Positions 1 through 64,000 of a stretch of 64,000 bases of DNA are shown here, piece after piece. The DNA is taken from assembly GCA_002633085.1 (NCBI GenBank), contig NSIV01000002.1:293602-357601 (forward strand). The letters are read 5' to 3'. The notes under the pieces are model-generated. The model was not told the origin of the DNA. It saw only the letters and a program-made list of their open reading frames with translations, and did no database searches. This DNA comes from Curvibacter sp. PD_MW3 (lineage in GTDB: Bacteria > Pseudomonadota > Gammaproteobacteria > Burkholderiales > Burkholderiaceae_C). Made by a program: the position numbers and the translations under genes. Every line of letters starts with the position of its first letter. The first letter of the stretch is position 1.

Positions 1-26
1 GCGCACTAGGCGCACAAGGTTTGTGG

Positions 27-51
27 CAGGTCAAACAGCAAAGCTGACCTG
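27..51. other. inverted repeat upstream of nrdJ
   Basis: Arms CAGGTCA (27-33) and TGACCTG (45-51) are separated by 11 nt, 40 nt before the nrdJ start. It could be an operator or an RNA hairpin. The region is cut by the window edge, so neither a cobalamin riboswitch nor an NrdR box can be judged; I saw neither in the 90 nt available. Confidence 0.3.
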
Positions 52-90
52 ACTTTAGCATCGTGCAGAAATGACGAGGAGTAATGATTC

Positions 91-2938
91 ATGACCGACA
101 CCACGCAGAGCCCGCAAGTCAGCACCCAGACCCTGCCCCCCCAGTCCATCAGCGAAGAAGTGCTGCTGGAGAAATACGCCAAAGGCGATGAACACAGCAT
201 CCTGCAGGTCAACCAGCGCGTGGCGCACGCACTGGGAGGGCCGTTTCCTGCATGCCCTGCAGCAGGGCTTTTTGCCGGCCGGACGCATCCAGTCTGCAGC
301 CGGCACGGACCTGACGGCCACGCTGATCAACTGCTTCGTGCAACCGGTGGGCGACTCGATCGCGCACGACGACGAAGGCCACCCCGGCATCTACGTGGCG
401 CTGATGGAAGCGGCCGAGACCATGCGCCGCGGTGGCGGCGTGGGCTATGACTTTTCCCGCATCCGCCCGCGCGGCGCCTGGGTGGGCAGCACGCAAAGCA
501 GCGCCTCCGGCCCGGTGAGCTACATGCGCGTGTACGACCGCTCCTGCGAGACGGTGGAGTCCGCCGGCAGCCGGCGTGGCGCGCAGATGGGTGTGCTCCG
601 TTGCGACCACCCCGACATCGAGGAATTCATCCACGCCAAGGACAGCGGCGATCTGCGGAACTTCAACATTTCGGTCGGCGTGACCGACACCTTCATGCAG
701 GCGGTAGAAAACGACACCGAATTCGAGCTGGTGCACCGCGCGGAAGCTGGCATGGCCCAGAAAGATGCTGGCGCCTATTACGCCAGTGAACGTGGCCTGT
801 GGATCTACCGCAAGGTGCGCGCACGCGACCTGTGGGAGCAGGTGATGCGCTCCACCTATGACCACGCCGAACCTGGCGTTCTGTTCATCGACACCATCAA
901 CCGCGACAACAACCTCTCCTACTGCGAGGCCATTGCCAGCACCAACCCCTGTGCCGAACAGCCCTTGCCACCTTATGGTTGCTGCTGCCTGGGCTCGATC
1001 GACCTGACACGCTTCATACGTGAACCCTTCGACGACAAGACCCATTTCGACTTTGCCGGCTTCTCGGAGCTCTGCCGCATCGCCACGCGCATGCTTGACA
1101 ACGTGCTGGACGTGACCGTCTGGCCGCTGCCGCAACAGCAACAGGAGATGCGCAACAAGCGTCGCATCGGTCTGGGCTTCACCGGTCTGGGCGATGCACT
1201 GGTCATGCTGGGCCTGCGCTACGACAGCCAGCCGGCGCGCGACATGGCACGCAAGATTTCCGAAACCATGCGGGATGCGGCCTACGATGCCTCCAATGAA
1301 CTGGCGCGCGAACGCGGCGCCTTCCCACTCTTCAACGCCGACATGTACCTGAGCAGCCCGCGCTTTGCTTCACGCCTGCCGGCGGCGCTGAAGGAGAAGA
1401 TCCGCAAACACGGCCTGCGCAACTCGCACCTGTTGTCCATCGCACCGACCGGCACCATCAGCTTGGCCTTCGCCGACAACGCCAGCAACGGTATCGAGCC
1501 GGCTTTCAGCTGGCATTACACGCGCAAGAAGCGCATGCCCGACGGCAGCCTGAAGGAATATGCGGTAGAAGACCACGCCTGGCGCCTGTACCGTCACCTC
1601 AAGGGTGAAAACGCCCCGTTGACACCGGCCTTCGTCACGGCACTGGAGATGAGCGCGCAAGACCATGCCGCGATGGTCGCCGCGGTGGCGCCGTGCATCG
1701 ACACCGCCATATCCAAGACCGTCAACGTACCGGCCGACTACCCCTATGCCGATTTCCAGGATCTTTACCTACAGGCCTGGAAATCGGGGCTCAAGGGCTT
1801 GGCCACCTACCGGCCCAATGCGGTGCTGGGCTCGGTGCTCAGCGTCACGCCCACGGCCGCACCGCTGCAGATCGATGATGCCAACCAGCGGCTGGCGCTG
1901 GAGCGCCTGCCGGCACCGGTCTTGTCTTCCCTGCGCTGGCCAGGCCGGCCCGAGTTGCCTGGCGGCAACCCGGCTTGGAGCTTCATGGTGCACCACCCCT
2001 TCGGCGAGTTCGCGCTGTTTGTCGGCGAGCTGACGACCGAGCAGGGCACGCCGCCCCAGCCTTTCGAGGTCTGGGTCAACGGCACCGAGCAACCGCGCGG
2101 TTTGGGCGCGCTGGCCAAAACACTGTCCATGGACCTGCGCGCCAACGACCCGGCCTGGCTGCGCCTGAAACTTGACGCCCTGGCCACGGTGGCTGAGGAG
2201 CGGGCGTTTGAAATGCCTTTTCCCCCGCACGGTGAGCGCCGCCTGTTCCCCGGCGTTGTAGCAGCCACGGCGTCGGTGATCCGTTGGCGCTGTGAACAGT
2301 TGGGTGTGTGGCGTGAACGCGTACAGCCCTTGGCTACACCGGTGATTGACGCCATGTTCAGCCGTGATGAACCCATCACCGGCCCATCCGGTACGCTGGC
2401 CTGGGCCGTGGACATTGACAACCCGGCCACCGGCGAGGTCTTCACGCTCACCTTGAAAGAGGTCAGCCTGCCTGGCCCCGATGGCAACCCGATAAACCGG
2501 CCCTGTGCCGTGGGCCTGTCGGGCAACTACCCGCGTGCGCTCGATGGTTTGACTCGCCTGCTCTCACTCGACATGCGCGTGATTGACCCGGCCTGGATTG
2601 GCATGAAACTGCGCAAGCTGCTCAACTACGCTGAACCGCTGGGCCACTTCATGGCCTTTGTGCCCGGGCTGCCGCACGGCGAGCGACGCCAGCAGATCTG
2701 GCCTTCCACCGTGGCCTACATGGCGCGCCTGATCATCCACCGCTACGCCATGCTGGGCGTGCTCGACGAAGAGGGTTTCCCGCTGCGTGAAATGGGGGTG
2801 CTCGAAGCCCCAGGTGCCGACGAGGAAACCGCCGCACTGGCCGGCCGTCCTTGCCCTGAATGTGGCAATCCCACGGTGATCAAAAAGGACGGTTGCGACT
2901 TCTGCACCGCCTGCGGATTTGTGGGACAGTGTGGCTGA
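91..2938 (+). CDS. nrdJ: adenosylcobalamin-dependent ribonucleotide reductase, frameshifted near its N-terminus
   Basis: Class II ribonucleotide reductase, which makes deoxyribonucleotides using a cobalamin-generated thiyl radical, independent of oxygen. The start at ATG 91 has a Shine-Dalgarno GAGGAG at 76-81. The first frame reads to RVAHAL at 217-234; the family sequence then resumes one frame over at WEGRFLHAL from 233 and runs to TGA 2938. The catalytic motif NPCAE is at 944-958, and the last 30 residues form the Cys-rich redox tail (CPEC, CTAC, QCG). From memory, homologues carry about 11 more residues between RVAHAL and the WEGRF-like stretch, so the lesion looks like a deletion of roughly 30-35 nt rather than a single-base slip. 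Without the first frame the protein would begin at best at ATG 188, which has no good ribosome site. The gene is either inactivated or carries an assembly error. Confidence 0.85.
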
Positions 2939-3483
2939 TGGCCTCCAGCAGCGCACTCCCCGGTTTCAACTCACCCGCCGTCGGCTTCGAGCAGCCTTTC
3001 GAGATGCTCGAAGCCTGTCACGACCGGGTGCGCCGCAGCCTGACGCTGCTGGGCAAACTGGTGGATTACGTTGCAGCCCATGGGCACGATGCACAGAGCC
3101 GCTCCGCCGCCGCTGACGTGCTGCGCTATTTCGATCTGGCGGCACCCCTGCACCACCTGGACGAAGAGACGCATGTCTTTCCTCTGCTGCTGGAACAAGG
3201 CGACGCGGCCGTGCGCGAAGCCGTTCAGTCGCTTCAAAAGGATCACGTCGCCATGGGTCATCTTTGGCTTCGGCTGCGCATGACGCTGCTGGACTGGCGT
3301 GACGCCGAGACACCTGCGGCGCTGACGGCGTCAATGCGCGCAGACGCCGCAAACTTTTCCGACCTTTATGCCGGTCATCTCAAGACCGAAGAAGGCCTGG
3401 TCTTTCCACAGGCCCGCGCACGGCTGGATGCCACCAGCCTGGCGGCCATGGGCCGGCAGATGCAGGCCCGCCGCCAAGGCTGA
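2938..3483 (+). CDS. hemerythrin domain protein (HHE type)
   Basis: 181-residue protein of the hemerythrin/HHE cation-binding family, four-helix bundles that bind a diiron centre and typically sense or carry oxygen or NO, or repair iron-sulfur clusters. Candidate ligands are H28, H72/H73, E77, H79, H103, H108, H147 and E151. The start was chosen at ATG 2938, which shares its A with the nrdJ stop (TGATG), so translation is probably coupled to the reductase; the longer open frame from 2860 lies inside nrdJ. It is cytoplasmic, with no signal peptide. Its stop abuts the stop of the convergent uspA gene with no spacer. Substrate or signal is unknown. Confidence 0.85.
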   Translation: MASSSALPGFNSPAVGFEQPFEMLEACHDRVRRSLTLLGKLVDYVAAHGHDAQSRSAAADVLRYFDLAAPLHHLDEETHVFPLLLEQGDAAVREAVQSLQKDHVAMGHLWLRLRMTLLDWRDAETPAALTASMRADAANFSDLYAGHLKTEEGLVFPQARARLDATSLAAMGRQMQARRQG

Positions 3484-3921
3484 TCAGTCACGCACCACGA
3501 ACACCGGCAGGTGCGAATGCGACAGCACGCGTTGCGCCACGCTGCCCAGCACGATTTTTTCGATGCCATGGCGGCCATGCGAGCCCATCACAATTAGATC
3601 GGCGCCCGTTGTCTTGGCCGCCTCCAGAATGCCACGCCAGGCTGCATGCTCTTCCACCACGCGGGTCTGCGGCACGATGCCGGCCTGCTCCAGAACCTGC
3701 TTCGCGGCCTGGATCGCCTGCTCGGCTTCGGCCGTGGCCGCACTCAGGTACTCGGCTTGCCCATAGGCGAAGTCGCTGCCCAGACCGGTGAAGGGGTAGG
3801 GGTCGATCACATAGATCACGGTCGCGGCGCTGCCAAAGGCCTTGGCCAGACCTGCAGCCTTCTCCACGGCTTTTTGTGCCGTCTCGGAACCATCCACCGG
3901 AATCAGAATGTGCTTGAACAT
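3484..3921 (-). CDS. universal stress protein, UspA family
   Basis: 145-residue single-domain cytoplasmic Usp protein. It opens with MFKHILIPVDGSE, the usual first strand, and ends with the nucleotide-binding pattern G-x2-G-x9-G-S (GSHGRHG then LGS) followed by LPVFVVR, so ATP binding is likely. The start at 3921 is preceded by AGAGAGG at a normal distance; the open frame extends upstream to 4020 but that part lacks family similarity. The next gene upstream on the same strand starts at 4738 and ends at 3986, so the two may be co-transcribed. Such proteins accumulate under starvation, oxidative or anaerobic stress; the specific role here is unknown. Confidence 0.9.
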   Translation of the reverse strand: MFKHILIPVDGSETAQKAVEKAAGLAKAFGSAATVIYVIDPYPFTGLGSDFAYGQAEYLSAATAEAEQAIQAAKQVLEQAGIVPQTRVVEEHAAWRGILEAAKTTGADLIVMGSHGRHGIEKIVLGSVAQRVLSHSHLPVFVVRD

Positions 3922-3985
3922 GGGGTCACCTCTCTTTGCTTGATGATGCGTCGGCGCTGCTTCGACTTTCCTGCCGGGGATCCCA

Positions 3986-4738
3986 TCAGATCCGCTTCTG
4001 GCCATCACCCTGGAAGCCACCAGCGCGTAGCGTCACCACCAGCGTATCACGGTGGCCAGCTGCCGCCAGTGGCTGGATCGGTGTGGTCTCGTGGATCACA
4101 CGCGCATCGTCGAGCAGCAACAGCGACCAGGGCTCGCTCAGGGTGAAGCGTTGGCCATTGGGGCCATCGGCCTCGAACACACGCGTTTCACCGCCCTTGA
4201 CGTCCTGACGCGCCAGCAGGAACACCGCCACCAGATCGACACCGTCGCGGTGCGCGCCCTCGGGCGTGGGGCGGCCGATGCCGTCGGTGGTGTCAATGCG
4301 AAAAGGGTGCGCTTCCACATACCAGGGCTGTATCCCCTTCAGGCCTGAGCACACCGCCCCCAACCAACGCAGCAGGCACGGCCAGACCGCTTGCTGCACC
4401 AAAGCCGGCTGCATGGGTTCGAACAGGCGCTGCATGCCGCCATGCAAGGCGTTGTATTCCAGCGGCTGCCAGTGGGCCCGATGCGGCGACTGGGTCACGC
4501 GCTCGCCATCGACCAAAAAACAGGAATGGCGCCGGCGTCGGTAGCGACCACCGTCCTTGAGGAAGGCATCGGGCGGCAAATCGTCCCAGAACGGCAACAG
4601 GGCATGGAGCGCTTCAGGTGCACAGCCACTGGCGGCACTGACACCCGCAGCATCCAACACGGCATAGCCGCGCTGGCGCAAGGTGGCATTGAGCTCAACG
4701 GGAGAAACGGCGGGCGGCGGAAACAGGGAATAACTCAT
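3986..4738 (-). CDS. 2OG-Fe(II) dioxygenase family protein (PF10014-like)
   Basis: 250-residue protein resembling the 2OG-Fe dioxygenase family that includes bacterial free-amino-acid hydroxylases such as the isoleucine dioxygenase of Bacillus. The iron facial triad is visible as H163-x-D165 (AHRDGVDL) and H216 (VIHETTP); R230 in HRDTLVVTLR is the probable 2-oxoglutarate anchor. The family position is by motif and overall pattern; the substrate cannot be told from sequence. The 144 bp upstream gap separates it from a divergent bacteriohemerythrin gene and holds a palindrome described separately. No signal peptide, so cytoplasmic. Confidence 0.8.
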   Translation of the reverse strand: MSYSLFPPPAVSPVELNATLRQRGYAVLDAAGVSAASGCAPEALHALLPFWDDLPPDAFLKDGGRYRRRRHSCFLVDGERVTQSPHRAHWQPLEYNALHGGMQRLFEPMQPALVQQAVWPCLLRWLGAVCSGLKGIQPWYVEAHPFRIDTTDGIGRPTPEGAHRDGVDLVAVFLLARQDVKGGETRVFEADGPNGQRFTLSEPWSLLLLDDARVIHETTPIQPLAAAGHRDTLVVTLRAGGFQGDGQKRI

Positions 4739-4814
4739 GGCGGCCTCAAGCTTACCGCGTGCCGTTCCGATGGGTCTGCACCCGCCATGAGTACGCGTGA
4801 TTTACCGCGGGTTT

Positions 4815-4835
4815 TCTGACTTGCGTCAAGTCAGA
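4815..4835. promoter_or_regulatory. palindromic operator upstream of bacteriohemerythrin (FNR/DNR-like core)
   Basis: Perfect 9-bp arms TCTGACTTG and CAAGTCAGA around CGT. Read as a CRP/FNR-family site it contains TGAC-N4-GTCAA, 9 of 10 bases of TTGAC-N4-GTCAA. Its centre lies about 40 bp before the start point predicted from a TTACCC -10-like element at 4851-4856, the class II activator position. A sister copy is at 57235-57255. The regulator is inferred, not shown. Confidence 0.5.
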
Positions 4836-4882
4836 CCCCAGGCTCTGCACTTACCCTGCCGGCTCAACTCCGGAGTTTTGAC

Positions 4883-5395
4883 ATGCCTTCCCTGCAATGG
4901 TCCGATGCACTGGCGCTGGACCTGCCCCTGATGGACGACACCCACCGTGAATTCGTCGAGTTGCTGGCCCGCGTCGAGGCATCCGACGACACGACCCTGC
5001 TCGATGCCTGGCAGACGCTGATCGCCCACACCGACGACCATTTCGGTCGCGAGGACGAGTGGATGAAAAACACGCGCTTCGCCTCCTCCAACTGCCACAG
5101 CATGCAGCATGAGGTGGTGTTGAAGGTGATGCGCGAAGGCCTCGAGCGCGGCCAGACCGGCGACTTGGCGACTGTGCGGCAGATGGCCAGCGAATTGGGC
5201 ATCTGGTTTCCACAGCATGCACAGAGCATGGACGCGGCACTGGCGCTGCATCTGCGCCGCGTCGGCTACGACCCGCTGACCGGCATCGTGTCGGCGCCGC
5301 AGGCGCTGCCGGCCGACATGATCCACGGCTGCGGCGACAGTTGCTCCACCGACGACGCCCCGCGCAAGGAGCCGGCCTTGGTCAGCACCTGGTAG
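4883..5395 (+). CDS. bacteriohemerythrin with Cys-containing C-terminal tail
   Basis: 170-residue single-domain oxygen-binding hemerythrin. All seven diiron ligands of the family are visible: H21, H53, E57 (HFGRE), H72, H76 (HSMQH), H112 and D117 (HAQSMD). It probably carries or senses O2 or NO in the cytoplasm. Residues 131-170 extend past the four-helix bundle and include a GCGDSC motif that could bind a metal or form a disulfide; such a tail is not part of the core fold. The start is ATG 4883, behind CGGAG. A palindromic FNR/DNR-like site lies 48 bp upstream. The downstream gene is convergent. Confidence 0.9.
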   Translation: MPSLQWSDALALDLPLMDDTHREFVELLARVEASDDTTLLDAWQTLIAHTDDHFGREDEWMKNTRFASSNCHSMQHEVVLKVMREGLERGQTGDLATVRQMASELGIWFPQHAQSMDAALALHLRRVGYDPLTGIVSAPQALPADMIHGCGDSCSTDDAPRKEPALVSTW

Positions 5396-5414
5396 CCTGC
5401 CTGGCGCGGCAAGT

Positions 5415-6290
5415 TCAATGCTGCGCGTTGGTGCCGGGCGAAGCAGTCGCCAGGCTGGCACCGCAATGCAGGCAATAGCGCGCCTCCAGCGAGTGGCCTT
5501 CGCTCAGGCACTCCGGGCAGGTGCGCGTCACCGCCCCCCGCGTCATGCGCTGCGCCGTCATCTCGGCCGTCACGATACCGGTCGGCACGGCCAGCGTGCC
5601 CCAGCCCAGCAGCATCATGGCCGAGGAGATCAGGCGCCCCAGTTCTGTCTTGGGCGTGATGTCGCCAAAGCCGACCGTGGTCATGGTGGTGATGGCCCAG
5701 TACACGGCCGTCGGAATGCTGGTGAAACCATTGACCGGCCCTTCCACCACATACATGACGGTACCCATGACCAGCACGATCATCAGCACCACCGAAATGA
5801 AGACCAGGATCTTGCGCCGGCTGGCGCTCAACGCCTGCCCCAGCGCCTGGTATTCGGAGAAATAGGCAGTGAGCTTGAAGATGCGGAACACGCGCAGCAG
5901 ACGCAGCACGCGCACGTCGATCAGGACATGGATTTCCGGCACCAGCAGGGCCAGGTAGGTCGGCAGCAGGGCCAGCAGGTCGATGATGCCGTAGAAGCTG
6001 GTGGCATAGCGCCACGGGTGGCGCACACAGACCAGACGCGCCAGGTACTCCAGAGTGAAGAGGGCCGTGAACAACCACTCCAACCGGTCAAACAGCGACT
6101 GGTAGTGCGCCGGCAGGCCAGGCAGGCTGTCGAGCACGACCACCAGCACGCTGAGCAGGATGACGGCGATCAACCAGAGGTCGAACTGCCTGCCGGCTCG
6201 GGTATCGGACTCGAAGATGATGTTGTACAGACGAAGCCGCCAGCCCGCCTGGGGCCAGCCGTTCTGATCCTGAGGCGCAGACTGTGTCAT
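5415..6290 (-). CDS. voltage-gated potassium channel (6TM) with C-terminal zinc ribbon
   Basis: 291-residue inner-membrane ion channel. Six helices are apparent: about 36-55, 66-88, 100-120, S4 at 125-142, 160-182 and 218-245. S4 carries arginines every third residue (R127, R130, R133, R136, then K139), a voltage sensor. The pore loop has the K+ selectivity signature TVGFGD at 205-210. After the pore helix the protein ends in a short cytosolic zinc ribbon, C258-x2-C261 and C273-x2-C276, instead of a large ligand-binding domain. It lies 8 bp downstream of the acyl-CoA synthetase gene on the same strand, so the two are likely one operon. Confidence 0.92.
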   Translation of the reverse strand: MTQSAPQDQNGWPQAGWRLRLYNIIFESDTRAGRQFDLWLIAVILLSVLVVVLDSLPGLPAHYQSLFDRLEWLFTALFTLEYLARLVCVRHPWRYATSFYGIIDLLALLPTYLALLVPEIHVLIDVRVLRLLRVFRIFKLTAYFSEYQALGQALSASRRKILVFISVVLMIVLVMGTVMYVVEGPVNGFTSIPTAVYWAITTMTTVGFGDITPKTELGRLISSAMMLLGWGTLAVPTGIVTAEMTAQRMTRGAVTRTCPECLSEGHSLEARYCLHCGASLATASPGTNAQH

Positions 6291-6298
6291 GCGCGAAA

Positions 6299-7996
6299 TT
6301 ATGGGCTAGTTTGTGCCTCGGCTTCCTGCAACGCCCGCCACATCACCTTGCCGCTGCCGCTCTTGGGCAGGGCGTCGACGAACTGCACCACGCGCGGCAC
6401 CTTGTAGACCGCCATGTTGTCGCGGCACCAGTCGACGATGTCCTGCTCGCTGACCTGCCCTTTGTGGGAAGCACGCAGCACCACCACTGCCTTGACCGAT
6501 TCGCCGCGGTAGCTGTCCTTGGTGGAAATGACGCAGGCCTCCTGGATCGCCGGATGCTTGAACATCAGCGCCTCCACCTCGGCCGGCCAGACCTTGAAAC
6601 CCGAGGCGTTGATCATGCGCTTGAGACGGTCGGTCATGAAGAAGTAGCCGTCTTCGTCGACCCGCCCCAGGTCACCAGTACGGAAGAAGCGCTTGCCCTC
6701 GATCTCGATAAAAGCTTCTGCGGTGGCCTCCGGCCGCTTCCAGTAGCCCTGGAAAACCTCGGGCCCGTGGGTCACGATCTCACCCGCCTCGCCCACCGGC
6801 AGTTCGGCCCGCGTCTCCGGGTCAATCACGCGCGAGTCGGTGCTCATGAACGGAATGCCCAGGCACTGCTGCTTGGGTGCGTCGGGCGGGTTGGTGTGCG
6901 AGGGCGCAGCGGTCTCGGTCAGGCCATAGCCTTCGACATAACGCAAGCCGAACTGGTCCAGCAGACGCTGCGCCACGGCTTGCGGCATGGCCGCGCCGCC
7001 GCCGCCGATGTAAACCAGACTGGACAGGTCGTACTGCTCGAAATGGGGACTGCCCAGCAGGTCGATCATCATGGTCGGGATGTTGGTCCAGTGCGTCACA
7101 CGGCGCCGCGAGATCAGACGCCCGGCCAGGTCGCGATCCCAGCGCGGCATGACGATCAGGGTGGCGCCAATGTAGATGCTTGAATGCATCAGGCTGACCA
7201 TGCCGGTGATGTGGAACATTGGCACCACGGCCAGCGTGACATTCTCTGCCGTGCCATTGCCCCACAGGCCACTGGCCACCGCGTTGTGCATGATGCTGGC
7301 ATGTGTGTGCATGCAGCCCTTGGGCAGGCCGGTGGTGCCGCTGGTATAGGGCAACAAGGCCAGATCGGCCGGCCCCACCAACAACTCAGGCAAGGGCAAG
7401 CGACAAGCCAGGGCCTGTTCCCAGCCATGGACTTGGCCGCCCTGCAAGACCGGTAGCGCATGCTGTGTCAGCAGCCAGTCACGCCAGACCGCCGGCGGCG
7501 CCTCCTCGCCGCTGACCTCGGCGTCGAAGGCATCGGTGAACTGCGTCACGACCAGATGGGCCAGCCCCTGGCCGACCGGCAACGCGTCACTGGCGCGGGC
7601 CAGTTCTGGTGCGAGATCGGCGGTGGTAAGGGCCACTTTGGCGTCAGGGTCGGTGATGTAGTGCTTCAGCTCCTCGGCCCGGTTCATCGGGTTGACCGGC
7701 ACCACCACGGCATTGGCGCGCAGGATGGCGAAGTGGGCAATCACCAGTTGCGGGCAGTTCTGCATATTGAGCACCACACGGTCGCCCTTTTTGACCCCCA
7801 GCCCTTGTAGATACGACGCCAAGCGCTCTGCTTTTTGTAGCAAATCGGCATAACTCAGAACGCTGCCAAAGAACACCAGCGCAGCCTTGTCCGGGTAGCG
7901 GCGGGCGCTGACGGCCAGGTTATCCCACAGCGAGGTGGCCGGCGGGGTGATGGCATGGGGCAGACGGTGGGGCCAGAATTTGTAATGGGCGCGCAT
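6299..7996 (-). CDS. long-chain-fatty-acid/acyl-CoA synthetase (AMP-binding)
   Basis: 565-residue adenylate-forming enzyme that activates a carboxylic acid with ATP and couples it to CoA. The AMP-binding core motif YTSGTTGLPKG starts near residue 216; the GYGLTET and TGDLGRVDEDGYFF blocks and the C-terminal lysine motif (GSGKVMWR) are present, so both domains look intact. The closest characterised relatives are medium/long-chain fatty-acid ligases; the exact chain length is not readable. The start at 7996 is set by GAGGAG upstream and homology; the open frame continues to 9250 only as antisense of aapJ. It is followed after 8 bp by the potassium channel. Confidence 0.9.
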   Translation of the reverse strand: MRAHYKFWPHRLPHAITPPATSLWDNLAVSARRYPDKAALVFFGSVLSYADLLQKAERLASYLQGLGVKKGDRVVLNMQNCPQLVIAHFAILRANAVVVPVNPMNRAEELKHYITDPDAKVALTTADLAPELARASDALPVGQGLAHLVVTQFTDAFDAEVSGEEAPPAVWRDWLLTQHALPVLQGGQVHGWEQALACRLPLPELLVGPADLALLPYTSGTTGLPKGCMHTHASIMHNAVASGLWGNGTAENVTLAVVPMFHITGMVSLMHSSIYIGATLIVMPRWDRDLAGRLISRRRVTHWTNIPTMMIDLLGSPHFEQYDLSSLVYIGGGGAAMPQAVAQRLLDQFGLRYVEGYGLTETAAPSHTNPPDAPKQQCLGIPFMSTDSRVIDPETRAELPVGEAGEIVTHGPEVFQGYWKRPEATAEAFIEIEGKRFFRTGDLGRVDEDGYFFMTDRLKRMINASGFKVWPAEVEALMFKHPAIQEACVISTKDSYRGESVKAVVVLRASHKGQVSEQDIVDWCRDNMAVYKVPRVVQFVDALPKSGSGKVMWRALQEAEAQTSP

Positions 7997-8049
7997 GCAG
8001 AAAAACTCCTCAATTGCCGCAAGCCTAGCGCCGCGAGGGCACAATCGCA

Positions 8050-8065
8050 TTGGGGTAGCCCCCAA
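8050..8065 (+). other. small hairpin in the leader of aapJ
   Basis: TTGGGG and CCCCAA arms (8050-8055, 8060-8065) close a TAGC loop, 54 bp before the aapJ start. A CACAAT -10-like hexamer sits just upstream at 8040-8045, so this may be the 5' end of the aap transcript. Function unknown. Confidence 0.25.
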
Positions 8066-8119
8066 GGCCAGTCGCCGATGTGACGCCTCCAACCCATCGA
8101 TTTTTACGGAGCCAAGCGC

Positions 8120-9151
8120 ATGAAACGCCCTTTTATCCAGCTCACCACGTTGACCTTGGCCGCGGCGGCCACCCTGCTGAGCCTGCCGGCCCAGGCCGGC
8201 AAGACACTCGACGGCATCAAGGCGCGCGGTCAGCTGGTCTGCGGCGTCAACACTGGCGTGGCCGGCTTCAGCGCCACCGACTCCAAGGGCAAGTGGACCG
8301 GGCTGGATGTCGACATCTGCCGCGCCACAGCGGCAGCCGTGCTGGGCGACAGCGAGAAGGTCAAGTACGTCGCCCTCAATGCCCAGCAGCGCTTCACCGC
8401 CCTGCAGTCGGGCGAGATCGACCTGCTGTCGCGCAACACCACCTTCACGCTGACGCGCGACGCCTCGCTCGGTCTGCACACGACCGCCGTGACCTACTAC
8501 GACGGCCAAGCCTTCATGGTGCCGGCCAAGAGCAAGATCCGCAGCGCCAAGCAGCTCAAGGGCTTTACGGTTTGTGTGCAGGCCGGCACCACCACCGAGA
8601 AGAACATGACCGATTACTCGCGCAGCAACGACCTCAAGCTCAAGCCGGTCGTTTTCGAAAAGCTGGAGGCCGCCAACGGCGCCTACCTGGCTGGTCGCTG
8701 CCAGGCCTACAGCACCGACGCCTCCGGCCTGGCCTCCATCCGTGCCAAGGAAGCCAAGAACCCGGCCGACCATGTGATCCTGCCCGAGCTGATCTCCAAG
8801 GAACCGCTGGGCCCGATGGTGCGGCGCGGCGATGATGAATGGTTTGCCATCGTCAAATGGGTGGTCTACGGCCTGCTGGAAGCCGAGGAATACGGCATCA
8901 CCCAGGCCAATGTCGACAAGCTCAAGACCAGTGCCGACCCAGCCGTGCAGCGCATCGTCGGCAGTGGCGAGGACATGGGCAAGCTGCTCGGCCTCGATCG
9001 CGAGTGGCTGGCCCGTGCCATCCGTGCCACCGGCAATTACGGTGAAATCTTCGAGCGCAATGTCGGCACCGGCTCGGCCCTCAAGCTGCCGCGTGGCGCC
9101 AACAATCTGTGGAGCAAGGGCGGCCTGATGTACGCCCCGCCCATTCGCTGA
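8120..9151 (+). CDS. aapJ: general L-amino acid ABC transporter, periplasmic substrate-binding protein
   Basis: 343-residue periplasmic receptor of the Aap (general L-amino acid) uptake system. A Sec signal peptide ends at AQA (residue 26). The mature part follows the family closely, with the opening repeat GKTLDGIKARGQLVCGV, the block LNAQQRFTALQSGEIDLL and CVQAGTTTEKN. AapJ binds a broad range of amino acids and delivers them to AapQ/AapM. It is the first gene of a tight operon: its stop overlaps the aapQ start (TGATG at 9149-9153). The leader between 7997 and 8119 is shared with the divergent synthetase gene. Confidence 0.95.
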   Translation: MKRPFIQLTTLTLAAAATLLSLPAQAGKTLDGIKARGQLVCGVNTGVAGFSATDSKGKWTGLDVDICRATAAAVLGDSEKVKYVALNAQQRFTALQSGEIDLLSRNTTFTLTRDASLGLHTTAVTYYDGQAFMVPAKSKIRSAKQLKGFTVCVQAGTTTEKNMTDYSRSNDLKLKPVVFEKLEAANGAYLAGRCQAYSTDASGLASIRAKEAKNPADHVILPELISKEPLGPMVRRGDDEWFAIVKWVVYGLLEAEEYGITQANVDKLKTSADPAVQRIVGSGEDMGKLLGLDREWLARAIRATGNYGEIFERNVGTGSALKLPRGANNLWSKGGLMYAPPIR

Positions 9152-10110
9152 TGGTCGTCTTGACGCCCTCAACCAGGAAACGCTGGAGCTGGCGCAGCCG
9201 AGCCGTGCGCGGCCTGGTCTACCAGGTGTTGCTGCTGGCCTTGCTGGCACTGCTGCTTTGGTTCCTGGCCAGCAACACGGCGCGCAACATGGCGCAGCGC
9301 GGTATCCAGAGTGGTTTTGATTTCCTGTTGCAGCCTGCCGGCTTCGAGATCGGCGAGGGCTTGTTCGGCTTCGAGGCCTCGCAGGCCTACTGGCTCGCTT
9401 TTCTCACTGGCCTGGGCAACACCCTGCGCACTGCCCTGGCCGGCATTGTGCTGGCAACGGTGCTGGGCACGGCGCTGGGGGTTGGCCGTTTCTCCCGCAG
9501 TGCGTTGCTGCGCGGTCTGTGTACCAGCTATGTCGAGCTGTTTCGCAACATTCCGCTGCTGCTGCAGTTGCTGATGTGGTATCTGCTGCTGGCCGAAGCA
9601 CTGCCCACATTCGATGCCCCGGCCCAGCTGGGTGTGCTGACGCTCAGCAAGAGCGGGCTGGTCTGGCAGGCCACACCGGATATCGAGCCCCTGTTCACCC
9701 TCAGCCCCGAGTTCCTGGCGCTGACGCTGGGCCTGAGCCTGTACACCGCCGCCTTCATCGCCGAAGTGGTGCGCGCCGGCATAACCGCCGTGCCACGCGG
9801 CCAGAGCGAAGCCGCCGTCGCGCTGGGTCTGGGCCAACGCCAGACCATGCGTCGTGTGGTGCTGCCGCAGGCGCTGCGCGTCATCATCCCGCCGCTGACC
9901 AACCAGTATCTCAACCTCACCAAGAATTCCTCGCTGGCCGTGGCCATCGGCTACCCGGATGTGGTCTCGATCGCCAACACTGCCATCAACCAGACCGGCC
10001 GCGCGGTGGAGTGCCTGGTCATCGTGATGGCAATCTACCTTTGCCTCTCGCTGGCCACCTCGTTGCTGATGAACGTGTACAACGCCCGTGCGGCGCTCAA
10101 GGAGCGCTGA
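9151..10110 (+). CDS. aapQ: general L-amino acid ABC transporter permease AapQ
   Basis: 319-residue inner-membrane permease. An N-terminal helix at about 20-40 is followed by the HisM-type permease domain; the cytosolic EAA loop, which docks on the ATPase, is seen as EAAVALGLGQRQTMRRVVLP near residues 220-240. The start ATG 9151 overlaps the aapJ stop. It pairs with AapM to form the channel. The spacing to aapM is 4 bp. Nothing appears missing compared with the family. Confidence 0.93.
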   Translation: MVVLTPSTRKRWSWRSRAVRGLVYQVLLLALLALLLWFLASNTARNMAQRGIQSGFDFLLQPAGFEIGEGLFGFEASQAYWLAFLTGLGNTLRTALAGIVLATVLGTALGVGRFSRSALLRGLCTSYVELFRNIPLLLQLLMWYLLLAEALPTFDAPAQLGVLTLSKSGLVWQATPDIEPLFTLSPEFLALTLGLSLYTAAFIAEVVRAGITAVPRGQSEAAVALGLGQRQTMRRVVLPQALRVIIPPLTNQYLNLTKNSSLAVAIGYPDVVSIANTAINQTGRAVECLVIVMAIYLCLSLATSLLMNVYNARAALKER

Positions 10111-10114
10111 CGCC

Positions 10115-11218
10115 ATGGCGCCCCAGCACTTCACCCCCATCCCGCCTCGCCCGGCACCGGCACGTCCTGCAGGTGCGGGAGCTTGGCTGCGCAGCCGCTT
10201 GTTCTGCGACCGGGGCACGGCGCTCACCTCGCTGCTGATTGGCGCTGCGCTGTTGTACTGGCTCCCTCAACTACTCGACTGGGCCGTATTGCGTGCCAGT
10301 TGGCGCCCCAACGCCGAGGCCTGTCTGGCCAACCGGGCAGGCGCCTGCTGGGGCGTGGTCGCAGAGAAATACCGCATCATCCTGATGGGCCGCTACCCGT
10401 TCGATGAGCAATGGCGCCCGCTGCTGGCCACCGGGCTGATGATGGCACTGCTGGTCGTCAGCTGCATCCGGCTGTTCTGGCAACGTTGGCTGGTGCTGTT
10501 GTGGCTGGGTGTGCTGGGCATCTTCTTTCTGCTGATGCACGGCAAGGCGCTCGGCCTGAGCCCGGTCGACACCGACCAATGGGGCGGCCTGCCACTGACC
10601 ATCCTGCTGTCCACCCTCTCGATTGCCCTGGCTTTTCCGCTGGCCCTGCTGGTGGCCCTGGGCCGGCGATCCGAGCTGCCGGCCATGCGCGCTGTCTGCA
10701 CCGTCTACGTGGAACTGGTGCGCGGCGTGCCACTGATTTCCGTTCTGTTCATGGCGTCCTTCCTGTTTCCGCTGTTCATGCCACAAGGTCTCTCGATCAA
10801 CGTGCTGCTGCGTGTGCTGGTGGGCATCACGCTGTTTGCAGCTGCCTACATGGCCGAGGTCATCCGTGGCGGTTTGCAGGCTGTCCCGCGCGGACAGATC
10901 GAAGCGGCCGCTGCATTGGGTCTGTCCTGGTGGCAGATCCAGCGCCGGGTGGTGCTGCCGCAAGCGCTGGCCGCCGTGCTGCCGGGGCTGATGAACAACT
11001 TCATTGCCATCTTCAAGGACACCTCATTGGTGACCATCGTCAGCCTGTATGAGCTGACCGGCGCCTTGAGCCTGGCGCTCAATTCCGATGCCGACTGGCG
11101 ACCCTTCAAGCTGGAAGGCTACCTGTTCGTCGCACTGATCTACTTTGTCTTCTGCCTGGCCATGTCGCGCTACAGCCTGTGGGTGGAAAAGCAACTCAAC
11201 CGCGGCCAGGTCCGCTGA
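10115..11218 (+). CDS. aapM: general L-amino acid ABC transporter permease AapM
   Basis: 367-residue second permease of the Aap system, with the usual extra N-terminal membrane segments (about 45-65 and 110-150) before the conserved permease domain. The EAA loop is EAAAALGLSWWQIQRRVVLP near residues 265-285, and LMNNFIAIFKDTSLVTIV is the typical block that follows. The start ATG 10115 is 4 bp after aapQ; an earlier in-frame ATG at 10088 lies inside aapQ. The ATPase gene starts 6 bp downstream. Confidence 0.93.
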   Translation: MAPQHFTPIPPRPAPARPAGAGAWLRSRLFCDRGTALTSLLIGAALLYWLPQLLDWAVLRASWRPNAEACLANRAGACWGVVAEKYRIILMGRYPFDEQWRPLLATGLMMALLVVSCIRLFWQRWLVLLWLGVLGIFFLLMHGKALGLSPVDTDQWGGLPLTILLSTLSIALAFPLALLVALGRRSELPAMRAVCTVYVELVRGVPLISVLFMASFLFPLFMPQGLSINVLLRVLVGITLFAAAYMAEVIRGGLQAVPRGQIEAAAALGLSWWQIQRRVVLPQALAAVLPGLMNNFIAIFKDTSLVTIVSLYELTGALSLALNSDADWRPFKLEGYLFVALIYFVFCLAMSRYSLWVEKQLNRGQVR

Positions 11219-11224
11219 AGCACC

Positions 11225-11968
11225 ATGTCCGATCCCATCATCGTTTTCGAACAAGTCAACAAATGGTATGGCGATGACTTCCATGTGCTGCGCGACATCG
11301 ACCTGTCGGTGGCCAAAGGCGAGCGCATCGTGATCTGCGGCCCGTCCGGCTCGGGCAAATCCACCCTGATCCGCTGCATCAACCGGTTGGAAGAACACCA
11401 GCAGGGCCGGCTCATCGTCAACGGCATGGAACTCGGCGACGACGTCAAAGTTGTCGACGCAGTACGCAGGCAGGTCGGCATGGTGTTCCAGCAGTTCAAC
11501 CTGTTTCCGCACCTGAGCGTGCTAGAGAACCTCACGCTGGCACCGATCCATGTCAACCAGCTGTCCAGGCACGAGGCCGAAGAACGCGCCATGGAGCAGC
11601 TCGCGCGTGTCAAGATCGCCGAGCAGGCGCACAAATTCCCGCTGCAGCTCTCCGGCGGCCAGCAACAACGCGTGGCGATTGCGCGCGCCTTGTGCCTGAA
11701 GCCGAAGATCATGCTGTTCGACGAACCCACTTCCGCACTCGACCCGGAGATGATCAAGGAAGTGCTCGACGTCATGAGCGAGCTGGCAGCCCAGGACATC
11801 ACCATGCTGTGCGTTACGCACGAGATGGGTTTTGCCCGCGCTGTGGCCGACCGCGTGATCTTCATGGACCAGGGCCAGATCGTCGAGCAGAATACGCCGC
11901 ACGAATTCTTCAACCACCCGCAGAGCGAGCGCAGCCGCGATTTCCTCTCCAAGATTCTCGGACACTGA
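11225..11968 (+). CDS. aapP: general L-amino acid ABC transporter ATP-binding protein
   Basis: 247-residue cytoplasmic ATPase powering AapQM. Walker [10 protein letters not shown] is at 39-47, the signature LSGGQQQR and Walker [15 protein letters not shown] follow, and the switch His is in CVTHEMGFA. Full length for the polar-amino-acid uptake family. It is followed after 2 bp by a receptor of an unrelated transporter class. Confidence 0.95.
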
Positions 11969-11970
11969 CC

Positions 11971-12933
11971 ATGCTGAAACAATTCACCACCTTGCTTGCC
12001 ACGTTGATGCTGGCTCTCGGTGTCACGGCGCAGACCTTTCCCTCCAAGCCGGTGCGCATCGTGGTTGGCTTTCCGGCCGGCGGCCCGCTCGACCAGCATG
12101 CCCGGCTGCTGAGCGACAAGCTGCAAGCCATACTCGGCCAGCCCGTGCTGATTGACTACAAGGCCGGCGCCGGCGGCACCGTGGGCGCCCAGGAGGTCAT
12201 GAAGGCCGCACCCGACGGCCACACGCTGATGCTGGCCAACACCGGCGTGATGGTCATCAACCCCGCGCTCTACAGCCGACTGCCCTATGCCACGCTGAAG
12301 GACTTCACGCCGGTGGCGCGTACCGCCATGCAGCCACTGGCGCTTCTGGTCAACCCCAAGCTGCCCGTGAGCAGCCTGCAGGAGTTCATCACCTACACAC
12401 GCGCACGCCCCGGCCAGATCAACTACGGCTCGGCCGGCAATGGCGGCATCAGCCACCTGGTGCCCGAAATGTTCAAGAATGCCACCGGCCTGTTCATGGT
12501 GCACATTCCCTACCGCGGCAGCGCCCCAGCTTTCACCGACCTGATGGCGGGTCAGGTTCAGTTCATGGCCGAAAGCATTCCCCAGGCTGCCAACTACCAC
12601 AAGCAAGGCAAGGTGCGTGCGCTGGCTGTCACCAGTCGCAACCGTAACCCGGCCCTGCCCGACATTCCGACGGTGATAGAGACCGGTATCAAGGATTTTG
12701 AAGTCGTCGGCTTCTATGGCTTTCTTGCACCGGCCGGCACACCGAAGGAGGTGGTTGCCAAACTGAGCGAGGCCTTCCGTCAGGTACTGGCATTGCCCGA
12801 AATCCGCAATCGCATGATTACGCAGGGGGCTGACCCGGCCTTTCTGGGCGCCGACGACTTCGCCAAATTCCTGGCGTCTGAAATGCCGCGTTGGGCTAGC
12901 GCGGTGCAGAAATCCGGCGCCAAGCTGGACTGA
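11971..12933 (+). CDS. Bug-family (tripartite tricarboxylate transporter) periplasmic receptor
   Basis: 320-residue secreted receptor of the Bug/TctC family. The signal peptide ends near residue 20 (VTAQ), and the mature start FPSKPVRIVVGFPAGGP is the family hallmark, followed by DYKAGAGGTVGA. Bug proteins bind small carboxylates or aromatics and usually work with TctA/TctB membrane subunits or as sensors; neither TctA nor TctB is in the window. It follows aapP by 2 bp, so it is made with an amino-acid ABC transporter whose own receptor is already present. The ligand is unknown. Confidence 0.9.
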   Translation: MLKQFTTLLATLMLALGVTAQTFPSKPVRIVVGFPAGGPLDQHARLLSDKLQAILGQPVLIDYKAGAGGTVGAQEVMKAAPDGHTLMLANTGVMVINPALYSRLPYATLKDFTPVARTAMQPLALLVNPKLPVSSLQEFITYTRARPGQINYGSAGNGGISHLVPEMFKNATGLFMVHIPYRGSAPAFTDLMAGQVQFMAESIPQAANYHKQGKVRALAVTSRNRNPALPDIPTVIETGIKDFEVVGFYGFLAPAGTPKEVVAKLSEAFRQVLALPEIRNRMITQGADPAFLGADDFAKFLASEMPRWASAVQKSGAKLD

Positions 12934-12941
12934 AGCGAGCC

Positions 12942-13217
12942 ATGACAGCGCCCGCCCCGCTTGCGGCATTGCAATTGCAACTGGACGCCTTGCGCAGCGG
13001 CCAGCTGCGGGCAGCCGATTTCAGCCAGGCCGCCCGAGTCCAAACCGCCATGCTGGCCCTGCCGCCGCGTTACGCCGACGTACTACACCAGTTGCTCGAT
13101 CGACTCGAATCAAGTGCCTTGTTTGCCGAGGAAAGCTGCTCCTTCAGTCAGCAAGGCCTGCTGGACAGCCTGCAGCTGTGGCTGGACAAGGCCGGCCGGC
13201 AACTGGCAGGCCGCTGA
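12942..13217 (+). CDS. small hypothetical protein
   Basis: 91-residue protein of unknown function, not recognised. It is largely helical and leucine/glutamine-rich, with no signal peptide or membrane segment, so probably cytoplasmic. It starts 8 bp after the Bug receptor gene and shares its codon style, which supports it being a real last gene of the aap transcript. The only Cys is in EESCSF near residue 65. It could be a helical adaptor, but the sequence gives no direct hint. Confidence 0.6.
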   Translation: MTAPAPLAALQLQLDALRSGQLRAADFSQAARVQTAMLALPPRYADVLHQLLDRLESSALFAEESCSFSQQGLLDSLQLWLDKAGRQLAGR

Positions 13218-13281
13218 CGCATCCACCCGCTTGACCCCGTGACTGGCAGGCCCATGCTGGTCAAGACTGGCTGTTTTTTAT

Positions 13282-13304
13282 AAGATGCATGTAATTTAAA
13301 TCTT
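13282..13304 (+). promoter_or_regulatory. NsrR-like operator (nitric oxide-responsive repressor site)
   Basis: AAGATGCAT (13282-13290), 5 nt, then TTAAATCTT (13296-13304). The left half equals the core of the NsrR consensus, AAGATGCATTT; the right half, read in reverse, is AAGATTTAA, an imperfect partner. A TATAAG hexamer at 13279-13284 overlaps the left arm, as expected for a repressor that covers the promoter. The site is 33 bp before a truncated hemoglobin and NnrS, both common NsrR targets. Confidence 0.7.
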
Positions 13305-13337
13305 TAATGCCGGCCTCGCTCCGGCCAGGAGTCGCCC

Positions 13338-13751
13338 ATGCCCGATCCACAACTGTGCAGCGAAGAAGAAATCGCTGAACTGGTACACCGCTTCTACGCA
13401 CGGGTGAGGCGCGATGAACAACTGGGGCCGATCTTCCAGGCGCACGTGCATGACTGGGATGCACACCTCGTCAAACTGACAGACTTCTGGTCTTCCGCTT
13501 TGCGTGGCACACGGCGCTTTCGCGGCACCCCCATGCCGGTGCATGCCGCCCTGCCGGGGCTGACGGCCGGGCTGTTCCTGCACTGGCTGCAACTCTTCGA
13601 GGCAACCGCCGCCGAATTGCCCAACCAGGCTCTGCGCGAGCGCGTGACCGAACTGGCCAACCGCATCGCGCAAAGCCTGTGGTACGGCTACCAGATCGCC
13701 CATCACATGCCCCAGGATACGGCACAGATCGAGGAGCTGTCGCATGAGTAA
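13338..13751 (+). CDS. group III truncated hemoglobin
   Basis: 137-residue cytoplasmic heme protein. Visible are Tyr B10 (Y20), the MPVHAAL segment with proximal His F8 (H69) and the Trp-containing G helix LHWLQLF. Group III (trHbP) globins are short, bind O2 and NO tightly and in several bacteria take part in NO detoxification. The start ATG 13338 follows CCAGGAG. Its last codons overlap nnrS (13744), so the two are translated together, and the NsrR-like operator upstream suggests derepression by NO. Confidence 0.9.
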   Translation: MPDPQLCSEEEIAELVHRFYARVRRDEQLGPIFQAHVHDWDAHLVKLTDFWSSALRGTRRFRGTPMPVHAALPGLTAGLFLHWLQLFEATAAELPNQALRERVTELANRIAQSLWYGYQIAHHMPQDTAQIEELSHE

Positions 13752-14973
13752 CCTGTTGCAGATCAACGAACCCGAGACGCCCGAACGCATCGCGCCTTCG
13801 CTGCAGGCGTTTCTGGAAATGGGCTTTCGCCCACTGTACCTGGCGGGCATCGCCTGGGCGCTGGTGGCGGTCGCGCTCTGGATCTTCTGGCCCCAACTGC
13901 TACAAGGACCTTTGGCAGGGGTGGCCTGGCACGCCCACGAGATGATGTGGGGCTTCGTTGCCACCATTGCCATCGGCTTCCTGATGACCGCAGGCGCCAA
14001 CTGGACCGGCGTCAACCCCATGCCGGGCCCCATCCTGTTGGCGGCCTGCGTGCTGTGGCTGGCCGCCCGCGTGGGCCTGCTGGCCGGCACTTCGGCCATG
14101 TTCTGGCTCGGGTTTGGCGCCGAAGCAGCCTTCTTCCTGCTGGCCTGTGTCGCCATGGCGCGCGCCGTGTACGGCACACGCAACCGCCGCAACTATGCGG
14201 TCCCCGGGCTGCTGCTCGGGCTGGGTGCCACAGATGTGCTGTACCTGCTGGCGGCACTGGACGGCGACTACACCTTGCTGATGCAGCGCTTCAATGCCGG
14301 CTTGCTGTGCATGGCCGTGATCGCCCTCCTGGTCGGCCGGCGCGTCATTCCCTTCTTCGCCATGCGGGCCGTGCCGGGCCTCAGCATCCCGTTACAGGAA
14401 CGCAGCGGCCTGGTGCAACTGGGCGCCGGCGCGCTGGCGGTGCTGTTCGTGTTGTTGCAATGGCAGCTCCCCCTGGCGCTGGCCTTGTTGGCGGCCGGCA
14501 GCGTGCCTGTGTGGCAACTGCTGACCTGGAATCCCTGGGCTGTGCGCCGCAAACCGTTGCTGTGGATCCTGTACGCCGGTTATGCCAGTCTCGGTGCCGG
14601 CTTGCTGGTGGCTGCAGCCCAGGCCGCAGGGCTGCCCCTCCGTACGGCCGTCCATGTGCATGTGATCGCCATGGGAGGTTTCTCCGTCTTGATCATTGGC
14701 ATGGTCACGCGCACGGCGCTCGGTCACCTGGGGCGACCGTTGGCGGTGGACCGCAGCATGACGGCGAGTTACATGCTGATGCTGCTGGCGTTTGTGCTGC
14801 GACTGGCAGCACTGTATCCCTCGACATTCAGCGCCTTGCTGTTGCAGGGTGCCGCACTGGCCTGGATCGCAGCCCTGGCACTGTATCTCTGGCGTTTCTT
14901 CCCGTGGATGATCCGGCCGCGACCCGACCGCGCTGCCGCGCCAGCCACCGTCATCGTGAGCAAGCGGCCATGA
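13744..14973 (+). CDS. nnrS: NnrS family heme/copper membrane protein
   Basis: 409-residue integral membrane protein with about twelve hydrophobic helices, full length for NnrS. Conserved histidines appear in [10 protein letters not shown] (near residue 60), HVHVIAMGG and TRTALGH. NnrS proteins bind heme and copper and protect against nitrosative stress, helping to limit dinitrosyl-iron complexes in the cell. It overlaps the globin gene by 8 bp and the ferredoxin gene by 4 bp (ATGA at 14970-14973), giving one NO-response unit. Confidence 0.93.
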
Positions 14974-15314
14974 CGCACGTTGTCACTGAATCCTGCATCC
15001 GTTGCAAATACACCGACTGCGTCGACGTCTGTCCGGTCGACGCTTTTCGCGCCGGCAAGAACATGCTGGTGATCGACCCCAACGATTGCATCGACTGCGC
15101 CTTGTGCATTCCGGAATGTCCGGTGGATGCCATCTTCGTGGAAGAGGACGTGCCGGCCGACCAGCAAACCTTCATTGATCTGAACGCCCGGCTGGCCAAA
15201 CGCTGGCCTCTCATCGCCCGAAGCCGCCTGGCCCTGCCCGACGCGGACGATTGGGCCAAGGTCAAGGACAAAAAAGACCAGCTCGACGAGCGGGGCGACA
15301 ACGAGAAGGAGTGA
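14970..15314 (+). CDS. fdxA: 7Fe ferredoxin, FdxA type
   Basis: 114-residue cytoplasmic ferredoxin. The first motif C9-x2-C12-x4-C17-x3-C21-P is the arrangement that carries a 3Fe-4S cluster, and C40-x2-C43-x2-C46-x3-C50-P supplies a 4Fe-4S cluster. The long acidic/basic C-terminal region after residue 60 is typical of this type. The start is the ATG overlapping the nnrS stop. It probably supplies electrons to an NO- or iron-sulfur-related process alongside its neighbours, which is inference from context. Confidence 0.9.
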
Positions 15315-15509
15315 GCAACGCCCGCCGTTGCTGATCAGCCGGCTGAGGTACGCGCCCTCATCAGCAATCCGATCGCCTGTTCTGAGGCCTGTGTGCCCCC
15401 TCCGGGGTCTCTCCTGTGTCATGCGTGCAAGGTCACGCAAAAAGACTTATAAAACGACGTGGACCGGCATCACCCGGCCACGCCGCCAAATAACTCGAGG
15501 AGACACGAC

Positions 15510-16013
15510 ATGGCGAAACTCAACGTCAACGGCAAGGCCCGTGAATTCGAGGCCGAGCCCGACACCCCACTGCTGTGGGTGCTGCGCGAACAGCTCAGCC
15601 TGACCGGCACCAAATACGGCTGCGGTATCGCACAGTGCGGTGCTTGCACTGTGCACATCGATGGCGCACCGGTACGCAGTTGCGTGCGGCCGCTGGCCTC
15701 ACTCTCGGGTCAGGAAAAGATCGTCACCATCGAGGGCTTGTCGAAGAACGGTTCGCACCCGGTGCAAAAAGCCTGGGCCAAGCTGGACGTGCCGCAATGC
15801 GGCTTCTGCCAGAGCGGCATGATCATGGCCGTCACCGCCCTGCTCAAGACCAAGCCCAACCCGAGTGACGCCGACATCGACGCGGCCGTCACCAACATCT
15901 GCCGCTGTGGCACCTACAACCGGGTGCGCGCCGCCATCAAGGTCGTGGCCAAGGGTGGCGCCACCAAGATGGCCAAGCTGGCCATCCAGCACGCAGACGG
16001 GAGCACCACATGA
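15510..16013 (+). CDS. (2Fe-2S) subunit of molybdenum hydroxylase (IorA-like)
   Basis: 167-residue small subunit with two [2Fe-2S] clusters: plant-type C38, C43, C46 and C58, and the alpha-helical one C97, C100, C131 and C133. It matches the alpha subunits of isoquinoline 1-oxidoreductase and aldehyde dehydrogenases of this group. It has no signal peptide; partners of this type travel through the Tat pathway bound to the large subunit. The start ATG 15510 follows GAGGAGACACGAC. The stop overlaps the large-subunit start (ATGA at 16010). The 195 bp upstream gap contains no gene; a promoter there is likely but not resolved. Confidence 0.93.
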
Positions 16014-18193
16014 GCACCACCGCCCTGCAGCCCCAACTCTCCCGCCGCAGCTTTCTGGCCAGCACTGGCGCTGCCGCCGGAGGCCTGATGGTGAGCTTCC
16101 ACATTCCCTTTGCCAACGCCCAGGACAGTACGCCGGAAGTCAATGCCTGGGTGGTCATCCAACCCGATGACACGGTGGTGATCCGCATCGCCCGCTCCGA
16201 AATGGGCCAGGGCACACTGACCGGCCTGGCCCAACTGGTGGCCGAGGAACTGGAATGCAACTGGGCCAAGGTCACCACCGAGTACCCGACCCCAGGCCAG
16301 AATCTGGCGCGCAAGCGCGTCTGGGGGAATTTCGCCACCGGCGGCAGCCGCGGCATCCGTGAATCGCACGACTATGTGCGCAAGGGTGGCGCCATGGCGC
16401 GCATCCTGCTGGTGCAGGCCGCCGCTGACGGCTGGGGTGTACCTGCCACGGAGTGCGTGGCCGCCAACAGCGTGATCACGCACAAGGCCTCCGGCCGCAA
16501 AACCACCTACGGCAAGGTGGCTGCTGCCGCGGCCAAGCTCACACCGCCCGATGCCACCAGCATCACGCTCAAAGACCCGAAGACCTGGAAGCTCGCCGGC
16601 AAGCGGCTGGCACGGCTGGACACCGTCAAGAAGACCACGGGGGAACAAAACTACGGCATCGACCTACAGTTGCCAGGCCTCCTCAATGCGGCGATCAAGG
16701 ATTGCCCGGTCTTCGGCGGCAAGCTCAAGAACTTCAATGCCGCGGCGATCGAGGGTCGCCCGGGCGTGAAAAAAGTGGTGCAGGTCGGGGACAGCGCCGT
16801 GGCCGTGGTGGCCGATACCTGGTGGCGCGCCAAGACGGCGCTCGACGCGCTGCCGATCGAATGGGACTACGGCCCCAACGCGCGCATCTCGCAAGCTGAC
16901 ATCCAGCAAACGCTCAAGGAGGGCTTGGCCTTCACCGGTCCAACCGTGGTGGGCAACAGCAATGGCGACGCGCCGGCTGCCATTGCCGCGGCTGCGCGCA
17001 AGATCGAAGCCGTCTACACCTACCCCTTCCAGAACCACGCCACCATGGAGCCGATGAACGCCACAGCGCGCTGGACACCTGAGCGCTGCGAGGTCTGGGT
17101 GCCGACGCAAAACGGCGAGGCGGCGTTGGCCGCCGCAGCCGAAGCTTCGGGCCTGCCGCCGGCCCAGTGCGAGGTCTACAAGCTGTACCTCGGTGGCGGT
17201 TTCGGCCGGCGCGGACGCAGCGACTTCGTGACCCAAGCGGTACAGATCGCCAAGGCCATGCCGGGCACACCCATCAAGATGATCTGGTCGCGCGAGGAGG
17301 ACATGCAGCACGGCTCCTACCACCCAGTGACGCAGTGCAAACTCACCGCCGGCCTGGACGCGCAAGGCAACATCAGCGGCCTGCACATGCGCATCTCGGG
17401 CCAGTCCATCCTGGCCACAGTGGCGCCGCAGACCATCAAGGATGGCCGCGACATGCTGGTGTTCCAGGGCCTGAACACATCCGGCCCGGAAGCCTCGATC
17501 GGCTACAGCTTCCCCAACCTGCTGATCGACCACGCCATGCGCAACCCGCATGTGCCGGCCGGCTTCTGGCGTGGCGTCAACCTGAACCAGAACGCGATCT
17601 ATCTTGAGAGCTTCATCGACGAGATTGCCCACGCCACCGGCCAGGACCCACTGGCACTGCGCCGCAAGCTGATGGCCAATCACCCCAAGCACCTCGCGGT
17701 GCTCAATGCGGTGGCCGAACGCGCCGGCTGGGACAAGCCGGCACCCAAGGGGGTGTTTCGCGGCTTGGCACAGACCATGGGCTTCGGCAGTTATGTTGCC
17801 GCCTGCGCCGAAGTGTCGGTCCGTGACGACGGCCAGCTCAAGATCCACCGCATCGTGGCCGCCACTGACCCGGGGCATGCTGTCAACCCGCAGCAGATCG
17901 AAGCGCAGGTGGAAGGCTCCTTCTCGTATGGTCTGTCAGCGGCCCTGTTCGGTGAGATCACGGTCAAGGACGGTGCGGTCGAGCAGAAGAACTTTGACAG
18001 CTACCCCGTGGTGCGGATGGCCGACATGCCGAAGGTGGAAACCATCGTGTTGCCTTCCGGTGGCTTCTGGGGTGGCGTCGGCGAGCCCACCATTGCGGTG
18101 GCGGCACCCGCCGTGCTGAATGCAATCTTTGCGGCTACCGGCAAACGCATCCGCGAATTGCCGCTCAAGCAGCACAGCCTGAAACGGGCATGA
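16010..18193 (+). CDS. Tat-exported molybdopterin-dependent oxidoreductase, large subunit (IorB-like)
   Basis: 727-residue member of the xanthine-oxidase family with the single-polypeptide Mo-binding layout of isoquinoline 1-oxidoreductase beta subunit. A Tat signal SRRSFLAS is at 11-18 and cleavage is likely near ANAQ (about 37-40), so the enzyme acts in the periplasm. The glycine-rich GGGFGRRG motif and the C-terminal GVGEP with the catalytic Glu (E692) are intact. It hydroxylates a carbon with water-derived oxygen; the substrate is unknown. It overlaps both the iron-sulfur subunit and SoxX by 4 bp, so its natural electron acceptor may be the Sox cytochromes encoded next. Confidence 0.92.
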
Positions 18194-18684
18194 AGCAAGG
18201 CATGGCGGCATACCTGTCACGGGTGTGCCGCCTGTTCCCACGGGTTGGCGCCATGACCTGGCTGTCTCTCATGGCCCTGTCGGCCACCGCACAAACAACC
18301 GTACCCTCAGGCGGTTTCCATGTGGTGGACGACGGCATTCCCGAGCCCTTGAGCAGCGCACCGGGGGATGCGACGCGCGGGCGCGGCATCGTCGCCAACC
18401 GCCAGCTGGGCCTGTGCTTGCTGTGCCATCGCGGCCCCCTACCGGAGGAACGCTTCCAGGGCACTCTGGCGCCCGACCTTGCCGGCACCGGCCGCCGCTG
18501 GACCGCCGCACAACTGCGGCTGCGGCTGGTCGATGCGCGTCGCCTCAACCCTGACAGCATCATGCCTGCTTATTACCGCAGTGAGGGACTGACCCGCGTT
18601 GGCAACGCCTGGCAGGGCAAGACCCTGCTGTCTGCGCAGCAGATGGAAGACGTGGTGGCTTACCTGCTCACATTGAACGACTGA
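18190..18684 (+). CDS. soxX: SoxX-like monoheme cytochrome c
   Basis: 164-residue periplasmic cytochrome. The signal peptide ends near residue 34 (ATAQ). One heme site, C76-LL-C79-H80, and the methionine ligand M125 in DSIMPAYY, with the SoxX-type surroundings (GNCxxCH-like block, the RVGNAWQGK end region). In the Sox pathway SoxX pairs with SoxA to conjugate thiosulfate onto SoxY. It starts inside the last codons of the molybdenum subunit (ATGA at 18190). Confidence 0.85.
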
Positions 18685-18691
18685 ACCAACC

Positions 18692-19156
18692 ATGAACTCA
18701 ACCTCCAAAACCCGACGCCAGTTGCTGGCCAGCAGCGCCGGCCTGGGCGCCTGGCTACTGGTGCGGCCTGCCGCAGCCGCACCGGATGAACTGGCCGCGG
18801 CCATCAGCGCCTGGAGCGGTGGCGCCTCGGTGCAGCGCGGCCGCGTCAAGCTCGACATCGCACCGCTGGTGGACAACGGCAACACGGTGCCGATCAGCGT
18901 CAGCGTGGCGAGCCCGATGACCGTAGCCGATCACGTCACCGCTATTGCCATCTTCAACGAGCGCAACCCGCAGCGCGACGTGGCCCGTTTCACACTGGGC
19001 CCGCGTGCCGGCCTCGCCGCTGTGTCCACGCGCATCCGGCTGGCCACCACGCAGAAACTGGTGGCGGTGGCACGCATGAGCGACGGCAGTTACTGGTCGC
19101 ACACGGTCGAGGTGATCGTGACGCTGGCCGCCTGCCTGGAAGGCGAGGAGAGTTGA
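18692..19156 (+). CDS. soxY: SoxY-like sulfur carrier with non-canonical C-terminus
   Basis: 154-residue periplasmic carrier. A Tat-type signal (TRRQLLASSAGLGAW) leads a SoxY domain. In the Sox system the substrate is carried on the Cys of a C-terminal GGCGG swinging arm. Here the strand EVIVTL is kept but the tail reads AACLEGEES: the Cys (C148) is present, the flanking glycines are lost and six residues follow it instead of two. The partner SoxZ starts 2 bp downstream. The call as SoxY rests on position, the Tat signal and the overall fold pattern. Confidence 0.82.
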   Translation: MNSTSKTRRQLLASSAGLGAWLLVRPAAAAPDELAAAISAWSGGASVQRGRVKLDIAPLVDNGNTVPISVSVASPMTVADHVTAIAIFNERNPQRDVARFTLGPRAGLAAVSTRIRLATTQKLVAVARMSDGSYWSHTVEVIVTLAACLEGEES

Positions 19157-19158
19157 AC

Positions 19159-19479
19159 ATGGCACGCACCCTCATCAAGGCCCCGGCCAGCGCCCGGCGC
19201 GGCGAGATCATCGCCATCAGCACCATCATCGGCCACCCGATGGAAACCGGTTTTCGCCCTGGTGCCGACGGCCAGGTGCTGCCGCGCGACATCATTCAGC
19301 GCTTCACCTGCCACTACAACGACGAGCTGGTGTTCAGTGCCGAGCTGTTTTCAGCCATTGCCGCCAACCCCCTGATTGCCTTCCACACCGTGGCCACGGC
19401 CAGTGGCACGCTGCGCTTGCACTGGGAAGGTGACCATGGCTTCAGCCACACGGAAAGCGTGACCCTCAACGTGACATGA
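19159..19479 (+). CDS. soxZ: SoxZ sulfur oxidation carrier partner
   Basis: 106-residue protein matching SoxZ throughout: the opening VKIRAP-like ARTLIKAPASARRGEI, the HPMETGFRP block and the end strand FSHTESVTLNVT. SoxZ has no signal of its own and is co-exported with Tat-targeted SoxY as a heterodimer. The ATG at 19159 was chosen over TTG 19153. Its stop overlaps the soxA start by 4 bp. Confidence 0.9.
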   Translation: MARTLIKAPASARRGEIIAISTIIGHPMETGFRPGADGQVLPRDIIQRFTCHYNDELVFSAELFSAIAANPLIAFHTVATASGTLRLHWEGDHGFSHTESVTLNVT

Positions 19480-20252
19480 AGCACTGGCGAGCCGCTCTTC
19501 TTTTTGGTGCCGTGCTGGCATGCCATGCGCAGACCCAGCCCATGGCGCAGCCCGAACCGCGTCATTCGGGGTTCGACTTCATGGGCACGGCGGTGCAGAC
19601 CATGCAGCGCGACGATGCCCTTAACCCGGCCATGCTGTGGGTCAAACAGGGCGAGACCCTGTGGCACACGCCGGCGGGCGCGAGTGGCAAAACCTGCGCC
19701 AGTTGCCATGGTGCCGTCAGCAGCCTGCGCGGCGTCGCCACGCGCTTCCCGGCCTTCGATGCCGACTTGCAGCGGCCCATCAATCTGGCGCAACGCATCA
19801 ACCAGTGCCGGCAGAACCGGCAGCAGGCCGAGCCCTGGCGGCTGGAAAGCCCGGACCTGCTGAGCCTGGAAAGCTTCATCGCGCTGCAGTCGCGCGGCCT
19901 GCCCATCGCACCGCCAGCCGATGCACGCCTGCAATCGTTCGTGGAGCGCGGCCGGGCACGCTACCAGCAACGCCTGGGGCAACTCGACCTCTCATGTGCC
20001 CAGTGCCACGATCAGCGCTGGGGCCAGCGTTTGGGGGGCACGGTCATCCCACAGGCGCATCCCACCGGCTACCCGCTGTACCGGCTCGAGTGGCAAGGAG
20101 TTGGTTCACTGCAACGCCGGCTGCGCAACTGCCTGAGCGGCGTACGCGCCCAGCCCTGGCCTTATGGGGCAACGGAGCTGGTGGAGCTGGAGCTGTATCT
20201 GGCGGCACAGGCCCGCGGCATGACGTTGGAGAGCCCCGCCGTTCGGCCTTGA
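19476..20252 (+). CDS. soxA: SoxA-like diheme cytochrome c
   Basis: 258-residue periplasmic c-type cytochrome with signal peptide to about residue 18. Heme sites C74-AS-C77-H78 and C174-AQ-C177-H178; the structural Cys of the INQCR block is C111, and the active-site Cys is C219 in RNCLSGVRAQPW, whose persulfide ligates the catalytic heme. All features of a working SoxA are kept. With SoxX it should form the c-type thiosulfate (or related thiol) conjugating enzyme. It closes an operon that has no soxB, soxC or soxD. Confidence 0.92.
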   Translation: MKHWRAALLFGAVLACHAQTQPMAQPEPRHSGFDFMGTAVQTMQRDDALNPAMLWVKQGETLWHTPAGASGKTCASCHGAVSSLRGVATRFPAFDADLQRPINLAQRINQCRQNRQQAEPWRLESPDLLSLESFIALQSRGLPIAPPADARLQSFVERGRARYQQRLGQLDLSCAQCHDQRWGQRLGGTVIPQAHPTGYPLYRLEWQGVGSLQRRLRNCLSGVRAQPWPYGATELVELELYLAAQARGMTLESPAVRP

Positions 20253-20354
20253 GCGCCCATACTGCTGGTAATATCGGCTGCAAGGGGGAGTCCATGCCAG
20301 CTGTTTCGACTCCGATCACAACAAAAACGGATTTCGATAACAGCTTGCAGGACC

Positions 20355-23132
20355 ATGCCGCGACCCATACTTCGCCATATCAGCCTTAAAACACGCGTCG
20401 CCCTGGCGATGGGCATCCTCTTCATCGGTGTGGTCGGCACCATGGCGCTGCTGGGCTTGCGCTACTTCGAAGCCGAATTCCGCAACAGCCTGTTCGCCCA
20501 GCAGTACACCCTGGTATCTTCGCTGGCCACCAGCGTCGACGAGAAGATCCGGATCACACAAGACGCGCTGAATCTCTCTGCGAACCACCTCCCACGCGAA
20601 GCCCTGTCCGACCCAGAGCTGGCGCAGCGGTTGCTCGATCGCATGGCCGCACTGCACTCGCTGTTCGACAACGGGCTCTTTCTGATCTCTCCCGAAGGCA
20701 AGGTGATTGCCGAGAGCCCCTACAAACCCGACCGGCGTGGACGCGACATCACCAACCGGAAGTTCTTCCAGGTCACCGCCGCCACCCTCAAGCCGTACAT
20801 CTCCTCGCCGTATCTGTCGTCCTACCTGCCGGGGCAACCCGCCCTGATGATGACCTCCCCGCTGCTGAACGATCGCGGCGAACTGATCGGCATCCTGCAA
20901 GGCAGCTTTGACCTGCTGGGCCGCAACTTCCTGGCCAACCTCAACCAGGTCAAGATCGGCCACTCGGGCTACGTCTTCATCACCGACCAGGAGCGAACGG
21001 TGATCATGCACCCTGACCCCATCCGCCTCATGATGGAGGCAGCGCGCCCCGGCAAGAACGAACTCTACGATCGGGCACTGGCCGGATTTGAAGGCAGCGG
21101 TCCGACCATCACTTCGCATGGCCAAGCCATGTTCAGCAGTTTCAAGCGCCTGTCCACCACCGGCTGGATCCTCGCTGCCAACTATCCCGTCGCCGAGGCC
21201 GAAGCACCGCTGCGCCAGGCCCAGCGCTATTTCCTGCTGGCCTTGGCACTGGGAACCGGCATCGTGCTGCTGGTCGCCTGGCTCATCATGCGCCGGATCA
21301 TGGCGCCACTGGCCACACTCACGCGCCATGTCCAGGAGCTCCCCGGCAAAACGGGCGCGGACCGACTGCTGCCAGTCACCAGCGGCGGCGAGATCGGCAC
21401 TCTGATGCAGGCCTCCAATGCCATGGTCCGTACGCTGGATGAACAGCAGCAGACCCTGCGCGACAGTGAAGCACGTTTTCGCAGCCTGACCGAGCTGTCA
21501 ACCGACTGGTACTGGGAGCAGAACGCCGAATTCCGTTTCACCCAGATGTCTATCGGTCGCATCCGCACCGATGTCGAACCGTTCATCGGCAAGACCCGCT
21601 GGGAGCTCCCTTTGGAGGGCGTGACACCCGCGCAATGGGCTGAGCACCGCCGGCTGCTGGAACAGCACGAACCATTCAAGGGCTTTGTCTACCAGGTTCG
21701 CGCCGACAACGGCGAATTGCACACCTTCTCCGTCAGTGGCACCCCCTTCTTTGACGAACAGGGGCTGTTCCGTGGCTACCGCGGTGTGGGCTCCGACATC
21801 ACCGACCGCATGACGGCCGAGCAGCGCATCGAGTTCCTGGCCTACCACGATCCCCTGACCGGCCTGCCCAATCGCCTGCTGCTGCAAGACCGCTTCGAAC
21901 AGGCCGTTGCCCAGGCCCAACGCGACAACAGCCGGGTCGCCCTGCTGTTTCTCGATCTCGACAGCTTCAAGAGCATCAATGACACCCTGGGCCACCATTG
22001 TGGCGACGCCTTGCTCAAGAAGGTTGCCGAGCGCCTGAAAGAGTGCGTTCGCGACACCGACGCCATCTCCCGCCAGGGGGGTGACGAATTCCTGATCGTG
22101 CTGCGCGACCTGCCAGACGCCGACGTCGCGGCCGAGGTCATGACCAAGGTCATGGAACGGTTGCAGGAGCCTTTTACGCCCGATGGCCACGAGATGATCA
22201 CCACCTCCGTCTCCATAGGCGCGACGATCTTCCCCGAAGATGGCAACGATTTCGAAACCTTGCTGAAAAAGGCCGACTTGGCCATGTACCGCGCCAAGGA
22301 AGCCGGGCGTAACGCCTATCGTTTCTTCGACGAAGCGATGAATGCCGAAACCGTTGACCACCTGCAGTTGCTGCGAGGACTGCGCCGGGCGCTGGAACGC
22401 CACGAATTCACGCTCTACTACCAACCCCAGATTGATCTGGCCAGCGGCAGGGTGATTGGGGTCGAAGCGCTGTTGCGCTGGCAACACCCCGAGCTGGGAC
22501 TGATCGAGCCGCAGCGTTTCATCCCGGTGGCGGAGGAAAGCGGCCTGATCGTGCCCATCGGTCAGTGGGTTCTGTTCGAAGCCTGCCGCCAGGCCATGGC
22601 TTGGCAACGGGCCGGCTTGCCGCCTTTGACGATGGCCGTCAACTTCTCCGGCGTCCAGTTCAAACGCGGCGATGTGGAACAGTCCGTCAGGCGCGCGCTG
22701 AAGGAGTCAGGACTGCCGCCTGCGCTGCTGGAACTGGAGCTGACCGAATCGATCCTGATCCAGAACGTCGACGGCGTGCTGGCCAGCCTGCAAAACCTCA
22801 AACGGTTGGGCGTGCAACTCTCGATCGACGACTTCGGGACCGGCTACTCCAGCCTGGCCTACCTCAAGCGCTTTGACATTGACCGACTCAAGATCGACCG
22901 CACGTTTGTGCGTGACCTTGCCACCGACCCGGATGATGCAGCCATCGTGCGCGCCATCATCCAGATGGCCAACAGTCTCAACCTGCGCACGATTGCCGAA
23001 GGCGTCGAAACGGAAGACATGCTGGCGCAACTGCGCGCCTTCGGCTGTGACGAGGTCCAGGGTTTCCTGTTCGCCCGGCCCATGCCGGCGGCCGACATGG
23101 CGCGTTTTCTCACAGATCAGACAACCCGTTAA
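20355..23132 (+). CDS. membrane diguanylate cyclase/phosphodiesterase (Cache-PAS-GGDEF-EAL)
   Basis: 925-residue c-di-GMP enzyme. Order: helix at about 12-34, periplasmic double-Cache sensor to about 290, second helix 292-315, HAMP, PAS at about 375-490, GGDEF with RQGGDEF near 574, and EAL with GVEALLRW near 702. The product-inhibition site RDTD lies five residues before GGDEF. EAL catalytic residues are all visible ([31 protein letters not shown]), so both activities look possible. The periplasmic Cache domain suggests a small-molecule signal. It starts 102 bp after the Sox operon, with GCAGGA upstream of ATG 20355. Confidence 0.93.
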
Positions 23133-23245
23133 AGCGCTCCCTGACGTCGCCCGCATTGACTGGCGCCATGACCCTGGCCGGCTTCGGCTTGGCCGGTTCG
23201 CAAAAGCGAACTTGGCACTTCCCGTTGGACTTCCCCATCTCTTCT

Positions 23246-23755
23246 TTAATGCATGGTTTGCGCGACCAAGCCCATGTCGGTGCTGCGCATGAGCTTTTCG
23301 ATGTCGAGCAGGATCAGCATGCGGTTTTCCAGCGACCCAATGGCCAGCAGGTGGTCGCCGGCAATCGCCGAGTTCAGTTCCGGCACCGGGCGCAGTTGCT
23401 CTGGCGCCAGCGTGATCACGTCTGACACGCCGTCGACCACCATGCCGATGACCTGCTGGCCGATGTTGAGCACGATCACCACTGTGAAGCCGTCGTACTT
23501 GACCTCTTCCAGGTTGAACTTCATGCGCATGTCCACGATGGGCACGATCACGCCGCGCAGGTTGACCACACCCTTGATGTAATCCGGCGCGTTGGCCATG
23601 CGGGTGGGCGCCTCGTAGGAGCGGATCTCCTGCACGCGCAGGATGTCGATACCGTACTCTTCGTGCCCCAGCTTGAAGGCTAGGAACTCGCGGATGTGGG
23701 TGGGCACCATGCCCGCGGGCTGCCCTTGGCTCTGATTGGCTTGCGTGTGATTCAT
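23246..23755 (-). CDS. cheW: chemotaxis coupling protein CheW
   Basis: 169-residue CheW that links chemoreceptors to the CheA kinase. The family blocks [43 protein letters not shown] and the final LLDIEKLM are intact. It lies 16 bp after the chemoreceptor gene on the same strand, but no CheA is encoded nearby, so the kinase must come from another locus. The 113 bp between it and the convergent GGDEF-EAL gene contains a small TTCGC-AAAA-GCGAA hairpin (23197-23210) and no gene. Confidence 0.95.
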
Positions 23756-23771
23756 GGTGGTTCGCCTTTGA

Positions 23772-25316
23772 TTACTTGAAGACTTTCACGGCATGCACCA
23801 GCTGGTCAGCCTGCATCTTCAGGTTGTCGGCAGCGGCCGCACTCTCTTCGACCAGCGCGGCATTTTGTTGTGTCGTCTGATCCAGCAAGGTGATGGCTTC
23901 GCCCACCTGGGCCACGCCCTGGGCCTGCTCGGAGCTGGCAATCGTGATCTGGCTCATCAGCTCCGTCACCTGGCGAATGGAACTCACCACTTCGTTCATG
24001 GTTATGCCGGCCTGATCCACCAGGGTGCTTCCCTGCGCGACGCGCTGCACGCTGTCGTCGATGAGCGTCTTGATTTCCTTGGCGGCTTCGGCACTGCGGC
24101 CGGCCAGAGATCGCACCTCACTGGCTACCACGGCAAAGCCGCGGCCCTGTTCGCCCGCGCGCGCAGCCTCCACAGCGGCATTGAGCGCCAGGATATTGGT
24201 CTGGAAGGCGATGCCGTCGATCACGCCGATGATGTCGGCGATCTTCTTGCTCGAATTGTTGATGCCCTTCATGGTATCGACCACCTGGGCTACCACTTCA
24301 CCGCCCTTGACGGCCACGATACTGGCATTCTGAGCCAACCCATTGCCCTGGCGCGCGTTGTCGGCATTCTGCTTGACGGTGGAGCTGAACTGCTCCATCG
24401 AAGCTGCCGTTTCTTCCAGCGCACTGGCCTGGCTTTCGGTACGACCACTGAGATCCAGATTACCCGAGGCAATCTGGACGCTGGCCGAAGCGACCACCTG
24501 GGAACGCGCTCCCACATCATCCACCAGGGCGCGCAGGTTCAGGCCCGACTGGTTGATGGCGCGCAACAGCATGCCGATTTCATCCACGCGGTTGAGGTTG
24601 ATGTTCTTGCCAGCCTGGCCGCTGGCCACCGTCTGGGCCTGCGACAGGATGGCTTGCACGGGCCCAGCGATCTGGTACTCCAGCATGAGGCAACTGAGCG
24701 CAGCGCCCGCCAGCACACCGCCGGCAATGATGCCCAGCGCCATGCCGCTGATGCCGGCTGCCGCAACAGATCCCAGGGCCAGGAACGCGGCCAGCGCACA
24801 GGCCAGGCGGATGCGCCTGCGCATGGGCATGACCCGGAACATCGTGGTCCAGCCCATCAAGCCGGAGCGCACGACGATGCCCTTGTGAAAAGCCAGGCCC
24901 TTGGCACGGCCCTCACGAATGTTTTTATAAAGTTCCTCGGCTGCAGCAATTTCGGTGGCTTCCGGCTTGGTGCGCACCGACATGTAGCCGGTGACCTGAC
25001 CGTTGCGCTTGATCGGCGTCGCATTGGCACGCACCCAATAGTGATCGCCATTCTTGCGCCGATTCTTCACCAGAGCCGTCCACGCCTCCCCGTTCTTGAG
25101 CGTGTCCCACATGTCGGCAAACGCCTCCTTGGGCATGTCGGGGTGGCGCACCATGTTGTGCGGCTGGCCCAGGATCTCATCGCGCTCGTAGCCGCTGACC
25201 TCGACGAAAGCCTCGTTGGCATAGGTGACATGGCTCTGCGTGTCGGTGGTCGACATCAGTGTCACGCCCTCCGGGAACGCGTACTCGCGCTGGGTCACGG
25301 GTTGGTTGTTTCTCAT
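23772..25316 (-). CDS. Aer-like methyl-accepting chemotaxis protein with N-terminal PAS
   Basis: 514-residue receptor. An N-terminal cytosolic PAS domain (about 15-115, with the [11 protein letters not shown] and [10 protein letters not shown]-like blocks of energy-taxis sensors) is followed by two closely spaced hydrophobic helices at 160-210 with no real periplasmic domain, a HAMP-like stretch and the signalling domain with the hairpin tip [20 protein letters not shown]. It therefore senses an internal cue such as redox state, as Aer does through FAD; FAD binding here is inference. It ends in VFK with no CheR/CheB pentapeptide. CheW and a receiver gene flank it. Confidence 0.93.
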
Positions 25317-25335
25317 GTTTATCTTCCTTCAAGCG

Positions 25336-25719
25336 TCAATGTCTGGATGCGAGTTCGCAGGCGGCATGCAGTTGCACCACCAACAGGGCGTTTTCGAATT
25401 CGGTCGGCTTGTCGAAGAACCAGTCAGCGCCGGCCTGCAGGCAGCGGGCACGGTTGAACGGGCTATCGTCGCTGCTCAGTACGAGCACTTCCATGCCAGG
25501 GGCGAGCTGTTTGAGGGTAGGAATGATCTGCAGGGCGTTGCCGTCGGCCAGATGCAGATCCAGGATCAGCAGCGTCGGGGGCTTCTGCTCCACACAGCGC
25601 AAGGTTTGCGTCATGGAGTCGGCAGTGTCGATCTCGTCGATGCCGGCAATGCCATGCAGCACCCCCATCCAGCGGGTACGGATCAGTTCGGAGTCATCGG
25701 CGACGAGCAGGTTCAACAT
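25336..25719 (-). CDS. stand-alone response regulator receiver domain
   Basis: 127-residue single REC domain with no output domain. Acidic pocket D8/D9, phosphoacceptor D54 (ILDLHLADG), Ser82/Ser83 and K104 (FFDKPTEF) are in place. It ends shortly after the fold in a His-containing tail. It is 19 bp upstream of the chemoreceptor gene on the same strand, so it could act like CheY or as a phosphate sink; the sequence does not tell which. Confidence 0.88.
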   Translation of the reverse strand: MLNLLVADDSELIRTRWMGVLHGIAGIDEIDTADSMTQTLRCVEQKPPTLLILDLHLADGNALQIIPTLKQLAPGMEVLVLSSDDSPFNRARCLQAGADWFFDKPTEFENALLVVQLHAACELASRH

Positions 25720-25829
25720 GCCGCTATGGTGCCGAGTGCATACCTCCGGCGCTATCGGACGGCGCCGGTTTGGCTGTCAGGAAAGGCTGAGACGGGTAGG
25801 AGAATTCCTACACCGGTGCAAGTTGCGCG

Positions 25830-26462
25830 TCAGTTCAGCAGGCCGTGCTGCATGGCATAACGCGTCAACTCGGCAACGCCGGAGAGATTGAGTTTTTCCA
25901 TCAGCCGCGTCTTGTGCGTGCTCACGGTCTTGTTGCTGATACACAGCTGCTCGGCGATGTCGTTGACGCCCTTGCCAGCCACCAGCAGACGAAACACTTC
26001 GAGCTCGCGATCCGACAAGGTCATGTAGGCCGGTTTTTCACTGGTGATTGACATGTCAAACACCAGCTTCTCGGCCAGTTCGGGGGCGATGAACTTGCCG
26101 CCGCCCGCCACCCGGCGGATGGCGCCCAGCAGCACGTCCATCTCACTGTCCTTGGTCACGTAGCCATTGGCGCCCGCCTTGAGCACACGGGCCGCAACTT
26201 GCACCTCGTTGTGCATGCTCAGTACCAGAATGGGCAAGCCGGCCCAGTGGGCTTTGACACGGGCAATCAGGTCCGGGCCGCTCAGACCCGGCATGTTGAT
26301 GTCCAGCAGTAGCAGGTCTGGGACCTGTTGGCGCAAAAACGCCAGCACCTCATTGCCGTTGATGGCCTCTCCGACCACCTCCAGGTCCGGCGCCAGCGAA
26401 AACACCTGCTTCAAACCACTGCGCACGATGGCATGGTCGTCTGCAACAAGCAGTCTGATCAT
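25830..26462 (-). CDS. NarL/FixJ-family response regulator
   Basis: 210-residue DNA-binding regulator. REC domain with D8/D9, phosphoacceptor D54 (LLLDINMPG) and KDSE; a LuxR-type helix-turn-helix at about 145-205 (LSDRELEVFRLLVAGK, NDIAEQLCISNKTVSTHKTRLMEKL). Its start overlaps the stop of the histidine-kinase gene (ATGA), so the pair forms a two-component system. Targets are unknown. The 110 bp between it and the receiver gene contains no gene. Confidence 0.93.
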   Translation of the reverse strand: MIRLLVADDHAIVRSGLKQVFSLAPDLEVVGEAINGNEVLAFLRQQVPDLLLLDINMPGLSGPDLIARVKAHWAGLPILVLSMHNEVQVAARVLKAGANGYVTKDSEMDVLLGAIRRVAGGGKFIAPELAEKLVFDMSITSEKPAYMTLSDRELEVFRLLVAGKGVNDIAEQLCISNKTVSTHKTRLMEKLNLSGVAELTRYAMQHGLLN

Positions 26463-27919
26463 GGGTTGTCCTTTTCCGTGGCATCAAATTCCAGGGGAAT
26501 GCTCACGCTGATATGGGTTCCCTGCCCGGGGGCGCTGTTGACCTCGACCTGCCCGCCCATGGCGATCGCACGCTCCTCCATGCCCAGCAGGCCGAAGGAC
26601 TTCTTCCTGCGCGCTTCAGACAAGTCGAACCCCAGACCATCATCGGACACCTCCAATCTGAGGTACCCGTCCTGCTGACGCATGGAAATATCCACCCGGC
26701 TGGCCCGCGCATAACGCGCGATATTGGTCAGCGACTCCTGCACGATGCGAAACAGAACCACGGCACGTGCCTCGTCCACCTCGGCAACTTTCTGGTCAAC
26801 ATGGAATTCACAGGCCGTCCCCGTGCGGGAGGTGAATTCGCTACAGACCCATTCAATGGCAGGAGCCAGCCCCATGTCCAGTGCGGCCGGCCGCAAGCTG
26901 CTGGCCACGTTGCGCACCCCCTGGATGGCGCGGTCTACCAAGGCCTTCATGGCTTCTGTTTTTTCCTTGAGCCCCGGATTCTCGGCATAGCTTTGCATGC
27001 CAAGAAAAGACAAGTCCATCCGCAGGGCAGTCAGCACCTGGCCCAGCTCATCATGTACTTCACGCGCAATGTGTTTACGCTCGCTTTCGCGCTCTTTCTC
27101 TGTCTGAACTGTCAACGCCCGCAAACGCTGGCCCGAGGCCATGAGTGCCTGTTCGGCCCGTTGCTGATCGCTCACATCGCGCACCACCGCCATCAGCAGA
27201 TCCCCGCGATTGGTCTGTAGCGGGCTGAGATTGATGTCAGCCGGAAATTCGCTCCCGTCCTTGCGCAGGCAGGAAAGGGCTGCGCCCATCTTCACCATAC
27301 GCCCGGCATTGCGGGTGTAGTCGCTACGATGCTCTTCATGCACGGCGCGCAAACGCGATGGAATCAACAGCTCCACCGGCTGACCGACCAGTTCGTCGCG
27401 CCGGTAGCCGAACAACGCCTCCGTGCGGGCATTGATCTGCACGATGTGGCCCCGGGTATTGGTCAGGATAAAAGCATCCGGCGCGAATTCGATGACATCG
27501 CGGAACATGCCTTCCAGGCTGCGATGCTGGGCATGCAGGGCCAGATGGGTCTTCACCCGCGCCAGCAGGACATTCATGCTGATGGGCTTGGTGATGAAGT
27601 CGGCGGCTCCCAGCTCGAAACCTCGGGTCTGGGCCTCGTTATCGCTCAGGGCTGTGATGAAAATGACGGGAATCGAGCGACTGGCTTCATCTGCCTTGAG
27701 CCGCTCGCAAACCTCATAACCATCCATGCCGGACATCATCACATCCAGCAGGATCAGATCGGGCGGATCGCGTCGAACCCTCTCCAGCGCCGTCGGACCG
27801 TCGTCCACGGTCAACACCTCGTAGTCCGCCGTCTCCAGCATGAACGTCAGCATCATCAGGATGTCCTGAGCGTCATCGACCACCAGGATGCGTGATTTGG
27901 CGTTGGGCATGGGGTTCAT
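26459..27919 (-). CDS. REC-PAS-HisKA_3 sensor histidine kinase
   Basis: About 486 residues, soluble. An N-terminal receiver domain (D59 in LILLDVMMSG) comes first, then PAS (about 140-260, with PVELLIPSRLR and RKDGSEFPADI), the HisKA_3 phosphoacceptor block REVHDELGQ with H289, and an HATPase_c domain ending near VSIPLEF (the DGLGFD and FGLLGMEERA boxes). Having REC upstream of the kinase suggests it is itself a target of another kinase. It signals to the NarL-type regulator that overlaps it. The start is uncertain: ATG 27919, 27910 and 27970 are in frame, none with a strong ribosome site. Confidence 0.9.
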   Translation of the reverse strand: MNPMPNAKSRILVVDDAQDILMMLTFMLETADYEVLTVDDGPTALERVRRDPPDLILLDVMMSGMDGYEVCERLKADEASRSIPVIFITALSDNEAQTRGFELGAADFITKPISMNVLLARVKTHLALHAQHRSLEGMFRDVIEFAPDAFILTNTRGHIVQINARTEALFGYRRDELVGQPVELLIPSRLRAVHEEHRSDYTRNAGRMVKMGAALSCLRKDGSEFPADINLSPLQTNRGDLLMAVVRDVSDQQRAEQALMASGQRLRALTVQTEKERESERKHIAREVHDELGQVLTALRMDLSFLGMQSYAENPGLKEKTEAMKALVDRAIQGVRNVASSLRPAALDMGLAPAIEWVCSEFTSRTGTACEFHVDQKVAEVDEARAVVLFRIVQESLTNIARYARASRVDISMRQQDGYLRLEVSDDGLGFDLSEARRKKSFGLLGMEERAIAMGGQVEVNSAPGQGTHISVSIPLEFDATEKDNP

Positions 27920-27976
27920 TGTCAGGCCTGATTTTGCATGAACTGAACTTTTTGCTGTTCCCTTTATCATTCAGTC

Positions 27977-28414
27977 ATGCGCATCCTGCTCCTCGCCCTC
28001 ATGATTGCCCTGCTGCCCCTGCGCGGCTGGGTGGGCGACGCCATGGCGGTGGAGATGGTGGCAAGTGCCTTGAACGACACCGAAATCGCTACGGATTTCG
28101 CAGCACCTCACGCAGATAACACAAGGCCAGAGGCCGAATACCATGCACAGGCCACAGCCATGGCCCATGCCGACTGCCCGGGCCACACGGCCATGATGAC
28201 CAGCAGTGACAGCCCGGCAGACGACATGCAGCACCCTGTCCACGCGGCCGACTGCGCCACGTGCGCGGCCTGCCAGATCTGCCACACCGTCGCCCTGACG
28301 CCGGTGGCGTGGCACATCGGCACCTACGCCCTGCCGGCCGTCCAGCCGCAGGCATCCTCCCACCATTTCGCCAGCGCCGAGCGCGCCCCGGGCTTCAAAC
28401 CGCCCATTTTCTGA
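27977..28414 (+). CDS. secreted His/Cys/Met-rich small protein, head of copper operon
   Basis: 145-residue protein with a Sec signal peptide (about 1-24). The mature part is rich in His, Met and Cys, with CPGH and the cluster CATCAACQICH near residues 94-104, suggesting metal binding in the periplasm. It resembles the small hypothetical proteins that often open copper-resistance clusters of beta-proteobacteria; I do not recognise a named family with certainty. The start ATG 27977 is divergent from the kinase gene. Copper-linked function is inference from context and composition. Confidence 0.75.
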   Translation: MRILLLALMIALLPLRGWVGDAMAVEMVASALNDTEIATDFAAPHADNTRPEAEYHAQATAMAHADCPGHTAMMTSSDSPADDMQHPVHAADCATCAACQICHTVALTPVAWHIGTYALPAVQPQASSHHFASAERAPGFKPPIF

Positions 28415-28504
28415 TCCTGACAGCCGTAGTGCGTCCGCCGTGTCCCGAAACCGGGCTCATGGTGATGCCACACCGTTCCCTGAACGCTGTTTTGGAGAAG
28501 ATTC

Positions 28505-28825
28505 GTGAAATACCCCACCCTGCTGGTTCTGGCCGTTCTGGCCTGGCCGGCACTGAGCCTGGCGCAAAACGCACCAGATCAAACCAGAACGCCCCCCGCG
28601 GCCGCGGCCGCTGACGCTGGTGCATCGGTCCCCGCCTTGCGCTACCACTCGGCCCTGGTCTACAGCCCACGCGGTGTGGTGCAAGACCAGGATGACTGGG
28701 CCGTCGCCAACGCACGCGTTGGCCAGTTCGCACGCGGCCACGCCGACATCCTGAAGGCCGAACAGGCGCAAGGCCTAGTCACCCCGGCCACGCCCAATGC
28801 CCCAGCCCCAGGAGCCAAGCCATGA
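28505..28825 (+). CDS. secreted small protein of copper operon
   Basis: 106-residue protein with a signal peptide to about residue 20 (SLAQ), an Ala/Pro-rich linker and a short conserved-looking core (ALRYHSALVYSPRGVVQDQ then DDWAVANARVGQFARGH). Proteins of this shape commonly sit just before the TolC-like gene in metal-efflux operons, but their function is unknown. The start is GTG 28505 behind GGAGAAG; no ATG fits. Its stop overlaps the next start (ATGA at 28822). Confidence 0.75.
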   Translation: MKYPTLLVLAVLAWPALSLAQNAPDQTRTPPAAAAADAGASVPALRYHSALVYSPRGVVQDQDDWAVANARVGQFARGHADILKAEQAQGLVTPATPNAPAPGAKP

Positions 28826-30246
28826 GCCGAGCCCTCTTCCAACGCGGCGCCCCCATTGCGCTCTCGGCCATGCTGCTGGCCGGCTGCGCCTCGCTCACGC
28901 CCGAGCAGAACCTGAGTGATGTGCAGCAACTCACTGAGGGCCGCACGGCCGGCACCCCCGTCACCCTGCAGCGCAACAACAGCGAGATCGACAACGCCGT
29001 GGCCGAGCTGCTGAAGGCCCCGCTGACGGCCGAGAGCGCGGTGCGCATTGCCCTGCTCAACAACCCGGGCCTGCACAGCGCGCTGGCACAACTCGACATC
29101 AGCGATGCCCAGCGCGTGCAGGCCGGGCGCGCGCCCAACCCGCATGTCTCGATCGCCGAGTACGCCGAGGGCAGCAAACTGGAAATCGAACGCGTGCTGC
29201 GCTTCGATGTGGTCGGCCTGCTGTTCCTGCCCTGGAAGGCCAAGTGGCAGGGCCAGCAGCACGAGCTGGCCAAGCTGCAGGCGGCGCAGGAAGTCATCGT
29301 TCTCGCCACCAACACGCGCAAGGCCTGGATCAACACCGTGGCAGCGCAGCAGACGGTGACCTACATGGGCCAGGTGAAGGAGGCCGCTGAAGCCGGTGCC
29401 GAGTTGGCGCGGCGCATGGCGCGTGTGGGCAACTGGAGCAAATTGCAGCAGGCACGTGAGCAGGTCTTCCTGGCCGATGCCGCCGCCCAACTGGCACGCG
29501 CGCAGCAGACGCTGTTCAGCGAGCGCGAGCGTCTCACCCGCCTGATGGGCCTGTGGGGTGCGCAGACGCAGTTCACGCTCGCGCAACGCCTGCCCGACCT
29601 GCCGCCCCAAGCTGCCGACATGCAGGACATGGAAACGCGTGCCCTGCGCGAACGGCTCGACGTGCGTTCGGCCGTGGCCGAAGCCGGTTATGTGGCGGAC
29701 TCGCTGGGCATGACCAAAGCGGTGGGCTACCTCAACGGCCTGACCCTGGCCTACAAGAACGCCAATATCAGCGACAGCACTGCCGGCACGAACGACATCA
29801 AGCACGGCTGGGAGCTGGAGCTGCCGCTGCCGATCTTCGACTGGGGCACGGCGCGCAACGCACGTGCGCAAGCGCTGTACATGCAATCGGCCACGCGCGT
29901 GCGCGACGTGGCGGTGAAGGCGCGCAGCGAGGCGCGCGAGGCGTATCACGGCTGGCGGACCACCTACGACCTGGCGCGCCACTACCGCGACGAGGTGGTG
30001 CCGCTGCGCAAGGCCATCAGCGACGAAGTGCTGCTGCGCTACAACGGCATGCTGGCCAGCGTGTGGGACCTGCTGGGCGACATGCGCCAGCAGGTGATGA
30101 GCGTGAACAACGCCATCGAAGCCCAGCGCGACTTCTGGCTGGCCGAGGCTGATCTGCAACTGACGCTCACCGGCACTTCCCCCGGCACCCTGGCCCGCCC
30201 GCGCAGCAGCGGCGCATCGATGGCCTCTGCACCCCAAGGACACTGA
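28822..30246 (+). CDS. TolC-like outer membrane factor lipoprotein
   Basis: 474-residue outer-membrane channel subunit of the TolC/CusC superfamily. The signal peptide has a lipobox LLAGC with acylated C22. Two repeated long-helix segments are visible, each with alanine/arginine-rich heptad character, and the segment LERERLTRLMG-like SERERLTRLMG is the usual conserved turn. Such proteins export metals or drugs with an RND pump and a membrane-fusion protein; neither is encoded here, which is unusual. It precedes the multicopper oxidase by 2 bp. Confidence 0.85.
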   Translation: MSRALFQRGAPIALSAMLLAGCASLTPEQNLSDVQQLTEGRTAGTPVTLQRNNSEIDNAVAELLKAPLTAESAVRIALLNNPGLHSALAQLDISDAQRVQAGRAPNPHVSIAEYAEGSKLEIERVLRFDVVGLLFLPWKAKWQGQQHELAKLQAAQEVIVLATNTRKAWINTVAAQQTVTYMGQVKEAAEAGAELARRMARVGNWSKLQQAREQVFLADAAAQLARAQQTLFSERERLTRLMGLWGAQTQFTLAQRLPDLPPQAADMQDMETRALRERLDVRSAVAEAGYVADSLGMTKAVGYLNGLTLAYKNANISDSTAGTNDIKHGWELELPLPIFDWGTARNARAQALYMQSATRVRDVAVKARSEAREAYHGWRTTYDLARHYRDEVVPLRKAISDEVLLRYNGMLASVWDLLGDMRQQVMSVNNAIEAQRDFWLAEADLQLTLTGTSPGTLARPRSSGASMASAPQGH

Positions 30247-30248
30247 AC

Positions 30249-31628
30249 ATGAACCGACGCAAATTTTTTGGCGGTGCCGCCATGACAGCCGTCGCGGCGG
30301 CCTCTGTCAGCAAGGTGGCCATGGCCGCCCTGCCCGAGCCAGTCTTGATGGACAAACCGGACACCGCACCGCCGCTGCTGCCGCCCAATGGCCGCCCCTA
30401 CAACCCGGTGGTCACGCTCAACGGCTGGACCTTGCCCTGGCGCATGAACAACGGCGTGAAGGAGTTCCATCTGGTGGCCGAGCCGGTGGTGCGCGAGATC
30501 GCGCCCGGCATGCGCGCCACGCTGTGGGGTTACAACGGCCAGAGCCCCGGCCCCACCATCGAGGTGGTGGAAGGCGATCGCCTGCGCATCTTCGTCACCA
30601 ACAAGCTGCCCGAGCACACCACCATGCACTGGCACGGCCAGCGCCTGCCCAACGGCATGGACGGCGTGGGCGGCCTGACGCAGCCGCAGATTCCGGTCGG
30701 CAAGACCTTCGTCTACGAGTTCGTGGCGCGCCGGCCCGGCACCTTCATGTACCACCCGCATGCCGACGAGATGACGCAGATGGCCATGGGCATGATGGGC
30801 TTCTGGGTCACGCACCCTAAGGCGAAGCATCCGCTCATCAGCGAGGTGCAGCGCGACTTCTGCTTCCTGCTCAATGCCTTTGACATCGAGCCCGGCAGCA
30901 GCACGCCGAAGATCAACACCATGCTGGACTTCAACCTCTGGACCTGGAACAGCCGCAGTTTCCCCGGCATCGACTCGCTCAACGTGCGGCTGGGCGACAA
31001 GGTGCGCATCCGCGTCGGCAACCTGACCATGACCAACCACCCGATCCACCTGCACGGCCACGAATTTGCCGTGACTGGCAGCGACGGCGGCCCCTGGCCG
31101 TTGGCGGCGCGCGTGCCGGAGGTGACGACCGACATCGGCGTGGGTCAGATGCGGCAGGTGGAGTTCGTGGCGGACGAGGAAGGCGACTGGGCCTTCCACT
31201 GCCACAAGAGCCACCACACCATGAACCCGATGGGCCACGCCGTGCCGACCATGATCGGCGTCGACCACCGCGGCCTGGTGCAGAAGATCCAAAAGCTGGT
31301 GCCCGACTACATGGTGATGGGCGAACGCGGCATGGCCGACATGGGCGAGATGGAAATGCCCATTCCCGACAACACGCTGCCCATGATGACCGGCACTGGC
31401 CCCTATGGCCCGGTCGAGATGGGCGGCATGTTCACCACCTTGAAGGTGCGCAAGCAGCAGAAGCCCGGCGACTACCGCGACCCGGGCTGGTTCAAGCAAC
31501 CGGCCGGCACCCAGGCCTACGAGTGGAGCGGTGCCCTGCCCGAGCCCAAGCGCCAGACAGCCCCTGCGGCTAGCGCAGCACCGGCAGAACTCAAGGCCGT
31601 CAAACCTACTTCACATTCATCGCATTGA
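30249..31628 (+). CDS. multicopper oxidase, periplasmic, copper-resistance type
   Basis: 459-residue Tat-exported oxidase (NRRKFFGGAA at 2-11, cleavage near VAMA). Copper ligands: H127-W-H129 (HWHG) and HPH for the trinuclear centre, HPIHLHGHEF at 264-273, and H317-C-H319 followed by H322 and M325/M328 for the type 1 site. It probably oxidises Cu(I) or another small substrate, protecting the periplasm. Full length for three-domain oxidases of the CopA/CumA sort; a Met-rich tail region near 360-395 (MVMGERGMADMGEMEMP) may bind copper. Confidence 0.92.
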   Translation: MNRRKFFGGAAMTAVAAASVSKVAMAALPEPVLMDKPDTAPPLLPPNGRPYNPVVTLNGWTLPWRMNNGVKEFHLVAEPVVREIAPGMRATLWGYNGQSPGPTIEVVEGDRLRIFVTNKLPEHTTMHWHGQRLPNGMDGVGGLTQPQIPVGKTFVYEFVARRPGTFMYHPHADEMTQMAMGMMGFWVTHPKAKHPLISEVQRDFCFLLNAFDIEPGSSTPKINTMLDFNLWTWNSRSFPGIDSLNVRLGDKVRIRVGNLTMTNHPIHLHGHEFAVTGSDGGPWPLAARVPEVTTDIGVGQMRQVEFVADEEGDWAFHCHKSHHTMNPMGHAVPTMIGVDHRGLVQKIQKLVPDYMVMGERGMADMGEMEMPIPDNTLPMMTGTGPYGPVEMGGMFTTLKVRKQQKPGDYRDPGWFKQPAGTQAYEWSGALPEPKRQTAPAASAAPAELKAVKPTSHSSH

Positions 31629-31636
31629 GGAACACC

Positions 31637-32677
31637 ATGAACGCTATCAAATTCATAGCTATCTGCGCATTATTGACAGGGGCCAGCACCACATTTGGCC
31701 ATGAATCCCAGCAAGGGCAACCGATGCACGCCACCGCGGCAGAGCAGAAAGCCTGGGGCATCGCTGGTGAGACCAAGGCTGTCACACGCACCATCACCCT
31801 CCGCATGTCGGACGCCATGCGCTTCACACCCGCGCGCATCGAGGTCAAACAAGGCGAGACTGTGCGCCTGACATTGCGCAACACCGGCAAAGTGCAGCAC
31901 GAGCTGGTGCTCGGCACGTCGCAGGAACTGGCGGAACACGCCGCTCAGATGCAGAAGCACCCGGGCATGGAACACGACGAGCCGCACATGGTGCACGTAG
32001 CGCCGGGCAAGACCGGCCACCTGGTCTGGACCTTCAACCGTGCCGGCGAGTTCGAATTCGCCTGCCTGATCGACGGCCATTACCAGGCCGGCATGAAGGG
32101 CACGATCCGCGTCGTCGCCCAGCCGCAAAAGCCAGCTGCCAGCGCCAGCCCGCAGGCCACGCCGTATGCCGGCCAGCACATGCGCGCCATCAAGGCGCTG
32201 TCCGATGACGACCTGAAAGCCTACGAACACGGCCAAGGCCACGGCTTTGCCAAGGCGGCCGAACTCAACGGCTACCCCGGCCCCATGCACACGCTGGAGC
32301 TGGCCAATGAATTGAAGCTGAGCGACGAACAGCGCACCCAATCGCAGGCGCTGCTGACGCAGCACAAGGTCGAAGCGCGCCGCCTGGGGGCTGAGCTGAT
32401 TGACGCCGAGCGTGCGCTCGACCAGGCCTTTGCCAGTCGCAGCATCAGCCCTGAACTGCTGACCCAACTCACCCGCACGGCCGGCGACAAACTGGCACAA
32501 CTGCGCGCCGAACATCTGCAAACCCATCTGACACAGACCGCCTTGCTGACGGAACAACAGATCGAGCGCTACAAGACGCTGCGCGGCTACGGCAACGCCA
32601 TGCCCATGCACCCAGGCAAACAACACGACATGCAACACCAACCCATGATGGAGATGAACCATGGTCAACACCACTGA
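31637..32677 (+). CDS. cupredoxin domain fused to Spy/CpxP-like metal-stress domain
   Basis: 346-residue periplasmic protein with signal peptide to about residue 21. Residues 45-165 form a cupredoxin with ligands H88, C143, H148 and M153 of a type 1 copper site. Residues 180-346 are helical and contain NGYPGPMHTLEL, KLSDEQRTQ and TALLTEQQIERY, the LTxxQ-like repeats of Spy/CpxP-type proteins, ending in a His/Met tail. The two halves are often separate genes in related clusters. The start is ATG 31637; an upstream TTG at 31625 is in frame but overlaps the oxidase stop. Confidence 0.85.
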   Translation: MNAIKFIAICALLTGASTTFGHESQQGQPMHATAAEQKAWGIAGETKAVTRTITLRMSDAMRFTPARIEVKQGETVRLTLRNTGKVQHELVLGTSQELAEHAAQMQKHPGMEHDEPHMVHVAPGKTGHLVWTFNRAGEFEFACLIDGHYQAGMKGTIRVVAQPQKPAASASPQATPYAGQHMRAIKALSDDDLKAYEHGQGHGFAKAAELNGYPGPMHTLELANELKLSDEQRTQSQALLTQHKVEARRLGAELIDAERALDQAFASRSISPELLTQLTRTAGDKLAQLRAEHLQTHLTQTALLTEQQIERYKTLRGYGNAMPMHPGKQHDMQHQPMMEMNHGQHH

Positions 32678-33155
32678 ACACCTGCGCCGCCGCGCGCTGC
32701 TGCAAGGGGGCCTGGCCGCAGCGTTTGGCTCCCTGCCGCTGCTGGCCCTCGGCACCACCGCAACCCAAACCGTGATCGAGGTCTGGAAAACACCCACCTG
32801 CGGCTGCTGCCACGACTGGATCCGGCACCTGCAGAGCAACGGCTACGAAGTGAAAACGCACGACGTCAGCGATGCCACCAAGCGCGACTACCGCCAGCGC
32901 CTGGGCCTGGCCGACAAGTTCGGTTCCTGCCACACCGCGCTGGTGGGCGGCTACCTGCTCGAAGGCCATGTGCCGGCACGCGACATCCAGCGCCTGCTGA
33001 AAGAAAAACCGCGCGCCCTGGGTCTGGCCGTGCCCGGCATGCCGGTGGGCTCGCCCGGCATGGACGGCCCCGAATACGGCGGCCGCAAAGACCCGTACGA
33101 CGTGCTGCTGGTGCAGCGCGGCGGCAGCGCCTCCGTTTACCAGTCTTATCGTTGA
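32661..33155 (+). CDS. DUF411 periplasmic metal-binding protein
   Basis: 164-residue exported protein with an Arg-rich leader (RRRALLQGG, Tat-like) and a DUF411 domain: WKTPTCGCCHDW with C47, C49, C50, then SCHTA (C90, H91) and GHVPARDI (H103). Proteins of this family accompany copper or silver resistance genes and are thought to bind a metal through these Cys. It overlaps the cupredoxin-Spy gene by 17 bp and is 11 bp before the CusF-like gene, so it is part of the same transcript. Confidence 0.9.
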   Translation: MVNTTEHLRRRALLQGGLAAAFGSLPLLALGTTATQTVIEVWKTPTCGCCHDWIRHLQSNGYEVKTHDVSDATKRDYRQRLGLADKFGSCHTALVGGYLLEGHVPARDIQRLLKEKPRALGLAVPGMPVGSPGMDGPEYGGRKDPYDVLLVQRGGSASVYQSYR

Positions 33156-33166
33156 AGGAATCCCGC

Positions 33167-33499
33167 ATGAAGACCATTGTCCTGACCCTCGGCCTGCTGC
33201 TGGCCGGCAGCCACGCCCTGGCGCAAAGCCAGACCAGCGAGCACGACAGCCACCACGCCACGCCCGTTGCCAGTGAAACGACGGAAGCCGAAGTGCGCAA
33301 GGTGGACAAGGCGGCGAAGAAGATCACCCTCAAGCACGGCGAGATCAAGAACCTCGACATGCCGCCCATGACCATGGTGTTCCAAGTGAAGGACGCCTCA
33401 CTGCTGGACCGGGTGCAGGCGGGCGACAAGGTGCGCTTCACGGCCGACAAGGTGGGCGGCGCCTACATCGTGCTGACCCTGGAACCAGTGAAGAACTAG
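33167..33499 (+). CDS. CusF-like periplasmic copper-binding protein
   Basis: 110-residue exported protein, signal to about residue 19 (ALAQ). The CusF fold is recognised by KKITLKHGEIKNLDMPPMTMVF: H57, M68 and M70 correspond to the Cu(I) ligands of E. coli CusF, while the position of its copper-capping Trp44 is Met (M65). It should carry Cu(I)/Ag(I) in the periplasm. The start ATG 33167 was preferred over TTG 33152. Its TAG stop shares the palindrome CTAG (33496-33499) with the stop of the convergent radical SAM gene. It ends the copper operon. Confidence 0.88.
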   Translation: MKTIVLTLGLLLAGSHALAQSQTSEHDSHHATPVASETTEAEVRKVDKAAKKITLKHGEIKNLDMPPMTMVFQVKDASLLDRVQAGDKVRFTADKVGGAYIVLTLEPVKN

Positions 33500-34584
33500 A
33501 ACAGGCTGCCTTGCCCCGCCGCCAGGCCGGGGCGGAACTGCGACAGGTCCAGCTCAAGGCGCTCGCGGTTCAGGCCGTAGCGGGCACAGGCCTTGTGAAA
33601 GCGCTGGCGGATCAGTTCGGACCACAGGCCGCTGCCCGTCATGCGGGTGGCGAAATCGCTCCGGTAGTCCTGGCCGCCGCGCATCTCGCGGATGCGTGCC
33701 ATCACGCGCGCCGCGCGCTGCGGGTAGTGCACGGTCAGCCACTGCTGGAACACCTCGTTCAGCTCCCACGGCAGGCGCAGCACGGTGTAGAAAGCGCTCT
33801 TCGCACCGGCCGCCGCCGCCGCTTCCAGCACCTGCTCCATGTCGTCGTTGATGAAGGGTATCTGCGGCGCCACGCTCACGCCCACCGGCACACCGGCTTC
33901 GGCCAGCGCGCGGATGGTGCGCAGCCGACGCTGCGGCGAGGCGGCCCGCGGCTCCAGCTGGCGGGCCAGCGCACCGTCGAGGGTGGTGATGGTGACGTAG
34001 ATCGCCGTCAGATGGTCGGCCGCCATCGGCGCGATCAGGTCCAGGTCGCGCTCCACGCCGCTGGACTTGGTGACGAGTGAAAACGGGTGGCGCGCCTCCT
34101 GCAGCACTTCGATCAGCGAGCGCGTGATCTTCAGCTCGCGCTCGACCGGCTGGTAGCAGTCGGTGACCGAGCCGATGACGATCATGCTTGGCCGGTAGCC
34201 TGGCCGTATCAACTCCTTGCGCAACAGCGCCGCCAGCCCGCGCTTGGCAATGATCACCGTCTCGAAGTCCAGCCCCGGCGACAGCCCGAGGTAGCTGTGC
34301 GTCGGCCGCGCATAGCAGTAGGAGCAACCGTGCTCGCAGCCGCGGTAGGGGTTGATGGAATGGTCGAAGGCGATGTCGGGCGAATCGTTGGTCATGATGG
34401 CGCTGCGCGCGTCCTCCCAGCGCACCTCGGTCTGCGGCTTGGCAGCCTCACCTTGCAAGGTTTCGTCCCAGGTCTGCCAGCCATCATCGAACGCGGCGCG
34501 CGCATCACGCTCGAAGCGGTGCGCCACACGCGTGGCCGCGCCGCGGCCCTTGAGGGCGGTCAGCGGGATGGAGAACTCGGCCAT
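33496..34584 (-). CDS. PA0069-family radical SAM protein
   Basis: 362-residue cytoplasmic enzyme. The radical SAM cluster motif C83-x3-C87-x2-C90 (CEHGCSYCYARP) is preceded by DHSINPYRG and followed by YLGLSPGLDFE, the signature of the PA0069 / SPL-related group. SAM is cleaved to a radical; the substrate is not known, although relatives include the spore photoproduct lyase. As I recall, PA0069 of Pseudomonas aeruginosa is a LexA-regulated gene, and a strong LexA box lies 116 bp upstream of this start. The stop overlaps that of the convergent CusF-like gene by 4 bp. Confidence 0.88.
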   Translation of the reverse strand: MAEFSIPLTALKGRGAATRVAHRFERDARAAFDDGWQTWDETLQGEAAKPQTEVRWEDARSAIMTNDSPDIAFDHSINPYRGCEHGCSYCYARPTHSYLGLSPGLDFETVIIAKRGLAALLRKELIRPGYRPSMIVIGSVTDCYQPVERELKITRSLIEVLQEARHPFSLVTKSSGVERDLDLIAPMAADHLTAIYVTITTLDGALARQLEPRAASPQRRLRTIRALAEAGVPVGVSVAPQIPFINDDMEQVLEAAAAAGAKSAFYTVLRLPWELNEVFQQWLTVHYPQRAARVMARIREMRGGQDYRSDFATRMTGSGLWSELIRQRFHKACARYGLNRERLELDLSQFRPGLAAGQGSLF

Positions 34585-34700
34585 GGTGTCAATGCACGGG
34601 ACGGCCCGGCGCGGGAAAATACGCGGCTGCAGGATGCCCTGCAGCGGCTAGAGTTGGTCGGTGGCAGTTGCAGGGATCGGGCTTCATGGTTGCATCAACA

Positions 34701-34716
34701 CTGTATATTTGAACAG
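34701..34716. promoter_or_regulatory. LexA (SOS) box
   Basis: CTGTATATTTGAACAG fits the E. coli consensus CTGT-N8-ACAG with an AT-rich centre, and the flanks (A before, TA after) also match. It lies 116 bp before the radical SAM gene (minus strand) and 63 bp before the cupin gene (plus strand). It has the right position for either, and the radical SAM gene has SOS-regulated relatives. The rest of the 195 bp gap shows no gene. Confidence 0.75.
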
Positions 34717-34779
34717 TATATAGTTCACCTACCCAAGCATCAAGGCCCTCCGTCTTCACAGTTCGTCTCGCGAGGTCAT

Positions 34780-35271
34780 ATGTCAGACAGGTCAGAAAAG
34801 CAGCATTCCGTCGCCGTCATGGCGACCGACGTCGCAGCACGCAGCAAACCCTCGGCCTATCCCGAGCCCTTCGCGTCCCGCATGGCCGGCCGGGAGAAAC
34901 GCCAGCTGGGCGATGTCTTCGGCCTCAGCAACTTTGGCGTCAACCTCACGCGTTTGGCGCCTTATGCGACATCGGCGCTTCGTCATGCGCACAGCCGGCA
35001 AGACGAATTCATCTACATCCTGCAGGGGCGGCCTACGCTGCACACCGACGAAGGACGAACCCAGCTTTCGCCCGGCATGTGCGCAGGGTTCAAGGCGGGC
35101 ACAGGCAACGGGCACCGTCTGATCAATGAAACCGGCGAGGAAGTCGTGTACCTTGAGGTGGGCGACCGAACACCAGGAGATGAAGGCAGCTATCCCGATG
35201 ACGACCTCAAGGCCCTGCTCATCGCCGGAAAGTGGCAGTTCGTTCACAAGGACGGCACGCCGTATGCATGA
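34780..35271 (+). CDS. cupin domain protein
   Basis: 163-residue single-cupin protein. Motif 1 has HAH followed by E (RHAHSRQDEFIYILQG) and motif 2 is GFKAGTGNGHRLIN, so a metal in a beta-barrel pocket is likely. Family members often have sugar isomerase, dioxygenase or sensing roles; none can be assigned. The start could be ATG 34780 or 34819 (in frame). It begins 63 bp downstream of the LexA box and 60 bp before a DUF488 gene on the same strand. Confidence 0.8.
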   Translation: MSDRSEKQHSVAVMATDVAARSKPSAYPEPFASRMAGREKRQLGDVFGLSNFGVNLTRLAPYATSALRHAHSRQDEFIYILQGRPTLHTDEGRTQLSPGMCAGFKAGTGNGHRLINETGEEVVYLEVGDRTPGDEGSYPDDDLKALLIAGKWQFVHKDGTPYA

Positions 35272-35331
35272 CGTCGAAACGCCGAGCAAGAACCCAATCC
35301 AGCGTCAGGCACCAACGACAGGAGAAGCACC

Positions 35332-35718
35332 ATGACCGTTCGCATCGTCCAACTGGGAAGTGTGCGTACCGCCGACGAAGGTGTGCGCATCGGCACCGTG
35401 CGCCGTCCGCCGCGCGGGGTTCCCAAGTCCGAGTTTGCGTCACAGAACTGGTACGACGTCTGGTATCCCAACCTGGCACCGAGCGTCGAAACCATGAAGC
35501 TGGGACAACAGGCCGAAACACCGGCGCAGTGGGCAACCTTCAGCAAAAAATACCGGGCCGAGATGGCAACACCCGAAGCGACTCGCACGCTGGAAGTACT
35601 CGCCGCCTTGTCCCATACTGGCAACTTTTCAGTGGGATGCTATTGCGAGGACGAAGCCCACTGCCATCGCTCGGTACTTCGGGCGCTGCTGGCCGAAAAA
35701 GGTGCCAAGATCGGGTAA
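35332..35718 (+). CDS. DUF488 family protein
   Basis: 128-residue cytoplasmic protein of the DUF488 family. The C-terminal CYCEDEAHCHRSVLRALL (two Cys and a His pair next to an Arg) is the family hallmark and resembles an active or metal site. Function unknown; some members are in DNA-damage or stress loci. The start ATG 35332 follows AGGAGAAGCACC. Confidence 0.82.
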   Translation: MTVRIVQLGSVRTADEGVRIGTVRRPPRGVPKSEFASQNWYDVWYPNLAPSVETMKLGQQAETPAQWATFSKKYRAEMATPEATRTLEVLAALSHTGNFSVGCYCEDEAHCHRSVLRALLAEKGAKIG

Positions 35719-35822
35719 GTCAGCGACACACCGATGATGTCTCTGCATCAGGCATCCCCAAGCGACTGCTTCCAACAACCGTTCATCTCAAACGCTCACA
35801 CGCCACAACCCAAGGAACCACC

Positions 35823-36179
35823 ATGTCCCTCATCGCCAATACCGTCGTCGGCCTGATTGCCCTCCTGCACGTCTACATCCTGGTGCTCGAGATGTTTCTG
35901 TGGGACAAACCGGCCGGGCTGCGCGCCTTCGGCCAAACCCAGGAAGCCGCAACGGCCTCCAAGGTTCTGGCCGCCAACCAGGGCTTGTACAACGGCTTTC
36001 TGGCCGCCGGCCTGTTCTGGGGTCTGAGCCTGGGTGCCAGCGGCATGGGGGTCAAGGTGTTTTTCCTCGGCTGCGTGCTGGTGGCAGGCCTGTATGGTGC
36101 CGCCACCGCCAACCGCAAGATCCTCTTCATCCAAGCGATTCCCGCCGCCATCGGACTGGTCCTCGTCTTTCTGTCCTGA
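35823..36179 (+). CDS. DUF1304 family small membrane protein
   Basis: 118-residue hydrophobic protein with four transmembrane helices (about 3-25, 50-70, 73-95, 98-118). DUF1304 proteins are unknown in function and often annotated as epimerase by transfer, which is doubtful. The gap 35719-35822 before it holds no gene. No operon partner is obvious. Confidence 0.85.
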   Translation: MSLIANTVVGLIALLHVYILVLEMFLWDKPAGLRAFGQTQEAATASKVLAANQGLYNGFLAAGLFWGLSLGASGMGVKVFFLGCVLVAGLYGAATANRKILFIQAIPAAIGLVLVFLS

Positions 36180-36233
36180 TGGAGTGGCCGATCCGCTCAG
36201 ACCAGCAGTACGAATCCATCACACGCCCACCCC

Positions 36234-36590
36234 ATGTATGAGCCACGCCACATCCCTCCCATTCCCAGGGGACAGTTCACCTTGCGGCTGTTGGGCCATG
36301 CCGCTTTGGCCGCGGTGCTGATTGCAGTCTCCCTGCTCGCGGGCATGTTGGGCTACCGCTACTACGAACAGATGTCGTGGGTCGATGCCTTCGTTAATGC
36401 GGCCATGCTGCTCGGCGGCATGGGACCGGTCAAGACCACCGACCTGAGCGAAGCGGGCAAGCTCTTCGCCGGCCTGTATGCGCTGTACGCCGGTCTGGCC
36501 TTCATCGCCGTCATGGGCATCATGCTGACGCCGGTGGTCCACCGGCTGTTGCACCGCTTTCATTGGGGCGAGGACCGCGACGCGCGGTAA
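36234..36590 (+). CDS. small two-helix pore-like membrane protein
   Basis: 118-residue protein with hydrophobic helices at about 20-42 and 80-105 and a short re-entrant-like segment MLLGGMGPV near 58-66 between them. This resembles the core of two-helix cation channels, but the K+ filter TVGYG is absent. Not assigned to a named family. It is followed by a convergent SHOCT-domain gene after 13 bp. Confidence 0.65.
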   Translation: MYEPRHIPPIPRGQFTLRLLGHAALAAVLIAVSLLAGMLGYRYYEQMSWVDAFVNAAMLLGGMGPVKTTDLSEAGKLFAGLYALYAGLAFIAVMGIMLTPVVHRLLHRFHWGEDRDAR

Positions 36591-36603
36591 CGCCACCAAG
36601 GAA

Positions 36604-36843
36604 TCAAGCGGCGTCGCGGTCCAGCAGGGCTTTGCGGCTTTCGTAATCTTCCGGGGTGATGTCCCCTGCAGCCAGTCGGCGGCGCAGCATCTCATGCGGC
36701 GTTTCGCGCGATTGCTCACGCGGCCCTCGCCAACGATCGCGACGCCAGAACAGCAGCGCCATGATCAAGATGACCCAGAAGATCCACCAGAAGGCGTGCA
36801 TGCCGGCCATGTGGCCGTAGTAGTAGTCATACCCATTGAACAT
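36604..36843 (-). CDS. small membrane-anchored SHOCT-domain protein
   Basis: 79-residue protein: a Tyr-rich N-terminus, one transmembrane helix (about 18-36, FWWIFWVILIMALLF), and a C-terminal SHOCT motif (MLRRRLAAGDITPEDYESRKALL), a short domain found at the end of many small bacterial proteins and thought to mediate oligomerisation. Function unknown. The start was taken at ATG 36843 rather than 36867 because the added residues have no support. Confidence 0.8.
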   Translation of the reverse strand: MFNGYDYYYGHMAGMHAFWWIFWVILIMALLFWRRDRWRGPREQSRETPHEMLRRRLAAGDITPEDYESRKALLDRDAA

Positions 36844-36922
36844 TTCCGCACTCCTCTTGCACCGCACGGCGGCGCTGCGTCCACTCTACGCCTGAAACAC
36901 GGTCTGCGCATAATCTGCGCTC

Positions 36923-37939
36923 ATGAGCACTGCCTACCCTCGCCTCCCCTACCCAGGCTCTCTCACCGATGTCGCGGGCATCGAAGTCGGCCATTTCACC
37001 GAGACGCGTCGCCCCACCGGCTGCAGCGTGGTGATAACACGCGATGGCGCGGTGGCCGGCGTCGATGTACGTGGTGCCGCGCCAGGCACGCGCGAAACAG
37101 ATTTATTGCAGCCTTCCAACCTGGTGGACAAGGTGCACGCCATAACGCTTTCAGGCGGCAGTGCCTGGGGACTGGACACCGCCAGCGGCGTGATGCGCTG
37201 GCTGGAAGACAAGCACATCGGCCTGAACACCGGCTATGGCCTGGTGCCCATCGTGCCGGCGGCCGTGGTGTTCGACCTTGGCGTCGGCGATGCCCGCATT
37301 CGCCCCGATGCGCAGGCCGGCTACCAGGCCTGCCTGGCGGCCAGCCGCCAGCCACCGGCACAAGGCAATGTGGGCGCTGGCACCGGCGCCCTGGTCGGCA
37401 AACTGTTCGGCATGCCGCGTGCCATGAAGGGCGGCATCGGCACCGCCTCACTCTGTGTGGAAGGCATCACGGTGGCGGCGCTCATTGTCTGCAATGCGGT
37501 GGGCGATGTGATCGATCCGACCACAGGGCAAGTCATGGCAGGTGCGCGCACCCCCGATGGCAAGGCGCTGCTGGGCAGCCGCGATGCGATGGTGAAAGGC
37601 GAGTTGCCGCAGAACCTGCTGGCCGGCACCAACACCACCATCGGCGTGGTGGCCACCGATGCCGTATTGACCAAGCCGCAGGCGCTGCGCCTGGCGCAGG
37701 TCAGCCATGACGGCTTGGCGCGTGCCATCAACCCGGTGCACACCATGCTCGACGGCGACACCTTGTTTGCACTGGCCACCGGCCAAAGCGGCAAGGGTGC
37801 CAGCATGTTGTTGCTGGCAACACTGGCCGCCGAAGTCACGGCGCGCGCCGTGGTCAACGCGGTGTGGGCTGCGCAGGGCATCACCGTCGGTGCGCAGCGT
37901 TGGCCGGCAGTGGCCGACCTCACCAACCCGACGACCTGA
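36923..37939 (+). CDS. P1-family self-processing peptidase (DmpA / L-aminopeptidase D-esterase type)
   Basis: 338-residue Ntn-hydrolase of the P1 family. Hallmarks: ITDVAGIEVGHF-like LTDVAGIEVGHF at the start, AAPGTRETDLL, HAITLSGGSAWGLDTASGV, and the autocleavage region GTNTTIGVVATDAVL, where cleavage before the threonine frees the nucleophile. Members cleave N-terminal or beta-amino-acid peptides. No signal peptide. Followed after 19 bp by the TAXI receptor. Confidence 0.9.
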   Translation: MSTAYPRLPYPGSLTDVAGIEVGHFTETRRPTGCSVVITRDGAVAGVDVRGAAPGTRETDLLQPSNLVDKVHAITLSGGSAWGLDTASGVMRWLEDKHIGLNTGYGLVPIVPAAVVFDLGVGDARIRPDAQAGYQACLAASRQPPAQGNVGAGTGALVGKLFGMPRAMKGGIGTASLCVEGITVAALIVCNAVGDVIDPTTGQVMAGARTPDGKALLGSRDAMVKGELPQNLLAGTNTTIGVVATDAVLTKPQALRLAQVSHDGLARAINPVHTMLDGDTLFALATGQSGKGASMLLLATLAAEVTARAVVNAVWAAQGITVGAQRWPAVADLTNPTT

Positions 37940-37958
37940 CGAAACGACGCCCAGAGCC

Positions 37959-39284
37959 ATGCCCCAAACCGTTCGCTACACCCTGCTGTCGTTGCGCGAC
38001 ATGCTGATCTCGGCCAGCCCGTTCACGCTGCTGGCCGTCGGTCTGCTGGTACTGGCCTACTGGTGGCTCGACCCGATGCCGCCCAGGCACCTGACGCTGG
38101 CCACCGGTCCGGCGCAAAGCGCGTATGCCGAGATCGGCAAACGCTATGCCAGCGTTTTGGCTGAGCATGGCATTGAAGTACGGTTGCTGCCCAGCGAAGG
38201 CGCCGCGCAAAACCTGCAGTGGCTGCGTGAGGGCAAGGCTGACTTCGGCTTTGTCCAGGGCGGTAGTGACGAGCTGGCCGCTCAACAGGAACACGGCATG
38301 GAGTCGCTGGGCAGCCTGTTTGTCGAGCCGGTATGGCTGTTCTACCGCGAGGCGTCGGCACGCAAGGTGACACCGGATGCCACGCTCAACACTCTGGGCC
38401 AGCTCAAAGGCCTGCACGTCAATGTGGGCACTGAGGGCAGTGGCGTTCCCCGCCTGATGGCCAAGCTGTTCGAGGTCAACCGCATGGATGCCAAGACCCT
38501 GCGGATTTCGCAACTGGAACAAACCTCCGCCACGGTGGCGCTTCTCAACGGTGATCTCGATGCCTTGGTCTTCGCCTCGGCGCCGGAGTCGCTGATGGTG
38601 CAAATGCTGCTGCAGACACCAGGCATCAAGCTCATGAGTTTTGCGCAAAGCGAAGCCTATTCGCGTCGCTTTCCCTTTTTGAGCCCGGTTGACTTGCCGC
38701 AAGGTGTGGTGGATCTGGCCGGCAATGTGCCAGAGCAAACGGTGCGGCTGATCGCCACCACGACCACGCTGCTGGCACGCCCCCGTGTGCATTCGGCATT
38801 AAAGGAGTTGTTCTCGCAAGCCTCGCTCAAGCTGCATGGCAATGCCGGCTGGTTCAACCGCGCACACGAATTTCCCAGCGTGGCCAACCTGGAGTTTCCA
38901 CTGGCCAAGGAGGCTGAGCGCACCATCCGCAACGGTGTGCCGCTGCTGCAGCGCTACCTGCCCTTTTCGCTGGCGAACCTGGTGGAGCGCATGTGGCTGG
39001 CACTAGGCATCATCATTGCCCTGCTGCTGCCGCTGAGTCGCATCGTGCCGCCGCTGTACGAGTTCCGGATCCGTTCACGGGTGTTTCGCTGGTATGGCCA
39101 GTTGCGCGCGATTGAGGAGCGACTGGACAGCACGCATCCCGAATCCAGACAGGAATTGCTGGATGAACTCAAACAATTGGAAGCACGGGTAGAAAAAATC
39201 GCGGTGCCGCTGTCGTATACCGATGAGCTATACGCCCTGCGCAATCACATCGAGTTGGTGCAGCGCAGGCTGCAGACCGTCTGA
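37959..39284 (+). CDS. TAXI-family TRAP transporter solute-binding protein, membrane-anchored
   Basis: 441-residue TAXI receptor. One N-terminal helix (about 18-38) anchors it; the periplasmic domain has LTLATGP, EGAAQNLQWLREGKADFGFVQGG and VNVGTEGSGVPRLM, typical of TAXI proteins that present glutamate-like or other ligands to TRAP permeases. Unusually it carries a second C-terminal helix (about 345-365) and a cytosolic coiled-coil-like tail. No TRAP membrane subunit is nearby, so it may be a receptor for signalling or for a distant permease. It shares an operon with the P1 peptidase. Confidence 0.85.
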   Translation: MPQTVRYTLLSLRDMLISASPFTLLAVGLLVLAYWWLDPMPPRHLTLATGPAQSAYAEIGKRYASVLAEHGIEVRLLPSEGAAQNLQWLREGKADFGFVQGGSDELAAQQEHGMESLGSLFVEPVWLFYREASARKVTPDATLNTLGQLKGLHVNVGTEGSGVPRLMAKLFEVNRMDAKTLRISQLEQTSATVALLNGDLDALVFASAPESLMVQMLLQTPGIKLMSFAQSEAYSRRFPFLSPVDLPQGVVDLAGNVPEQTVRLIATTTTLLARPRVHSALKELFSQASLKLHGNAGWFNRAHEFPSVANLEFPLAKEAERTIRNGVPLLQRYLPFSLANLVERMWLALGIIIALLLPLSRIVPPLYEFRIRSRVFRWYGQLRAIEERLDSTHPESRQELLDELKQLEARVEKIAVPLSYTDELYALRNHIELVQRRLQTV

Positions 39285-39338
39285 AGACAACCTTGCGTTG
39301 TTCACGACCCGACGCCGCTGGCGCCGAGTCCTGACACC

Positions 39339-39369
39339 CCCGGGCCTGCCGGCCCGGGTGATGGTTTTT
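39339..39369 (+). terminator. terminator between TAXI gene and ettA
   Basis: Stem CCCGGGCC / GGCCCGGG (39339-39346 and 39351-39358) with a TGCC loop, followed by GTGATGG and TTTTT on the plus strand. It ends the plus-strand P1/TAXI transcript and abuts the ettA stop from the other side. Confidence 0.6.
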
Positions 39370-41029
39370 ACTTGAGGGCCTTGAAGCGCACGCGGTGCGG
39401 CTTGGCGCCTTCTTCACCCAGACGCTTCTTCTTGTCGGCCTCGTACTCCTGGTAGTTGCCGTCGAAGAAGGTCCACTGGCTGTCGCCTTCGGCGGCCAGG
39501 ATGTGGGTACAGATGCGGTCGAGGAACCAGCGGTCGTGGCTGATGACCATGACCGAACCGGCGAACTCCAGCAAGGCATCTTCCAGCGCGCGCAAGGTTT
39601 CCACGTCGAGGTCGTTGGAGGGCTCGTCCAGCAGCAGCACGTTGCCGCCGGCAATCAGGGTCTTGGCCAAGTGCAGACGACCGCGCTCACCACCCGACAG
39701 CGTGCCGACCCGCTTCTGCTGGTCGCCACCGTTGAAGTTGAAGCGGCCGCAGTAGGCGCGGCTGGCCATCTGGAACTTGCCCACGGTCAGGATGTCGAGG
39801 CCGCCGGAGACGTCTTCCCACACGGTTTTCTCGTTCGCCAGGTCGTCACGGGTCTGGTCGACGAAGGCCATCTTCACCGTCTGGCCAATCTTGACTTCAC
39901 CGCTGTCCGGTGTTTCCTTGCCGGCGATCATCTTGAACAGGGTCGATTTACCGGCGCCGTTGGGACCGATGATGCCGACGATGGCGCCCGCGGGCACCTT
40001 GAAGCTCAGGTTGTCGATCAGCAGGCGGTCACCAAAGGACTTGCTGACGTTCTTGAACTCGATGACTTCATTGCCCAGGCGGTCGGCCACGGGAATGAAG
40101 ATTTCCTGTGTCTCGTTGCGCTTCTGGTATTCGAAATCGGACAGTTCCTCGAAGCGGGCCAGACGGGCCTTGCTCTTGGCTTGGCGCGCCTTGGGGTTCT
40201 GGCGCGACCATTCCAGTTCTTTCTTCAGCGCCTTGGCGCGGGACTCTTCGCCCTTCTGTTCCTGCTCCAGGCGGGCCTGCTTCTGCTGCAGCCATTCGCT
40301 GTAGTTGCCCTTGTAGGGAATGCCGGAACCGCGGTCCATTTCCAGAATCCATTCGGCCGCGTTGTCCAGGAAGTAGCGGTCGTGGGTGATGGCCACCACG
40401 GTGCCGGAGTAACGCTGCAAGAACTGCTCCAGCCAGTCCACCGATTCGGCGTCCAAGTGGTTGGTCGGCTCGTCGAGCAATAGCATGTCGGGCTTGGACA
40501 GCAGCAGGCGGCACAGCGCCACGCGGCGCTTCTCACCGCCGGAGAGCTTGCCGATGACGGCGTCCCAGGGCGGCAGGCGCAGCGCGTCGGCGGCAATTTC
40601 CAGCTGGTGCTCGCCGCCATCACCGGCGGTGGCGATGATGGCTTCGAGCTTGGCCTGCTCGGCGGCCAGGGCGTCAAAGTCGGCGTTCTCGTCCGCGTAG
40701 GCAGCGTAGACCTCTTCCAGCCGCGCCTGCGCAGCCTTGGACTCACCCATGCCGCCTTCGACGGCCTGGCGCACGGTCTCGTTCGGGTCGAGCTGCGGCT
40801 CCTGCGGCAGGTAACCGATCTTCAGGCCGGCCATGGGAATGGCCTCGCCCTCGAATTCCTTGTCGACGCCGGCCATGATCTTGAGCAGCGTGGACTTGCC
40901 CGAGCCGTTGAGGCCGAGCACGCCAATCTTGGCACCAGGGAAGAAGCTCAAGGAAATGTCCTTGAGGATGTGACGCTTCGGCGGCACGATCTTGCCGAGG
41001 CGGTTCATGGAAAAGACGTATTGAGCCAT
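39368..41029 (-). CDS. ettA: energy-dependent translational throttle protein EttA (ABC-F)
   Basis: 553-residue soluble ABC-F ATPase that binds the ribosomal E site and throttles translation by ADP/ATP ratio. Two ABC domains with Walker A GLNGSGKST and GPNGAGKST, signatures LSGGEKRR and LSGGERGR, and Walker B LLLDEPTNHLD and LLLDEPSNDLD; the linker between them carries the basic arm (KQARLEQEQKGEESRAKALKKELEW). Length and motifs match E. coli EttA. A GC-rich inverted repeat lies just upstream. Confidence 0.95.
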   Translation of the reverse strand: MAQYVFSMNRLGKIVPPKRHILKDISLSFFPGAKIGVLGLNGSGKSTLLKIMAGVDKEFEGEAIPMAGLKIGYLPQEPQLDPNETVRQAVEGGMGESKAAQARLEEVYAAYADENADFDALAAEQAKLEAIIATAGDGGEHQLEIAADALRLPPWDAVIGKLSGGEKRRVALCRLLLSKPDMLLLDEPTNHLDAESVDWLEQFLQRYSGTVVAITHDRYFLDNAAEWILEMDRGSGIPYKGNYSEWLQQKQARLEQEQKGEESRAKALKKELEWSRQNPKARQAKSKARLARFEELSDFEYQKRNETQEIFIPVADRLGNEVIEFKNVSKSFGDRLLIDNLSFKVPAGAIVGIIGPNGAGKSTLFKMIAGKETPDSGEVKIGQTVKMAFVDQTRDDLANEKTVWEDVSGGLDILTVGKFQMASRAYCGRFNFNGGDQQKRVGTLSGGERGRLHLAKTLIAGGNVLLLDEPSNDLDVETLRALEDALLEFAGSVMVISHDRWFLDRICTHILAAEGDSQWTFFDGNYQEYEADKKKRLGEEGAKPHRVRFKALK

Positions 41030-41043
41030 CTAGTAATAGTTCT

Positions 41044-41074
41044 GCGGGGGGATAAAACCCGTATTATCCCCCGC
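41044..41074. other. inverted repeat in the leader of ettA
   Basis: Arms GCGGGGGGATAA (41044-41055) and TTATCCCCCGC (41064-41074) flank an 8-nt loop. On the minus strand the right arm contains GATAAT, a good -10 hexamer, so the repeat may overlap the ettA promoter and first transcribed bases. It could be an operator or, as RNA, a weak terminator of the upstream DUF1631 gene. Confidence 0.35.
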
Positions 41075-41102
41075 CGGCCCATTTGGCGCAGCCCCGCCCG
41101 GC

Positions 41103-43364
41103 CTAAGCGTCGTCTGCGCCCTGTGCCTGTTCGTTGCGCAACGCGGCCTGGGCCACGGCGTCCAGCGCATGGTCGACCACATGGCCGTCAGATACGACGC
41201 GGATCAGGCCCCGGTTGCGCAACCGGTCCATGGTGCGACGGGTCATGGAATGCGCCAGCCCCTTGACCGAGGTGAACATGAAAAGCGTGCGGTGCGGGCT
41301 GGTCCAAGTCAGTTGGGCGCGCACCCACGCCTCGCCCAGCATCAGCTCGACCCAAGCTCCCACCGTCAGGTCGGCTACTCGCCAGTCATGCGCCAACACC
41401 CCCACCGGGCTGGGTGGCACCACATCGTCTTCGGGCAGGTAGCCGGCTTCGCTGGCCTCGTCCTCCGCCACCCAGAAGCCTTCGTCGGCCGCCTCCTCGG
41501 GAAGCTCGCTGCGCCGGCTCTCGGCATCGGCCTCAGCTGCCGCGTCTATCTCCGGAGCCTCTTCCTGCGCCGGCGCCGGCATGGTGGCTGGATTGACCGG
41601 CGCCGTGGGGGTCTCCACCGGAACCTTGCCCGCTGCCTTGGGCGACGGACTTGCCAAGGCCTGCTCATGCAGGGCAATCAGATCGTCCAGAAACTGTGCA
41701 ATGCGATCTTCCGGGTAGCGGATGCTCTGCAAGCCCTGGCGCAGCTTTTCCAGCAACGTGGGCACCAGCTGCGCCAGCCGGGCCCGGTTGCGCCGTGCCT
41801 GGTGCACCTGCACGCTCCAGACCAGATCGTCCACCAGCGCCAGATACCCCTCGGCATCCTCGCTGCCGCCGGCACTGGCCAGTTGCGACTCGGCCACCAC
41901 TTGCGCCCAGGGACCGCAAACAAAGTGGGCCACGCGTTCCGGCACCGGCTGCGAATGCAGCTGGCTCTCGAAGCCGGCGGCCAGCCGTTGTGCCAGCAGG
42001 TTGCGTTGCTCCGCGTGCAGCAAGGCACGTGCTGCTTCCACCTGCCGCGGCAACTGCCCCGCACCCGCCTGTGCCCACTGCGCCTGCAGCGCGTGCAACG
42101 CCCGTGCGAAGTCTTCACTCGCCCCTTGACTGGCTGCCAGTTCGCGCACCGACATGGCCACCGACTGGAAAAAGGCATCGAAGCCTTCGTCGCTTTCGCT
42201 CAGATACGCCAGACTGCGGTGGGTCAGCTTGTCCAGCAATTGACGTGCTGGGTGCTTTCGGTCATTGAAAAAACGCGGATCGGACTGCGCCAGTTGGAGC
42301 AACACTGGCTCCAGCCGCTGGACCTGACCGCGGATCGCCGGCAGCAGGCGCTGGTCCTGGGCAAGGTTGTCGAGCATCAGGCGCACCACCTCTTCGCCCA
42401 GTTGGCGCCCCAGCTGCGGGCCACGGCCCGCCCCTGCTGAGTGCTTGTCGTGCGCTGCCGGCGTGGCCACAGGCGCCCGTTGGCTCAAGCGTTTCATGAG
42501 GGGCTCGACCATCTGCATTTCTTCGAGCGCTTCCAGCGGTGTGGGCACGGTGTGGGGGAACTCCAGTGCCCGACTGTCCGCGCCGTTTTTTTCTGCCGTG
42601 TCGTCCAGCTCACCCGACAGCAGGCGGCGCAGCTTGCGCAGCGTCAGCATGGTGCGGCTCACCGGGTTGTCGCTTTTCTTGCGGCGCCCTGCCGTCGCAT
42701 GTGCCGTGCCCACCGGCTCGATGCCGTGCGAACGCAACCAGTCGAACAACTCCTTGTACAGGCGATGCAGGCTGGCCCCCATGAAACCAGCGGCCGGAGT
42801 GATCAGCCCGATGCGGGCCTGCTCGTCGGGTACATGCTGCCGCAGGGTTTCGCGCAAGGCACGAGCAAAGGCCTCTGGCTTGAGCGGGTTCAGATGCGGC
42901 TGCACGGTCATCCAACCCAGCAGCCGGCTGATCAGCGCATGCAACTGCGGCAGCAGGTCATCAACGGCGAACTGGATCTCCTGCTGGGCCAACGCGAACT
43001 CGATATTGGCGTCGATCTGCTGCTCGTCAAGCAGTTGCAGGTCGTCAAAGCGCATGCTCGCTTCACGGGCGGAATCCTGCGCACCACTGTGGTAGATCGC
43101 CAGGCGCAACTGCACGCCAAATGTGGCACGCACGGCATCGAAGTCATGCCGCAACTGCGCCACCGCCGGTTGGCTGATCTGGCGGTAATTGATTTGTGCA
43201 ACCTTCGGCTTGGCCTGAACGGCTGTGCCCTCCAGTCCTTTGAGGGCATCCTCGATCAGGACATCGGACTGCGCCAGCACGGCCTCAATGCAGTCCTGCA
43301 ATGAAGGGCGCGGACCGTTCGGATCGTCCGACACGCCGAGTCGCCGTATCAAGTGTTTCTTCAT
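41103..43364 (-). CDS. DUF1631 family protein
   Basis: 753-residue cytoplasmic protein of the DUF1631 family, widespread in beta- and gammaproteobacteria and of unknown function. It starts with a helical block beginning SLQDCIEAVLAQSDVLIED and has a low-complexity acidic/Pro-Ala stretch at about 575-635 before a C-terminal domain (VGAWVELMLGEAWVRAQLTW). The start at 43364 was chosen from family length; the frame is open to 43448. It is divergent from rhlE across 328 bp and upstream of ettA, possibly co-transcribed. Confidence 0.82.
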   Translation of the reverse strand: MKKHLIRRLGVSDDPNGPRPSLQDCIEAVLAQSDVLIEDALKGLEGTAVQAKPKVAQINYRQISQPAVAQLRHDFDAVRATFGVQLRLAIYHSGAQDSAREASMRFDDLQLLDEQQIDANIEFALAQQEIQFAVDDLLPQLHALISRLLGWMTVQPHLNPLKPEAFARALRETLRQHVPDEQARIGLITPAAGFMGASLHRLYKELFDWLRSHGIEPVGTAHATAGRRKKSDNPVSRTMLTLRKLRRLLSGELDDTAEKNGADSRALEFPHTVPTPLEALEEMQMVEPLMKRLSQRAPVATPAAHDKHSAGAGRGPQLGRQLGEEVVRLMLDNLAQDQRLLPAIRGQVQRLEPVLLQLAQSDPRFFNDRKHPARQLLDKLTHRSLAYLSESDEGFDAFFQSVAMSVRELAASQGASEDFARALHALQAQWAQAGAGQLPRQVEAARALLHAEQRNLLAQRLAAGFESQLHSQPVPERVAHFVCGPWAQVVAESQLASAGGSEDAEGYLALVDDLVWSVQVHQARRNRARLAQLVPTLLEKLRQGLQSIRYPEDRIAQFLDDLIALHEQALASPSPKAAGKVPVETPTAPVNPATMPAPAQEEAPEIDAAAEADAESRRSELPEEAADEGFWVAEDEASEAGYLPEDDVVPPSPVGVLAHDWRVADLTVGAWVELMLGEAWVRAQLTWTSPHRTLFMFTSVKGLAHSMTRRTMDRLRNRGLIRVVSDGHVVDHALDAVAQAALRNEQAQGADDA

Positions 43365-43464
43365 CAACCAGGCTGTATTGCAGCCGGACCAGCCGGCGAT
43401 AGGCCAATTCTCCCAGTTGCAGGGCCGCACCGGCCTGCCGCGCAACAACTTGTTACCGCAGAGT

Positions 43465-43481
43465 CAAATTGAGCCAATTTG
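43465..43481. other. operator-like palindrome in the DUF1631/rhlE gap
   Basis: CAAATTG-AGC-CAATTTG, perfect 7-bp arms, in the middle of the only gene-free stretch above 300 bp (43365-43692) apart from 60713-61014. It could be the site of a divergently acting regulator. The same gap holds a GTTGATCAAC palindrome and a hairpin near rhlE; no gene is seen in it. Confidence 0.35.
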
Positions 43482-43634
43482 GACACCCGCCGACACAAAA
43501 GCCGGGAGCATGCGACAATACGGCCTGTTGCGGCGCTCCAGTTGCCCGCAACGCCAGCACCCTGCTGGTGGGCCCTCCGTTGATCAACTCATCGATCCGG
43601 CCTCTCTTTTGAATCCTATCTGCCTTTGACTGGC

Positions 43635-43652
43635 CAGGTGTTGCGACACCTG
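43635..43652 (+). other. hairpin in the rhlE leader
   Basis: CAGGTGT and ACACCTG pair exactly around a TGCG loop, 40 bp before the rhlE start. In RNA it would be a short stable stem in the 5' leader of a helicase gene; a regulatory role is only a possibility. Confidence 0.35.
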
Positions 43653-43692
43653 AACAGGCCGATATCCCTGCGCCCGGATGGGCGCCATCACC

Positions 43693-45366
43693 ATGAACTT
43701 TGAAGATCTGAAACTGGCTCCGGCCATTCTGAAGGCTGTGCGCGAGCAAGGCTACGAGACCCCCACCGCGATCCAGGCCCAGGCCATCCCGCTGGTGCTG
43801 GAAGGGCACGACCTGCTCGGCGGCGCCCAGACCGGCACCGGCAAGACGGCCGCTTTCACCCTGCCGCTGCTACATCGCCTGACCATGAGCCGCAGCGCTC
43901 AGAACAAATTTGGCGGAACCGGCATCCGTGCCCTGGTGCTGACCCCCACGCGCGAACTCGCCGCTCAGGTGGAAGAATCCGTGCAAGCCTACGGCAAGTA
44001 CCTGCAACTGACCTCCACCGTTGTCTTTGGTGGCGTCGGCATGAATCCGCAGATCAGTCGCCTCAAGAAGGGCGTCGACATCCTGGTGGCCACACCGGGC
44101 CGTCTGCTGGACCTGCAGCAACAAGGTTTCCTGGACCTGTCCACCGTGCAGATCCTGGTGCTGGACGAAGCCGACCGCATGCTCGACATGGGCTTCATCC
44201 ATGACGTGAAGAAAGTGCTGGCCTTGGTGCCGAAGGAAAAGCAGAGCCTGCTGTTCTCCGCCACCTTCAGCGACGAGATCCGCGACCTCGCCAACAGCCT
44301 GCTGAAGAACCCGCAAAGCGTGCAGGTCACGCCGCGCAACACCACGGTGCAACGCATCACCCAGGTCATCCATCCGGTGGGCCGCGGCAAGAAGAAAGCA
44401 CTGCTGGCGCACATCATCCAGCAGCACAACTGGAGCCAGGTGCTGGTGTTCACCCGCACCAAGTTCGGTGCCAACAGCGTGGCTGAATTCCTGGAAAAGA
44501 ACGGCATCACCGCCATGGCACTGCACGGCAACAAGAGCCAGAGCGCCCGCACCCAGGCGCTGGCCGGCTTCAAGAGCGGCACGATCCGCGCCCTGGTGGC
44601 CACCGACATTGCAGCACGTGGTATCGACATCGACGAACTGCCGCACGTGGTGAACTACGAGATCCCCAACGTCAGCGAAGACTATGTGCACCGCATCGGC
44701 CGTACCGGCCGTGCCGGCTCTGATGGCGCCGCCGTCAACCTGGTGTGCCTGGACGAAGAAGGTTTCATGGCCGACATCGAACGCTTCACCAAGCAGAAGA
44801 TCGAAGTGCAAGTGGTCGAGGGCTTCGGCCCCGAGCCGGGCGAGCGCGCCGAACCGATTGCCATGGGCCGCCAGACCATCTGGGGTGGTGCCGGCAAGCC
44901 GCCGAGCCGTGACGTCATGCAGGCCGCTGCCAAGGCCGCACGTACCGAGATGATGCAGCGCATCCGCGACAACAAGGCCGGCCAGGGCGAGCGCCCGGGT
45001 GGCGGCAACGGCGGCGGTGCCCGCAAGCCTGGTGGCAATGGCGGCGGCAAGCCGCGCAACCAGGGCGGTGGTCAACCCGGCAACCAGGGCGCCCGCAGTT
45101 CCCAGGGGCCGGGGCAAGGCCGACCAGCCCGCAACGACGAACCGCGCCAGAACGCGCAACGCCCGTCTGCCCAACCTGACCCGATGCGCACCAGCGTCGA
45201 CATGATGGCCGAGCGCGGCCGTCGTGGCGGTGGCGGCGGCTTCGGCGGTGGTGGTGGCCAGCGCAACCGCAGTGGCGGTGGTGGCGGTTACGGCGGCGGC
45301 AGTGGTGGTGGTTTCGGCGGTGGCCGCGGCCCCCGCAACTCCGGCGGCGGCTCCTACGGCCGCTAA
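43693..45366 (+). CDS. rhlE: DEAD-box RNA helicase RhlE
   Basis: 557-residue RNA helicase involved in ribosome assembly and RNA turnover. Q motif ([13 protein letters not shown]), Walker A AQTGTGKT, the DEAD box [12 protein letters not shown] and HRIGRTGR are all in place. After about residue 410 the tail becomes a low-complexity Gly/Arg/Asn region (repeated GGG, FGGG and YGGG), an RNA-binding extension also seen in related helicases. The start ATG 43693 (MNFEDLKL) fits homologues; ATG 43678 is also in frame. The leader holds the hairpin noted above. Confidence 0.93.
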
Positions 45367-45379
45367 GCCACAACGTACC

Positions 45380-45399
45380 GCGGGCAGGAATCTGCCCGC
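45380..45399. terminator. bidirectional hairpin between rhlE and DUF2789 gene
   Basis: GCGGGCAG and CTGCCCGC form an 8-bp stem with a GAAT loop, between convergent genes and 13 bp after the rhlE stop. There is no T run on either side, so it may be a weak terminator or transcript-stabilising end. Confidence 0.5.
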
Positions 45400-45417
45400 T
45401 GCGTAGAACAACTATCG

Positions 45418-45654
45418 CTAGCGTTTCTGGCTCAGCAGCATGGCCAAGCCATCGGCCGCTGCCACCCAATCCGAATCGTTCTCCAAGGCCTCGCGCAGGA
45501 ACTGCGCTTGCGCCTTGCTCCAGAACGAGGCATCGACCAGCTTCATGCCCCCCTCCAGTCGATGCGTGGCCAGAAAGGCATTCAGGCCTGCCGCGTCGCT
45601 GGCAAGTCCCAGTTGAGACAACAAGCTGTTCAAGTCATGACGACTGGTATCCAT
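45418..45654 (-). CDS. DUF2789 family small protein
   Basis: 78-residue cytoplasmic protein matching the DUF2789 pattern ([46 protein letters not shown]). Function unknown; mostly helical. The start ATG 45654 is divergent from fumC across 115 bp, where a TTTAAT -10-like element is seen but no operator stands out. Confidence 0.85.
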
Positions 45655-45769
45655 GGCGGACTCCTGCGGCACGGGCACATGGCCGGCCTTTCTGCAGTTT
45701 AATGATTCCTGCCGACGGGTAAAGCCAGCTTGGGTTGACGGCCCGGTCCGCAACAGGAAGGGGCTCGAC

Positions 45770-47167
45770 ATGACGACCAGCAGAATTGAGCGCGACTCCT
45801 TCGGCCCCATCGAGGTGCCGGCCGATCGGCTGTGGGGCGCACAAACGCAGCGCTCACTGCAACACTTCCACATTTCTTCCGAGCGCATGCCGCTCGAACT
45901 GCTCATGGCGCTCGCCCGCACCAAACAGGCCTGCGCCCGCGTCAATGGTGAACTCGGCATACTGTCTCGCGAAAAAGCCGATGCCATTGCGGCCGCGGCC
46001 ACGGAAGTCCTGGCAAACCAACATGACCGCGAATTTCCGCTGTCGGTGTGGCAAACCGGCTCGGGCACGCAGAGCAACATGAACATGAACGAGGTGCTGG
46101 CCAACCGCGCCTCCGAGCTGCTGGGTGGTGTGCGAGGCGATGGCCGGCGGGTCCATCCCAATGACGAGGTGAACCTCGGGCAGTCGTCCAACGACATCTT
46201 CCCCACCGCCATGCACCTGGCTGCCTGCCTGCAGATCTCGGGGCAGCTGCTGCCGGCGCTGCGCACGCTGCGCGCCCGGCTGGAAGAAAAATCTCAGTCC
46301 TTTGCCGACATCGTGAAGATCGGCCGCACCCACTTGCAGGACGCCACGCCACTCACGCTGGGGCAGGAATTCTCCGGCTACGTGGCGCAGTTGGCACACG
46401 CCGAAAGCGCAATCCGTTCAACCTTGCCGGCCTTGTATGAACTGGCTGTTGGCGGTACGGCGGTCGGCACGGGGCTGAACACGCATGCCAAATTCGGCGC
46501 GCGTGTCGCGGCAGAACTGGCGCAGGCAACGGGCCTGCCCTTCGTCAGCGCGACCAACAAGTTCGCAGCGCTGGCCGCCCATGACGCCCTGGTGTCAGCG
46601 CACGGCGCCCTCAAGACCCTGGCGGCAGCGCTTATGAAGATCGCCAACGACATCCGCTGGCTGGCCTCTGGCCCGCGCTCGGGTCTGGGCGAGCTCAGCC
46701 TTCCCGAGAATGAGCCGGGCAGCTCCATCATGCCGGGCAAGGTGAACCCGACCCAGTGCGAAGCGCTCACCATGCTGTGCTGCCAGGTGTTCGGCAACGA
46801 TGTCGCCATCAACTTCGGCGGCGCTGCGGGTCAGTTCGAACTCAATGTGTTCAAACCCTTGATCGCCCACAACTTCCTGCAGAGCGTGCGCCTGCTGGCC
46901 GATGGCATGGCGAGCTTCGAGGCGCACTGTGTGCGCGGCATCGAAGCCAACCGGGCACGCATCGGCGAACTGATGGAGCGCTCCCTGATGCTGGTGACGG
47001 CTTTGACGCCGCATATCGGCTACGACCGTGCCGCCGAGATCGCCAAGCAGGCACACCACCAAGGCAGCACGCTGAAAGCGGCGGCGGTCGCACTCGGTTA
47101 TGTCAGCGCCAGTGATTTTGACGCCTGGGTTCGGCCGGCCAACATGGTCCGACCGCCACGGGCCTGA
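45770..47167 (+). CDS. fumC: class II fumarate hydratase
   Basis: 465-residue cytoplasmic enzyme interconverting fumarate and malate without iron-sulfur clusters, so stable under oxidative conditions. The class signature [11 protein letters not shown] is intact, as are NVNEVLANR-like NMNEVLANR and the [14 protein letters not shown] block. Full length. The start ATG 45770 follows AACAGGAAGGGGC. Iron-independent FumC fits the oxidative-stress flavour of the neighbourhood, though it is a core gene. Confidence 0.95.
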
Positions 47168-47185
47168 CACACTGAACGACCAGGC

Positions 47186-48424
47186 TCAGGCAGCCGCCTT
47201 GCCGACCTTCCCCAATTTAGGTAGATGGGCCTCACGGATCGGCAGGTGAATCAGTGCAGCACCGATGGCCAGCATGATGTCGATGTACCAGACCCAGTCG
47301 TAGTTGCCGGTGGCTTCGAACACCCGGCCACCGAGCCAGGCCCCCAGAAAACCGCCAATCTGGTGCGTCAGCATGACAACGCCGAACAGCGTGGCCATGT
47401 TGGCGGTGCCGAAGAACTTGGCCACCAGACCGGCCGTCGGCGGCACGGTGGAGAGGAAGGTCAGGCCCATGACAGCGGCGAACACCAGCATCACCGCGCC
47501 GGTCTTGGGCGCCAGCAGGAACAGCAGCACGGCCAGCGCGCGCGTGGCATACAGCAGAGACAGCAGCGACTTCATGCGCCAGCGCCCTACCGCCCAGCCC
47601 ATGGCCACGCTGCCCACGATGTTGAACAGCCCCAGCATGGCCAACGACCAGGCACCAAACTGCACCGGCAAGCCGCACGCGGCAATCACGCCCGGCAAAT
47701 GCGTGGCCAGAAACGCCACATGAAAGCCGCAGACGAAAAAGCCGGCCGCCAGCATCAGATAACTTTTGTTCTTCAACGCGGCCCGGATGGCATCCAGCGT
47801 GCCGACCGGCTGGTGACCCGCCGGCGCCGACTGCAGCGAGTTGCCCTTGAGCACCAGGGCGGCCGGCAATCCCAACAGCACCAGCAGACCCATGATCTGC
47901 ATGGCATGGGCCCAGCCCTGGCTGACCATCAGCGCGCCCGCAATCGGGGCCATCAGGAATTGGCCAAAGGAACCACCCGCGTTGACGATGCCGGTGGCCA
48001 GGCCACGCTTCTCCAGCGGAATCAGGCGCGCCGTGGCGGCCATCAGCACAGCTGGCCCGGCCATGCCGGCGCCGCCTGCGGCCAACACGCCAATGGCCAG
48101 GATCAAACCCGCGCTGCTTGTCATGAACGGGGTGATGAAGGTTCCCAGCGCCACCAGCAGCACACCGACGAACAGCACGCGCCCGGCGCCGATCTTGTCG
48201 GCCATGGCGCCGGCAAAAGGCTGGGTCAGCCCCCACCAGAGCTGGCCGAAGGCAAACGCCAGGCTGATGCTGCCGATGCCCAGACCGGTGGCGGTATTGA
48301 GTGGGCTCAGAAACAGGCCCATGGTCTGCCGTGTGCCCATGGTCAGGGCAAATGTGCCGGCCGCCGCGAGCAGCACGAGCCAGATCATCGTGCGTGGGCT
48401 GCGCGCCTTGTCAGTACGGGTCAT
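47186..48424 (-). CDS. MFS transporter (oxalate/formate antiporter-like)
   Basis: 412-residue inner-membrane transporter with twelve helices and the MFS loop motif GAMADKIGAGRV. Overall pattern (GTRQTMGLFLSPL near the start, GSFGQFLMAPIAGAL) is that of monocarboxylate/oxalate-formate type major facilitators; the cargo is unknown. The start at 48424 is chosen because AGGAG lies 6 nt before it; other in-frame ATGs are at 48427 and 48472. It is the second gene after the MarR regulator, overlapping the latter's 3' end by 14 bp. Confidence 0.88.
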   Translation of the reverse strand: MTRTDKARSPRTMIWLVLLAAAGTFALTMGTRQTMGLFLSPLNTATGLGIGSISLAFAFGQLWWGLTQPFAGAMADKIGAGRVLFVGVLLVALGTFITPFMTSSAGLILAIGVLAAGGAGMAGPAVLMAATARLIPLEKRGLATGIVNAGGSFGQFLMAPIAGALMVSQGWAHAMQIMGLLVLLGLPAALVLKGNSLQSAPAGHQPVGTLDAIRAALKNKSYLMLAAGFFVCGFHVAFLATHLPGVIAACGLPVQFGAWSLAMLGLFNIVGSVAMGWAVGRWRMKSLLSLLYATRALAVLLFLLAPKTGAVMLVFAAVMGLTFLSTVPPTAGLVAKFFGTANMATLFGVVMLTHQIGGFLGAWLGGRVFEATGNYDWVWYIDIMLAIGAALIHLPIREAHLPKLGKVGKAAA

Positions 48425-48896
48425 CATCAACTCCTGATTCGACGGGGGATAAGAGTTCGAGCGCGTCATCAATCAAGGTATGCAGGGCCAGCACGCGCTC
48501 GATGCCCAGTTGCTGGTTGAGCCCGTCTTGCGCCACGCGCCAGCGGCGCTGCGCCTCGTGCCGTTTCTCGCGGCCGCTCTCGGTGATGCTGACCAGGCGG
48601 CTGCGCCCGTCCGAACCGGCGCCCAGCGCCAGCCAGCCCGCCTCGACCAGCGGCTTGAGGTTGCGCGTCAGCGTGGAGGCGTCCATCTTCATGGCCCGTG
48701 CCAGCTCGCCGGGCCGGATCGGCCCCAGCTTGAGCACGTAGGACAGCAGCGAGTACTGGGTCACCTTCAGGCCGGCCTTGACGAGCTCGGCATCGTAGTA
48801 CTGCGCCACCCGGCGCATCAGCTGGCGCAGCTTGAAGTTGGTGCAGCCCTGCGGTTTCATCGCCGCCGCACTTGACGCGTGTGTGACATGTTTCAT
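48411..48896 (-). CDS. MarR-family transcriptional regulator
   Basis: 161-residue winged-helix repressor. The recognition helix region is MDASTLTRNLKPLVEAGWL and the wing SDGRSRLVSITESGREKR. It likely binds a phenolic or other small effector. It precedes the MFS gene in one transcript and is divergent from a thioesterase gene across 50 bp containing two palindromes, the probable operators. The start ATG 48896 or 48860 (MKPQGC) are both possible. Confidence 0.88.
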   Translation of the reverse strand: MKHVTHASSAAAMKPQGCTNFKLRQLMRRVAQYYDAELVKAGLKVTQYSLLSYVLKLGPIRPGELARAMKMDASTLTRNLKPLVEAGWLALGAGSDGRSRLVSITESGREKRHEAQRRWRVAQDGLNQQLGIERVLALHTLIDDALELLSPVESGVDDDPY

Positions 48897-48902
48897 GACT
48901 TA

Positions 48903-48916
48903 ATTGTATCTACAAT
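48903..48916. promoter_or_regulatory. MarR-type operator 1
   Basis: ATTGTA-TC-TACAAT, perfect 6-bp arms, in the 50-bp divergent gap between the MarR gene and the thioesterase gene. Both this and its neighbour start with ATTG and end with CAAT, the usual look of MarR sites. Confidence 0.65.
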
Positions 48917-48917
48917 C

Positions 48918-48931
48918 ATTGCATATGCAAT
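48918..48931. promoter_or_regulatory. MarR-type operator 2
   Basis: ATTGCATATGCAAT is an exact 14-bp palindrome, one base after operator 1, and covers the probable promoter region. The centre-to-centre distance of 15 bp would put two dimers at about one and a half helical turns. Confidence 0.65.
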
Positions 48932-48946
48932 AAATAGGAGCACAAC

Positions 48947-49510
48947 ATGGGCTCAAGCCCCACCCCCTCGAATGCACTGGATCAGTGGCTGGCCGAAGAA
49001 GCCGCCACGCGTCAGCGGCTGGACGCCGGCCCGGGCCCGGGCGTGGCCAGCCCGGCGCAGATCAGTGGCAAAAACGGCCTGGAGATGATGCAGGCCATGC
49101 TGCGTGGCGAACTGCCCTATGCGCCGATCGCGCGCACGCTGGACTTCATGCTGATCGAGATCGACGCCGGTCGCGCCGTCTTCCAAGGCACACCGGGGCC
49201 ACAGCATTTCAACCCCATGGGCACGGTGCATGGCGGCTGGTTTGCCACCTTGCTCGACTCAGCCCTGGGTTGTGCCGTGCACACCATGATGCCGCCCGGG
49301 CGCGCCTACACCACGGCCGAGCTGGGAGTGAACCTGGTCAAGGCGTTGACGCCCAAGGTGACGCGCGTGCGGGCCGAGGGCCGCGTCATCCACTGCGGCC
49401 GCCAGCTGGCCACGGCCGAAGCGCGCCTGGTCGGCCCCGACGGCACGCTGTATGCTCATGCCACCACAACCTGCCTTGTTTTTGACATTCCGGCATCATC
49501 CCGACCATGA
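48947..49510 (+). CDS. PaaI-family hotdog thioesterase
   Basis: 187-residue cytoplasmic thioesterase of the PaaI group, which hydrolyses aryl- or acyl-CoA thioesters. Signature [20 protein letters not shown], then [15 protein letters not shown] and the final strand [13 protein letters not shown]. An N-terminal extension of about 45 residues precedes the domain. It is regulated by the divergent MarR gene, judging from the shared operators, and overlaps the next gene by 4 bp. Confidence 0.88.
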
Positions 49511-49890
49511 GACTGCTTCACACCATGCTGCGCGTTGGCAACCTGCAACGCTCGATCGACTTCTACACCCAGGTGCTGGGCATGCAACTGCTGCGCACCT
49601 CCGAAAATCCCGAATACAAATACACGCTGGCCTTTCTCGGCTTTGACGGCGGCAATCCCGGCCAGGCCGAGATCGAGCTGACCTACAACTGGGGCGTGGA
49701 AAGCTACGAGTTGGGCACGGCCTACGGCCACATTGCGCTCGGTGTGCCCGACGCGTACGCGGCCTGCGCCAAGATCAAGGCCGCCGGCGGCAACGTCACG
49801 CGCGAAGCCGGTCCGGTCAAGGGCGGCAGCACGGTGATTGCCTTCGTGACCGACCCGGATGGCTACAAGATCGAACTGATCCAGCACTAG
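49507..49890 (+). CDS. gloA: lactoylglutathione lyase (glyoxalase I)
   Basis: 127-residue cytoplasmic metalloenzyme converting the methylglyoxal-glutathione hemithioacetal to S-lactoylglutathione. The family is evident from [53 protein letters not shown] and [20 protein letters not shown], with H6, E57-type and C-terminal E ligands in place. Overlaps the thioesterase stop. Confidence 0.95.
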
Positions 49891-49946
49891 CCGCTCCCAG
49901 GCGAGTCACTCGCCGGTCGTCATCCGCGGTAGGATGTACCCATTGG

Positions 49947-49969
49947 CGCTGCCGCCCCATGCGGCAGCG
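49947..49969 (+). other. hairpin in the leader of the second GGDEF-EAL gene
   Basis: CGCTGCCGC and GCGGCAGCG form a 9-bp GC-rich stem with a CCCAT loop, 21 bp before GTG 49991. If translation began at ATG 49934 this would lie within coding sequence; the hairpin followed by GGGGGCAG argues for a leader and a GTG start. Confidence 0.45.
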
Positions 49970-49990
49970 GCTCACGGGGGCAGACACACA

Positions 49991-52342
49991 GTGACGGCGT
50001 TTCAGACCCTTCAGCAGACCTTCCTGACTCCGCAGGCGGAGAACGAGGAGTTGCACAACTGGCGAGAGCGCATTCTCTCGGCCATTCTGTTGGTGATCGT
50101 CACCCTGGGTAGCCTGGCAGCCATTCCCAGCGTGCTGCTCGCATGGCGCGAAGGGCTGGTGGCGGTTGCCTGGATCGATGCCTTCGCGCTGGCCTGGGTG
50201 ATCACCATCTGGCGCTACCGCACCCTGCCCTACCGTTTCCGAGCCTGGAACCTGCTGGCCCTGGTCTATCTGCTGGGCATGTGGTTCCTCATGGTCATTG
50301 GCCCGGCCAGCCAGATCTACCTGATGGCCTTCCCCGTGATGACCGCCCTGCTGCTGGGCCTGCGGCCAGCCTTGCTGGCACTGGTGCTCAATGGCGTGAG
50401 CCTGCTGAGCCTGGGCTATGCAGTCAATGCCGACCTGCAGATGCAGGGCTTCGAATCCCAGCCGTTGCTGAAGTGGGTCGTCATCACGATCAACTTCATG
50501 TTCATCAACTCGGTCATCACGATCTCATGTGCCGTGCTGCTCAACCAGCTGGAAACATCGCTGGAGCGGCAACGCGCGATCGCCCAATCATTGGAAAAAG
50601 GCCAGAGCCACCTGCAAAAGGCCAACGAGGACCTGCGGCTCACAGGCACGGCCCTGACGCGCCTGAACGACATGGTCGTGATCACCGAGGCGGCCCCTTT
50701 GAGTGCGCCGGGCCCCCGCATTGTTTTCGTCAACGATGCGTTTGAGCGTTGCACCGGCTACACGCGCGAAGAAGTGATCGGGAAAACGCCGCGCGTGTTG
50801 CAAGGCCCCCGGACCAGCCGAACCGAACTCGACCGGATCAAGGCGGCGCTAGGCAAGCAAGAACCGGTGCATGCCGAGCTGCTCAATTACGCCAAGGACG
50901 GCCAGGAGTACTGGCTCGATCTGAACATCGTGCCGGTCACGAACGAGCAGGGTGAACTCACGCACTGGGTGTCGGTGGAGCGCAACATCACCGAGCGCAA
51001 GAAGGCCGAAGAGGACATCCATCGCCTGGCCTATTTCGATGTGCTCACGGGGCTACCCAACCGGCGCATGCTGCTGGACCGGCTCGAACAGGTGCTGGCG
51101 TCGGCACGGCGTTCACCGGTCATCGGCGCGCTCCTCTACCTGGATCTCGATCGCTTCAAGAACATCAACGATGCGCGCGGCCATACCGCCGGCGACGCAC
51201 TGTTGATGAGCGTCGGTCAGCGTCTGAGCGATCTGGTGCGCGAGGAAGATACCGTCGCCCGCCTGGGGGGCGACGAATTCGTGATCCTGACAACCCACCT
51301 GACAGCAGACCACGATGCCGGCGGGCGGGCCGCCATGGCGGTTGCCAACAAGGTGCGAGAAGCACTGGAGCAGCCTTTCACGATCCATGGCGAACCCTAC
51401 AGCACCAGCGCAAGCATTGGCGTCACCCTGCTGCCCAAACCGGGCCAGTCCGCCGACGGTCTGCTGCGCGAGGCTGATACGGCCATGTACCGAGCGAAAG
51501 CGGCCGGCCGCAACCGGATTGCCTTTTTTGAAGCGGCCATGCAATCGGAGGTGGAGGAACGCCTGGCCCTCGAACACGACCTGGCGCAGGCCATCACCCA
51601 GAACCAGCTGGCACTGCACCTGCAGCCTCAAGTCGATCGTACGGGGCATGCCGTTGGCGCCGAACTGCTGCTGCGCTGGACGCACCCGGTGCGTGGCCAG
51701 GTTCCGCCCTCGACATTCATTCCCGTCGCCGAAGACAGCCCCCTGATGCTGCGACTGGGCGACTGGGTCATGGAACAGGCCTTCCGGACCCAGGTCCATC
51801 TGCAGGCCGCTGGCCACACGCTGCCCTTGTCGATCAACGTCAGTCCGCGCCAGTTCCGTCAGTCCGACTTCGTCCGGCGCGTGTCGGCCCTGCTGGCGAG
51901 CACCGGCGCCAACCCGGCCCGTCTGGTCTTCGAGGTGACGGAGGGACTGCTGATCGAGAACCTGGACCGGACCATCGCACGCATGAACGAGCTGGCCGCG
52001 CTCGGCATCCGCTTTTCGATCGACGATTTCGGTACCGGCTACTCCAGCCTGGCCTATCTCAAGCGGCTGCCGCTCTACGAGATCAAGATCGACAAGAGCT
52101 TCATCGACGACACACCGGCCGACCCCAACGACACGGCCATCGTGCAGATGATCCTGTCCATGGCCCGGCACATGGGGCTGAAGGTCGTCGCCGAAGGGGT
52201 GGAGACACGCGAACAGGCCGACTTCCTGCTGGCCCATGACTGCGATGCCCTGCAAGGTTATCTGTTCGCCAAACCGGCACCGGTGAGCGACTGGCTGGCC
52301 CGGCAAAGCAGCCGGCCTTTACAGCCGCACCCGATGACCTGA
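49991..52342 (+). CDS. membrane diguanylate cyclase/phosphodiesterase (MASE-like-PAS-GGDEF-EAL)
   Basis: About 783 residues. Five to six N-terminal helices (roughly residues 30-190) form a membrane sensor, then a PAS domain with ITERKKAEEDI at its end, GGDEF (RLGGDEFVIL, I-site REED five residues before) and EAL. The EAL motif reads ELL, but the other residues needed for c-di-GMP hydrolysis are present ([32 protein letters not shown]). The start is GTG 49991 after GGGGG or, less likely, ATG 49934. It is a single-gene unit. Confidence 0.9.
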   Translation: MTAFQTLQQTFLTPQAENEELHNWRERILSAILLVIVTLGSLAAIPSVLLAWREGLVAVAWIDAFALAWVITIWRYRTLPYRFRAWNLLALVYLLGMWFLMVIGPASQIYLMAFPVMTALLLGLRPALLALVLNGVSLLSLGYAVNADLQMQGFESQPLLKWVVITINFMFINSVITISCAVLLNQLETSLERQRAIAQSLEKGQSHLQKANEDLRLTGTALTRLNDMVVITEAAPLSAPGPRIVFVNDAFERCTGYTREEVIGKTPRVLQGPRTSRTELDRIKAALGKQEPVHAELLNYAKDGQEYWLDLNIVPVTNEQGELTHWVSVERNITERKKAEEDIHRLAYFDVLTGLPNRRMLLDRLEQVLASARRSPVIGALLYLDLDRFKNINDARGHTAGDALLMSVGQRLSDLVREEDTVARLGGDEFVILTTHLTADHDAGGRAAMAVANKVREALEQPFTIHGEPYSTSASIGVTLLPKPGQSADGLLREADTAMYRAKAAGRNRIAFFEAAMQSEVEERLALEHDLAQAITQNQLALHLQPQVDRTGHAVGAELLLRWTHPVRGQVPPSTFIPVAEDSPLMLRLGDWVMEQAFRTQVHLQAAGHTLPLSINVSPRQFRQSDFVRRVSALLASTGANPARLVFEVTEGLLIENLDRTIARMNELAALGIRFSIDDFGTGYSSLAYLKRLPLYEIKIDKSFIDDTPADPNDTAIVQMILSMARHMGLKVVAEGVETREQADFLLAHDCDALQGYLFAKPAPVSDWLARQSSRPLQPHPMT

Positions 52343-52433
52343 GATGTGCCAGGGTTGAGCGGCCACCGGCTTGCCGGAAACCGCACACCGGCCTACAGTC
52401 GCAGCGGTTCTTCCACCTTTTGAGGAGATTGTC

Positions 52434-52946
52434 ATGATCCGCGTTCTCATGCCCCTGGCCGCAGCTGCCCTGCTCTCGGCCTGTGCCACCCCGAGCGGCC
52501 CGACGGCCTCGGCCCAACTCCAACCCACGCGCGGCAACGCCACCAGCGGCGACATCCGCTTCACCCAGCAAGGCGACAAGGTGCTGGTCAGCGGTGAAGT
52601 GCGCGGCCTCAAGCCCAATGCTGAGCACGGTTTCCATGTGCATGAGAAAGGCGATTGCTCCAGCGGCGATGGCATGAGCACCGGCGGCCACTTCAACCCC
52701 ATGGGAATGAAACACGGCGCGCACGAAGCCAATGAACACCATGTGGGCGACCTGCCCAGCCTGAAGGCCGACGCCTACGGTGTGGCGCGCATCAACTTCA
52801 CGTCGAACAGCATCTCGGTTGGCAGCGGCAGCAACGACATCGTCGGCCGCGGTCTGATCGTGCACCGCGACCCGGACGACTACACCACCCAGCCCACTGG
52901 CAACGCCGGCCCGCGCCTGGCCTGCGCTGTGATCAGTCGTTCGTGA
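52434..52946 (+). CDS. sodC: Cu,Zn superoxide dismutase lipoprotein
   Basis: 170-residue periplasmic dismutase. Signal with lipobox LLSAC (C17). Metal ligands: H68, H70, H86, H94, H103, D106 and H144, and the disulfide pair C75/C164. Full length. The start ATG 52434 follows GAGGAG. It protects the periplasm from superoxide, which suits the nearby periplasmic oxidases. It converges on mocA with a shared hairpin. Confidence 0.95.
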   Translation: MIRVLMPLAAAALLSACATPSGPTASAQLQPTRGNATSGDIRFTQQGDKVLVSGEVRGLKPNAEHGFHVHEKGDCSSGDGMSTGGHFNPMGMKHGAHEANEHHVGDLPSLKADAYGVARINFTSNSISVGSGSNDIVGRGLIVHRDPDDYTTQPTGNAGPRLACAVISRS

Positions 52947-52952
52947 GAAGCA

Positions 52953-52974
52953 CCGGCAGCCTCAAGGCTGCCGG
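52953..52974. terminator. bidirectional hairpin between sodC and mocA
   Basis: CCGGCAGCC (52953-52961) and GGCTGCCGG (52966-52974) close a TCAA loop. It starts 7 bp after the sodC stop and overlaps the final codons of the convergent mocA gene. No long T tract follows. Confidence 0.5.
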
Positions 52975-53513
52975 GTCTGCAAGAGTTCCTGCACCCGCTG
53001 CAGGTCCTGCACGGTGTCGATGTCGGTCACGCAACCGGCATCGTCCACTATCAATTCAGTAGCGCCGTGCGCTTTGACGACAAGGGCTGCCCCTTGATTT
53101 CCCTCCAACCCCATGAGCTGCGGCCCGCAGACGCGGGCAAAGCGCACCGGGTGGCCGTGCCGCCCCTGGTACACCGGCCGCACCACCGCCTGCTGCGCCG
53201 GGGCGGCTGCCACGCGGCGAATGGTTTCGGCTTGCAGCAGCGGCAAGTCGGCTGGCAGGATCAGCCAGGCGGACGCATCGGGGTTGGCACGCACCGCTGC
53301 CGCAATCGAGTCCCCCATGCCGGGCAAGCCGGTCTCTTCCAGATAAAAAGGCAGCCCGCTGGCGCGCACGGCATCCAGCGTGTGCTGCAGCACGGTCTTG
53401 TTTCCGAGCAGCGCCTGCAGCTTGTGTGTGCGACCACCCGAGGCCAGAAAACGCTCGCCCTGGCCGGAGGCCAGCACGATCACCACCGGCTGCAAGGACG
53501 CTTCAGGCCGCAT
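52962..53513 (-). CDS. mocA: molybdenum cofactor nucleotidyltransferase (MocA-like)
   Basis: 183-residue NTP-transferase (MobA-like fold) that converts molybdopterin to the cytosine dinucleotide form needed by enzymes of the xanthine-oxidase family. Nucleotide motif LASGQGERF at 14-22 and K31, the central ILPADLPLLQ at about 84-93. It overlaps nothing but abuts xdhC (TGA directly followed by ATG), ending the four-gene molybdenum operon. Confidence 0.85.
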   Translation of the reverse strand: MRPEASLQPVVIVLASGQGERFLASGGRTHKLQALLGNKTVLQHTLDAVRASGLPFYLEETGLPGMGDSIAAAVRANPDASAWLILPADLPLLQAETIRRVAAAPAQQAVVRPVYQGRHGHPVRFARVCGPQLMGLEGNQGAALVVKAHGATELIVDDAGCVTDIDTVQDLQRVQELLQTRQP

Positions 53514-54515
53514 TCAGACGACGGTGCAACCGGGTGTGCGAGCCACCGCGGCGCTGACCGCGTTCTTGACCTGCACGATCTCAGCCACGATCGACACCGC
53601 GATCTCGGCCGGCGTCTTGGCGCCGATGCTCAGGCCCACCGGGCCATGCAGGCGTGCCAGTTCATCGGCACTGAGGTCGAAGTGCTCGGCCAGGCGTTGT
53701 TTGCGCGTCGCCTGGTTGCGGCGTGACCCCAAAGCCCCCACATAGAAGGCCGCCGATTTGAGGGCTTCGAGCAGTGCCATGTCGTCGAGCTTGGGGTCGT
53801 GCGTCAGGGCCACGATGGCGGTGTGGGCGTCGGGCAGCAGTTCGCGCACCACGTCGTCGGGCATACCTGCCACGCGCTGCACGCCCTCGATCTCCAGCAC
53901 CGCCGCATACTCTTCACGCGGGTCGCACACCAGCACCTCGAAGTCGAGCATGCCGGCCATGCGCGCCACCGCCTGCGACAACTGGCCGGCACCGATGAGC
54001 AGCAGGCGCCACTTGGGGCCGAACACCGTGGTCAGGGTCTGGCCGTCGAACGCCATGCCCTGGCCGCGCACCGCGTCGGCCAGCACCACCTCGCCGCTTG
54101 CCAGATGGAGCGTGCGCGCCAGCAGCCGGTGTTCAGCCGTGCGCGCGAGCAGCGTCTCGACCCAGCTCACCTCGCGCAGCGGCTCCTGCACCAGCCGCAA
54201 CGTGCCGCCACAGGGCAGGCCGAAGCGTGCCGCCTCCTCCTTGGTCACACCGTAGGCAATGAGCGACGGCTTGGCAGAGGTCTGATCTGCGGTGCCGGCC
54301 GCCAGCGCGGCCTTGGTACGGGCGATCAGGTCGTCCTCGACACAGCCGCCCGACACCGACCCGCTGACCACACCGTCGTCACGCACGGCCAGCAGAGCCC
54401 CCGGCGGGCGCGGCGCGCTGCCCCAGGTTTCCACCACCGTGACCAGCGTGACCGCATGGCCGGCGCGTTTCCAGGCCAGCGCATCGGCCAGCACACGCAG
54501 ATCAAGACTTTCCAT
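53514..54515 (-). CDS. xdhC: XdhC/CoxI-family molybdenum maturation factor
   Basis: 333-residue chaperone that sulfurates or inserts the molybdenum cofactor into xanthine-oxidase family enzymes. N-terminal XdhC_CoxI block (WGSAPRPPGALLAVRDDG, SGSVSGGCVEDDL) and the C-terminal Rossmann-like part (LLIGAGQLSQAVARMA, VALTHDPKLDDMAL, IGAKTPAEIAVSI). It is 26 bp downstream of the large subunit. Confidence 0.93.
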   Translation of the reverse strand: MESLDLRVLADALAWKRAGHAVTLVTVVETWGSAPRPPGALLAVRDDGVVSGSVSGGCVEDDLIARTKAALAAGTADQTSAKPSLIAYGVTKEEAARFGLPCGGTLRLVQEPLREVSWVETLLARTAEHRLLARTLHLASGEVVLADAVRGQGMAFDGQTLTTVFGPKWRLLLIGAGQLSQAVARMAGMLDFEVLVCDPREEYAAVLEIEGVQRVAGMPDDVVRELLPDAHTAIVALTHDPKLDDMALLEALKSAAFYVGALGSRRNQATRKQRLAEHFDLSADELARLHGPVGLSIGAKTPAEIAVSIVAEIVQVKNAVSAAVARTPGCTVV

Positions 54516-54541
54516 TCACCACCTCTTGGGTCCTAGGATTT

Positions 54542-56680
54542 TCAGGCTTGGCGAATCGCCTCGGGCGACAGCGGCAGCTTGCGCACACGCTTGCCGGTGG
54601 CCGCGGCCACCGCATTCGCAATCGCCGGCACCACCAAGGCGGTCGCCGGCTCGCCGATGCCGCCCGGCTTTTCGCTGCTCTCGACCAGTACGATATCAAT
54701 GATCGGCACTTCGTGCATGCGCACCATGGGGTAATTGTTGTAGTTGGTCTGCAGCACACGGCCTTTGTCCAGCGTGATCTCCTGCATCAGGGCCGACGAC
54801 ATGCCGAAGGCAATGCTGGACTGGATCTGCGCCTCCACCGTGTCCGGGTTGACCATGCGGCCCAGATCGGCGGCCACGGTGACGCGGTGCACCGTAACCT
54901 GACCGTCTTTCACCGAGACCTCGGCCACCTGCGCCATGTAGGTGTCGTAACCCTCCATCAGCGCGATACCGCGCGCGCGGCCGGCCGGCAAGGGCTGGCC
55001 CCAGCCGGCCTTCTCGGCAGCGAGCTTGAGCACGTTGGCAAAACGTGGCTTGTTCTTCAGCAGCGCCAAACGATACTGGTACGGGTCCTTGCCCGCCGCC
55101 AGCGCCAGTTCGTCCATGAAGCTCTCGTTGGCGAAGGCGTTCATGTTGTGGCTCACCGCGCGCCAGTAACCGACGCGCATGCCACTGTCGTGGATCACCA
55201 GGTCATGCTGCGTGTTGGGGATCTCGTAGGCCGCCACGGCCGCCTCGGCCATGAAGGGGTCGAGCGTGTCCTTGGGCAGACCGAAGGCGCGCTGCGTGAC
55301 CGACTGCGAGGTGACCTTGAACTGCAGCGCCACCGGCATGCCCTGCGCGTCCAGACCGGCCTGCACCTGGTTCAAGCCCAGCGGACGGTAGAAGTCGTGT
55401 GTCATGTCGTCCTCGCGCGACCACAGCAGCTTGACCGGTTTACCCACGGCTTTGGAGATCTGCGCCGCCTGTACGATGAAGTCCAGCTCCAGCCGGCGGC
55501 CGAAACCGCCGCCGAGGAAGGTGGTCTTGAGCGTCACGTCTTCCGGCTTGATGCCCAGCACGCCGGCCACGGCGCCGTGTGCGCCCTGCTGGAACTGGGT
55601 CGGCCCCACCAGCAGGATCTTGCCGTCCTTGTAGTGGGCGGTGAAGTTCATCGGCTCCAGCGGCGCGTGCGCCTGCATCGGCGAGATGTACTCGGCCTTG
55701 ACCACCTTGGCGGCGCCCTTCATGGCCTCGGCCACATTGCCCACCGGCTTGCCGATGGGCAGCACCTTGCCACTGTCAGCGGCAGCGCGCGTGCTGGCCA
55801 GCACGGTGTTGTGATCCAGCGCGGCACCCGGGCCTTCGTCCCACTGCACGCTCACGGCCTTGCGCGCCTTCTGTGCCTGCCAGTAGCTGCTGGCCACCAC
55901 GGCCACACCGTCGTTGACCTGCACCACGTCGAGCACGCCCGGCATGCCTTTGGCCTTGGAGGCGTCAAAGCTCTTGACCTTGCCGCCGATCACCGGGCAC
56001 TGCTCGATGCTGGCGTAGACCATGCCCGGCAGCTTGACGTCGATGCCGAACTCGGCCGTGCCATTGACCTTGGCCGGTGTGTCCAGGCGCTTGACGCGTT
56101 GGCCGACAATTTTGAAATCCTTCGGGTCTTTCAGCGCCACCTTCTCCGGCACCGGCAGCTTGGCGGCGGCAGCCGCCAGTGAGCCGTAACTGGCCTTTTT
56201 CCCCTTGGGGCCGAGCACCATGCCGTTCTCGGCGCGCAGCGTGCTGCGGTCCACCTTCCACTTGTCGGCGGCAGCGGAAATCAGCATCTCGCGCACCTGG
56301 GCACCGCCCACGCGCAGCTTCTCCCAGCCATCACGCACCGAGGTGGAACCACCAGTGATCTGCGCGCCCAGCAGTGCGTTGACGTAGACCGCCGCCGGCG
56401 GCGCAATCGCCACCTTGATCTGCTTGATGTCCACGTTGAGTTCTTCGGCGATCAGCATGGGCATGGAGGTGTAGACGCCCTGCCCCATTTCGGAGCGTGC
56501 CGAGATCAGCGTGATGGTGTTGTTGTCGGCAATGTGCACCCAGGCATTGGGGGTGTAGACGGTGCCGGCCGCCTGGGCCTCGACCTTGGCGCCGGGCAGG
56601 GCAAAGCCCATGATCAGGCCGCCGGTGGCAAGCGTTGAGGTCTTGAGGAAATCGCGACGGGAGGTTTCGAGTGTGGTCAT
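54542..56680 (-). CDS. Tat-exported molybdopterin-dependent oxidoreductase, large subunit (IorB-like, second copy)
   Basis: 712-residue periplasmic Mo enzyme. Tat signal SRRDFLK at 7-13, cleavage near VEAQ. Mo-binding motifs GGGFGRRL and the C-terminal GIGEP with the catalytic Glu are present. It is homologous to the 16010-18193 protein but clearly distinct, and unlike it has maturation factors beside it. Substrate unknown; N-heterocycle or aldehyde oxidation is the family activity. Confidence 0.93.
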   Translation of the reverse strand: MTTLETSRRDFLKTSTLATGGLIMGFALPGAKVEAQAAGTVYTPNAWVHIADNNTITLISARSEMGQGVYTSMPMLIAEELNVDIKQIKVAIAPPAAVYVNALLGAQITGGSTSVRDGWEKLRVGGAQVREMLISAAADKWKVDRSTLRAENGMVLGPKGKKASYGSLAAAAAKLPVPEKVALKDPKDFKIVGQRVKRLDTPAKVNGTAEFGIDVKLPGMVYASIEQCPVIGGKVKSFDASKAKGMPGVLDVVQVNDGVAVVASSYWQAQKARKAVSVQWDEGPGAALDHNTVLASTRAAADSGKVLPIGKPVGNVAEAMKGAAKVVKAEYISPMQAHAPLEPMNFTAHYKDGKILLVGPTQFQQGAHGAVAGVLGIKPEDVTLKTTFLGGGFGRRLELDFIVQAAQISKAVGKPVKLLWSREDDMTHDFYRPLGLNQVQAGLDAQGMPVALQFKVTSQSVTQRAFGLPKDTLDPFMAEAAVAAYEIPNTQHDLVIHDSGMRVGYWRAVSHNMNAFANESFMDELALAAGKDPYQYRLALLKNKPRFANVLKLAAEKAGWGQPLPAGRARGIALMEGYDTYMAQVAEVSVKDGQVTVHRVTVAADLGRMVNPDTVEAQIQSSIAFGMSSALMQEITLDKGRVLQTNYNNYPMVRMHEVPIIDIVLVESSEKPGGIGEPATALVVPAIANAVAAATGKRVRKLPLSPEAIRQA

Positions 56681-56691
56681 GGTGTCTCTCC

Positions 56692-57156
56692 TCAGGCGTT
56701 GCGCAGGCTGGCAGCCGCATCTTTGATGGCGGCCTTGATGCGGCCATAGGTGCCGCAGCGGCAGAGATTGCCGCTCATGGCCTGGTCGATGTCCGCATCG
56801 CTCGGATTCTTGTTCTTGTCCAGCAAGGCGGCCGCGCTCATGAGCTGGCCAGACTGGCAGTAGCCGCACTGCGGCACGTCGTGCTTGATCCACGCCACTT
56901 GCAGCGGGTGCGTGTTGTTGCGCGAGAGGCTCTCCACCGTGGCGATCTTCTTGCCCGCCACCGCCTCCACCGGTGTCCGGCACGAGCGCACCGGCTGGCC
57001 GTTCACGTGCACGGTGCAGGCGCCGCACAGTGCAGCACCGCAACCGAACTTGGTACCGGTCAGGCCCAGTTCATCGCGGATCACCCACAGCAAGGGGGTG
57101 TCGGGTTCGGACTTGGCGGCGACCGCCCGACCGTTGACGTTCAGCTTGATGCTCAT
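56692..57156 (-). CDS. (2Fe-2S) subunit of molybdenum hydroxylase (IorA-like, second copy)
   Basis: 154-residue small subunit with the two [2Fe-2S] clusters ([13 protein letters not shown] with a following SC, and QCGYCQSG with NLCRCGTY). It has no own signal and is presumably exported with the Tat-targeted large subunit, which starts 11 bp downstream. GAGGAG precedes ATG 57156. A TATATA -10-like element is at 57173-57178 and the palindrome 57235-57255 lies upstream. Confidence 0.93.
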
Positions 57157-57234
57157 GGCAAAGGCTCCTCTCTATATAAGCCGCCCATGATGGAATCGGC
57201 TTTGTTGTTGGATTGAGACTGCGCCAGCGTAGGT

Positions 57235-57255
57235 TATGACTTGGGTCAAGTCATA
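57235..57255. promoter_or_regulatory. palindromic operator between molybdenum operon and pdxH (FNR/DNR-like core)
   Basis: Perfect 9-bp arms TATGACTTG and CAAGTCATA around GGT. The inner 7 bp of each arm (TGACTTG, CAAGTCA) are identical to the site at 4815-4835. On the minus strand it contains TTGAC-N4-GTCA, 9 of 10 bases of a DNR/FNR-type box. It lies 79 bp before the molybdenum operon and 102 bp before pdxH. Confidence 0.5.
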
Positions 57256-57356
57256 GGGGTATGCCCTAGGTAACGGCCTGGTTTTTGCAAATTGAGACAC
57301 TGCCTCTTGGGCATGAAATGCGCCGATGCGCCTGGGCTCAGGATTTACACTTGGCC

Positions 57357-57995
57357 ATGACCTCGATCGCCGACCTCCGCAAAAGTTACGAACGCCACGA
57401 ACTCAGCGAGGACGCCTCGCACGCCGATCCGCTCAAACAGTTTGACCAGTGGCTGCACGAAGCCATCAACTCGGAAGTGCCGGAGCCGAACGCTATGACG
57501 GTAGCCACCGTGGGCAGCGACCTGCGGCCCTCCACCCGGGTGGTGCTGATCAAGGGTTATGACGAACGCGGCATCGTCTGGTACACCAACTACGACAGCC
57601 GCAAGGGCCGCGAGCTGGCCGGCAACCCGTTTGCAGCATTGCAGTTCCACTGGGTCGAACTGGAGCGCGTGGTGCGCATCGAAGGCCGGGTGGAGCGCGT
57701 CAGCGAGGCGGAAAGCGACGAGTACTTCCACAGCCGCCCGCTTGATTCGCGCATCGGCGCCTGGGCCAGCCCGCAAAGCCAAGTCATCTCTGGCCGTGGT
57801 GTGCTGGTGACCAATGCAGCACGCTACGCCGCCCAGTTCATGCTGCAGCCGCCGCGCCCGCCGCACTGGGGCGGCTTTCGTCTGGCACCGGAGCGCTGGG
57901 AGTTCTGGCAAGGCCGCCCGAGCCGGCTGCACGACCGGTTGCGCTACACCCCCAAAGGGCAAGGCGGTTGGCTGCGCGAACGGCTCGCGCCGTAA
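57357..57995 (+). CDS. pdxH: pyridoxamine 5'-phosphate oxidase
   Basis: 212-residue FMN enzyme making pyridoxal 5'-phosphate from the amine or alcohol form. Motifs: [18 protein letters not shown] at the start, [51 protein letters not shown] and the final DRLRYTP. Full length. The start ATG 57357 was chosen by family; the frame is open upstream to 57285. No good ribosome site is visible. Confidence 0.95.
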
Positions 57996-57998
57996 TTT

Positions 57999-58943
57999 TT
58001 AAAGCCAGCCCGCCAGCAGCATCACCAGCGGCAGCGTGATCAACGCCAGCGCGTTGGACACCATGACGCTGGCCGTCACCAGTTCTTCGGCCACGGCATA
58101 ACGCTGCGAGAACAGAAAGACGTTGGCGCCGATCGGCAATGCCGCCGTGACCACCATCACCAGCAGCGGCAGACCGCTCAGGCCGAAGAGCGTGCCGAGC
58201 AAGGCCACCAGCACCGGCATCAGCAGGTTCTTCACCAGCGACACGCCAAAGGCACCGCGCAGTTGCGCGCCCATGCCCGAGCCGGCCAGCGTCACGCCCA
58301 CCAGCAACAGCGCCAGCGGGCCAAAGGCATTGCCCAGCCATTGCAGGGGTTTGTCGATGGCCTCGGGAATCACCCAGCCGGTCTGGGCAAACAGCAGGCC
58401 GGCAATGATGGGCAAGGGCACCGGGTGGATGACGGCATTGCGCACCGCGCCCAGCACCGTGCGCAACAGGTGCTGCTGGCCGGTCTGGTCGGCCGCCTCA
58501 CGCGCCACCGCCAGCTCCAGCAGCACCGTGCTGGCCGTCAGCAGCACCAGCGCATGCAGCGACACCAGCGTGAGCAGGATCACCAGACCATCCGCGCCGT
58601 AGGCCAGGCCGATGAGCGAGATGCCGATCATTACCGTGTTGCTGAAGGTGGCGGCCAGTGCCAGCACGGCGGCGCGCCGGTTGAAACCTTGCAGCAGCAG
58701 GGTGACGGCAAACAGGATGGCGACCGCAACGAAATAGGCCGCCAGCGGCCGGAAGTCGAGCTGCTCCACATGCACCGTGCCCATGGTGCGGAACATCAGC
58801 GCCGGCGTGAGCACCAGGAACACCAGGTTTGACAGGTCTTTGGTGGCTTCAGCCCTGATCCACCTTGCGCGACCAGCTATAAAACCGATAGCAACCAACA
58901 GGGCGACAGGAATCAGGGTGGACAGGACGGAAGTAGGGTTCAC
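57999..58943 (-). CDS. AEC-family (auxin efflux carrier-like) transporter
   Basis: 314-residue membrane protein with about ten helices, matching bacterial AEC transporters (such as MdcF-like malonate carriers). The central block with FSNTVMIGISLIGLAYG and the end segments (GLPLLVMVVTAALPIGANVF) are typical. Cargo unknown. The start is GTG 58943; no ATG is near. It converges on pdxH 3 bp away. Confidence 0.85.
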   Translation of the reverse strand: MNPTSVLSTLIPVALLVAIGFIAGRARWIRAEATKDLSNLVFLVLTPALMFRTMGTVHVEQLDFRPLAAYFVAVAILFAVTLLLQGFNRRAAVLALAATFSNTVMIGISLIGLAYGADGLVILLTLVSLHALVLLTASTVLLELAVAREAADQTGQQHLLRTVLGAVRNAVIHPVPLPIIAGLLFAQTGWVIPEAIDKPLQWLGNAFGPLALLLVGVTLAGSGMGAQLRGAFGVSLVKNLLMPVLVALLGTLFGLSGLPLLVMVVTAALPIGANVFLFSQRYAVAEELVTASVMVSNALALITLPLVMLLAGWL

Positions 58944-58999
58944 AAGGCGGTACGGTTCAGAAACAGGAGATCAGCACAGGCAGCTCGAAGCCACGGCGT

Positions 59000-60712
59000 T
59001 CAGCCATGGCCGCTTGCAGGCCGTGCCTCAAAACGCTGAAGAATATGCCCTGCCATGCCCTTGGCCAGTTCGTCCTCGGCAAAAAACACCGTGCCCACGC
59101 CTTCTTCGCGCAACAGGGTCGACTCGTCCTCGCTGTGGCTGCGCAGCACGATCTCGATGGCCGGATTGAGTTTGCGGGCAGTGTCCGCCATCTGCCGGAC
59201 GTTGAGCAGATCGGGCGTGGCCACTACCAGCAGGGCTGCGTCGGCAATGTGCGCCTGGATCAGCACCGCCGGGTCGGCGGCATTGCCCGACACCGCGACC
59301 TTGCCGTTTTTGCGCAGGTCCTCCACCAGTTCCCGGTTCTGCTCGGCCACCACGTACGGAATGCCACGCGCCTCTAGCGCCTGGGCAATGCGGCGGCCAA
59401 CGCGGCCATAACCGACCAGCACCACCTGCTTTTCCAGGTACTTGCGTTCGGTGCTCATCGGCAGTTCGGCGAACGGGTCTTCGCGCTGCTCCAACTGGCG
59501 CGCCAAGGCGGAGCGCTTGAGAATCCAGCGCTGGAACGGCGCCACGGCAGCAAACAGGAAGGGGTTCAAGGCAATCGAGATCAGCGCACCGGCCAGCACC
59601 AGGCTCATGCCCTGGGCAGGCAGCAGCCCGAGCGACAGGCCCAGTCCGGCCAGGATGAACGAGAACTCGCCGATCTGCGCCAGGCTGACCGCCACCGTGA
59701 GGGCGGTGTTGAGCGGGTAGCGGAACGCGATCACCAGCCCCAGCGCGGCAAGCGACTTGCCCAGCACGATGATGGCCACCACGCCCAGCACGCGCCAGGG
59801 CTGTTCGACCAGGATGACCGGATCGAACAGCATGCCGACCGACACGAAGAACAGCACCGAGAAGGCATCGCGCAGCGGCAAGGACTCCTCCGCCGCCCGG
59901 TGACTGAACTCGGACTCGCGCATCACCATGCCGGCAAAAAAAGCGCCCAGGGCAAACGACACGCTGAACAAGGCTGCTGCGCCGTAGGCGATACCGATCG
60001 CCACGGCGATCACGGTCAGGGTGAACAGTTCACGCGAGCCGGTACGCGTCACCTGCCACAAAATCCAGGGCAATACGCGGCGCCCCACCACCAACATCAG
60101 GGCAATGAAGGCGCAGACCTGCAACAGGGTCTGTCCGATGGTCATCCACAGCGGGCTGGCATCCGCCGTCGGCACACCCGTGCCACCCAACACCCCCGCC
60201 AGGGGCGGCAGCAGCACCAGCACCAGCACCGTGGCCAAGTCCTCGACCACCAGCCAGCCCACGGCAATGCGCCCGTTCATCGTCTCCAGCACGCCCCGGG
60301 CCTCCAGGCCCTTGAGCAGTACCACGGTGCTGGCGCACGACAGCGACAGACCGAAGATCAGGCCGGCGCCCCAGCTCCAACCCCACCACCAGGCCAGCGC
60401 CATGCCCAGCACGGTGGCCAGCCCCATCTGCACCACCGCGCCGGGCACGGCAATGCGCTTGACCGACAGCAGATCCTTGAGCGAAAAATGCAGACCGACG
60501 CCAAACATCAGCAGCATGACGCCGATCTCGGACAGCTGGGAGGCAATACCCACGTCGGCCACGAAGCCCGGCGTCGCCGGGCCGATGATGATGCCGGCGA
60601 CCAGGTAGCCGACCAGGGCCGGCACCTTGAGGCGCTCGGCGATGAAGCCCAGAATCATCGCCATGCCGAAACCGGCCGCCAGCGTGGTGATCAGTGAGAT
60701 GTTGTGTTCCAT
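59000..60712 (-). CDS. CPA2 monovalent cation:proton antiporter with TrkA-N domain (YbaL/Kef-like)
   Basis: 570-residue membrane antiporter. About twelve helices (residues 1-390) are followed by a cytosolic TrkA-N domain with the nucleotide motif VGYGRVGRRIAQAL near 410-425. Kef-type members are K+/H+ exchangers gated by nucleotides or glutathione adducts; the exact ion is unknown. Upstream at 60713-61014 is a 302 bp stretch without a gene that holds the terminator of the TonB receptor and direct repeats. Confidence 0.92.
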   Translation of the reverse strand: MEHNISLITTLAAGFGMAMILGFIAERLKVPALVGYLVAGIIIGPATPGFVADVGIASQLSEIGVMLLMFGVGLHFSLKDLLSVKRIAVPGAVVQMGLATVLGMALAWWWGWSWGAGLIFGLSLSCASTVVLLKGLEARGVLETMNGRIAVGWLVVEDLATVLVLVLLPPLAGVLGGTGVPTADASPLWMTIGQTLLQVCAFIALMLVVGRRVLPWILWQVTRTGSRELFTLTVIAVAIGIAYGAAALFSVSFALGAFFAGMVMRESEFSHRAAEESLPLRDAFSVLFFVSVGMLFDPVILVEQPWRVLGVVAIIVLGKSLAALGLVIAFRYPLNTALTVAVSLAQIGEFSFILAGLGLSLGLLPAQGMSLVLAGALISIALNPFLFAAVAPFQRWILKRSALARQLEQREDPFAELPMSTERKYLEKQVVLVGYGRVGRRIAQALEARGIPYVVAEQNRELVEDLRKNGKVAVSGNAADPAVLIQAHIADAALLVVATPDLLNVRQMADTARKLNPAIEIVLRSHSEDESTLLREEGVGTVFFAEDELAKGMAGHILQRFEARPASGHG

Positions 60713-60865
60713 TCAGGCCTCCTCGTGGATCCAAGGGATCGGCGGCAACAAGGACGGAAGGTTTAGGTGGGCAGTCATGCGAATAATTTTGACAGAAGGC
60801 CCCGGCGAAGCGGCACAGCGCCTGGACTACACCCACAAAACGACTGGTATTGCCATCCTCACCGG

Positions 60866-60882
60866 GTCACATGTGTCACATG
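60866..60882. repeat. tandem octamer repeat
   Basis: GTCACATG occurs twice (60866-60873 and 60875-60882), one base apart, within the gap upstream of the antiporter gene. It may be a regulator site or chance. Confidence 0.3.
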
Positions 60883-60920
60883 GCATAAGCCGCGTTTTGG
60901 CATGCACGGAGACATGAAAG

Positions 60921-60951
60921 AAAAAAGGCTGCCGGTTGTTCCGGTAGCCTT
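60921..60951 (-). terminator. rho-independent terminator of TonB receptor operon
   Basis: On the minus strand an AAGGCT-A-CCGG arm pairs with CCGG-C-AGCCTT around AACAA, and is followed by a run of T. Located 64 bp after the TonB gene stop. A second stem, GGGCCCGA / TCGGGCCC at 60977-60998, lies between the stop and the terminator. Confidence 0.85.
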
Positions 60952-60976
60952 GCAGCAGACGCTATCCATGAGGTGC

Positions 60977-60998
60977 GGGCCCGACCCTATTCGGGCCC
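60977..60998. other. inverted repeat after TonB receptor gene
   Basis: GGGCCCGA (60977-60984) and TCGGGCCC (60991-60998) pair perfectly around CCCTAT. No T run follows, so it is not a full terminator; it may protect the transcript 3' end. Confidence 0.4.
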
Positions 60999-61014
60999 CA
61001 CCATAGCCGCCGGA

Positions 61015-63066
61015 TCAGAAGCTGAGCTGCAGCCCGACTTTCAGGTTGCGCCCTGGCAAGGGCGCCTTGCCCACCGCGGTCTGCGTCAGGATGGAGCTGG
61101 CCGAATAGGCCAGGGTGTCGCCGATGTTGTCCAGGCGCGCGTACCAGAGCAAGCGTGACTTGCCGGCTTTGGCGCGGTAGGTCAGCGCCGCGTTCCACAG
61201 CGTGTAGCCGTCGGTGGCGCGCTGACCGTCGGGCACGCGGTCCTGTGCCGCGATCTGGTCGACACCGAGACGAGCGCCCCACGGACCGCTGGACCACAGC
61301 AGCGTGGCGCCCAGTCGCATCGGCGCAATGCGCGGCAGCGGCTGGCCGGTGCTGGTGTTGTCGGCACGCACCGTGTCGGCGCGCAGCGCCAGGTCCAGCG
61401 TGTGACCCACCTCCAGCAGGCGGATGTTGCCGTTCACCTCCATCCCGGTGAAACGCGCCTGCACCTGGGTGTAGCTGTACTGCGGCGGCGAGGCCGTCAG
61501 ATCGGTGCCTTCAAGCGAGATGTAGTTGCTGAACTGGTGCTGGAACACCTGCACCCGCGCGTTGTGGGCGCCCCGCTTCCAGGCCGCACCGATGTCCAGG
61601 TTGGTGGAGCGCTCCTTCTCCAGGTTGATGTTGCCGATCTCGTAGGAATTGGTGGCCACGTGCTGCCCATTGGCGAACAGTTCGTAGTCTTTCGGCGCAC
61701 GTTCGTTCCACGACAGGTTGGAGGTCAGTTGCCATTCGGGCGCCACATTCCACAGCGCCCCCAGCGCGTAGCTGCCCGGGTTGAAGTTGCGGCTCGCGGG
61801 TGTGAAACGCGCAATGGTCGGGTGGCCGTTCGAATCGACCTGCACCGACTCCAGCCGGGCGCCAACACTGAGACGCCCCCAACGGGTGGCCAGCTCCTCA
61901 TGCGCGAACGCCGCGCCCTGGCGCGTGCGGCTGTAGGGCGCGAACGCCTCGTCGCCGTCGGCCGAGAACTCGCTGTCCTCGAACTGCAGGCCGATCACAC
62001 CATCCAGCGCACCCAGCCTGGCATGGCGCGCCTGTAGCCGCAGGTCGTTGCCGGAGTTCTTGAACAGGGTACCGGCCACGCCGGCGTTGAACTCGGTGTG
62101 GCGGTAGTCGCTGCGGCTGAACTGGGCCTTTACGCTTTGCAGCACACCGCCCAGGTCACGCACCTCCCCCTCCAACGCCAGACGGCTGGAGCGCATGGCG
62201 ATATTGACCTCGTCTTCCGCCACCGTGCCGTAATTGCTGTCGTAGGTGGAAAGTGAGGCACCAAGGTAGCCGCGGTCGAAGAACAGCGAGCCACCGAGCG
62301 CACCTCCCCAGGTCTGGCTGGCCGAGTTGCAGATGCGGCGGGCCGTGGTGGTGATGCCGCCGCGCGTGCAGGCCAGATCGACCGGTGCGGCCACATCCTG
62401 CGTGTTGCGCGACATCACGTCGGCATGCAGCGCGTAGCGGTCGGTGCCGGTCTCCAGCAGCACGGCACCGCTTTGCTCACGGTTGCCGCTGGCCAGGCCA
62501 ACGTCGGCCTTGCCGGCCACGCCGCCCTGGGCGTCGAACAGGGGCTCGCGCGGGATGCGATTGTCGATCACATTGACGACGCCGCCCACCGCGCTGCCGC
62601 CATACTGCAAGGCGCCGGGGCCGCGCAGCACCTCGATCCGCTCGATTGTCAGCGGGTCCTGGGCAACGGCGTGGTCGTAGCTCAGGCTGGAGACATCGTG
62701 ACTGGCGCCGCCGTTGTTCAGGATGCGGATGCGGTCGCCATCCAGGCCGCGGATCACCGGACGGCTGGCGTTCGGCCCGAAATAGGTGCTGCTGACACCG
62801 GGCGTGCCGTCGAGCGTTTCGCCCAGCGTGGATTTGGAGCGCAGCAGCAGGGCCTCACCCGAATATTGTTCGGCGGGGGCGATCAATTCAGTCGCCCCTA
62901 GCGGATTGCCGGTGACCACGACGGGAGCCAGGCTCGGTGCGTCGCCGGCTTGTGCCAGCGCCGGAGCGCCGGTCAGTGCCGTCAGGGTCAACGCCAACGG
63001 TGGCAACAAAGACAGTGAAGCGAAGGCAGTGCCCGGGGCACTGCGCAGGGAATGAAGGTGTTTCAT
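61015..63066 (-). CDS. TonB-dependent receptor, ZnuD-like (probable zinc uptake)
   Basis: 683-residue outer-membrane receptor: signal peptide to about residue 39 (ALAQA), plug domain with SRPVIRGLDGDRIRILNNG and IERIEVLRGPGALQYG, then the beta barrel ending in LKVGLQLSF with terminal Phe. The overall pattern, including a Cys-bracketed loop (DLACTRGGITTTARRIC), matches ZnuD-like receptors for zinc. The start ATG 63066 gives the usual signal; the open frame reaches 63120. Third gene of an operon beginning off-window. Confidence 0.88.
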   Translation of the reverse strand: MKHLHSLRSAPGTAFASLSLLPPLALTLTALTGAPALAQAGDAPSLAPVVVTGNPLGATELIAPAEQYSGEALLLRSKSTLGETLDGTPGVSSTYFGPNASRPVIRGLDGDRIRILNNGGASHDVSSLSYDHAVAQDPLTIERIEVLRGPGALQYGGSAVGGVVNVIDNRIPREPLFDAQGGVAGKADVGLASGNREQSGAVLLETGTDRYALHADVMSRNTQDVAAPVDLACTRGGITTTARRICNSASQTWGGALGGSLFFDRGYLGASLSTYDSNYGTVAEDEVNIAMRSSRLALEGEVRDLGGVLQSVKAQFSRSDYRHTEFNAGVAGTLFKNSGNDLRLQARHARLGALDGVIGLQFEDSEFSADGDEAFAPYSRTRQGAAFAHEELATRWGRLSVGARLESVQVDSNGHPTIARFTPASRNFNPGSYALGALWNVAPEWQLTSNLSWNERAPKDYELFANGQHVATNSYEIGNINLEKERSTNLDIGAAWKRGAHNARVQVFQHQFSNYISLEGTDLTASPPQYSYTQVQARFTGMEVNGNIRLLEVGHTLDLALRADTVRADNTSTGQPLPRIAPMRLGATLLWSSGPWGARLGVDQIAAQDRVPDGQRATDGYTLWNAALTYRAKAGKSRLLWYARLDNIGDTLAYSASSILTQTAVGKAPLPGRNLKVGLQLSF

Positions 63067-63141
63067 GACAGGTTCGTTGAATCGGAAGAACTTGCGCCAT
63101 GCCGGCAAACAGCTCGGCATGAAACAAGGACGGCACGGAAT

Positions 63142-63540
63142 TCAGCGAACCAGAGGAGGTGCGCGCGCCTCGAAGGCAGCAGGCGCCGGCAGGAACAGGT
63201 GAGCCAGAACCGCCTGCGAGACATACAAGGGCAGCGGCAGCGCCAGAGAGGGCAGCGCCAGGGCCGGCAGCACGTCGGCGTGGCCCAGGTGGTCGTACAG
63301 GCGGCAATCGGGCTCGCCGCCATCGGGTGCCAGCAGGTGTGCCAGCAGGCCCGGGGCATGGGCCGTCGAGCCCTGCGTCGCCTGGGCGGCCAGCGACACG
63401 CTGCCCGTATGCGGACTGTGCAGTGCACGGTGCGCCAGGCCCAGCATCTGCGCCCACAGCAGCGCCACGACGAGCAGCAGCACCGGGCCTAAGGCCGGGC
63501 GCTGGCGCGTCAGATGCGGAGGGGAACGATGTGGCTGCAT
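63142..63540 (-). CDS. small membrane-anchored protein of the TonB receptor operon
   Basis: 132-residue protein with one N-terminal helix (about 17-36) and a His-containing exposed part (AHRALHSPH, then CRLYDHLGHADVL). Proteins of this shape commonly precede ZnuD-like receptors in beta-proteobacteria; function unknown. It is 75 bp before the receptor gene and 30 bp after the DUF3299 gene. A metal role is inference. Confidence 0.75.
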   Translation of the reverse strand: MQPHRSPPHLTRQRPALGPVLLLVVALLWAQMLGLAHRALHSPHTGSVSLAAQATQGSTAHAPGLLAHLLAPDGGEPDCRLYDHLGHADVLPALALPSLALPLPLYVSQAVLAHLFLPAPAAFEARAPPLVR

Positions 63541-63570
63541 GGCGGGCGGGAGGCCGAGTTTACTTCAGCG

Positions 63571-64000
63571 TCATTTCACAGGCACCGCATCTGTCATGCG
63601 GTAGTACATGCCATAGGAATCGTCGTGCAGCACGGAAAAACGCCCTTCCACCACCACCGGCTCCATGCCGTACTTGACCGGGGTCTTGCTCTTCACCTCG
63701 ATCATGCTCTCCGGCCCGCCGGGCACACAGAAGGAGCAGGTCAGCGGCACCGAGCTGAGCAAAAAGTGCGTCTGCTTCTCGCCCGGGTCGAGCGGCATCA
63801 TGAAACCCTGCACACGCTGGGTCTTCTGGTCCAGCGCCTGGATGGCCGGCGGGAACATCGGCAGCACGCGGTTCTTTTCCACTTTGGTCTTGACCGTGGT
63901 CAGCAGTGACCACGCCAGCACATCGCTGCGCTCTTTCAGTTGCGGAAACGGGCTGTTCGGGCTATGCACACCGGCCCCGCTGCCATAGGGGCCGGACGGG
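63571..64000 (-). CDS. DUF3299 family protein, partial (5' end outside window)
   Basis: The frame is open to the window edge; 143 residues are visible. The C-terminal part matches DUF3299 (GFMMPLDPGEKQTHFLLSS, then VPLTCSFCVPGGPESMIEV), a family of small secreted proteins associated with metal-uptake or redox operons, with a conserved Cys pair. No initiation codon was assigned; a GTG at 63969 is internal. First gene of the receptor operon within view. Confidence 0.8.
   Translation of the reverse strand, partial: PSGPYGSGAGVHSPNSPFPQLKERSDVLAWSLLTTVKTKVEKNRVLPMFPPAIQALDQKTQRVQGFMMPLDPGEKQTHFLLSSVPLTCSFCVPGGPESMIEVKSKTPVKYGMEPVVVEGRFSVLHDDSYGMYYRMTDAVPVK

Follow-up and report, generated by a model that had tools for sequence, protein, structure and literature searches.

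The gene architecture described here is already published for one organism, Starkeya novella, whose second sox cluster (Snov_1975-1982) was reported in 2013 to comprise soxX2Y2Z2A2F2 together with a xanthine-oxidase (XO)-family molybdenum enzyme, and to show hardly any expression on glucose, methanol or thiosulfate (PMC3797975). The passages of that account drawn on here give the cluster no function and mention neither the arm motif nor a wider distribution. Judged from this description, it resembles our locus in uniting SoxX, SoxY, SoxZ, SoxA and an XO-family Mo enzyme in one operon without SoxB or SoxCD, and differs from it in including a SoxF-like flavocytochrome c, as do many relatives' loci, whereas the operon studied here is without those genes. 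In the quinoprotein dehydrogenase-associated system of TIGR04557, fused SoxYZ accompanies a PQQ enzyme and a SoxH-like hydrolase (excerpts of PMC12997753); our locus likewise ties a SoxYZ-type carrier to a periplasmic dehydrogenase and not to thiosulfate. It shares with canonical Sox, encoded in the same genome on contig C14 (locus L065), the SoxXA loading cytochromes and the SoxYZ cysteine carrier, but differs in the absence of SoxB and SoxCD from the locus and in a carrier arm reading AACLE rather than GGCGG.

A molybdenum hydroxylase and SoxXYZA in six packed genes

In the window, the 64-kb stretch of DNA analysed here, six listed open reading frames fill positions 15510-20252, all on the forward strand.

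15510..16013, + strand: [2Fe-2S] small subunit of an XO-family Mo hydroxylase (Pfam Fer2 and Fer2_2; best solved match 8gy3_B)
16010..18193, + strand: molybdopterin-binding large subunit (MoCoBD_1, MoCoBD_2; twin-arginine-type leader, by eye; best solved match 8gy3_C)
18190..18684, + strand: SoxX, c-type cytochrome with one CXXCH (TIGR04485, 77.7 bits against a cut-off of 61; Sec-type leader, by eye)
18692..19156, + strand: SoxY-type carrier with AACLE arm (TIGR04487, 214.7 bits against a cut-off of 172; twin-arginine-type leader, by eye)
19159..19479, + strand: SoxZ, carrier partner (PF08770; TIGR04490, 75.9 bits against a cut-off of 76)
19476..20252, + strand: SoxA, diheme c-type cytochrome (TIGR04484, 224.3 bits against a cut-off of 110; Sec-type leader, by eye)

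Neighbouring genes overlap by 4 bp each at 16010, 18190 and 19476, and the remaining gaps are 7 and 2 bp. These coordinates, overlaps and gaps match to the base those of an earlier sequence-only reading, which had described six tightly packed genes here, and the same spacing makes the co-expression it proposed likely; a promoter and terminator scan gave no signal exceeding shuffled sequences. That reading had also made every protein periplasmic by signal, which holds for the Mo subunit, SoxX, SoxY and SoxA, all with leaders, and fails for the FeS subunit and SoxZ, in which no leader is visible by eye and which are presumably exported together with the Mo subunit and by hitch-hiking with a partner, respectively. 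The globin-, NnrS- and ferredoxin-like genes upstream (named by eye) lie outside the neighbour clusters common to at least three loci, and we therefore treat them as unrelated to the operon. Recurrent neighbours encoding a long-chain acyl-CoA ligase (c10), an NlpC/P60 protein (c17) and a TctC-like protein (c6, by eye) were deemed lineage-bound or incidental.

The first two genes have the hallmarks of the XO family, namely two [2Fe-2S] domains, MoCo-binding domains and a GVGEP motif at 689-693 of the Mo subunit with a conserved glutamate, E692. Cysteines C38, C43, C46, C58, C97, C100, C131 and C133 of the FeS subunit are each present in 30/30 aligned operon sequences and in 4/4 from a second branch of loci described below. 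No FAD subunit of the kind found in xanthine dehydrogenase or PaoABC is among the operon ORFs, and FAD-free types of Mo hydroxylase exist. The closest solved relatives of both subunits are chains of 8gy3, a Mo aldehyde dehydrogenase that we take to be the Gluconobacter enzyme, with 8gy3_C its large subunit. Enzymes of the Gluconobacter type have a multiheme cytochrome c as third subunit; our operon, unlike 8gy3, encodes no such subunit and only the Sox cytochromes SoxX and SoxA, and its clade of Mo subunits has specific residues such as F686-W687 ahead of E692. The Sox-linked Mo subunits (31 from operons and 4 from the second branch) form one clade separate from 22 paralogues; the clade-peculiar residues F686, W687, N368, E370 and R511 also occur at L105, a locus without adjoining Sox genes. 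A predicted structure of the Mo subunit was discarded, with a mean pLDDT of 64.6 and several stretches, 393-404, 481-524 and 684-688 among them, in which it falls under 50. Among solved structures the Mo subunit has its closest relative in an aldehyde dehydrogenase, and the usual target of XO-family enzymes is carbon, so the link to sulfur rests on the neighbouring genes.

An altered carrier arm with conserved putative loading cysteines

The carrier, named SoxY in the sequence-only reading, is indeed of SoxY type, but it is an AACIE-arm paralogue: it belongs to TIGR04487 (NCBIfam 'SoxY-related AACIE arm protein', curated cut-off 172 bits), a family whose name covers the carrier only, and its 94.5 bits to the true-SoxY model TIGR04488 fall under the cut-off of 125. 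Its C-terminal arm reads AACLEGEES in place of the canonical GGCGG. Among 54 tallied operon loci the arm is AACIE in 29, AACLE in 12, AACVE in 9, and PACVE, AACID, SACLE and AGCVE in one each, with GGCGG in none, while four loci of one family (f57) have AACLIG or AACVIG and are missing the acidic residue. The arm cysteine itself, C148, is found in 59/59 operon sequences and 5/5 of the second branch.

The cytochromes are equally well conserved. In SoxX, residues C79, H80 and M125 are present in 56/56 operon sequences and C76 in 55/56, the exception starting downstream of C76; all four are present in 5/5 second-branch sequences. The alignment of SoxA to the SoxA chains 1h31_A and 2c1d_A extends through Cys219, and both CXXCH motifs and the heme-ligating active-site C219 occur in 56/56 operon sequences and in every second-branch sequence reaching these sites, so that SoxXA has the CXXCH hemes and active-site cysteine of canonical Sox. 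Window SoxA scores 163 bits to 1h31_A as compared with 48 to the cell's own canonical SoxA. SoxXA-type loading is thought to need the SoxY arm cysteine and the SoxA active-site cysteine (cited passages of PMC4423706). Because both are conserved, the loading chemistry looks intact even though the GGCGG end is lost, and we favour, on the strength of these residues, a loading role for SoxXA rather than that of an electron acceptor alone.

It is unlikely, in our view, that SoxXA is a mere electron acceptor of a periplasmic aldehyde or heterocycle hydroxylase, replacing the multiheme cytochrome subunit and leaving SoxYZ structural or a leftover. The kinship with the 8gy3 chains would fit such an arrangement, as would the presence of two c-type cytochromes, SoxX and SoxA, with no further cytochrome gene seen in the operon; yet the conservation of the SoxY arm cysteine and the SoxA active-site cysteine would then be needless, and SoxYZ is retained in 23/23 complete loci and in both branches.

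By analogy with the SoxYZ-like carrier of PQQ dehydrogenases, the SoxY thiol might instead capture an aldehyde as a hemithioacetal, which the Mo enzyme would convert to a thioester, a proposal we consider improbable. An aldehyde-dehydrogenase-like Mo subunit is compatible with it, as is the occurrence of a SoxYZ-like fusion with quinoprotein dehydrogenases (PMC12997753, in part). The carrier is weakly similar to TIGR04557, at 49.8 bits for SoxY and 39.1 for SoxZ against a cut-off of 140, and is encoded by separate genes. Such a relay leaves SoxXA and the flavocytochrome c pair of related loci unexplained; moreover, no SoxH-like hydrolase is seen among the operon genes, where the scan was made, and the excerpts of PMC12997753 propose maturation or protection for quinoprotein SoxYZ, not a relay.

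Distribution, flavocytochrome c and the canonical sox genes

The six-gene order, whose conservation in other genomes the sequence-only reading had proposed as a check, is kept in 23/23 untruncated relatives, and the association is thus more than chance. Operons of this kind range across the Burkholderiales, the Hyphomicrobiaceae and alphaproteobacteria of the Roseomonas type. In a second branch of four loci, the operon for the FeS and Mo subunits faces a soxXYZA operon tail to tail and the arm reads SSACFD; the six genes are retained in another arrangement, and the Mo-Sox link therefore survived the change of layout. Two SoxYs of this branch scanned against TIGR04487 give 58 and 60 bits, far below 172. 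That cut-off is passed in 21/150 genomes of the GTDB family and 15/398 of the phylum (both samples include this genome), so the carrier family is not rare, and carrier genomes span <2 Mb to >8 Mb. Across 26 loci, distances between Mo subunits correlate significantly with those of SoxA, SoxY, SoxZ and the FeS subunit, and not with those of SoxX (r 0.15; 329/2000 permutations as high), whose starts are poorly bounded. One genome (G074) has an AACIE-type soxXYZA, and no Mo subunit of the Sox-linked clade was found in it; another (G083) has soxYZA without a soxX match, on a 4.3-kb contig. Of seven plasmid records that matched, four were examined; three of these carry the system, the fourth (Methylosinus) being a soxYZ-soxB locus.

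A flavocytochrome c sulfide dehydrogenase pair adjoins the operon in 8/30 AACIE loci and at one further locus (L116), and is found at the locus on three plasmids; none was seen near the operon in the other 22/30 (several with short flanks). The flavoprotein sits between the Mo subunit gene and soxX in 6/10 longer loci, and the locus-linked flavoproteins occupy varied positions and fall into separate clades. No such pair was seen in the 64-kb window, and a flavocytochrome c sulfide dehydrogenase is encoded elsewhere in this genome. The sequence-only reading contained neither the flavocytochrome c pair of many relatives nor the altered SoxY arm nor the S. novella precedent.

We think it very unlikely that SoxXA, SoxYZ and flavocytochrome c serve to shield the terminal Mo=S ligand of the exported Mo enzyme from sulfide, or to deliver persulfide sulfur to it in a periplasmic re-sulfuration. 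XO-family enzymes do require a sulfido ligand, and such a role would account for the missing SoxB and SoxCD, but the window's other Tat-type Mo hydroxylase (54548-56671) has no such partner adjoining. In the portions of the two papers drawn on here, PMC5336275 makes the case that SoxYZ in its carrier form is a sulfane adduct, and PMC12997753 discusses a protective role for quinoprotein SoxYZ.

The sequence-only reading was right that SoxB and SoxCD are absent from the locus: compared by phmmer with the SoxB, SoxC and SoxD of this genome, no window ORF gives a match at E <= 1e-3. Its view of a distinct system, from which alone the classical thiosulfate cycle is impossible, is supported. Its suggested search for soxB and soxCD elsewhere finds a complete soxCDYZAXB cluster on contig C14; outside that contig the genome has no match to SoxB or SoxC. 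SoxB and SoxCD are thus encoded away from the window carrier, and the cell can probably oxidise thiosulfate by the Sox pathway. SoxB over its cut-off is commoner in genomes that pass the TIGR04487 cut-off than in the others (18/21 versus 66/129; Fisher p 0.004) and is present in 5/5 second-branch genomes, so there may be some dependence of the operon on thiosulfate oxidation, or a lifestyle common to both. Carriers without SoxB over its cut-off number 3/21 above the TIGR04487 cut-off, 3/5 below it, and 2/10 in a further scan.

The canonical cluster and this enrichment are what one would expect if the operon encoded spare isoenzymes of SoxXA and SoxYZ that supply SoxB and SoxCD encoded elsewhere, a possibility to which we give very little credence. 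It sits poorly with carriers that are without SoxB and with an arm that is GGCGG in 0/54 tallied loci. In the cited parts of the literature, thiosulfate oxidation by Bradyrhizobium diazoefficiens needs only soxY1 of sox locus I (earlier work cited in PMC5748708; its soxY2 is a candidate family member only), and the S. novella cluster is hardly expressed on thiosulfate (PMC3797975).

A model for carrier-linked oxidation

Our leading reading, held with slightly less than even confidence, is that the operon encodes a dedicated periplasmic oxidation system linked to a sulfur carrier, in which SoxXA charges SoxYZ with a thiol or sulfane, and the Mo enzyme, not SoxB and SoxCD, carries out the next oxidation. 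It builds on the observed gene content, order and conservation, on the conserved catalytic residues and on occurrence without SoxB. From these we infer a substrate class, an order of steps, an electron route and an arm specificity. SoxXA, given its conserved residues, would link the cysteine of the AACxE-type SoxYZ arm with a thiol or persulfide and pass on two electrons, which enter the cytochrome c pool. The Mo hydroxylase, which replaces SoxB and SoxCD in the gene set, would then oxidise a carbon, or possibly a sulfur, centre of the compound, either bound to SoxYZ or immediately before loading, with electrons leaving via the [2Fe-2S] clusters to a c-type cytochrome. Flavocytochrome c sulfide dehydrogenase may finally oxidise the remaining sulfane or sulfide. 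The GGCGG end of the arm is lost; most of the lineages seen have an acidic residue instead, and one family has LIG or VIG. That loss would keep the carrier off the thiosulfate cycle. More tentatively, the loaded compound could be an organosulfur species or persulfide that the Mo enzyme hydroxylates while bound, with flavocytochrome c clearing the sulfane.

Since sox genes serve as markers of thiosulfate oxidation, genomes with this operon alone could be miscalled thiosulfate oxidisers. A large SoxY phylogeny excluded sequences without 'GGC', by the passages cited here (PMC11237559), and most of the AACIE-arm family would therefore be missing from it. Inorganic sulfur is the cargo for which SoxYZ is chiefly known; if a conserved SoxYZ and SoxXA without SoxB serve a probably carbon-oxidising Mo enzyme, this carrier chemistry would extend to another class of substrate, perhaps organic sulfur, and the organosulfur variant, if true, would mean that organic sulfur is oxidised in the periplasm while bound to a carrier.

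Gene content and conservation of the operon

The six genes lie where the sequence-only reading had placed them, with these family matches:

15510-16013, + strand: FeS subunit with [2Fe-2S] domains (Pfam)
16010-18193, + strand: Mo subunit (MoL) with MoCo-binding domains (Pfam)
18190-18684, + strand: soxX (NCBIfam SoxX, 77.7 bits, cut-off 61)
18692-19156, + strand: soxY (TIGR04487, "SoxY-related AACIE arm protein", 214.7 bits, cut-off 172)
19159-19479, + strand: soxZ (NCBIfam SoxZ, 75.9 bits, cut-off 76)
19476-20252, + strand: soxA (NCBIfam SoxA, 224.3 bits, cut-off 110)

We find that the carrier, earlier read as SoxY, is of SoxY type but belongs to TIGR04487 and not to true SoxY, whose model (TIGR04488) gives it 94.5 bits, under the cut-off of 125. 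The claim that all the proteins are periplasmic by signal stands in part: twin-arginine-type leaders are evident by eye on the Mo subunit and SoxY, but none was seen on the FeS subunit or SoxZ. Of 35 Sox-linked Mo subunits, 34 carry an RRx[FL] motif within their first 45 residues, and that of locus L029 is the exception.

At least 32 loci were recovered when named genomes were scanned with SoxY; exclusion of L033 and L034 (arms GGCGV/GGCGG) leaves 30 AACIE-type loci among the matches listed, seven of them interrupted by contig ends (L005, L008, L011, L022, L026, L027 and L031). All 23 uninterrupted loci among the matches listed carry FeS-MoL-SoxX-SoxY-SoxZ-SoxA on one strand in the same order, the conservation that had been proposed as a check, and two of these (L028, L029) have a cytochrome c and flavocytochrome c sulfide dehydrogenase flavoprotein pair (FccAB) inserted between MoL and soxX. 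The excluded L033:1551-2412 encodes SoxYZ with a GGCGV arm on a 7.9-kb contig that has no SoxX or SoxA match; its SoxY falls below the AACIE cut-off of 172 with a score of 142.9 and exceeds that of the true SoxY model, 125, with 134.8. A different SoxYZ-type carrier, with arm end SGCGM, occurs at L110:1384-6722 (genome G128), where two FCSD-like flavoproteins adjoin it and SoxX and SoxA matches were not seen, and also at L061-L064.

Hosts in the Mo-subunit tree span Comamonadaceae, Oxalobacteraceae, Sphaerotilaceae, Rhodocyclaceae, Hyphomicrobiaceae, Roseomonadaceae and Acetobacteraceae. TIGR04487 is matched above cut-off in 21 of 150 genomes of the GTDB family and in 15 of 398 genomes of the phylum. 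MoL and soxXYZA are visible in 19 of the 21 short loci from those family genomes; of the other two, L051 ends at a contig edge and L160 (G074) holds AACIE-type soxXYZA without an adjoining Mo subunit. No Mo subunit of the Sox-linked clade was found in the G074 assembly (90% complete), the best match being 39% identical. The system is also present on three of four plasmid records examined (Methylobacterium sp. NMS14P, Neorhizobium galegae and Roseomonas marmotae). We conclude that the operon is a real, widespread and dedicated system. On the N. galegae plasmid (L157:3629-5807) the Mo gene lies in two frames and is missing from the record's incomplete gene table, and L112 (G083) has soxYZA on a 4.3-kb contig where a soxX match was not seen.

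Relation to the canonical Sox cluster

The host genome (94.8% complete, 17 contigs) encodes one more SoxY, on contig C14, as part of a full canonical sox cluster, which answers the call to look for soxB or soxCD elsewhere. This cluster comprises SoxC (TIGR04555, 592 bits), a SoxD-like cytochrome named by eye (NCBIfam match at E <= 1e-20 absent), true SoxY with arm end GGCGG (154.1 bits), SoxZ, SoxA, SoxX and SoxB (863 bits). No SoxB or SoxC match was found in the genome outside C14, and none of the window's ORFs matches SoxB, SoxC or SoxD of this genome, as the sequence-only reading had held for the operon. Since the sole SoxB and SoxC are on C14 and none is in the window, the operon is a system additional to the canonical cluster. 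Genes resembling form II RuBisCO, a LysR-type regulator and fructose bisphosphatase (by eye) lie ~6 kb from soxCDYZAXB on C14 (L065), a neighbourhood that suggests a chemolithoautotrophic capacity of the host.

SoxB is enriched among operon carriers yet not required. It exceeds its cut-off in 18 of the 21 genomes over the TIGR04487 cut-off (exceptions G119, G006 and G011), compared with 66 of 129 others (Fisher p 0.004) and a background of 84/150 family genomes. Five genomes have operon-type genes below the TIGR04487 cut-off (G066, G069, G030, G116 and G083), the first three without SoxB; with these added, p is 0.028. Eight of ten further genomes from the phylum sample have SoxB, both genomes of family f57 being without it.

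Catalytic residues and a second branch

We identified a second arrangement, with FeS-MoL tail to tail with soxX-soxY-soxZ-soxA, at L104 (G029), L107 (G064), L108 (G130) and L109 (G110), whose MoL proteins match that of the window at 926-958 bits; for the fifth member, L111 (G019), soxXYZA is all that the contig fragment contains. SoxB occurs in all five genomes, and both branches co-occur in G130 (L048, L108). The SoxY frames L107:5893-6234 and L108:5577-5918 are 114 aa with no export leader by eye, and the SoxY of L111 extends further at its N-terminus, which bears an RR motif.

Exact counts on the SoxY, SoxA and SoxX alignments show that the SoxY arm Cys148 is retained in 59/59 operon and 5/5 branch-two rows, followed two positions on by E (58) or D (1) in the operon and by D (5/5) in branch two, where the arm ends SSACFD. 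Across 54 loci the arm is AACIE in 29, AACLE in 12, AACVE in nine and a singleton in four; AACLIG or AACVIG occurs in four f57 loci, a departure from this pattern. Both SoxA CXXCH motifs are present in 56/56 operon rows, as is Cys219, which aligns with the heme-ligating cysteine of 1h31 and is also kept in the 4/4 branch-two rows that reach it; Cys111 is found in 55/56 and 4/5 rows, respectively. SoxX CXXCH and Met125 are retained in 56/56 operon rows, save one beginning past C76, and in 5/5 of branch two.

In a Mo-subunit tree of 58 rows (operon rows under about 650 aa omitted), 31 operon members form one clade and four branch-two members its sister (100/99), with 22 paralogues outside both. 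That sister clades differ in layout and arm indicates that the Mo subunit and SoxXYZA stayed linked through both changes. The Mo subunit retains GVGEP at 689-693; F686, W687, N524, R511, N368 and E370, near GVGEP and around W520-R521, are invariant or almost invariant across the Sox-linked clade, and no more than 10% of the 22 paralogues have any one of them, a pattern that suggests a substrate unlike that of the paralogues. Structure prediction of this subunit gave no reliable model. The nearest outgroup, L105:5273-7996 (G017), has an adjoining FeS match and no Sox gene match beside it, and shares all six residues except N524, so these residues do not track Sox genes as such; L105 possibly represents the state before Sox recruitment or after Sox loss. 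A second FeS/Mo hydroxylase pair lies in the window at 52962-57156 (-), with the FeS subunit at 56692-57156 and a Mo subunit at about 54548-56671 that is 41% identical to the operon's, followed by XdhC-like and MobA-like genes (by eye), probably for cofactor maturation.

Flavocytochrome neighbours and proposed function

FccAB adjoins the operon in 8/30 AACIE loci among the matches listed: after soxA (L010, L014, L018, L025), before FeS (L016) or between MoL and soxX (L022, L028, L029). It was not seen beside the other 22, some with short flanks; it is divergent at L116, outside the 30. The three flavoproteins scanned carry PF21706 and PF09242. Six of ten longer loci from phylum genomes (L146-L150, L153) have a flavoprotein between MoL and soxX, L147 having no separate FccA match, and L151, L152, L154 and L155 have none there. 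The host genome has two further pairs of flavocytochrome c sulfide dehydrogenase type, on contigs C11 and C15. In a 22-row tree linked flavoproteins fall in separate clades, with an unlinked host copy nested among betaproteobacterial ones; the pair was thus probably recruited more than once, a reading that is suggestive only given the few unlinked flavoproteins in the tree. XdhC-like and MoaA-like genes 3' of soxA in L149 and L150 (by eye; also ModE-like in L150), after the eight-gene cluster, fit a Mo cofactor requirement.

The architecture is already published for one organism, and the carrier family is named by NCBI. In Starkeya novella, PMC3797975 describes soxX2Y2Z2A2F2 as a second cluster, which includes an XO-family Mo enzyme and lacks SoxB/SoxCD; its qRT-PCR expression was very low on glucose, methanol and thiosulfate, in proteomes SoxAX2 and SoxYZ2 were undetected (one SoxF-like subunit was at low level), and the authors inferred no functional significance while allowing for untested conditions. 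Other sources report that B. diazoefficiens has two soxY genes, of which soxY1 alone is essential for thiosulfate oxidation (PMC5748708, citing earlier work), and that a SoxYZ-like carrier beside quinoprotein dehydrogenases may act in maturation or protection (PMC12997753). The sections available of the literature searched, including PMC2864759 and PMC11582611, give no function for the Mo-SoxXYZA set.

In PMC4423706, SoxAX is said to join thiosulfate to the SoxYZ cysteine by a disulfide bond, probably via the heme cysteine, with a competing copper proposal noted, and a sulfane adduct is argued in PMC5336275 to be the true SoxYZ carrier form. Most likely, SoxXA would place a sulfur compound on SoxYZ and the Mo enzyme would stand in for SoxB/SoxCD, with the substrate, step order and electron route all putative.
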